Shown here: positions 1 through 23,029 of the stretch, piece by piece
Numbering within the stretch: the stretch's first letter is position 1
How the letters are laid out: each line of letters opens with the position of its first letter
Virus record (IMG/VR): IMGVR_UViG_3300034375_005797
Span: 1 to 23,029 of that record
Length of the DNA stretch: 23,029 nt
Origin: a virus
Strand: one strand, 5' to 3'
Translations under genes and position numbers: made by a program
The notes under the pieces: generated by a model
The model's database searches: none
Seen by the model: the letters and a program-made list of their open reading frames with translations, nothing else
What the model was told of the DNA's origin: nothing

Positions 1-543
1 ATTTTTATTGGTGACGTTATCGATAATCATTATTCTAGTTATCATGAAACAGACACGGAGGCTTTGGGTGGTGCTGATGAACTTGAGCTAGCAATTGAAA
101 GGATTGCTCGTTGGTATAAGGCTTTCCCAAAAGCTATAGTTACAATTGGTAACCATGACCGTATTATAATGAGAAAAGCTCAAACAAGTGCTGTTCCAAG
201 AAAATGGATAAAAGCATACAAAGAAGTGTTAGAAGTTCCAGGTTGGAAATTTGTAGATAGATACGTTTTAGATAATGTACAATACATACATGGAGAAGCC
301 GGTACAGCAAGGATAAAATGTAAGGCTGATATGCAAAGCACTGTTCAAGGACATTTACATACTCAATGTTACACGGAGTTTTTTGTAGGTCAAAACTTTA
401 AAGTGTTTGGTATGCAAGTAGGATGTGGTATCAACTTTGATTCTTATGCTATGGCTTACGCTAAACGAGGTAAAAAACCAGCTATCGCTTGTGGAGTTGT
501 AATAGATGGTAAAATAGCTATCAACGAATTAATGGATTTATAA
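1..543 (+). CDS. Metallophosphoesterase (5' end cut by window)
   Basis: This calcineurin-like metallophosphoesterase is open from the first base, so its true start lies upstream; 180 residues are visible. Metal-binding motifs appear in family order: GDVID at visible residues 4-8, GNHD at 50-53, a histidine in YIHGE near 97 and GHLH at 117-120. The usual first DxH motif must lie before the window. The family hydrolyses phosphomonoesters or phosphodiesters with two metal ions. In phages, members next to exonuclease genes are often thought to act in DNA processing or repair, but substrate cannot be read from sequence. A TTG at base 64 could be mistaken for a start, but it would remove the GDVID motif, so I treat the gene as partial. 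It is followed by a 56-base AT-rich gap. Confidence 0.88.
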   Translation: MFIGDVIDNHYSSYHETDTEALGGADELELAIERIARWYKAFPKAIVTIGNHDRIIMRKAQTSAVPRKWIKAYKEVLEVPGWKFVDRYVLDNVQYIHGEAGTARIKCKADMQSTVQGHLHTQCYTEFFVGQNFKVFGMQVGCGINFDSYAMAYAKRGKKPAIACGVVIDGKIAINELMDL

Positions 544-599
544 TTGTTAAAATTATATTAATTTTTTTTTTAATTAACAAATGTTTATTATATTGCAAT

Positions 600-758
600 A
601 TGAAAAAACCTAAGAAGTATACACATCAACAAAGAATGTTTAGAATGGAAAAGGTATTGACAACTTATTATGTTTTAATACAGTCAATGCAAAAACGTAT
701 AGACACGATAGAGAAAAAATTAGGATTAAAAAAGGAGGAAGATGGTAATACTGTTTGA
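600..758 (+). CDS. Small basic hypothetical protein (52 aa)
   Basis: A 52-codon frame starts at ATG 600 and stops at TGA 758, overlapping the next gene by 17 bases. The product is lysine-rich and predicted helical: a basic N-terminus (KKPKKY), then a central amphipathic stretch and a charged C-terminal helix (RIDTIEKKLGL). I recognise no family. The end of this frame also carries the Shine-Dalgarno sequence and start codon of the exonuclease, so at least its 3' end could be translated for coupling. It fills the gap between two clear genes in the tight spacing usual for phage genomes. Chance occurrence of an open frame this short in AT-rich DNA cannot be excluded. Confidence 0.55.
   Translation: MKKPKKYTHQQRMFRMEKVLTTYYVLIQSMQKRIDTIEKKLGLKKEEDGNTV
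732..738 (+). promoter_or_regulatory. Strong Shine-Dalgarno sequence for the exonuclease gene
   Basis: AAGGAGG lies 3 bases before the ATG at 742 (closest edge). It matches the anti-Shine-Dalgarno end of 16S rRNA well, whereas most genes here start after A/T-rich sequence without such a match, as is usual in Bacteroidetes. The 3-base spacing is shorter than optimal. It also encodes KEE in the overlapping 52-aa frame, so the match may partly be coding coincidence. Confidence 0.4.
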
Positions 759-1422
759 TGCTGATAGTTTAGTTTTCTCATCTTGTGTAAATGTGGAAGA
801 TGATTTTGAACAAGCGAAAGCTAAGTTTGATGAAGTGTTAATGAGTATAGTTAACAAATTAGATGAGGAATATAACATTGATAGATTAATAGTGTTTAAT
901 GCGGCAAGAGGTAATTTTAGAAAGATAATCAACTCTAAGTATAAAGCTAATAGAACTAATAAACCACCATTATTATTAGATAAATTACATAAACATGTAA
1001 ATGAAGCTTATGAAAGTAAGACAGCTTATGGAATGGAAACAGATGATCTCGTGTCTATATATTGGAATAAATTACAAAAAGAAATAGGAAGGGATAATGT
1101 AATAATAGTAGCATTAGATAAAGACTATAAACAACTACCCTGTATGTTTTACAACTATCATCAAAAACATCAAACAATGTGGAATATCTCTGAGTTACAA
1201 GCAATGAGAAATTTTTATACACAAATGATTACTGGTGATAGCGCTGACAATGTTAATTTCTGTTTCGGATATGGACAAAAATACGCTGATAAAATATTTA
1301 AGAATTGTAAAACAAAATATCAATTTATTAGAGAAACATTTCAGTTATTTAAAAAAATATATAAATCAAAAGCACGTGAAAAATTCATCATGTGTTATAC
1401 TTTATTAAAACTAAAAACATGA
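742..1422 (+). CDS. 5'-3' exonuclease (FEN/flap nuclease family)
   Basis: A 226-residue member of the PIN-like FEN superfamily, related to phage T5/T7-type 5'-3' exonucleases, which remove RNA primers and 5' flaps during replication. The acidic metal-binding residues are present in order: FDADS (D6, D8), METDDLVS (E99, D101, D102), ALDKDYKQL (D126, D128) and GDSADNV (D166, D169). A basic segment at 61-71 (KIINSKYKANR) matches the family's conserved arch/DNA-contact region. The segment after GDSADN holds the glycine-rich helix-two-turn-helix region (FGYGQKYADK), which binds the DNA strand. Length is somewhat shorter than T5 exonuclease (about 290). The start at 742 gives the family-typical N-terminal strand leading into the first aspartate. 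The stop overlaps the next ATG in an ATGA. Confidence 0.9.
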   Translation: MVILFDADSLVFSSCVNVEDDFEQAKAKFDEVLMSIVNKLDEEYNIDRLIVFNAARGNFRKIINSKYKANRTNKPPLLLDKLHKHVNEAYESKTAYGMETDDLVSIYWNKLQKEIGRDNVIIVALDKDYKQLPCMFYNYHQKHQTMWNISELQAMRNFYTQMITGDSADNVNFCFGYGQKYADKIFKNCKTKYQFIRETFQLFKKIYKSKAREKFIMCYTLLKLKT

Positions 1423-1688
1423 GTAATATACTTGAAAAAGCAAATAGTATAATAAACAAAAGATCTGAGGAAAAAGAAAGGAATTACGGTCCATTTTCTG
1501 AAGGTATGAGAAGAGCTGCACTTATTGCTTCAGGCGCAACCGGTAAAGAGATAACTGCTGAAGACATGTATATGTGTATGGTAGCTTTAAAGCTGTCAAG
1601 AGAATCATATAATCACAAAGAAGATAATTTACTAGATGCAGTTGCATATCTAGGAGCACTTAATAATTTACACGATGAGCAAGGATAA
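1419..1688 (+). CDS. DUF6378-like phage protein
   Basis: An 89-residue protein resembling the small phage family annotated DUF6378. Shared features are an N-terminal helix with an RxxxYG pattern (ERNYGPFSEG), a central helix ending in KLSR (VALKLSRESY) and a C-terminal DNLLDAVAYLGAL segment with paired acidic residues. The pattern of two helices with conserved Asp/Glu recalls MazG-like all-alpha proteins, but no function is established and I do not assign one. I chose ATG 1419, forming an ATGA overlap with the exonuclease stop. An ATG at 1392 in the same frame would add nine residues and a 31-base overlap and looks less likely. The gene overlaps the next by 14 bases. Confidence 0.75.
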   Translation: MSNILEKANSIINKRSEEKERNYGPFSEGMRRAALIASGATGKEITAEDMYMCMVALKLSRESYNHKEDNLLDAVAYLGALNNLHDEQG

Positions 1689-2625
1689 TATTTGCATGAT
1701 CAATTTAATGGGTAAGGTTACTACTAAATTGAATTCACATAATGCTGGTTGGACTTATTGTTTGGCTAGTATTATTAATGCGAGGGTTGATTACGATGTT
1801 GAGTTTGTAAACGACCCTAAACAAATACATATGTATAAAACAGTGGTGATTAATAACGGTATTAATTACAAGGAAAATGTTTGGAACTTCTTCGGCGGAG
1901 TTCAACAGTTAACATTAGATTATTTACATGAGTTAAGTAAATACAAAGGAGATATTTATACATTTAATGAACCTATTGATTTTAAAACTTTACTAAAAAG
2001 AAAAGAGATAACAACTATTCCTAATAAGAAAGTTATATGTGAAACAACTACCAGTAACAAATTAATATTAGGGGATTCACATTCTTTATCTATTTATAAA
2101 AAAGGATGGGGTATTAAAAGATTAGATGGTAAAACATTACATGGTTTTTTAAAAGACCCGTACAAGTATTTTGACAAAGATAAAACTACTGATTTAATTT
2201 TATATTTTGGTAATATTGATATTAGATTTCATTTAATGCGACAGCCAAATCCTGAGTTAGCAGTATATGAATTGTTTGCTAAGCTATGTATGTTTATAGA
2301 AGAAATAACTCCTGAAATTAATGTAACAATTCAAGAGTTGTTACCGATAGAGGATGAATCTAGAAAAATACCTGGATCAGGAAAATATAAAGGTGAATCT
2401 TATTTCGGTAGTAAAGAAGCAAGACAAAACTTAGTTAACTTATTTAATGGTTTAATCAACACTGCTGGCACTGCAAAATATCCTTATAAAGTACAGAAAG
2501 CTTGGTTAACGTATCCATTAGACTTTAATCACATGGAAGCTAGGCAATCAGTTCATGTTAGACCTAGTAGTTATTTACATAAAAAAACATTTATAAATGA
2601 TACAAGAGTTCCAACTTTATTATAA
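1675..2625 (+). CDS. SGNH-hydrolase-like protein
   Basis: A 316-residue protein with two recognisable blocks of the SGNH/GDSL hydrolase fold: ILGDSHS at 131-137 (nucleophile Ser135, preceded by a beta strand) and LYFGNIDIRFH at 176-186, where block III normally carries Gly-x-Asn-Asp. A histidine near the end (H302, in RPSSYLHKK) sits where the catalytic His is expected, but the usual Asp two to three residues before it is not there. Residues 1-128 form an N-terminal part I cannot place. Known SGNH proteins are esterases, acyl- or glycan-modifying enzymes and transferases. Its position directly before the aGPT-PPlase-like and PLP genes suggests a part in the same pathway, possibly handling an acyl or amino-acid group; that is inference. 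There is no signal peptide. Confidence 0.65.
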   Translation: MSKDNICMINLMGKVTTKLNSHNAGWTYCLASIINARVDYDVEFVNDPKQIHMYKTVVINNGINYKENVWNFFGGVQQLTLDYLHELSKYKGDIYTFNEPIDFKTLLKRKEITTIPNKKVICETTTSNKLILGDSHSLSIYKKGWGIKRLDGKTLHGFLKDPYKYFDKDKTTDLILYFGNIDIRFHLMRQPNPELAVYELFAKLCMFIEEITPEINVTIQELLPIEDESRKIPGSGKYKGESYFGSKEARQNLVNLFNGLINTAGTAKYPYKVQKAWLTYPLDFNHMEARQSVHVRPSSYLHKKTFINDTRVPTLL

Positions 2626-3508
2626 AAAAGCAAAGTTAAATCAAGAAAGACTTTATCAAGGTTACGAGTGGACTAAAAAAGATATTGATGATGATTTAAT
2701 TTGGCATGTTCCAATCTACGATGTTGTTAATAGAAGATACGCAGCGTTTAGTAGTTTGTTAGAAGCTATTAGATTAAAAGAAGCAGATCCTAAAGGCAAT
2801 GGCGAATATTTTAAATATGCAGATGTTAATGATTTTGATTTCATGTTGCTATGTTACTTGTTTAGGTTATGTGGTAGTGGGATTAATTATTTTCCAAAGA
2901 CTAATCATCCTTACGGCACTCATGGTTTCGGTAATTTTTGGATAGTCGATAGTTTACTAAACGAAAGGCTAACATTTAATGAATGGATGGAGGATCTACC
3001 TGAAAAAAAGTTTAGTGATAACAAAGGTTATTTACTGCCTATGATTTCTAAAGGATTAAGAAATTTTATATTGGAAGATAGTTATAAATTAGTTAGCTAC
3101 ATACTAGATAACATGTGGGGATTAGAAATATACGAGGTTGTAGATCTAGGTAACGAGTGGTTATTACGAAGAGGATATAAAAGACAAAATTTTGTTCTCT
3201 GTGCTTTCGCAATGGACTTAGCTGAGTATTTCCCTAAAATAATAAGTAGGCATAGTAATGTTTACGTAGGATCTAACGCTAAAAAATGCTTAAAAGAAAT
3301 ATTTCCAAACGAAAAAGGGATTGGAAGTAATTTAAAAGTAACTAATGAATGTCTTGAGAGACTTTGTACTTTAACAGGCAATCACAGTTTTAAATACGAC
3401 ATGGAAGATGTGGCTTGTGATTTTATAAGATATAAGAATAATTTTCAGAGTAAGCATCATATAGAATATAATAACGGGATAAAATATTATAACAGTGTTT
3501 TTAAATAA
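2597..3508 (+). CDS. aGPT-PPlase-like protein (amino acid:DNA transferase-like)
   Basis: A 303-residue, mainly helical protein that I match, from memory of motifs, to the alpha-glutamyl/putrescinyl thymine pyrophosphorylase group (also called amino acid:DNA transferases). These enzymes replace an activated 5-hydroxymethyl group on a DNA pyrimidine with an amino acid or polyamine. Supporting features: an early arginine-rich helix (VVNRRYAAF, 43-51), LLCYLFRLCGSG at 84-95, FVLCAFAMDLAEYFP at 199-213, SRHSNVYVGSNAKKCL at 217-232 and a C-terminal DVACDFIRYK at 271-280, comparable to the family's LCEFDKY motif. No P-loop kinase domain is fused. It overlaps both neighbours (29 and 14 bases), so translation is probably coupled. 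The main alternative is another helix-hairpin-helix DNA-binding protein of unknown role. Confidence 0.55.
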   Translation: MIQEFQLYYKKAKLNQERLYQGYEWTKKDIDDDLIWHVPIYDVVNRRYAAFSSLLEAIRLKEADPKGNGEYFKYADVNDFDFMLLCYLFRLCGSGINYFPKTNHPYGTHGFGNFWIVDSLLNERLTFNEWMEDLPEKKFSDNKGYLLPMISKGLRNFILEDSYKLVSYILDNMWGLEIYEVVDLGNEWLLRRGYKRQNFVLCAFAMDLAEYFPKIISRHSNVYVGSNAKKCLKEIFPNEKGIGSNLKVTNECLERLCTLTGNHSFKYDMEDVACDFIRYKNNFQSKHHIEYNNGIKYYNSVFK

Positions 3509-4388
3509 ACAAAAATATATAGAGAATAAAGATCTAAACTTATTTGGTCTTGATCAATACTTAATGTTGACTGAAGATTTTAAATCATCTTTTGATCCTT
3601 TTGTAGTTAAAGATGTAAAGGGGTTCAATGTTATTGATGAATCTGAATCATGTGAAGTTGGTTATAAAGCAAGATCAGGTGAGTTTTTCATGCAACACTT
3701 AAAGGATATAAAAGTAAATCACGTGGTTTATGTTCAACCTAGAAGAGGTTTTGCAGGTATCTCATTAGCTTGGTTGTGTAAAAAGTATGACATGAAACTT
3801 ACTTTAGTTATGCCAGCTTCTAAAGAAGTAAGTGATCATCAAGCTTTATGTATTGAATTAGGAGCTGAAGCTAAGTTTGCTAGAATAGCAGCTATGCCAA
3901 ATGCTAATAAGATTGCAAAAGAATATGCTGAAAAAGTAAATGCTTTCTTTATACCGTTAGGATTAAATCACCCATTAGTTATTGCAGGAGGAGTAAAAGT
4001 TATCTATGATTATTTTAAAGACAAGGATAAACCTAAAACAATGTGGAGTGTGATAAGTACAGGTGTTTTACAAAGATCATTACAGATAGCTTTGCCAGAT
4101 ACAGAATTTAAAGCAGTAGCAGTTGCTAGAAATATACAACAAGGTGAATTAGGGCGCGCCGAGTTCTACAGTTATCATAAGCCCTTTAACAGTCTATCTG
4201 ATTTAATACCGGATAAATTTGATTGCGAGGATAGTTATGACTCGAAAGGCTGGCACTACATGTGTAAATATGGAAATGAAGGTGATTGGTTTTTTAGTGT
4301 AGCCGGTAACGCTAAGAAGCCATCAATAAATAAAAGTCAAATCAAATCATATAGGGATTGGAATGACTTAAAAGATTTTAAAATATGA
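3495..4388 (+). CDS. PLP-dependent enzyme, fold type II
   Basis: A 297-residue member of the tryptophan synthase beta/cysteine synthase (fold type II) superfamily. K58 in CEVGYKARSG is the likely Schiff-base lysine. YVQPRRGFAGISLAWLCKKY (79-98) matches the Asn-loop/helix region, LTLVMPAS and LELGAEA-type segments follow the small domain, and SVISTGVLQRSLQIALP (185-201) is the phosphate-binding loop region. A YDSKGW motif (248-253) resembles one I recall in phage PLP proteins. The family does beta-replacement, elimination or deamination on amino acids. Next to an aGPT-PPlase-like gene it may modify an amino acid before or after attachment to DNA; that is inference. Start is GTG 3495; no ATG exists before the conserved region without losing the N-terminus. 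Confidence 0.78.
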   Translation: MFLNKQKYIENKDLNLFGLDQYLMLTEDFKSSFDPFVVKDVKGFNVIDESESCEVGYKARSGEFFMQHLKDIKVNHVVYVQPRRGFAGISLAWLCKKYDMKLTLVMPASKEVSDHQALCIELGAEAKFARIAAMPNANKIAKEYAEKVNAFFIPLGLNHPLVIAGGVKVIYDYFKDKDKPKTMWSVISTGVLQRSLQIALPDTEFKAVAVARNIQQGELGRAEFYSYHKPFNSLSDLIPDKFDCEDSYDSKGWHYMCKYGNEGDWFFSVAGNAKKPSINKSQIKSYRDWNDLKDFKI

Positions 4389-5026
4389 TTTACAATAACG
4401 TGACTGAAGCTTTTGAATCTTTATATAATAAGATTGATAAAGTAGAGGAAGGTCCAAATAAAACCAAAGCAATTTATAATACTTGTTTTACGATTAAAGA
4501 CACTAAAGATCTTGTGGTCAAAACACCTTGGAGAAACTTTAAAACAAGCTATGCTGAAAAGGAATGGATTTGGTATGTTTCAGGAAATAGAAATGCTGAA
4601 GAGATAGCTAAGTGTGCCAAAATCTGGTATAATCACATGGATAATAATGGTAATGTTAATTCGAATTATGGATGGCAATGGTGGAGGAATGATCAATATC
4701 GTTATGTAGTAGAAGAATTAAAATATAATAGGTTTTCGAGACGTGCTGTTATTACAATATATGACGGTAAAGAATGGGAGGACTACGAGAAAGATACACC
4801 TTGCACTCTAGCAATACAGTTTTATTTTAAGACTGACCCTAATGTTTTACATATGTCTGTTATTATGAGAAGCAACGATTTATGGTTTGGTTTTTGTAAT
4901 GATGCCTATTGTTTTATGAAATTGCATGAATCAATGTGCGAAGATTTAAATGCAATTCAAGGAGAATACACACATTTCGCGCAAAACTTACATTTATACC
5001 CAAGACATTATGGAAAAAACATTTGA
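4385..5026 (+). CDS. Thymidylate synthase / pyrimidine hydroxymethylase homologue
   Basis: A 213-residue thymidylate synthase-superfamily protein. Landmarks: NYGWQW (94-99), SRRAVI (118-123), the catalytic cysteine in DTPCTLAIQF (C140), the phosphate-binding arginine in MRSNDLWFG (R162) and the nucleotide-contacting H203 and Y205 in NLHLYPRHY. In ungapped register with E. coli ThyA (R166 to N177) the residue at the Asn177 position is D173, although N172 is adjacent. Asp there is characteristic of dCMP hydroxymethylases, Asn of dUMP enzymes. The protein ends just after HYGKNI, without the C-terminal roughly 50 residues that close over the folate in ThyA (264 aa). A hydroxymethylase feeding base modification is my preferred reading. 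It starts in an ATGA overlap with the PLP gene. Confidence 0.82.
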   Translation: MIYNNVTEAFESLYNKIDKVEEGPNKTKAIYNTCFTIKDTKDLVVKTPWRNFKTSYAEKEWIWYVSGNRNAEEIAKCAKIWYNHMDNNGNVNSNYGWQWWRNDQYRYVVEELKYNRFSRRAVITIYDGKEWEDYEKDTPCTLAIQFYFKTDPNVLHMSVIMRSNDLWFGFCNDAYCFMKLHESMCEDLNAIQGEYTHFAQNLHLYPRHYGKNI

Positions 5027-5339
5027 ATTAATTAGACAATGGGCTAAAGAAAGAAGCCTTTATGAAAAAGGAAACTCACATACACAATATGTAAAGTTTC
5101 AAGAAGAAGCTGGTGAATTAGCTAAAGCTTTATTAAAAAAAGATAGAGATGAAATAATAGACTCAATTGGAGATATTGTAGTTGTATTGACTAACCTTGC
5201 TCATATGGAGGGGTTATCAATTGAGGATTGTATTGTTACAGCTTACTTAGAAATAAGAAATAGAAAAGGTAACATGATGAATGGTACTTTTGTAAAACAA
5301 GAAAGAAATACAGACCACATAATATCAGGAACAGAATGA
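5010..5339 (+). CDS. MazG-like NTP pyrophosphohydrolase
   Basis: A 109-residue single-domain member of the all-alpha NTP pyrophosphohydrolase superfamily. The magnesium-binding pattern is clear: KFQEEAGELAKA at 29-40 (E32, E33, E36) and DEIIDSIGDIVVVL at 47-60 (E48, D51, D55). Such enzymes hydrolyse dNTPs to dNMP and pyrophosphate; phage versions act on dUTP, dCTP or other nucleotides. Next to a pyrimidine hydroxymethylase homologue it could both supply dNMP substrate and drain the unmodified dNTP, as T4 gp56 does for dCTP; that is inference by analogy. I chose ATG 5010, which overlaps the preceding gene by 17 bases. An in-frame ATG at 4950 would add 20 residues lying wholly within the synthase gene and looks wrong. 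Confidence 0.82.
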   Translation: MEKTFELIRQWAKERSLYEKGNSHTQYVKFQEEAGELAKALLKKDRDEIIDSIGDIVVVLTNLAHMEGLSIEDCIVTAYLEIRNRKGNMMNGTFVKQERNTDHIISGTE

Positions 5340-5752
5340 GAAAATATATAGCAAAAATAAGAATACCGGAAAACTTAGATCACCAGTCAGTAGGTTATAT
5401 TGGTGAAAGAATATTTAAACTATGGTTTAATAGAGTTTATAATGATGAGCAATTATTTAAACAAAAAGCTGATCGTGAATATGAACAAATTGATTTTTCA
5501 GACGAGAAAGGATATACATACCAGGTTAAAACAACTAGCAAGAAAAGTTATACGTTTAATTGTCCATTAGATAAAATAGATAATCATTTAAATGCTTATT
5601 ATTATGTATTTATACAATTAAAAGACAATTATGCTTATATAGAACCATTACTAACCAGGGAGGACATTTTAGATAATATTAAAAAGTCTTTTATAAATGA
5701 CACGTGCTATGTTAAAGCAAGAGACCTCCAACAACAGGAGATCACAATATAA
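5336..5752 (+). CDS. Possible PD-(D/E)XK-fold protein
   Basis: A 138-residue protein whose layout suggests a restriction endonuclease-like fold. An N-terminal helix carries a conserved-looking Glu (GYIGERIFKLWF, E24), followed by EQIDF (D53) on a strand and YQVKTTSKK (Q63, K65) on the next strand. The usual motif is D...(D/E)xK; here Gln replaces the acidic residue, a change seen in some active members of the superfamily (Qxk variants). Alternating strands and helices after this also fit. It begins in an ATGA overlap with the MazG-like gene, so it belongs to the same operon. A nuclease or single-strand DNA processing role is possible, but I have no family match. The similarity rests on four residues and should be treated as tentative. 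Confidence 0.6.
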   Translation: MRKYIAKIRIPENLDHQSVGYIGERIFKLWFNRVYNDEQLFKQKADREYEQIDFSDEKGYTYQVKTTSKKSYTFNCPLDKIDNHLNAYYYVFIQLKDNYAYIEPLLTREDILDNIKKSFINDTCYVKARDLQQQEITI

Positions 5753-5990
5753 TGAAAAAATAATAGATGAATATTATTTATTAGTTATATATGAAATAGA
5801 AAGAGGAGAGCCAATCGAGAATATAGAATCAATGTTAAAAGAATACGAGTCAAATGAACTATATATAGAATGTGCAGGAATTAAAAAAGGCATAGATCAC
5901 ATAAGGTTTTTTGCTTTATTCGAATTAATATTAAGATTATGTTTAGATGAACAAACAGACAATTTAAAATTAGAATATGAGACCAGATAA
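5697..5990 (+). CDS. Hypothetical protein (up to 97 aa)
   Basis: I do not recognise this protein. It is acidic and mostly helical, with a central segment rich in Glu and Tyr (YEIERGEPIENIESMLKEY) and a hydrophobic C-terminal helix (HIRFFALFELILRLCL) too short and too charged at its edges to be a clear membrane anchor. The longest start, ATG 5697, gives a 56-base overlap with the preceding gene; an in-frame ATG at 5709 would give 93 residues and a 44-base overlap. The stop at 5990 overlaps the next gene's ATG by 14 bases. The overlaps place it in the same transcription unit as the nucleotide-metabolism genes. Confidence 0.65.
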   Translation: MTRAMLKQETSNNRRSQYNEKIIDEYYLLVIYEIERGEPIENIESMLKEYESNELYIECAGIKKGIDHIRFFALFELILRLCLDEQTDNLKLEYETR

Positions 5991-6432
5991 AATTAAAGAA
6001 ATAATAAACGAAAGAACAAACATAAATATAGATACTCCTACAAGAAGGAGAGACCACGTTTACGCTAGAGCTATATACTTTAAACTATGTAGAGACTTAA
6101 CACCATTAAGATTACATGAAATAGCTAGAACTGTAGATAAAAACCACGCTACAGTATTACACGGTTTAAATAATATATTTCCTTTGCTTAAACAATATGA
6201 CGACCCTTTGTATAATATTTACGTAGAATTAATGGAACACAAGTTAATGCCATTAAGAGAAAAATACGATTTATTAAAACATAAATACAAAGAGCTATCT
6301 AAATACACATTAGACAAGAAATATAATAATTTACTTAACATTATAAAGAAAGTTCCAGAGAATGAATTAGAACATGCAGAATTAAGGTTTGGTACTATAA
6401 CTGATATGTTAATTAACAAAAACAAAAAATAA
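5977..6432 (+). CDS. DnaA domain IV-like DNA-binding protein
   Basis: A 151-residue protein whose residues about 22-68 match the C-terminal DNA-binding domain (domain IV) of the replication initiator DnaA. RRRDHVYARAIYFKLCRDLT corresponds to the first helices, LRLHEIART to the helix before the turn, and KNHATVLHG (55-63) to the DnaA signature that reads the DnaA box. No AAA+ ATPase domain is present; the remainder (70-151) is helical and lysine-rich. It could bind DnaA-box-like sites at the phage origin, recruit or block host initiation, or act as a transcription regulator. Stand-alone DnaA-C-like proteins are known from Bacteroidetes phages. It is the last gene before a small intergenic gap and the packaging genes. 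Confidence 0.75.
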   Translation: MRPDKIKEIINERTNINIDTPTRRRDHVYARAIYFKLCRDLTPLRLHEIARTVDKNHATVLHGLNNIFPLLKQYDDPLYNIYVELMEHKLMPLREKYDLLKHKYKELSKYTLDKKYNNLLNIIKKVPENELEHAELRFGTITDMLINKNKK

Positions 6433-6450
6433 TTGTTATTTAAAAAATAT

Positions 6451-6471
6451 CTTTGATTAATCAAGTTTTTT
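6451..6471 (+). terminator. Weak terminator-like palindrome
   Basis: A perfect 12-base palindrome (6453-6464) is followed by G and six T. As a hairpin it gives only four A/T-rich pairs around a 4-base loop, so it would be a weak intrinsic terminator. It lies between the DnaA-like gene and the packaging genes, where an operon boundary is plausible. It could equally be a dyad operator. Confidence 0.25.
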
Positions 6472-6475
6472 CAAA

Positions 6476-6574
6476 ATGAATATAGCAATATTACATCCGT
6501 GTCCAATTTGTATCTCAATTACAATTGTAAGTTACCTAATCTATAAATATTTTAAGAATGAGCAGAGGAGGTAA
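6476..6574 (+). CDS. Possible 32-aa membrane micropeptide
   Basis: A 32-codon frame from ATG 6476 to TAA 6574 overlaps the start of the small terminase gene by 17 bases. The product has a CPIC motif (residues 9-12) followed by a hydrophobic stretch (about 13-24) and a charged end (KYFKNEQRR), which would suit a tiny single-pass membrane peptide. The purine-rich end of this frame also supplies the upstream region of the terminase start. Nothing else supports translation and the frame is short enough to be chance. Confidence 0.3.
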   Translation: MNIAILHPCPICISITIVSYLIYKYFKNEQRR

Positions 6575-6794
6575 ACGTATTAATTCAGGTAGGAAATCTA
6601 AAGCTGAAGAGGTTCAGTTAATAGAACGATTGAGTCCATTAGAAGATAAAGCTTTTGAAGCCTTACAAGCAGGGATAGAACAAGGAGACTTCAAGTATGT
6701 ACAATTATTTTACCATTATTACGCAGGTAAACCAAAAGAAACAAAAGATATTAACCTAGCCACTGAGCAGCCATTATTCCAATTAGATGAATGA
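6558..6794 (+). CDS. Putative terminase small subunit
   Basis: A 78-residue protein with the N-terminal signature common to short phage small terminases of this lineage: RGGKRINSGRKSKAEE at 3-18 (basic, glycine-rich), then a helix beginning LIERLSPLEDKAFEALQAGI and a GDFKYVQLFYHYYAGKPKETKD segment. Small terminase subunits recognise the packaging start site and stimulate the large subunit ATPase. It is far shorter than classical small terminases (about 140-200 aa) and contains one compact helical domain, so DNA recognition may depend on oligomerisation. The gene overlaps the large-subunit gene by 8 bases, the position that best supports the call. Confidence 0.75.
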   Translation: MSRGGKRINSGRKSKAEEVQLIERLSPLEDKAFEALQAGIEQGDFKYVQLFYHYYAGKPKETKDINLATEQPLFQLDE

Positions 6795-7956
6795 TTTTAT
6801 TGTAACAACAGCAATAAAGAAATTAAGTAAATTACATAAAAGGAATAGAGTTGTACAAGGAGGAACCTCAGCCGGTAAAACATTCGGTATAATTCCATTA
6901 CTTATAGATCACGCTATAAAGAACCCTAACAAAGAAATATCTATAGTTAGTGAGTCAATACCTCATCTTCGTAGAGGAGCTTTAAAAGACTTTTTAAAAA
7001 TAATGATGGTTACCGGTAGATATATAGATGGACAGTTTAATAAATCAATATTAAAATACCAATTTACAAATGGTAGTTACATAGAGTTCTTTTCAATAGA
7101 ATCAGCTGATAAACTTAGAGGAGCTAGAAGAAATATCCTATATGTCAATGAAGCAAACAATATACCTTTTGATGCCTATAACCAATTAGCAATAAGAACA
7201 AACGAAATAATATGGATAGACTTTAATCCAACAAGTTCTTTCTGGGCTCATACAGAGCTTCAAAACCAAGAAGACACAGATTTTATCAAGTTAACATACA
7301 AAGATAACGAGGCATTGCCTGATACAATAATAAAGGATATTGAGAAAGCTAAGGTTAAAGCTAATACATCAAGTTATTGGAAAAACTGGTGGACTGTTTA
7401 CGGATTAGGGGAAATAGGTAGTTTAGAAGGAGCATGCATACAAGATTGGAAACAAATGGCTTTACCTAATGAAGCTAGGTTATTATGTTATGGAATGGAT
7501 TTTGGTTATAGTAACGATCCAACAACATTAATAGCAATGTACAAATATAATAACTCATTTATATTCGATGAGGTAATATATAAAAAAGGAATGTTAAACT
7601 CTGAGATAAGTGGTTTATTAAAATCAAATAGCGTTCAGGAAATAATATATGCTGATTCAGCTGAACCTAAGTCTATAGCTGAGTTAAATAGTTATGGGCA
7701 TACCGTGTTACCTTGTTTAAAAGGAAGAGATAGTATTGTTTACGGGATAAACCTTATAAATCAAAACGAGATATATATAACACCATCTAGTGTACACTTG
7801 ATCAAAGAATTACAGAATTATATATGGTTAAAGACTAAAGATGGAGAAACACTTAATAAACCAATTGATGCTTATAACCATTGTATTGATGCAATGAGGT
7901 ATGCAATAACAGCACAACTAGACAATCCTCATCGAGGTTCATATCATATATATTAG
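6787..7956 (+). CDS. terL: Terminase large subunit
   Basis: A 389-residue packaging motor protein. The ATPase half has Walker A QGGTSAGKT at 24-32 and a Walker B-like strand NILYVNEAN at 116-124, where NE replaces the classical DE, as in PBSX-type large terminases; SIVSES (52-57) and DFNPTS (145-150) complete the motor motifs. The nuclease half (RNase H-like) has three acidic residues: D238 in GMDFGYSNDP, D290 in YADSAEP and D368 in HCIDAMRYA. The subunit translocates DNA into the prohead at the portal and cuts the concatemer. Length is typical for this compact type. The gene is followed by the only long non-coding stretch in the window. Confidence 0.95.
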   Translation: MNDFIVTTAIKKLSKLHKRNRVVQGGTSAGKTFGIIPLLIDHAIKNPNKEISIVSESIPHLRRGALKDFLKIMMVTGRYIDGQFNKSILKYQFTNGSYIEFFSIESADKLRGARRNILYVNEANNIPFDAYNQLAIRTNEIIWIDFNPTSSFWAHTELQNQEDTDFIKLTYKDNEALPDTIIKDIEKAKVKANTSSYWKNWWTVYGLGEIGSLEGACIQDWKQMALPNEARLLCYGMDFGYSNDPTTLIAMYKYNNSFIFDEVIYKKGMLNSEISGLLKSNSVQEIIYADSAEPKSIAELNSYGHTVLPCLKGRDSIVYGINLINQNEIYITPSSVHLIKELQNYIWLKTKDGETLNKPIDAYNHCIDAMRYAITAQLDNPHRGSYHIY

Positions 7957-7979
7957 AATTTTAACATAATTTTAACATT

Positions 7980-8024
7980 TCTTTAACACTTTAAACCGAA
8001 GTTAGTTTGTATATTAGCTATGTA
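7980..8024 (+). promoter_or_regulatory. Possible Bacteroidetes-type promoter before the RNA-like region
   Basis: TATATTAG at 8010-8017 is one base away from the Bacteroidetes -7 element TAnnTTTG and is preceded by A/T-rich sequence with repeated TTTAACA/TTAACA elements (7964-7988). No clear TTTG -33 box sits at the expected spacing. If used, transcription would begin around 8023-8030, shortly before the structured region. The location fits a start site for a separate RNA or the 8442-8905 genes; the sequence match alone is weak. Confidence 0.3.
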
Positions 8025-8061
8025 CTTATGTACAAATGTTCATTAAAATACTGAAAATAAA

Positions 8062-8411
8062 AAGAGGGATAGTAATCTACAGGACTATTTAAACGGCACA
8101 CCTAGGCCACTGCGTAAAATGAAAGTGTACCCTCTTAAAATATATCGAGGAAAATTGTTTTAGCATAAATGCTAATGAGAAGCGATGGACTTGAAGAGCT
8201 AAGGAAATATAAAAGGTCTGGGACTAATCACCCAGTTAACTTAAGGTTAATAGTCAAAAGGATACGATAATTATATTGATCTAGGGAAGCAAGAGAAGGA
8301 CAAAGGTTAGTACAAACACTATTAAAGACTCTGACAAAGTAACTAGCAACTGGTAGAGCTGGAAGGTTAAAAAATACATACCGGATTTGAAACCTAAGGG
8401 AGCGCCTAACT
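8062..8411 (+). ncRNA. Candidate structured non-coding RNA next to terL
   Basis: Bases 7957-8441 contain no credible coding frame. Within them 8062-8411 is visibly richer in G and C than the flanks and contains stems found by hand. Domain 1: AAGAGGG 8062-8068 pairs with CCCTCTT 8130-8136 and encloses ATAGT/ACTAT (8069-8073/8084-8088). Domain 2: TATCG 8143-8147 pairs with CGATA 8265-8269 and encloses TTAGCA/TGCTAA (8160-8165/8170-8175), CTGGG/CCCAG (8218-8222/8231-8235) and TTAAC/GTTAA (8236-8240/8246-8250). Domain 3: GTTAG 8306-8310 pairs with CTAAC 8406-8410 and encloses CTAGC/GCTGG (8343-8347/8358-8362) and AGGTT/AACCT (8364-8368/8391-8395). I do not recognise tmRNA, RNase P, 6S, or intron cores. 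Possible relatives are large phage RNAs such as GOLLD or ROOL, or a packaging RNA; none is shown. The strand follows neighbouring genes. Confidence 0.55.
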
Positions 8412-8441
8412 CGATAACAGTATTTATTTAAACGTTATAAT

Positions 8442-8597
8442 ATGTATACAAAAGAAAAAGAAAAATTACATAACGCTTTAGTTGACGTTGATCTATTAAA
8501 AACTAAATGTATCAACTTAAAACTTAAATTAGAAGCAGAGAAAGAATTAAATAGTAGATTAATTAAATTGTTAAATAATGAGAAAGTTATACGATAA
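8442..8597 (+). CDS. Small helical hypothetical protein (51 aa)
   Basis: ATG 8442 to TAA 8597 encodes 51 residues that are almost entirely charged and leucine-rich: KEKEKLHNALVDVDLLKTK followed by a Lys/Glu/Leu stretch. Heptad-like spacing of Leu, Ile and Val suggests a short coiled coil. It is the first open frame after the RNA-like region and overlaps the next small gene by 20 bases. No family is recognised. The three small genes here share a strong terminator at 8933-8965, supporting a short transcription unit. An opposite-strand frame of similar length lies over it but has A/T-driven composition and no context. Confidence 0.6.
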   Translation: MYTKEKEKLHNALVDVDLLKTKCINLKLKLEAEKELNSRLIKLLNNEKVIR

Positions 8598-8703
8598 ATT
8601 ATTATATTATACATCAATAAGTTTATTTACTTTGATCTTATTAGCCGGAAGTTTATTACTTTTAAACTTGGAAAATTTGATCAATATAATACTTGGATTA
8701 TAG
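8578..8703 (+). CDS. Small membrane protein (41 aa)
   Basis: ATG 8578 to TAG 8703 encodes 41 residues: a short polar start with positive charge (MRKLYDKLL), then a hydrophobic segment from about residue 10 to 30 (YYTSISLFTLILLAGSLLLL), then LENLINIILGL. The layout fits a single-pass membrane protein with the N-terminus inside. Size and position would suit a holin- or spanin-like accessory, but no endolysin or other lysis gene is adjacent and I do not assign that role. It overlaps the preceding and following frames by 20 and 11 bases, so translation may be coupled. Confidence 0.55.
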   Translation: MRKLYDKLLYYTSISLFTLILLAGSLLLLNLENLINIILGL

Positions 8704-8905
8704 AAAAGCAATAAGTTGGTGTTTAGAGAATGATATAAAAATTTATGTCGAACCAATAAGACAGGGTAAACGACCACCTGTGATTATTGTAGTAAATTTT
8801 AAAGGTCGAATTAAAAAAGGAAAAATTGAATATGCGCAACAGAATAATTTAGTTTGGGATAAAATTAACGATATTTATAATGCTTATTTTGATTTTTATA
8901 ATTAA
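8693..8905 (+). CDS. Conserved-looking phage hypothetical protein (70 aa)
   Basis: A 70-residue protein with alternating strands and one helix: WCLENDIKIYVEPIRQGKRPP, VIIVVNFKGRIKKGK, then NLVWDKINDIYNAYFDFY. Similar small proteins occur near terminase genes in flavobacterial phages as far as I recall, with no known function. Start is TTG 8693: a stop codon lies at 8687-8689 in this frame and no ATG occurs before the conserved-looking segment. The start overlaps the stop of the small membrane gene, which fits re-initiation. The gene is followed by 27 bases and a strong terminator. Confidence 0.68.
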   Translation: MDYRKAISWCLENDIKIYVEPIRQGKRPPVIIVVNFKGRIKKGKIEYAQQNNLVWDKINDIYNAYFDFYN

Positions 8906-8930
8906 TTGAGTTAGTTTAGTTTTAGTTAGG

Positions 8931-8966
8931 AAAAGGTGTCTATTATACATAGATGCCTTTTTTTTG
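8931..8966 (+). terminator. Intrinsic terminator
   Basis: An 11-pair stem (8933-8943 with 8949-8959, two G-T pairs) around a 5-base loop is followed by a run of eight T. It ends the small-gene unit downstream of the RNA-like region and lies just before the tail-chaperone gene at 8984, so the structural genes need their own promoter or readthrough. Confidence 0.88.
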
Positions 8967-8983
8967 TTTTATAAAAAAGAAAT

Positions 8984-9613
8984 ATGAAGTTAAAAGATAT
9001 TAAATTAAGTAATGTTCCTTTAAATAGTTACCAAAAGTACATGTTAATAGATAACCCTAATGAACAGGACTTGCTAAAATGCTTTTTAGGATTAACACAA
9101 CCAGAGTTAAATAAACTACCATCTAAAGACATAGATGATTATTTAAATCAAATAAATAACTTATTAAACTTAGATCATGAGTTAATAAGAACATTTAAGT
9201 TAAATGGTATTGAATATGGTTTTATTCCTAAATTAGACGATATAACTTATGGTGAAAATTTAGATGTTACAAAATACATTGGAGAGTATGGAAGTATGCA
9301 TAAAGCAATGGCTGTATTATTTAGGCCAATTAAACAAAAAATCCGTGATCAATATTTAATTGAGGAATACACCGGGAGTTATGTATACGCTGAGAAATTT
9401 AAAGATATTCCATTAGATGTAGTGTTTGGTGCTATTGTTTTTTTTTACAATTTAACCAACGAGTTACTGAACTCTACCCTGAAATATTTGGAGCAACAGA
9501 TTCAACAGGACTCACAGCTTCAAGCCAGTTTGCAAGAAAGTGGAGTGGATATTCAGAGCTCTATACGCTCAGCCAAGGAGACATTACAAGATTTAATTCC
9601 ATCAGTAAGTTGA
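8984..9613 (+). CDS. Tail assembly chaperone, unshifted form
   Basis: A 209-residue protein at the head of the neck/tail block. The core (about residues 65-155) has EYGFIPKLDDITYGENLDV, YIGEYG and AVLFRPI, followed by YLIEEYTG and a helix rich in aromatic residues (FGAIVFFYNL). This resembles the tail assembly chaperone proteins of Bacteroidetes phages, which bind the tape measure protein before tube assembly. After the T9 run the zero frame continues for 55 residues as a helical, glutamine-rich tail (YLEQQIQQ, SAKETLQDLI) before TGA 9613. A second product is predicted by -1 frameshifting (see the entry at 9445). Unlike lambda G/GT, the gene lies about 4.6 kb upstream of the tape measure gene. 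Confidence 0.7.
   Translation: MKLKDIKLSNVPLNSYQKYMLIDNPNEQDLLKCFLGLTQPELNKLPSKDIDDYLNQINNLLNLDHELIRTFKLNGIEYGFIPKLDDITYGENLDVTKYIGEYGSMHKAMAVLFRPIKQKIRDQYLIEEYTGSYVYAEKFKDIPLDVVFGAIVFFYNLTNELLNSTLKYLEQQIQQDSQLQASLQESGVDIQSSIRSAKETLQDLIPSVS
9439..9474 (+). promoter_or_regulatory. Programmed -1 frameshift site
   Basis: Nine T at 9438-9446 give the slippery heptamer T TTT TTT (9439-9445) in the zero-frame register GTT TTT TTT TAC, which matches X XXY YYZ. A perfect 5-pair hairpin with a 4-base loop (9461-9465 with 9470-9474) lies 15 bases downstream; that spacing is long and the stem short for a classical stimulator. The -1 frame is open from 9403 to 9702, so the shift must occur within 9403-9611, and this run is the obvious site. 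Confidence 0.7.
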
Positions 9614-9702
9614 ATTTACATAAATGTTATATGTATTTAGCTTTTGAAAAAGAAAGAACTGATTTGGAAAATTTATTAATAAAACAAAAATTTAAACAAT
9701 AA
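9445..9702 (+). CDS. Tail assembly chaperone, -1 frameshift extension
   Basis: In the -1 frame relative to the chaperone gene, 85 codons run from the slip site to TAA 9702. Joined to zero-frame codons 8984-9445 this gives a product of about 239 residues. The extension looks like real protein: FARKWSGYSELYTLSQGDITRF, then a helix FEKERTDLENLLIKQKF. The WSGYxxLxxLxxGDI pattern resembles the second half of frameshifted tail chaperones in related phages. Strong support is positional: its TAA shares a base with the next ATG (TAATG at 9700-9704), while without the shift 88 bases between 9613 and 9702 would be unexplained in a genome with almost no gaps. For about 168 bases both frames are translated, giving two different C-termini. 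Confidence 0.7.
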   Translation, partial: LQFNQRVTELYPEIFGATDSTGLTASSQFARKWSGYSELYTLSQGDITRFNSISKLNLHKCYMYLAFEKERTDLENLLIKQKFKQ

Positions 9703-10172
9703 TGCAAGGTTTTTATAATATAACCGAAAAGATTAGAGAACAACTACAACAAGATGACTTTGTTAACACAGTTACATATGGAGACATATTTGAGGTTGAT
9801 CTATCTAAACAAACAATATTTCCTTTAAGCCACTTCCAAGTAAATAACGCTACAATGCAAGGTAATGTATGGAACTTTACAATAAGCTTATTAGTTATGG
9901 ATATTGTAAATGAAAGTAAAGAGTATCCAGAAGGTATACCAGATGAATTTAGAGGCAACAATAACGAGCAAGATATATGGAACACACAATTAGCTGTAGC
10001 AAATCGTTTACTAGAATTACTTTACAGGGGTGATTTATACACGGATAAATATCAATTAAATGGTGACCCTGTTTGTGAGCCTTTCACTGATAGATTTGAA
10101 AACAAGCTTGCTGGTTGGACTGTTACTTTTAATATATTAATTCCAAATGACATGACAATATGCGCAGTCTAG
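9702..10172 (+). CDS. Putative tail completion / neck protein
   Basis: A 156-residue protein of the type found between the tail chaperone and HK97 gp10-like genes in Bacteroidetes phages. It begins with a helix (FYNITEKIREQLQQDDFV), then strands around TVTYGDIFEVDL and FPLSHFQVN, then a long strand WNFTISLLVMDIV and a helix with NTQLAVANRLLELLYRG. The layout (short helix, beta sheet, helix packed across it) fits the tail terminator/completion fold, which caps the tube and docks it on the head, but I see no diagnostic motif. Its ATG shares a base with the stop of the frameshifted chaperone, and its end overlaps the next gene by 13 bases. Confidence 0.55.
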   Translation: MQGFYNITEKIREQLQQDDFVNTVTYGDIFEVDLSKQTIFPLSHFQVNNATMQGNVWNFTISLLVMDIVNESKEYPEGIPDEFRGNNNEQDIWNTQLAVANRLLELLYRGDLYTDKYQLNGDPVCEPFTDRFENKLAGWTVTFNILIPNDMTICAV

Positions 10173-10705
10173 AGCCTATATTACAACAATTTGGTGAATA
10201 TGTAGTTAGCCAATCTAGGTTAAATTTAACTAAAGGTGGTTACAAAAGTAAAGGACATAATGCCTCAGGTTCTTTAAGTAAATCATTAGCTTATACAACG
10301 GAGGAGGTAAGTGAAGGGAGATGGATTGTAGAGTTTTTAATGGAGCTTTATGGTCAATACGTAGATAAAGGTGTTAGTGGTACTGAGGTATCTCGTGACA
10401 CACCTTATAGATTTAGAAGTAAAGGTGGTAAACAAGGTTTAAAAGGTATGCCTCCACCAAGTGCTTTTGATCAATGGAGAATAAGAAGAGGTATTGCTCC
10501 GAGAGATGAGAAAGGTAGATTTTTACCTCGTAAAGCAGCTAATTTTGCAATAGCTAGAAGTGTATTTAAAAAAGGAATAAAACCAAGTTTATTTTTTACA
10601 AAACCTTTTGAAGCTGCATTTAAAGATTTATCAATGACATTACTAGACGGATTTGAATTAGAAATAAGAAAAACTTTTAACAAAATGGAAAATGGCAAAA
10701 ATTAA
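10160..10705 (+). CDS. HK97 gp10-like neck protein candidate
   Basis: A 181-residue basic protein. It has SLSKSLAYTTEEVSEGRWIVEFLMELYGQYVDKGVSG at about 38-74, the helix-then-strand block ending in Y-x-x-YVDKGVSG seen in HK97 gp10-like and related head-tail proteins. A central glycine/arginine-rich loop (RFRSKGGKQGLKGMPPPSAF) follows, then a segment with RGIAPRDEKGRF and a C-terminal helix. These proteins sit at the head-tail interface, though exact placement differs between phages. It overlaps the previous gene by 13 bases and the next by 14. A short minus-strand open frame over its 3' half lacks context and is not a gene. Confidence 0.55.
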   Translation: MRSLEPILQQFGEYVVSQSRLNLTKGGYKSKGHNASGSLSKSLAYTTEEVSEGRWIVEFLMELYGQYVDKGVSGTEVSRDTPYRFRSKGGKQGLKGMPPPSAFDQWRIRRGIAPRDEKGRFLPRKAANFAIARSVFKKGIKPSLFFTKPFEAAFKDLSMTLLDGFELEIRKTFNKMENGKN

Positions 10706-11834
10706 TGTACTAAGCCCATATTTTATAAATGTATCAGATGCTGATTTAGTTAGCGTACAATTAGAAATAGAAATATATACTGATTATGCTAATACAAGCT
10801 GGCAAAGTAGCCCACAATACACATTGCAATCTACAGCAATAGATAACAAGGTAACATTTGAAATAAGCGAATTAATAAAAGATTACATAAAAGCAGAATT
10901 CAATGGTGATTACCCAATACTAGGGACATCAACTGATGAAGCAACCACACGTTATGTAGATTACAGAATAACAGAGACACATACTGGAGGTGTACAAGCC
11001 CCAGTGGATAGTTTAGCTAATAGAGCATATTACGGTTACGGTTATTTTGAAGACGGTGCAAACCCACAATTTATACAAGGTTATTTGCAAAGCAATAACA
11101 AAGTATTAAAACCAGATGACTCACCTTTACGTGTAGCAGTTGACCCTACAAATACAACTAGTGTAGCTTTTTTTAGTAATGGCCAACAAACATATAGTTG
11201 GTCTGCAAGTGGAACATACAGAGTGCAAGACCATGTTCTTTATATAAGTAATGAAGCGAGTGGGGTTGATAGTTATGAAGACAGAGTATTACTTGATGGT
11301 GGTACTTTTGAAGGTAGCGATTGTTTAACGGATTTTTTACGAGATACCACTGTTTATCCTGTTGACACTATTTATGTAGATGATAATAATGGTATAACAG
11401 TTATCGATGTAGATAACATACAAGAATGCAAATACCCTTTATACAAATTAACTTTTATAAATAAATTTGGTGCATACCAAAACCTATGGTTCTTTAAAAA
11501 CTCACAACTTAGCATGACTACTAAAAAAGACATGTATAAAGCCAACATAGTAGAAAACGGTAGCTACAATATATATAACGCACAAAATAGAATACTTACT
11601 AAAAACGGTGATCAAAAACTGACGTTAAATAGTGGTTATTATCCTGAAAGCAACAACGAGTTATTTAAACAATTATTTTTAAGCGAAAAAGTATGGATAG
11701 AATATAACAACCAAACATTAGGGGTAAATATATCAAGTAGCAACATAACATATAAAACATCATTAACAGATAAATTAATTAATTACACAATAGAATTAGA
11801 TTTTGCTTTTAACACTATCAACAATATAAGATAA
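10692..11834 (+). CDS. Structural tail protein, unknown role
   Basis: A 380-residue beta-rich protein with many Asn, Ser, Thr and Tyr and no signal peptide or membrane segment. Residues 1-75 (INVLSPYFINVSDADLVSVQ, then FEISELIKDYIKAEF) look like a small beta domain; a glycine/tyrosine-rich stretch follows (RAYYGYGYFEDGANPQF near 115-130), and the C-terminal half includes YKLTFINKFGAYQNLWFFK and a final strand pair. The two cysteines at 212 and 244 region are unlikely to matter inside the cell. It lies between the gp10-like gene and a large tail protein and shares a base with the latter's ATG (TAATG), so a tail or baseplate part is the best reading. No known family is recognised. Confidence 0.6.
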   Translation: MAKINVLSPYFINVSDADLVSVQLEIEIYTDYANTSWQSSPQYTLQSTAIDNKVTFEISELIKDYIKAEFNGDYPILGTSTDEATTRYVDYRITETHTGGVQAPVDSLANRAYYGYGYFEDGANPQFIQGYLQSNNKVLKPDDSPLRVAVDPTNTTSVAFFSNGQQTYSWSASGTYRVQDHVLYISNEASGVDSYEDRVLLDGGTFEGSDCLTDFLRDTTVYPVDTIYVDDNNGITVIDVDNIQECKYPLYKLTFINKFGAYQNLWFFKNSQLSMTTKKDMYKANIVENGSYNIYNAQNRILTKNGDQKLTLNSGYYPESNNELFKQLFLSEKVWIEYNNQTLGVNISSSNITYKTSLTDKLINYTIELDFAFNTINNIR

Positions 11835-14107
11835 TGCAAACAATACAATTATTTATTGAAAACACTAGGGTTGATTTATTTAAAGATGAGTCAGTAACAA
11901 TAACTGACACCATAAAAAACATAAAAGATATAAGTAAAGTATTTACAACTTTTAGTCAGCAGTTTAGTTTACCGGCCTCGTCTACTAATAACTTAATATT
12001 TAGGCATTACTATAATTACGATATTGTAAATGGTTTTGATGCAAGAGCACGTGTTAATGCTACTATAAAATTAAATGGTGTTGATTTTAAACAAGGTAAA
12101 ATAAAACTAAATAATGTAGCCTTAAAGAACAATAAGCCATATGCTTACAAAATAGTATTTTATGGTAAAGCAGTTGATTTAAAAGATATTGTTGGTGAAG
12201 ATAAACTAAATAACTTACAATTTATAGAGGTAAAAGATTCAGGCACTTGTACATTAACCTCAGCTAATAAATTAACAGATTTTGGCGGTAGTTTTACCAC
12301 AACAACATCAGAGGGTGATAGAGTACACAATGTAGATGATGGAACATACGCAACAGTGCTTAGTGTTGATAGTAACCAGCAATTAACCTTAAACGCAGAT
12401 ATATTTGCAGCTAATGATGATTACAGGGTTTTATTATCACCAATATGGGAAAACGACTCAGTTGAAGAAAAACTACAATTACAACCAGCTACAGCTAAAA
12501 ACACTTTAATAGTTCCACTAATAACACACACTAAAAGGCTTTATTATGATAGCTCAACTAATATAGCTGGTGATGGAAACTTATATTGGCATGGTGGTGG
12601 AGGTACGCATGATCATGGTGTTGCATATACAGATTTAAAATTTGCACTTAGAGTACATAGTATTATAGAAGCTATAGAAAATACATATAGTGATATTGAG
12701 TTTACTACTGATTTTTTTAACACTACTAATTACAACTATTATAATTTATACATGTGGTTAAACCGTAAATCAGGTGAGGTTAGCACAAGCACAAGTGTAA
12801 ATAGCTTTCAGTTTACTGTAGATAGTTGGTCTGGTGGTGACTTAAACGAGGGTGGTGCTGGTTTAGGTTCTACTTATGGTATAACATCTGATTTTGCTGA
12901 TTTTGGAACTAGTTTTAGTATGAGCATAGCGGATTCAACTACAGCATATACAATAGAGTTTTTTAAAAATCAAAGTTTAGTTTATACAACTTCAAGAACG
13001 GCTTCACAAGGTGCTTACACTTTAGGCACTGCTGAATTAGGGGCAATTAGTACAATGGCTGGAACATGGCATGTAGTTATAAGTGCTAATGCTAATGTAA
13101 TTATAAGTAACATATCAATAACATTACAGGGTATTATATTTGACGAATTTGGTGGCACTAGTAGTTATACAAACACAATAACATCAGGGAATATAAATAC
13201 ACCAGCTGTAGCTACATTTGATATTGCAGACCAAATGCCAGAAATAAAAGTAATTGATTTTATTAATGGTTTATTTAAAATGTTTAACCTTATTGCTTTT
13301 GTTAATGATGAGGATAAAATAGAAGTAAGAACTTTAGATAACGCCAGTAGCGATAGCTATTATAATTTATCAAATGTAAATACTTATGACATTACAGAGT
13401 ACGTAGATGTTAAAGAATCACAAGTGGATGTAGCTTTACCTTTTAAAGAAGTAAACTTTACTTACGAAGATTTAAAAACATTTTTAGCGGTAAATCACGA
13501 ACAATTATTCAACCAAAGCTGGGGAACAGAACAATGGAACGAAGATAGCGATACACTTAGAATAGATGGTCAATCATATAATGTTAAGTTGCCTTTTTCA
13601 CACATGAAATACGAAAGGTTAATAAACCAGGATAATGGTGTTGATACTAGCATACAATGGGGTTGGAGTGTTAATGAAAACCAAGATAGTTACAAAGGTA
13701 AACCGTTATTATTTTATCCATTAAGAAACTCAGGAACACCAATACAATTTTTGGTTAATGGAGGTAGCGACCAAATAACACAATACATAATACCAAGTAA
13801 CAGTAGGTATTTAAACGATACTAGTGGTGAAGATAACATAAACTTTGGTCCAGAAATAAATGAATACGATAGGCCATTAACTAGTTTTAGTGGTACGTTA
13901 TTTCAAAACTATTATTACAATTATATAACTAATGTTTTTAGGTTTAATGCTAGAATAATTAAACTAACAGCTTATTTACCGTTACGTATAATATTAAATT
14001 ATAAGTTAAATGATTATATAGTAGTTAGTGGTAAAAAATACAGGATAAATAGTATAAAAGTAAATTTATTAACCAATAAATCAGAATTAGAATTAATTAC
14101 AACATGA
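11834..14107 (+). CDS. Large tail / baseplate protein candidate
   Basis: A 757-residue protein directly before the tape measure region. The first 130 residues (LFIENTRVDLFKDESVTITDTIKNIKDISKVFTTFSQQFSLPAS as overall pattern, shown here only by its key segments DESVTIT and FTTFSQQFSLPAS) resemble the N-terminus of tail proteins common in Bacteroidetes phages. A middle region of Ser/Thr/Gly-rich strands (about 310-440) looks like inserted beta-sandwich material. The C-terminal third has FINGLFKMFNLIAFVNDEDKIEVR and NDYIVVSGKKYRINSIKVN, typical of hub or distal-tail proteins that use OB-like barrels. I infer a tail-tip hub or distal tail role. The stop overlaps the following ATG (ATGA at 14104). 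Confidence 0.6.
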   Translation: MQTIQLFIENTRVDLFKDESVTITDTIKNIKDISKVFTTFSQQFSLPASSTNNLIFRHYYNYDIVNGFDARARVNATIKLNGVDFKQGKIKLNNVALKNNKPYAYKIVFYGKAVDLKDIVGEDKLNNLQFIEVKDSGTCTLTSANKLTDFGGSFTTTTSEGDRVHNVDDGTYATVLSVDSNQQLTLNADIFAANDDYRVLLSPIWENDSVEEKLQLQPATAKNTLIVPLITHTKRLYYDSSTNIAGDGNLYWHGGGGTHDHGVAYTDLKFALRVHSIIEAIENTYSDIEFTTDFFNTTNYNYYNLYMWLNRKSGEVSTSTSVNSFQFTVDSWSGGDLNEGGAGLGSTYGITSDFADFGTSFSMSIADSTTAYTIEFFKNQSLVYTTSRTASQGAYTLGTAELGAISTMAGTWHVVISANANVIISNISITLQGIIFDEFGGTSSYTNTITSGNINTPAVATFDIADQMPEIKVIDFINGLFKMFNLIAFVNDEDKIEVRTLDNASSDSYYNLSNVNTYDITEYVDVKESQVDVALPFKEVNFTYEDLKTFLAVNHEQLFNQSWGTEQWNEDSDTLRIDGQSYNVKLPFSHMKYERLINQDNGVDTSIQWGWSVNENQDSYKGKPLLFYPLRNSGTPIQFLVNGGSDQITQYIIPSNSRYLNDTSGEDNINFGPEINEYDRPLTSFSGTLFQNYYYNYITNVFRFNARIIKLTAYLPLRIILNYKLNDYIVVSGKKYRINSIKVNLLTNKSELELITT

Positions 14108-14259
14108 TAATTTTTAAATTATTAAATATAGATAATTTCTATGGCATAAGTGAAAACATAGAGATAGCAAAAGGTAAATACAAATTACCTGAGACTTTAA
14201 AACAAGGATTCAAACAAATTAAACGTAAATACAAATGGCAACAGAAACAAGCAATTTAA
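14104..14259 (+). CDS. Small basic protein before the tape measure gene (51 aa)
   Basis: ATG 14104 lies in an ATGA overlap with the preceding tail gene; the frame ends at TAA 14259, 25 bases inside the tape measure gene. The 51-residue product starts with a hydrophobic strand (MIIFKLLNI), has a polar middle (FYGISENIEIAKGKYKLPE) and ends strongly basic (KQIKRKYKWQQKQ). No family is recognised. The gap it fills, 127 bases between two large genes, and coupling on both sides argue that it is translated. Confidence 0.6.
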   Translation: MIIFKLLNIDNFYGISENIEIAKGKYKLPETLKQGFKQIKRKYKWQQKQAI

Positions 14260-16151
14260 GAGTACAGGTAGATTTAAAACAAGCCATTGCTGATTTCGAA
14301 CTTTTTGATAAAAGAGTTACGGAGTCTAGAGACGCTGTAGCTAAATTAGAAGCACAACTTTTAGACTTAGAAAAACAACAAAAAGCTGTAGACCCTAAGG
14401 ATTTAAATAGGATTAAAGATTATAATGAAGCTATAGACAAAACTAAGCAAAGAATCAAAGAGGAAAAATCCGATCTTAAACAATTAAATCTTGAAAGAAC
14501 AAAAGCTAAGAAAAAGGTTACTGAATTAAAAAAGGAAAAAGGTGATCTTAATAAAGCCACAGGACTATTAGATAGAGCAACAGGTGGTTTAGTTAGTAGT
14601 TACAATAATATGACGGAAGCAGTTGGTGGAGCTATCCGTTCATTAGGTAAATTCAAAGTAGCTTTAATCGCTACAGGTATTGGTGCCTTTATAGTTTTAT
14701 TAGGTTCTTTATATGCTGCTTTTACAAGATCAGAAGAAGGTCAAAATAAATTTACTAAATTAATGATGCAAATTGGTAACGTGGTTAATAACGTTATGGA
14801 TATTATTGCTGACTTAGGTTCTAGTGTTATTAACTTAGGTAAAGGATTATTTAAACTAGCAACTGGTGATCTTAAAGGCGCATCTAAAGCGTTTACCGAT
14901 ATGGCTACAGATGTTGTTAGCGCTACAACAGCCGTAAAAAACTTTGGTGAAACAGTTAAGGAAGAATCTAAAATAATAAATGATATTGCTAATGCTAGAG
15001 CTAAAGCAGATAAAATTGAAAGAAAATTATTAATTGATAGAGCTAAAGCAACTAGAGACGTAAATGAGTTAAGAGAAAAAGCCGCAAGACGTGAAGATTT
15101 TACAGCAGAACAAAGAATTGAGTTTTTAAAGGAAGCAGGTAGAATAGAAAAGGATATAACCGATAAACAACAACAAGCTGCTCAATTAAGGTTAGATGCT
15201 AAAATACAAGAGAACGCATTAGGTAAAACAACTAAAGAAGACTTAGATGAAGTAGCAAAACTAGAAGCTGATTTAATTAATATTCGTGCTAAAAGTTTAA
15301 GGAGACAAAAAGCTATTAGCGCTGAAATAACAACTAACATAAGGGAACAATTAAAGGAACAAAGAGAACAAATTAAAGACTTTGTTTATTTACCTGGAGT
15401 TGGTTTTGTTAAGAAATCAGAGTTAGAAGAAATTAAACAAAACAGTGAATCAGTTTTAAGTGTATTAGAGGAGTTTAAAAAACGGAGAGAAGACAATGAA
15501 GCTGAAACAGAGTTACAAAGATTACAACTAGAAGAGCAAAGAACTTTAGATGAGCTTGACAGGTTAAATGCTACTGAAGAGCAAAAAATGCAGATTAAAA
15601 AGTTCTATAGTGATAAATATTTAGAGTTAGAAACCAATAATAAAAAGAAAGAGGAAAATGTAGATAAAATGGTGGCTCAAGCTAAAATAGCTCAAGCTGG
15701 TCAAGTATTTGCTTTAGTAGGTCAAATTGCTAAAAAAGGAAGTAAAGTGGGTAAAATAGCTGCAATAGGTCAAACAGTTATAAGTGGAATACAATCTGTG
15801 CAAAACGCGTATACAACAGCTCAAGCATCTCCAATAACAGCGGTAAATCCTGGTTATCCTTTACAACAAGCAATTATTGCTGGGGCATTTTCAGCTGCAC
15901 AATTAGCCAAGATCATAGCAACTAACCCTGAATCACCTGCAGCAGCCGGAGGATTAAGACCCTCAGCTGGAGGAGGAGAACCTGCTGTGCCACAATTTAA
16001 TATAGTAGGAGCAACACCTACAAGCCAATTAGCTACAGCTATTGGTGAACAAGAACAACAACCTGTACAAGCTTATGTAGTTTCACAAGATGTTACAACA
16101 GCACAAAGCTTAGAAAATAATATAATTACAGGGGCTACTCTTGGAGGATAA
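14235..16151 (+). CDS. Tail tape measure protein
   Basis: A 638-residue protein with the make-up of a tape measure: long charged coiled coils at about 25-110 and 245-480, a hydrophobic segment at about 142-163 (ALIATGIGAFIVLLGSLY), and a C-terminal Ala/Gly/Pro-rich part that includes further hydrophobic helices (about 495-560). Tape measure proteins set tail length, guided by the tail chaperones, and may enter the cell envelope at infection. At about 1.5 angstrom per helical residue a length of roughly 90-100 nm would be expected for the tail, a rough estimate. The protein is shorter than many siphovirus homologues (700-2000). Its ATG lies within the preceding small gene. Confidence 0.85.
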   Translation: MATETSNLRVQVDLKQAIADFELFDKRVTESRDAVAKLEAQLLDLEKQQKAVDPKDLNRIKDYNEAIDKTKQRIKEEKSDLKQLNLERTKAKKKVTELKKEKGDLNKATGLLDRATGGLVSSYNNMTEAVGGAIRSLGKFKVALIATGIGAFIVLLGSLYAAFTRSEEGQNKFTKLMMQIGNVVNNVMDIIADLGSSVINLGKGLFKLATGDLKGASKAFTDMATDVVSATTAVKNFGETVKEESKIINDIANARAKADKIERKLLIDRAKATRDVNELREKAARREDFTAEQRIEFLKEAGRIEKDITDKQQQAAQLRLDAKIQENALGKTTKEDLDEVAKLEADLINIRAKSLRRQKAISAEITTNIREQLKEQREQIKDFVYLPGVGFVKKSELEEIKQNSESVLSVLEEFKKRREDNEAETELQRLQLEEQRTLDELDRLNATEEQKMQIKKFYSDKYLELETNNKKKEENVDKMVAQAKIAQAGQVFALVGQIAKKGSKVGKIAAIGQTVISGIQSVQNAYTTAQASPITAVNPGYPLQQAIIAGAFSAAQLAKIIATNPESPAAAGGLRPSAGGGEPAVPQFNIVGATPTSQLATAIGEQEQQPVQAYVVSQDVTTAQSLENNIITGATLGG

Positions 16152-16167
16152 TTATAACAAAGTAAAA

Positions 16168-16190
16168 CCAATAATGTTTTTAAAAAAATG
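16168..16190 (+). repeat. Repeat element before the protease gene (copy 1)
   Basis: The element has the core AATAATGTTTTTAAAAAAAT and lies 5-27 bases before ATG 16195. A near-identical copy (one extra T) lies at 16953-16974 before the scaffold gene. Both follow an ACCAAT-containing stretch. The T-run/A-run dyad could be a translation-initiation enhancer or part of a promoter. Confidence 0.4.
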
Positions 16191-16194
16191 AGCA

Positions 16195-16791
16195 ATGAAC
16201 ATAATAGAACTAGTAATCAACGAGGACGAGGAACTAAGTGGTGTGGATGCGATCAGTGTAGTAGAACAGCCTGCGATAGAGGAGGACTTTGTTGCATTGA
16301 AAAACCAGCAACAGGAAATCAAACTTGCGCAAGTATCTGCGGAGAAAAGAATCCTGATGGGAGCTGCACTTGTTCCAGAGAAACCCATATATAGAAGTAA
16401 CGGTCAAGAGGAATTTTATATTTATTTTTCTAAAGATACAGTTGCAAAAGCATCTCAAATGTTTTTAAGAAAAGGTAATCAAAATAAAGCTACTTTAGAA
16501 CACGCTGAAGCAATCGGTGGTATGACTGTAGTAGAATCTTGGTTAGTTGAAGATGATGTACATGATAAATCAAGAAAATATGGTTTAAATGTACCTGTAG
16601 GAACATGGATGGTATCAATGAAAGTTTATAACGATGAAGTATGGAATGACTATGTAAAAACTGGAAAAGTAAAAGGTTTCTCAATCGAAGGTTACTTTGC
16701 TGATAAATTACAACGTCCACAAGACAAACAAAAAGACCAATTAAGTGAAGATGAAAAACTTATAAAAAAATTAATAGATGCCTTACAATAA
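16195..16791 (+). CDS. Prohead protease, XkdF-like
   Basis: A 198-residue protein matching the XkdF group of putative phage serine proteases (Peptidase_S78_2). Diagnostic blocks are ATLEHAEAIGGMTVVESW (99-116, likely catalytic H103), VGTWMVSMKVYNDEVW (135-150) and VKGFSIEGYF (159-168, likely nucleophile S163). The protease digests the scaffold and often trims capsid subunits during head maturation; the scaffold and capsid genes follow directly. Residues 1-45 are acidic, with ELSGVDAISVVEQPAIEE, a motif common at the N-terminus of this family. A minor alternative start (ATG 16188) is in another frame. A repeat element precedes the gene. The last residues overlap the start of a small cysteine-containing gene. 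Confidence 0.88.
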   Translation: MNIIELVINEDEELSGVDAISVVEQPAIEEDFVALKNQQQEIKLAQVSAEKRILMGAALVPEKPIYRSNGQEEFYIYFSKDTVAKASQMFLRKGNQNKATLEHAEAIGGMTVVESWLVEDDVHDKSRKYGLNVPVGTWMVSMKVYNDEVWNDYVKTGKVKGFSIEGYFADKLQRPQDKQKDQLSEDEKLIKKLIDALQ

Positions 16792-16933
16792 AATAAACGC
16801 AACACCTAGTAAAACTAGTCCAACTGGAGGTAGACGTGGTTGCCTTTGTAAAAATGGCACATATAGTACCAAGTGTTGTAATGGTGATCTACAAAACCAA
16901 GGTATAGGCCCTCTAACAGGCCAAAATGGTTGA
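16778..16933 (+). CDS. Small four-cysteine protein (51 aa)
   Basis: ATG 16778 to TGA 16933 encodes 51 residues, overlapping the protease gene by 14 bases. Centre: GGRRGCLCKNGTYSTKCCNGDL with cysteines at 22, 24, 33 and 34, then GIGPLTGQNG. I recall similar CLC...GTYS..CC...QGIG proteins in Bacteroidetes phages and prophages, usually beside structural genes; I know no function. The CxC and CC pairs could bind a metal (zinc or iron) or form disulfides on the outside of the particle. The flanking residues are rich in Gly, Ser, Thr and Asn, so the cysteines stand out in an otherwise cysteine-poor genome region. Confidence 0.72.
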   Translation: MPYNKINATPSKTSPTGGRRGCLCKNGTYSTKCCNGDLQNQGIGPLTGQNG

Positions 16934-16952
16934 ATTTATAACAACCAATATC

Positions 16953-16974
16953 AAATAATGTTTTTTAAAAAAAT
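16953..16974 (+). repeat. Repeat element before the scaffold gene (copy 2)
   Basis: The sequence AAATAATG with a T6-A7 dyad is the second copy of the element at 16168-16190. It lies about 22 bases before ATG 16996, with a further A/T-only stretch in between. See copy 1 for the suggested role. Confidence 0.4.
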
Positions 16975-16995
16975 AACCTAATAATATATATTAAA

Positions 16996-17619
16996 ATGGA
17001 TGCTAAAGAAACTTTGAATAAAGTAAGAACTATTCTAGGATTAGAAGTAATCTTAGAAGAAAAGTTACTTGAAAACGGAACTAAGTTTGTTGCCGAGAAA
17101 TTTGAAGGCGGCAATGAAGTCTTTATTAAAACTGAAGACGACGAAAAAATACCAGTACCAGCAGGTGAATATTTAATGGATGACGGTGTAGTGTTATACG
17201 TTAAAGAAGATGGAGTAATTGATTCTATGGGTGAGGAAAAGAAAGAAGAAGAAGAGGAAGAAGAAATGAAATATGACGATAAAGAGGAAATGGCTGAGGA
17301 AACTGAATTAGAAGATGATGGTAAGGAAGCTGACGTAGAGGACTGGGCAGGTATGGAAAAAAGAATTAAAAACCTTGAAGATGCAGTTGCTGATCTTAAA
17401 AGAGAGCATGAAGAAATGATGCCAAAAGAGGAATTAAGTTCTGAAGTAGTTGAAGAGTCTAACGAAGAAGTAGTTGAAGAATTACAAAAGGAAGAACTTT
17501 CTGAAGCACCAAAACAAATAAAACATAATCCTGAAGCTAATAAAGAAATCGAATTAACTAAAATCGGTAAAGTTTCAGATTTAAGACAAAGAGTATTTAA
17601 TCAAATTTTTTCAAAATAA
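16996..17619 (+). CDS. Capsid scaffolding protein
   Basis: A 207-residue, very acidic protein placed between protease and major capsid genes, the usual position for a scaffold. It has an N-terminal beta-like domain (1-75; EKFEGGNEVFIKTEDDEKIPVPAGEY in part), an acidic low-complexity stretch at 80-117 (EEEEEEE), a coiled coil at about 120-155 (MEKRIKNLEDAVADLKREHEEM) and a mostly acidic stretch to 180. The C-terminus is basic and amphipathic (KIGKVSDLRQRVFNQIFSK), typical of the end that binds capsid subunits. The XkdF-like protease probably degrades it during head maturation. The low-complexity acidic runs explain the A/G-rich sequence at 17240-17280. Confidence 0.82.
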   Translation: MDAKETLNKVRTILGLEVILEEKLLENGTKFVAEKFEGGNEVFIKTEDDEKIPVPAGEYLMDDGVVLYVKEDGVIDSMGEEKKEEEEEEEMKYDDKEEMAEETELEDDGKEADVEDWAGMEKRIKNLEDAVADLKREHEEMMPKEELSSEVVEESNEEVVEELQKEELSEAPKQIKHNPEANKEIELTKIGKVSDLRQRVFNQIFSK

Positions 17620-17642
17620 TAATCAATAATTAATTTTTAACA

Positions 17643-18569
17643 ATGGCAACAACAGTAAACATTACATCAACTTATGCTGGAGAATTTAGTCAGAAGTACA
17701 TTTCTGCGGCATTATTATCGTCTTCTACTATTGCAGACGGAGGAGTTGAAGTTATGCCAAACGTAAAATTTAAGGAAGTAATTCAACGTGTTGAAACTGG
17801 TTCTTTAATTGCGGATGGTTCATGTGACTTCGACGCTAGTTCTTCGGTAACTTTAAGCGAAGTAATTTTGCAACCAGAAGAATTTCAGGTAAATTTACAA
17901 TTATGTAAATCAGACTTTATTAATACATGGGATGCAATTCAAATGGGATATAGCGCATTTGATCAACTTCCTACTTCTTTTGCGGACTATTTAATCGCTC
18001 ACGTAGCAGCTAAAGTAGCAGCTCAAAACGAAATTAACATCTGGCAAGGTACTACAGGTACAGCTGGTGAATATGACGGTCTTGAAGCATTAGCAGCAGC
18101 AGGTGGTTCAGGAGTAGTAGCAGTAACAGGAACAACTTTAACTTCAACTAACATTTTAGCTGAAATGCAAAAGGTTGTAGATGCTATTCCTAATGCTTTA
18201 TATGGTAAAGAAGATTTAAAACTTTATATTAGCCCTAAAGCAGCTAAATTATATGTACAAGTTCTTGGCGGTTTTGCAGCTACTATTGGTGCAAACGGTG
18301 TAGACAACAAAGGGACAATGTGGTATAACAACGGTTCTTTAAGCTATAACGGAGTTCCAATTTTTGTAGCAAGAGGATTAACTGCAGATCATATGTTTGC
18401 AGCAGAATCTAGCAACTTTTTCTTCGGCACTGGTCTTATGAATGACTGGAACGAGGTAAGAGTAATTGATATGGCTGACATCGACGGATCTAAAAACGTT
18501 AGAATCGTTATGAGGTTTACAGCTGGATGCGCAATTGGCGTTGGAGCTGACGTAGTATATTATTCATAA
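17643..18569 (+). CDS. Major capsid protein
   Basis: A 308-residue protein in the major capsid position, after protease and scaffold. It begins TVNITSTYAGEFSQKYISAAL and contains a glycine/alanine-rich region (GLEALAAAGGSGVVAVTG, about 145-162) followed by the helix ILAEMQKVVDAIPNALYG and LKLYISPKAAKLYVQ. Near the end are FFFGTGLMNDWNEVRVIDMADIDG and VRIVMRFTAGCAIGVG. The order (N-arm, spine-like helix, then sheet with a late RFTAG strand) fits HK97-like capsids of phages infecting Bacteroidetes. Codon use includes more G/C-ending codons than the neighbours, consistent with high expression. The gene has a 73-base gap to the preceding coding end region and is followed by a stem-loop. Confidence 0.85.
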   Translation: MATTVNITSTYAGEFSQKYISAALLSSSTIADGGVEVMPNVKFKEVIQRVETGSLIADGSCDFDASSSVTLSEVILQPEEFQVNLQLCKSDFINTWDAIQMGYSAFDQLPTSFADYLIAHVAAKVAAQNEINIWQGTTGTAGEYDGLEALAAAGGSGVVAVTGTTLTSTNILAEMQKVVDAIPNALYGKEDLKLYISPKAAKLYVQVLGGFAATIGANGVDNKGTMWYNNGSLSYNGVPIFVARGLTADHMFAAESSNFFFGTGLMNDWNEVRVIDMADIDGSKNVRIVMRFTAGCAIGVGADVVYYS

Positions 18570-18575
18570 ATATTA

Positions 18576-18612
18576 ACCTATATATGGGGGATTAATTTCC
18601 CCCTTATATCAA
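18576..18612 (+). terminator. Stem-loop after the capsid gene
   Basis: GGGGGA at 18586-18591 pairs perfectly with TCCCCC at 18598-18603 around a 6-base loop, with partly complementary A/T flanks. There is no T-run right after, so it may be an inefficient terminator, or a stem that protects the capsid mRNA from 3' decay. It ends 14 bases before the next ATG. Confidence 0.55.
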
Positions 18613-18625
18613 AAAACTTTAAATT

Positions 18626-19174
18626 ATGTCTTGTGATATTTCTTTAGGTAGATTAGAACCATGTAAAGATTCCGTTGGAGGGATTAGAGCAATTTATTTT
18701 ATAAACTACACAAATGGTTTATTAGATACTGCTACTTTTGACTCAGACGAAATTATTACAGGTTTTGCTTCTGCTTTAACTTTGTACAAATATGATTTAA
18801 AAGGTGCTAATTCGTTTGATGAAACAAATGAAAACTCTAGAGAAAATGGAACTAGCTTTTTTACACAAACAGGAACAATTGTTCTTAAGAAGCAAGACCC
18901 GACTACTAGAAAGCAAATGAAACTACTTAGCTGGGGGAGACCACAAATAGTAGTTGAATTTTATAACTATGGCGCGAGCGACGAAACTAGATATGTTTTA
19001 GCAGGAATAGAAAATGGTTGTGAGGTAGCTCCTTCTACTGCTTCTGGAGCAGCAATGGGAGATTTAAACGGGTATAATATTACCTTTACTGGAACTGAAA
19101 AAGAACCAGCTTTCTTTATTGACCCTACAATTATTAACGACACAACAAATACAACTGTTGTAAGCGGCACATAA
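18626..19174 (+). CDS. Putative major tail tube protein
   Basis: A 182-residue, beta-rich protein beginning CDISLGRLEPCKDSVGGI, a motif I recall in Bacteroidetes phages. Further landmarks are LYKYDLKGANSFDETNENSREN (51-72), FFTQTGTIVLKKQDPTTRKQMK and GYNITFTGTEKEPAFFID near the end. Tail tube proteins have two packed sheets and one long hairpin, and the sequence fits that size and pattern. It lies directly after the capsid gene, between two stem-loops, which suggests high expression. It is not next to the other tail genes, so the assignment is inference; a head-decoration protein is the main alternative. The two cysteines at positions 3 and 13 are unusual for this window. Confidence 0.55.
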   Translation: MSCDISLGRLEPCKDSVGGIRAIYFINYTNGLLDTATFDSDEIITGFASALTLYKYDLKGANSFDETNENSRENGTSFFTQTGTIVLKKQDPTTRKQMKLLSWGRPQIVVEFYNYGASDETRYVLAGIENGCEVAPSTASGAAMGDLNGYNITFTGTEKEPAFFIDPTIINDTTNTTVVSGT

Positions 19175-19199
19175 TACTTTTTAATTTTCATATTTTAAG

Positions 19200-19228
19200 A
19201 GCCTCTATTTTTATAGGGGCTTTTTTTT
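19200..19228 (+). terminator. Intrinsic terminator
   Basis: An 8-pair stem (19200-19207 with 19214-19221, one G-T pair) around a 6-base loop is followed by eight T. It ends transcription after the putative tail tube gene. The next gene begins 45 bases later, so the 19274-22242 genes need readthrough or a promoter in between. Confidence 0.85.
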
Positions 19229-19273
19229 GTATTATAACAAAAACTACATTTTTATGTTTTATAAAAAACAACA

Positions 19274-19609
19274 ATGATAATATTAACAACTAGTAGTTCA
19301 GCGCAGGAAATTAAATTTATTCCTAGAGAATATACAGCTACTAGTGTTGTTATACATAACGAAGATACTAACACAAGCACAACATATTCAGGACTAACAT
19401 TTACAACTGAAGCATATTATTTAAAAACAGATGTTACATTTAATCCGGTGCTAAAGGAAGGTACTTTTTACAATATTAGTGTTCTTAATGGTACAGATGT
19501 TATTTATAAAGATAATATATTTTGCACAGATCAAACTGTTTCAACTTATAGTATAAATAACAATGAGTATACTGAGCACGAAACTACAAACGAATACATT
19601 GTATTATGA
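19274..19609 (+). CDS. Small beta-rich structural-region protein
   Basis: A 111-residue protein composed mostly of strands, rich in Thr, Ser, Asn and Tyr: VVIHNEDTNTSTTYSGLTF and LKEGTFYNISVLNGTDVIYKDNIF are typical of an Ig-like or fibronectin-like sandwich. It has no signal peptide or membrane segment. Similar small proteins occur before portal genes in flavobacterial phages, as far as I recall, without known role. It overlaps the portal ATG in an ATGA, so the two are probably translated together. A decoration or neck role is possible, but no motif is diagnostic. Confidence 0.6.
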   Translation: MIILTTSSSAQEIKFIPREYTATSVVIHNEDTNTSTTYSGLTFTTEAYYLKTDVTFNPVLKEGTFYNISVLNGTDVIYKDNIFCTDQTVSTYSINNNEYTEHETTNEYIVL

Positions 19610-21432
19610 CAAATGATTTATTCATAACAAATTTAGCAGCTTATACTGCACCTAAAATAGTTGAACTCAAGAATAAAGAGTGGGTTTATTATGGTGATGA
19701 TAACCAATATTTTAATTACCTAATAGAACTTTATTTAAATTCAACAACAAATCATAGTATAATTAACGGTGTATCAAATCAAATTTATGGTAGAGGTATT
19801 GCGGCTTTAAATGCTGATAAAAAACCAGAGCAATATGCCGAAATGATGTCTATATTTAGAAAAGATTGTTTACGTAAATACATAAAAGATTTTAAAATAT
19901 TTGGAATGGCTGCTTTACAAATAACATACCAAAATGGTAAAGTTGTAAGCGCAACGCATTTTCCAATGGAAACGTTAAGAGCAGAAAAATGTAACGAAGA
20001 CGGGGAAATAGAAGCATGGTATTATAGTAATGATTGGTCAACAATGAAACCATCAGATAAACCTTTACGTATACCAGCATTTGGTTTTGGTAATAATGCT
20101 CAAAATGAAATGTATGTGTTAAGACCATATGTACCTGGGCACTATTATTATTCACCCTGTGATTACACTGGAGGTTTACCATATGCTAAATTAGAAGATG
20201 AAATTAGTGACTACCTAATTAATGATACAATAAATAACTTTAGTGGAACTAAGGTTGTTAACTTTAACAATGGTGTTCCTGAGCCTGATAAAATGCAGCA
20301 AATAAAAAGCGATGTAATGAATAAGCTCACGGGTAGTCGTGGTGAAAAAGTAATTGTAGCCTTTAATAATAACTCAGAATCAAAAACAACTGTTGATGAT
20401 ATACCATTAAATGATGCTCCTGCACATTACCAATATTTAAGTGATGAGTGTTTTAGAAAATTAATAGTAGCACATAGAGTTACCTCACCTATGTTATTAG
20501 GAATTAGAGAAGGTAACAATGGATTAGGTAATAACGCTGACGAAATAGAAACAGCTACATTATTAATGGATAACATTGTAATTAAAAGTTACCAAGATCA
20601 AATCATTGACTCTATGGACGAAATACTTGCTATCAATGAAATAGCATTAGATTTATATTTTAAAACCTTAAAACCACTTGCATTTAATGACATAGACGAA
20701 TTACAAGGTGTTGACGAGGAAGTAGCTGAAGAAGAAACTGGTGTTGAAATGAGTGATCAAAGACCAAAGCTAAGTAATGAACAAGCCGATGCTTTATTTA
20801 CAGCGTTACAAGGAGAGGAAATAGATGATGAGTGGGAAGTGGTAGATGAACGTGAGGTTGATGATGATAATTTAAGTATAAAGGAATGGGCCTCTGCAAG
20901 CATTATAGATATACCAGAAACAACTTTAAGTAAAATTAAAAAGGTTTTATTTAATAACCCAAGTCCAATTGCTTACAGTGAAGGAAAATGGTCTGATTTG
21001 GATAGCAAAAATTATAAGATACGTTATCAGTATTTTAAAAAGTCAAAAGCTAAAACAATACAAAAGGATAAAACTAGTTATAAGTCGAGACCATTTTGTG
21101 ATAATATGATGCAATTATCAGATAAAGGCATTGTTTATAGAATAGAAGATATTGATAAAGCAAGTAGGGAAGGAATAAATGGAGGATTTGCTCGTGAAGG
21201 TCAAGACAGCTATGATTTATTTAAATATAAAGGTGGTTGTTATTGCAGACATGCTTGGAAAGAAGTTCTTTATAGAAGAAAAAAAGGAGCAGAGGTTTCA
21301 CCTGATCTAGCTAATTATCGTAAGACTGGCGAGATTCCAAAAACATATAAACGTAATCCTTGGGGTAGTAAACAAGCTAAAGAAGCGACATTTGATTTAC
21401 CGAACCATGGAAGTTTAAAATATAAATACTAA
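19606..21432 (+). CDS. Portal protein with C-terminal MuF-like domain
   Basis: A 608-residue protein. Residues 1-370 match phage portal proteins: KEWVYYGDDNQYFNYLIELYLNS, then GRGI, then WYYSNDW and a helical segment with VTSPMLLGIREGNNGLGNNADEIETA, close to the conserved core that lines the DNA channel. After an acidic linker (about 371-440) the last 170 residues contain SRPFCDNMMQL, YRIEDIDKASREGINGGF and YKGGCYCRHAWKEVLY, resembling Mu gpF / SPP1 gp7-like minor head proteins, whose C-terminus carries Cys/His pairs (here C506, C544, C546, H548 region). A portal and a minor head protein are normally separate genes, so this is a natural fusion. It shares a base with the next ATG. Confidence 0.82.
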   Translation: MTNDLFITNLAAYTAPKIVELKNKEWVYYGDDNQYFNYLIELYLNSTTNHSIINGVSNQIYGRGIAALNADKKPEQYAEMMSIFRKDCLRKYIKDFKIFGMAALQITYQNGKVVSATHFPMETLRAEKCNEDGEIEAWYYSNDWSTMKPSDKPLRIPAFGFGNNAQNEMYVLRPYVPGHYYYSPCDYTGGLPYAKLEDEISDYLINDTINNFSGTKVVNFNNGVPEPDKMQQIKSDVMNKLTGSRGEKVIVAFNNNSESKTTVDDIPLNDAPAHYQYLSDECFRKLIVAHRVTSPMLLGIREGNNGLGNNADEIETATLLMDNIVIKSYQDQIIDSMDEILAINEIALDLYFKTLKPLAFNDIDELQGVDEEVAEEETGVEMSDQRPKLSNEQADALFTALQGEEIDDEWEVVDEREVDDDNLSIKEWASASIIDIPETTLSKIKKVLFNNPSPIAYSEGKWSDLDSKNYKIRYQYFKKSKAKTIQKDKTSYKSRPFCDNMMQLSDKGIVYRIEDIDKASREGINGGFAREGQDSYDLFKYKGGCYCRHAWKEVLYRRKKGAEVSPDLANYRKTGEIPKTYKRNPWGSKQAKEATFDLPNHGSLKYKY

Positions 21433-21944
21433 TGGCAACAGCATTATTTGTAACAACAAAAGATATTAAACGCTACTCTGTATTATCTGGGAATGTAGAC
21501 CCTGATAAATTTATTTACATGGTGGAGATTGCTATGGACACAGAAATACAAAATTATACAGGTACTAAGTTGTATGAAAAAATACAAAACCTTATAGTTG
21601 CTGGAACAATTAATGATCCTGCTAATGCTGATTATAAAACGCTTTTAGAAACTTATTTAAAGCCTATGACTATTTACTGGGCTTTAACTACATATATGCC
21701 ATTTGCTGCATATACAGTGGCTAATGGCGGAGTATATAAACATACTAGTGAAAGCGCTGTAACTGTAGAGAAAAATGAAGTAGATTATTTACAAGAAAAA
21801 TATAGAGATATTGCACAATATTACACTAATAATTTTATAAATTTTATGGTGTATAATCAGTCAACTTATCCTGAATATAATCAGAATACAGAAGACGATA
21901 CATACCCAAGTAGTAACGCAGATTTTGGTGGATGGGTATTATAA
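21432..21944 (+). CDS. Head-tail connector candidate
   Basis: A 170-residue, mainly helical protein placed directly after the portal, where gp6/gp15-like connector (adaptor) proteins usually lie. It starts with TTKDIKRYSVLSGNVDPDKFIYMVEIAMDTEIQNYTGTKLY, the classical connector beginning of two helices and a short loop; a central helix has LKPMTIYWALTTYMPFAAY and the last helix spans VEKNEVDYLQEKYRDIAQYY. The final 25 residues are polar and probably flexible. Connector rings sit under the portal and dock the tail. It shares a base with the portal stop (TAATG) and overlaps the next small frame by 13 bases. Confidence 0.68.
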   Translation: MATALFVTTKDIKRYSVLSGNVDPDKFIYMVEIAMDTEIQNYTGTKLYEKIQNLIVAGTINDPANADYKTLLETYLKPMTIYWALTTYMPFAAYTVANGGVYKHTSESAVTVEKNEVDYLQEKYRDIAQYYTNNFINFMVYNQSTYPEYNQNTEDDTYPSSNADFGGWVL

Positions 21945-22045
21945 AATACAAAACAAAACAAGAAAATATTGTTAAGTTACAACAATTTTTAAATGAAAAA
22001 TATGTGGATACAAACAAACACGTTAAACCTAAAAATAAAATATGA
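21932..22045 (+). CDS. Small basic protein (37 aa)
   Basis: ATG 21932 to TGA 22045 encodes 37 residues, overlapping the connector gene by 13 bases and the next gene by 4 (ATGA). The product is basic, with a helix ENIVKLQQFLNEKYV between charged ends. No family is recognised. It fills the only gap between two genes, and coupling on both sides supports it. Confidence 0.55.
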   Translation: MGIIKYKTKQENIVKLQQFLNEKYVDTNKHVKPKNKI

Positions 22046-22242
22046 GTATTGTAGCTAATACAGGCAACTGGGGAAAAATATATAGTTATAGTTGGTGGGG
22101 TTCTACTACTAATGATGTTAACTTTGGTGATGATTACTATGTAAGTTATTTGCTTAGTGATCTGGAACGTAGAGTACAAATTTACGAAAACAACACCATG
22201 TCAATACAATTGTTAAACAACTTAAAACAATGTTATGAGTAA
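22042..22242 (+). CDS. Small protein before the tail fibre gene (66 aa)
   Basis: A 66-residue protein. Its first half is aromatic and glycine-rich (NTGNWGKIYSYSWWG, then VNFGDDYYVSYLL) and the second half is a helix (DLERRVQIYENNTMSIQLLNNLKQ). I recognise no family. A tryptophan/glycine-rich start followed by a helix would suit a small tail-tip or fibre-attachment part, but this is inference from position only. It starts in an ATGA overlap with the 37-aa gene and overlaps the fibre gene by 8 bases. A minus-strand frame over 21844-22179 has no support. Confidence 0.62.
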   Translation: MSIVANTGNWGKIYSYSWWGSTTNDVNFGDDYYVSYLLSDLERRVQIYENNTMSIQLLNNLKQCYE

Positions 22243-23029
22243 CCTATTACGTAAAGCATCCATAATAACCACACCTACAGCTTATGCTGAGGACTTTCTG
22301 TATAACATTAAACCTGCAGGAGGTTTAGGAGATGAGATTGTTACTAATGGTACATTTGATACAGATTCTAATTGGAACAAAACAGGCACTTGGACTATAT
22401 CAAATAATTCTGCTACTGCTGATGCAGACAGCACATCACAATATTTACAACAAGATTTCACAATAACAAACGGAAAAATATATGAGTTTAATTATGTTAT
22501 TTTACAAAATACACTCAACGGTAATGGTGCTGCGTTAAGTAGCTTTGGTGGTTTTGGAACAGTAGCTATAAGTAATGAAATAGGACAACATAAAACATTT
22601 ATAACAGCAACAAATTCTTCAGCAGCGTATGTTTTAAAGATAGGTGTTTCATCTACCTGCACCACAGGAACAATTATTATAGATAATGTAAGTGTTAAAG
22701 AAGTGGTTGATTTTAGCTTTGACAGAAACTCAACAGGAACAAGAGTCAATGAAGATTATCTTATAGAAGATGTGCCTTATAATTTATTAAGACATAGTGA
22801 AAGTATATTATCTACAACTAATTGGTCAATCGTTGGCGCAACTACTGAAATAGGTTATAGCGACCCACAAGGAACTTTAAATGCTGTTAAAGTAACACCT
22901 ACAGGCAACGACCCATATGTTTATGGTAATATTCAAAATTTATCTTATAAAACTTATACAGGGTCTATATATGTAAAAGGCTCAGAAGCAGCAGATGGTT
23001 TAAGTATTAGGTTATGGTTAATTAGAGAT
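22235..23029 (+). CDS. Tail fibre / receptor-binding protein (3' end cut by window)
   Basis: ATG 22235 opens a frame that stays open to the last base, giving 265 visible residues. The N-terminus SNLLRKASIITTPTAYAEDFL matches the short peptide that begins many tail-fibre proteins of Bacteroidetes phages. Residues about 34-155 form a beta-sandwich with the pattern of a carbohydrate-binding module: NGTFDTDSNW near the start and IIIDNVSVKEVVDF at the end. A FDRNSTGTRVNEDYLIEDVPYNLL motif (155-178) follows, then a second similar beta domain begins (LSTTNWSIVGATTEIGYS). The protein probably binds host surface glycans. A minus-strand frame at 22492-22749 is a by-product of this coding sequence. Confidence 0.8.
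   Translation, partial: MSNLLRKASIITTPTAYAEDFLYNIKPAGGLGDEIVTNGTFDTDSNWNKTGTWTISNNSATADADSTSQYLQQDFTITNGKIYEFNYVILQNTLNGNGAALSSFGGFGTVAISNEIGQHKTFITATNSSAAYVLKIGVSSTCTTGTIIIDNVSVKEVVDFSFDRNSTGTRVNEDYLIEDVPYNLLRHSESILSTTNWSIVGATTEIGYSDPQGTLNAVKVTPTGNDPYVYGNIQNLSYKTYTGSIYVKGSEAADGLSIRLWLIRD

Follow-up and report, generated by a model that had tools for sequence, protein, structure and literature searches.

Which base does a phage modify, and by what chemistry, when one cluster of overlapping genes encodes an SGNH-like protein, a helical protein, a fold-type II PLP enzyme, a thymidylate synthase (TS) homologue and a MazG-like pyrophosphohydrolase? Such a cluster lies in the 23,029-nucleotide viral DNA IMGVR_UViG_3300034375_005797, the whole of which was analysed here (the window). 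The first-pass annotation had suggested that a hydroxymethyl-pyrimidine is made at the nucleotide level and then decorated by an unusual set of enzymes, a proposal that our analysis supports. The locus is probably a cytosine hypermodification cassette that starts from hydroxymethylated cytosine (hmC), with a combination of putative decorating enzymes that is not known from other systems.

A conserved cassette of overlapping genes

The five overlapping reading frames that had been proposed were recovered on the plus strand (1675-2625, 2597-3508, 3495-4388, 4385-5026 and 4950-5339, encoding P3 to P7) and are under purifying selection, with dN/dS values of 0.05-0.15 against relatives. The same gene order is seen in the majority of some 70 non-redundant phage loci, where a further gene stands in front. 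This usual first cassette gene (1392-1688, + strand) encodes P2, a small helical DUF6378 protein (PF19905, 1.6e-13) that matched only designed repeat proteins in the PDB (E 0.009); the cluster therefore comprises the five genes originally delimited and the DUF6378 gene as well. P3 lies no more than 300 bp behind P2 in 52 of 60 non-redundant loci and is itself followed by P4 within that distance in 52 of 53, P4 precedes P5 in 56 of 65, and P7 lies within 300 bp behind P6 in 33 of 40 loci. Given the dN/dS values and the recurrent P3-P4 and P4-P5 adjacency, the five-gene arrangement is not a matter of chance. The cassette turned up commonly in the searched contigs of uncultured phages, and its carriers range from phages of about 34 kb to contigs of 182 kb; in three fragmentary contigs with the P2-P5 block no TS homologue was found, which speaks against the cytosine reading.

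The hydroxymethylase points to cytosine

P6 (4385-5026, + strand) is a predicted dCMP 5-hydroxymethylase. It matches Thymidylat_synt (PF00303, 1.5e-23), its nearest solved structure is the T4 dCMP hydroxymethylase (6e-16), and the active-site residues E60, C140 (the nucleophile position), R162, S163, D165, H203 and Y205 are invariant in the alignment. The specificity residue, corresponding to E. coli TS position 177, is Asp173 (4901-4903). Asp occupies this position in 143/143 readable cassette relatives and in gp42 of phage 44RR as well, and Asn occupies it in the five M6-type dUMP enzymes used as controls; the same Asp/Asn criterion has served to distinguish dCMP-type from dUMP-type enzymes (PMC8670742, PMC6400193). 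Judged from these residues, P6 is a dCMP hydroxymethylase of the T4 gp42 type, and because of the dCMP-type Asp the modified base is most likely cytosine. The comparison with thymine pathways made at first is not supported by this result.

P7 (4950-5339, + strand; PF03819, 8.4e-7; phrog_1992, 2e-37) is a MazG-like nucleotide pyrophosphohydrolase, as had been annotated, and the presumed dCTP-lowering, dCMP-supplying enzyme. Its start is more likely at 5010, as in the relative G012.

A glucosyltransferase N-domain fused to an SGNH domain

P3 (1675-2625, + strand) had no Pfam match of its own, and among its 27 relatives PF09198 was matched in five and PF00657 in five. Its N-terminal region (about residues 1-115, 1675-2019, + strand), which carries an NFFGG motif and in many relatives also an Asp at, or close to, the position of BGT Asp100, aligned with residues 1-97 of the T4 beta-glucosyltransferase (BGT) at 92% and E 6e-7 in hhalign, the next unrelated control reaching half that score. 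Foldseek matched the AlphaFold model to SGNH hydrolases (prob 1.00, E 1e-4), confirming the SGNH-like identity assigned at first, and to T4 BGT 1qkj (prob 0.96). In the SGNH domain (residues 128-302, 2056-2580, + strand) Ser135 (GDSH), Gly152, Asn180 (GNID) and His294 are invariant in the 27 relatives. Since the C-terminal UDP-glucose-binding domain of BGT is replaced by the SGNH domain, P3 is not classed as a glucosyltransferase; it is a candidate hmC-DNA-directed acyltransferase or esterase. As the first-pass annotation suspected for its SGNH-like member, this fusion is a new element of such clusters. P3 is further fused to P4 in three loci (L152, L154 and L168), and with just two matches in cellular genomes it is essentially viral.

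P3 in cultured phages

P3 also occurs in the Aeromonas phages 44RR, 31 and 25, in which a dCMP hydroxymethylase gene has long been known and which are without a known glucosyltransferase homologue (PMC2993671). The two genes go together here as in the cassette: each of the 40 Aeromonas/Stenotrophomonas phage records that contain P3 has a dCMP hydroxymethylase too. Unlike in the cassette, P3 is fused to a different C-terminal region in 44RR and 31. In 44RR this region weakly matches HMUDK_hel; comparing P4 with the 44RR fusion protein by BLASTP gave no match, nor did a direct tblastn search of cultured phages with P4. 44RR and PTm1, both with P3, yielded no profile match of the P4 or P5 type, and in phage 25 neither type was matched by the genes on either side of P3, so P3 does not depend on P4 and P5. 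PTm1 also has a second TS homologue. P3 is a strong candidate for the hmC-decorating enzyme of phages 44RR, 31 and 25, which makes the question testable in cultured phages.

Phage 25-type genomes differ from the cassette in another respect: a putative glycosyltransferase and a UDP-galactopyranose mutase (UGM) lie directly upstream of P3, and hence P3 could act on a sugar. If it is an O-acyltransferase or acetylesterase working on an hmC-linked sugar, the cassette would yield acylated glycosyl-hmC; P4 would assist by binding DNA, and P5 would produce the donor. Among the best SGNH structural matches of P3 are sialate O-acetylesterases and a carbohydrate esterase, and a sodium:solute symporter annotated for galactose is encoded just upstream of P3 in 44RR. 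However, neither the window cassette nor the surroundings of the inspected large-phage cassettes nor G003, a near-complete and syntenic relative, showed a recognisable glycosyltransferase, and the constant PLP enzyme would be left unexplained. We therefore regard modification of a sugar as unlikely.

The helical protein and the PLP enzyme

P4 (2597-3508, + strand), the partner of P3, is an all-helical protein with GSGINY-like and ED..C motifs (AF2 pLDDT 90.7) and had no Pfam match. Proteins of the aGPT-PPlase/HMUDK-helical kind were among the best viral-structure matches of its AlphaFold model (Foldseek, BFVD), with prob 0.97-1.00 but E 0.02-0.1 and TM 0.45-0.57, and two P4-like viral proteins in BFVD are named 'Amino acid:DNA transferase domain-containing'. 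The modelled fold thus appears to resemble the aGPT-PPlase/5-hmdU-kinase-helical superfamily. PF18724 and PF18723 were matched in none of the P4-family members scanned (22 and 28 members), hhalign comparison with M6-type amino acid:DNA transferases (ADDTs) stayed within noise, the P4 profile not rising above controls, and so did comparison with HMUDK_hel/aGPT-PPlase1 (PF18723). No solved structure matched P4, and the transferase structures 8z2m and 25qc were not among its Foldseek PDB matches. Classing P4 as an ADDT was thus rejected on HMM, profile-profile and PDB fold searches, and a distant fold relation is kept: the aGPT-PPlase-like label given to P4 earlier applies to the predicted fold and not to a transferase assignment. 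The partner P-loop kinase domain that would go with P4 as an HMUDK_hel protein was not found in the window, in G003 or around the large-phage cassettes.

P5 (3495-4388, + strand) is a fold-type II PLP (PALP) enzyme, as annotated (PF00291, 2.5e-10), and its match to PHROG 7093 (phrog_7093, 2.2e-21), the 'threonine dehydratase' family to which M6 gp52 is also annotated, places it by sequence in the gp52 family. K58 and R60 are conserved, Lys58 being the likely Schiff-base lysine, and the phosphate-loop and Asn motifs differ by eye from the canonical form. In the PDB its fold-II relatives are beta-replacement enzymes, namely cysteine synthases and cystathionine beta-synthases. The first-pass view that a fold II PLP enzyme falls outside the described pathways has to be corrected: M6 gp52 is a PALP-fold enzyme adjoining the amino acid:DNA transferase gp51, and an M6-like cassette lists a PLP gene (PMC9476957).

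The beta-replacement relatives, together with the missing kinase, would suit a direct substitution in which a PLP-bound aminoacrylate or carbanion of P5 couples to hmC, assisted by P3 and P4, leaving cytosine with an amino acid attached through an ether or carbon link. Yet the cassette of gp52, which is from the same family as P5, also contains a transferase and a kinase, and we consider this route quite improbable.

Membership of P5 in the M6 PLP family and the P4 fold could also speak for a 5-hmdU-derived thymine hypermodification as in M6 and ViI, with P4 as the amino acid:DNA transferase and the kinase encoded elsewhere. Against this stand the Asp instead of Asn in all P6 relatives, the lack of transferase or kinase-helical profile matches in P4, and the absence of HMUDK_hel matches from seven cassette contigs of other phages. 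As first reported, the window has no P-loop base kinase; extending the search beyond it, none was found in G003 or among the genes around the large-phage cassettes. With a hydroxymethylase of the dCMP type, no 5-hmdU DNA kinase and no recognisable ADDT, the locus was not classed as a 5-hmdU-derived thymidine system, and modification of thymine is very unlikely.

A proposed route to a modified cytosine

The hmC cassette is supported by the dCMP-type Asp, the BGT-related N-domain and SGNH catalytic residues of P3, the adjacency or fusion of P3 and P4, the P4 fold, the M6-family P5 and the company of MazG and P6. In the pathway that we propose, P7, perhaps with P2, would lower dCTP and supply dCMP, which P6 would convert to 5-hydroxymethyl-dCMP. 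Host enzymes would bring this nucleotide into the dCTP pool and DNA; neither a polymerase nor a nucleotide kinase gene is seen in the near-complete relative. We infer that P3 and P4 then act jointly on hmC in DNA after replication. The BGT-like N-domain of P3 would recognise hmC, and its SGNH domain would acylate the 5-hydroxymethyl group or de-acylate a group placed there, P3 standing in for the P-loop kinase of the thymine pathways. P4 may bind the flipped base or help to install an amino-acid-type group, and P5 may tailor or supply the amino-acid-derived group. The division of labour, the chemistry and the final base are likewise proposed by inference.

We give slightly less than even weight to a widespread kinase-free route to acyl- or amino-acid-derived hmC, in which the glucosyltransferase-N/SGNH protein replaces the base kinase and acts with helical and PLP partners to form an undescribed base. 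Acyl or amino-acid chemistry on hmC, taken alone, is somewhat more doubtful, although kinase-free decoration of this kind is the outcome that we favour. If correct, the proposal would carry base hypermodification of the PLP/helical-protein type over from thymine to cytosine, show that a base can be decorated with no base kinase and add a glucosyltransferase-SGNH chimera to the DNA-modifying enzymes. As the cassette is so common in the contigs searched, the base could also have consequences for restriction, for CRISPR targeting and for the sequencing of DNA from environmental phages.

Comparison with known systems

The M6 thymidine cassette (gp51 ADDT, gp52 PLP enzyme, gp53 radical SAM enzyme, gp54/55 kinase and gp58 hydroxymethylase; product 5-aminoethyl-dU) resembles the window in its compactness, its TS-family hydroxymethylase and its fold-II PLP enzyme, which belongs to the P5 family and adjoins a helical superfamily protein; the neighbour of P5 is also helical and may be of that superfamily. 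In contrast, the hydroxymethylase of the window is of the dCMP type, a kinase, a radical SAM enzyme and a recognisable ADDT are missing, and the BGT-N/SGNH fusion, DUF6378 and MazG are added. The T4 hmC system (gp42, the gp56 dCTPase and alpha/beta-glucosyltransferases) likewise combines a dCMP hydroxymethylase with a nucleotide pyrophosphatase, and the P3 N-domain is homologous to that of its BGT; in the window the UDP-glucose-binding half is exchanged for an SGNH domain, helical and PLP enzymes are added and no gp1-like kinase was found. The hmC carbamoyltransferase cluster (5cmdC, found by MetaGPA; PMC8670742) resembles the window in its dCMP-type TS homologue, phosphoribosyl-ATP-pyrophosphohydrolase/MazG-type neighbours and an hmC-decorating enzyme, the carbamoyltransferase being replaced in the window by the SGNH, helical and PLP enzymes. 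Finally, the 5-carboxymethylcytosine-glycine system (CmoA/CmoX/CmoY; PMC12783734) differs from the window in that its base is built after replication by a homologue of methyltransferases together with an ATP-dependent ligase, and not by way of a nucleotide hydroxymethylase, but it is an amino-acid-bearing cytosine hypermodification in phages, as we propose for the window.

Results and discussion

The window is an IMG/VR virus record of 23,029 bases. The first-pass annotation had claimed five overlapping genes, and open reading frames lie at exactly the positions it gave, overlapping head to tail: P3 (1675-2625) and P4 (2597-3508), both lacking a Pfam match, P5 (3495-4388, PALP), P6 (4385-5026, thymidylate synthase) and P7 (4950-5339, MazG). 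They are preceded by a DUF6378 gene, P2 (1392-1688), and dN/dS between the window and its relatives is 0.05-0.15 for all five. IMG/VR scans returned 216 relatives of P3 and 348 of P5, of which the best 80 each were kept, a sample biased to nearer relatives. Over 186 sequences the commonest architecture was P2-P3-P4-P5-P6-P7. Among 72 non-redundant loci, counted where there was room for the next gene, P4 followed P3 in 52 of 53, P5 followed P4 in 56 of 65, P6 followed P5 in 33 of 53 (with P6 within 8 kb in 13 more) and P7 followed P6 in 33 of 40. The P2-P3-P4-P5 block is also held by contigs of 126-182 kb, often with two helical genes, P4a (~400 aa) and its paralogue P4b (hhalign 91%, E 9e-7), and P3 and P4 are fused into a single protein at three loci (L152, L154, L168). 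One large-phage cassette carries a CitG-like protein (PF01874, 8.2e-11) between P3 and P4 (L178:4843-5640). P8 (window 5336-5752, 138 aa), PD-(D/E)XK nuclease-like by eye and with a weak SMEK match, is kept beside the cassette in 63 loci.

The close relatives of the window form one syntenic family with genomes of ~34 kb, and the order P3 to P7 is unchanged in six long relatives. The 37,025-base contig G003 repeats one set of genes at both ends and thus shows a nearly complete genome; the end copies are ~95% identical, so that G003 may join two strains. Its products include a RepA-like AAA ATPase as well as an HNH protein of NinG type. The possibility of a base kinase elsewhere in the genome had been raised earlier, and among the G003 proteins we found no base kinase, nucleotide kinase or DNA polymerase. 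A second helical gene of P4b type (301 aa), also found in large-phage cassettes, adjoins a metallophosphoesterase gene in G003 (L036:2475-3380) and contig G010 (L011:6433-7338) and is lacking in the window.

P3 is a chimera of an N-terminal part of T4 beta-glucosyltransferase (BGT) type and an SGNH domain. Its AlphaFold model (pLDDT 91.6) matched SGNH esterases with probability 1.00 (E 1e-4); the match to BGT (1qkj, probability 0.96) was weaker. PF09198 (BGT; best 2.2e-4) and PF00657 (GDSL) were each matched by 5 of 27 relatives. The N-terminal part aligned with BGT residues 1-97 (hhalign 92%, E 6e-7), sharing an N-F-F-G-G motif, and scored 54 against 26 for the best unrelated sequence among 112 control ORFs. 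The Ser, Gly, Asn and His residues of the SGNH domain do not vary within the family. Several lineages have an Asp at or near the position of BGT Asp100, which we take to be the catalytic base of BGT; equivalence of the two is a suggestion only.

The closest solved structure to P6 is T4 dCMP hydroxymethylase (6e-16). The position equivalent to residue 177 of E. coli thymidylate synthase is reported to decide between dCMP and dUMP, with Asp marking modified-cytosine contigs (PMC8670742, PMC6400193). Each of the 143 relatives whose motif could be read carries Asp there; Asn takes this place in the hydroxymethylases from M6, Acinetobacter SH-Ab 15599, Ab18, RHph_I65 and P26218. Judged by this residue P6 is of dCMP type, and hence the modified base should be cytosine. 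At L007, L008, L015 and similar loci P6 is only ~47% identical beside a P4 of 85-87% identity; apparently the hydroxymethylase is swapped separately from its neighbours. Genes resembling dCMP deaminase (motif read by eye) adjoin P6 at L103:3744-4139, L118:12222-12689, L122:12983-13387 and L113:12345-12839.

The aGPT-PPlase-like nature proposed for P4 survives only as a distant likeness of predicted fold. Its good model (pLDDT 90.7) had no significant fold match in the PDB, solved glycinyltransferases included, and neither Pfam nor sequence profile comparison supported a relation to aGPT-PPlase or the kinase helical domain. In a viral structure library the top matches were an orthologue and then P4-like proteins, two of them named amino acid:DNA transferase (ADDT), followed by proteins labelled either as aGPT-PPlase1 or as the helical domain of 5-hmdU DNA kinase (probability 0.97-1.00, TM 0.45-0.57, E 0.02-0.1). 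From the model we read P4 as a distant fold relative, with the kinase-helical clade rather than the transferase as its nearer neighbour.

P5 matched PHROG 7093, "threonine dehydratase" (2.2e-21). A fold II PLP enzyme had been thought to lie outside the described pathways, which does not hold: gp52 of M6, located between transferase gp51 and radical SAM gp53, has the PALP fold and the same annotation, and the M6-like cassette includes a PLP enzyme (PMC9476957). P5 and gp52 matched weakly in single-sequence BLASTP and share an F-x-C-...-Y-D-x-K-x-W motif. Other relatives of P5 are fused or adjacent to ParB and methyltransferase domains: in Erythrobacter phage ZS04 a P5-like PLP domain is inserted in a ParB-methyltransferase protein (L018:2326-4764), and in Microcystis phage Mae-JY30 the parts are separate neighbouring genes (L019:6390-8708), possibly a second PLP-linked DNA-modification system. 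A further unusual modification cluster, in Gordonia phage MossRose, lines up ParB-like, FAD oxidoreductase, ADDT-relative and adenylate-kinase genes (L196:1-3926) and lacks a thymidylate synthase in the vicinity.

P3 is carried by 43 INPHARED records of cultured phages, from Aeromonas (38), Stenotrophomonas (2) and Tenacibaculum (3). All 40 Aeromonas and Stenotrophomonas records turn up in the top hits for the 44RR dCMP hydroxymethylase, and the other hits at ~80% identity or more are short fragments. Phages 44RR, 31 and 25 have gene 42 and lack a glucosyltransferase homologue (PMC2993671). P3 of the 44RR type is extended by a fused C-terminal region that matches HMUDK_hel below threshold; in 44RR itself a sodium:solute symporter gene (L020:4375-5898), unusual for a lytic phage, lies immediately upstream. 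In the 25 type P3 is directly downstream of UDP-galactopyranose mutase and a protein with relatives annotated as glycosyltransferase (L215:1276-3457 in phage 25), which suggests galactofuranose-type decoration of 5-hydroxymethylcytosine (hmC) in this group. In Aeromonas phage PS49, not among the P3 carriers, the thymidylate synthase homologue adjoins a BGT homologue and a TET-associated-type glycosyltransferase. In the main rival to direct decoration by P3, the substrate of P3 would be a sugar attached to hmC.

Most likely, the cassette would make hmC at the nucleotide level and decorate it in DNA. The P-loop and helical parts of 5-hmdU kinase travel as a unit in several phages, and since P3 and P4 do likewise, we propose that P3 would replace the kinase. 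Its N-terminal domain would find hmC and its SGNH serine would transfer (or remove) an acyl group, after which P5 would tailor or supply an amino-acid-derived group.

Phage DNA with hmC, glucosylated or carbamoylated, is known, as are thymine hypermodifications involving PLP and helical enzymes. Arabinosylation of hmC is known from RB69 (PMC6024577). As far as the literature searched shows, the gene combination, the BGT-SGNH chimera and the link of this chimera to hmC are undescribed.

Follow-up and report, generated by a model that had tools for sequence, protein, structure and literature searches.

To our knowledge, only a few large structured RNAs of phages are known. Two of them, GOLLD and ROOL, form RNA cages, and loop contacts predicted by covariation proved to be intermolecular (PMC12286853). 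In GOLLD the 3′ region is constant, and the 5′ region is less conserved (PMC12286853). In L. salivarius, an RNA of the ROOL kind reaches an extremely high abundance, and deleting it revealed no clear function (PMC5643018). For structured RNAs linked to terL, no paper was found in the open-access literature. The earlier note on the locus described here had read it as a long structured RNA that follows the layout of GOLLD and ROOL and matches neither, and this main reading is now supported by homology and covariation.

The locus lies in a virus record of 23,029 nucleotides (IMGVR_UViG_3300034375_005797), which was analyzed at its full length and is called the window. Positions 7957–8441 are indeed, as had been claimed, the sole gap of more than 300 bases without a gene in this 23 kb record. 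The gap spans 485 bases from terL (6787–7956) to a 51-codon ORF at 8442, and no ORF of at least 40 aa was found inside it on either strand. The RNA was correctly placed within this gap, but the RNA proper begins near 8021 and not at 7957. The proposed enrichment in GC holds in direction (35.1% for 8021–8425 versus 31.1% for the window) but is modest, because 12% of the stretches of equal length match or exceed it. In single-sequence folding the window copy was no more stable than shuffled sequences (z = −0.32), and because this gave no signal, we dropped stability as an argument. The window sequence alone makes a weak case; it is the comparison with homologues that points to a conserved structured RNA. 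Elsewhere in the window, 4385–5026 is a thymidylate synthase of phage type, and 16195–16791 encodes a head-maturation-protease-like protein whose matches include a PHROG labelled DNA methyltransferase as well, a family that is perhaps mislabelled.

A search of IMG/VR with terL gave 80 loci, and a related gene-free region follows terL in nine loci (L001–L009) whose terL is at least 87% identical. Four more loci, L084, L090, L082 and L097, came from scanning for patterns of conserved blocks. After removal of near-duplicates (L001 duplicates the window, and L003 duplicates L002), twelve homologues were retained, namely the window copy and 11 IMG/VR phage loci. In each of the twelve there are a promoter and a 5′ hairpin, together with hairpins, nested helices and a loop-loop pairing. 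When 72 loci were scanned with a covariance model of the 3′ core, exactly these twelve matched, with 91–121 bits, a result that shows absence elsewhere rather than independent presence, because the model was built from an alignment holding all twelve. The RNA occurs once per record in nine virus records. Three further loci (L093–L095) were rejected as homologues, since they matched a module pattern by chance. Among named phages there was no homologue, and only the promoter block was matched, in the Tenacibaculum phages pT24 and Larrie; Flavobacterium phage FpV9, which has the nearest named terL, carries no RNA after terL, and the model matched it only at E ≥ 0.14. Plasmids, searched with one query of the A-type, yielded no homologue. 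Neither did 64 + 395 Bacteroidota genomes, in a search that had no existing positive control; distant members could escape both this search and that of the named phages. The carriers are a small group of Bacteroidetes-type phages.

For the 3′ core, aligned unguided with MAFFT (A1), RNAalifold gave 18 consensus pairs, half of which (9/18) show compensatory double changes; another unguided alignment, covering the central part, gave 20 pairs, nine of them with such changes. For the 3′ core together with the loop-loop helix, 97.1% of the cells were paired, compared with 88.1% in shuffles, and none of 500 shuffles reached the observed pairing, the number of double-changed pairs or the covariation score, in tests that ignore relatedness and include only 12 related sequences. 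After the partners were slid by 1–3 columns, at most 43% remained paired, against 97% before. In A1 the window row is shifted by one column at P10 and at the loop helix; placed in register by eye, it reads GGUA/UACC where the relatives read CGUA/UACG or CGCA/UGCG. A table of ten helices, which describes rather than tests because the helices were picked by eye, gave a pairing of 0.94–1.00 within sequences versus 0.45–0.87 across variants. Lack of covariation and lack of conservation, the two sequence outcomes that the earlier note had named as evidence against an RNA, were both looked for, and what was found instead was 12 homologues with double changes. This strong comparative evidence makes it very nearly certain, in our judgment, that 8021–8425 encodes a conserved structured RNA.

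The features of the window copy are given in Table 1. Of the three closing stems proposed earlier, P2 is real and has compensatory variants in three unrelated sequence versions (UCGAG/CUCGA, UCUAG/CUAGA and AUAAG/CUUAU), and PA, the helix of module A (8062–8068/8130–8136), pairs perfectly in the window. P1, the outermost stem, is likewise perfect in the window but, by eye, has a C-A mismatch in L002, L004, L006 and L084, and we left it as weak and uncertain because several relatives are mismatched. The proposal of at least six inner hairpins agrees with the homologue comparison, which supports P3, P4, P5, P6, P8 and P9/P10.

Table 1. Positions in the window of the RNA, its helices and the neighboring elements.
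Feature	Positions	Strand	Remarks
Promoter block	7957..8017	+	TTTAACA repeats; −7-like TATATTAG at 8010–8017
Short form of the structured RNA, about 405 nt	8021..8425	+	12 homologues, covariation
P0, 5′ hairpin UGUAC-UUAU-GUACA	8021..8034	+	homologue variants UGUAC/GUACA, UGUAA/UUACA, UGUAG/CUACA
P1, 5′ strand AAAUACUG	8046..8053	+	pairs with 8418–8425
P1, 3′ strand CAGUAUUU	8418..8425	+	pairs with 8046–8053
Module A	8062..8136	+	closed by AAGAGGG/CCCUCUU
P2, 5′ strand UAUCGAG	8143..8149	+	with 8410–8416 closes main domain
P2, 3′ strand CUCGAUA	8410..8416	+	compensatory variants
P3 hairpin, before UGAGAAGC	8160..8175	+	8 stem variants; pairing 0.94 within variants, 0.45 between them
P4 hairpin CUGGG/CCCAG	8218..8235	+	6 stem variants; also RNAalifold
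P5 hairpin UUAAC/GUUAA, before UAGUCAAA	8236..8250	+	7 stem variants, 7/7 paired
P6 helix UUAGU/ACUAU, before UUAAAGA	8307..8322	+	5 stem variants; also RNAalifold
P7, CUCU (8329–8332) with GGAG (8399–8402)	8329..8402	+	closes 3′ core; both-side changes in 3/3 pairs counted
P8 hairpin CUAGC/GCUGG	8343..8362	+	relatives CCGGC/GCUGG, CCAGC/GCUGG, GUGGC/GCUAC
P9/P10 stacked hairpin AGGUU/AACCU, AAAU/AUUU	8364..8395	+	P10: both-side changes in 4/5 pairs
Loop-loop pairing GGUA (8352–8355) with UACC (8379–8382)	8352..8382	+	relatives CGCAU/AUGCG, CGUAU/AUACG
Three small genes, outside RNA family	8442..8905	+	3′ of RNA
Terminator	8928..8964	+	after small genes; first one 3′ of RNA here

The relatives have in common the 5′ start, the P2 domain and the 3′ core, with alternative modules in between. 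Module A is present in the window, L002, L005, L007, L008 and L084 and is absent or replaced in L004, L006, L009, L090, L082 and L097; L004 and L006 have another module. The B-type middle occurs in L006, L090, L082 and L097; the last two also carry an extra 5′ module, and the 3′ modules C and D are present in some relatives. L006 is a natural chimera, which has its 5′ module in common with L004, its B-type middle with L090 and its 3′ module C with L002. The RNA appears to be built from exchangeable parts, its middle and 3′ modules having been swapped, inserted or lost between relatives. A unit TGTTC[AT]TTAAAATA, present two to three times in L082 and L097, flanks the extra 5′ module upstream of the core and is possibly a trace of module duplication or insertion. 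Hairpin loops like TTCGAAT occur in the B module (L097, L082, L090 and L006) and in the C module (L002, L004, L005, L006, L007 and L084), and these hairpins resemble the T arm of tRNA. The idea of a group I intron or a tRNA-like element, raised by these loops, was rejected, as neither Rfam nor, in the loci scanned, ARAGORN supported it.

The first 101 bases of the region are 92–93% identical in L004–L006, L008 and others. The promoter-like element reported ahead of the RNA could be substantiated: it includes a Bacteroidetes-style −7 element, TATATTAG, which we take to function as a promoter from the Bacteroidetes consensus TAnnTTTG, and a similar block lies upstream of each homologue and again upstream of further genes in these phages. 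P0 is probably the 5′ end of the transcript. The TTTAACA-repeat block (window 7957–7991) is also seen before other genes in L002–L009 and, in reverse orientation, directly after terL in many relatives. At the other end, the RNA is followed by terminators in L090 and L002 and by T runs in L004, L006–L009, L082 and L097; in most relatives a terminator and then another promoter block come after the RNA. The window copy has neither a terminator of its own nor a second promoter block ahead of the small genes, and the first run of six or more T lies 612 bases after the core motif; the strong terminator described behind the small operon is present. Among the small genes, 8693–8905 is conserved in terL relatives both with and without the RNA. 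It is a 70-aa gene of an unannotated family, without a PHROG, kept in most terL relatives.

The RNA adjoins terL in 10 of the 12 homologues. In the terL clade it sits between terL and small genes that are also present in RNA-less terL relatives, and it likewise follows terL in L090, whose terL is 63% identical. In L082 and L097 it lies just upstream of the portal gene, between homologues of the window genes 18626–19174 and 19274–19609, with the gene after the capsid-like gene on one side and a small pre-portal gene on the other. The RNA is absent from terL relatives at 71–81% identity. These arrangements make it an accessory locus at two different intergenic sites that does not belong to the terminase gene, and this speaks against the packaging RNA that the earlier note had suggested from the example of phi29 and its pRNA. 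The two are alike in that a phage RNA lies near a packaging gene in most cases. Whereas the phi29 pRNA is needed with its own packaging ATPase, the RNA described here is missing from close terL relatives, is located away from terL in L082 and L097 and has no match in the all-Rfam scans; moreover, the window terL falls in ordinary large-terminase PHROGs. We consider a packaging role in the terminase motor extremely improbable.

A cis-regulatory leader, that is, a 5′ untranslated region controlling the small-gene operon, would agree with the window, in which no terminator separates the RNA from these genes. Most relatives speak against it, since in them a terminator comes after the RNA and then a new promoter block, and so does the variable next gene, which is of the 51-aa type, the 60-aa type (L008), the 8984-type (L090) or the pre-portal type (L097). 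In addition, RNA-less terL relatives keep the same small gene. Such a leader is therefore improbable. We judge it quite improbable, too, that the region is a mobile RNA element of the ribozyme or transposon type with no role for the phage. Two insertion sites, the exchange of modules and the repeated TGTTC[AT]TTAAAATA units in L082 and L097 would be expected of such an element. Nevertheless, each of the nine relatives whose terL identity exceeds 85% carries the RNA next to terL, which suggests retention, the RNA has its own promoter and terminator, no Rfam intron or ribozyme was matched, and no transposase or nuclease was seen in the flanks examined.

We regard it as probable that the region encodes a structured, non-coding RNA that forms a family of its own and acts as a free RNA object like GOLLD and ROOL, and the sequence comparisons are best read as pointing to an accessory phage RNA of a new, GOLLD/ROOL-like family. 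The nested helices and the loop-loop contact are kept through compensatory change, and modules at the 5′ side, in the middle and at the 3′ side are exchanged around a constant 3′ core. The RNA would be transcribed from its own promoter and, ended in most relatives by its own terminator, would accumulate as free RNA; by analogy, it is likely to act in this form. Because the terminator is missing in the window, the RNA of this phage probably doubles as the 5′ part of the small-gene transcript. It may work as a folded object, probably through RNA-RNA assembly or as a scaffold for variable modules, along the lines of GOLLD and ROOL, and we hypothesize from this likeness that it assembles with itself. 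A more specific and rather doubtful proposal is that the P8/P10 loop-loop contact drives RNA-only self-assembly, with the modules as variable cargo or targeting parts; marine-type Bacteroidetes phages would then hold an independent and unrelated instance of the GOLLD/ROOL principle.

The search of all Rfam models that the earlier note had suggested matched no family, GOLLD and ROOL included: for the window and its homologues, gathering and permissive thresholds gave only sub-threshold chance matches. In a targeted search for GOLLD (RF02032), the best hit had 11.7 bits, against a cut-off of 150, and lay on the other strand elsewhere in the L090 record. Nine records searched specifically for ROOL (RF03087) yielded nothing at E ≤ 10, and the ROOL negative is carried by the all-Rfam scans because no control genome matched in the targeted search. 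ARAGORN found no tRNA or tmRNA in the window or in the eight loci scanned (L082, L084, L090 and L097 were not among them). The RNA thus differs from both families in lacking a covariance-model match, and, while many GOLLD and ROOL loci are near tRNA genes, there is none nearby here and no tRNA island as with ROOL; in this window it is also shorter than GOLLD. It resembles GOLLD as a large phage RNA with a constant 3′ and a variable 5′ region and a covarying loop-loop pairing, and ROOL as a large phage-borne non-coding RNA of roughly the same length with covarying loop contacts (PMC12286853). The layout of a constant 3′ and a less conserved 5′ region recurs here, though 3′ modules beyond the core vary too, and we treat it as analogy, not homology. 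At about 405 nt, the RNA is small here and suits structural work. A family that is unrelated to GOLLD and ROOL but shares their layout, and whose modules are visibly swapped in nature, offers an independent comparison, in which any features in common (location, loop contacts and variable inserts) would point to the shared function.
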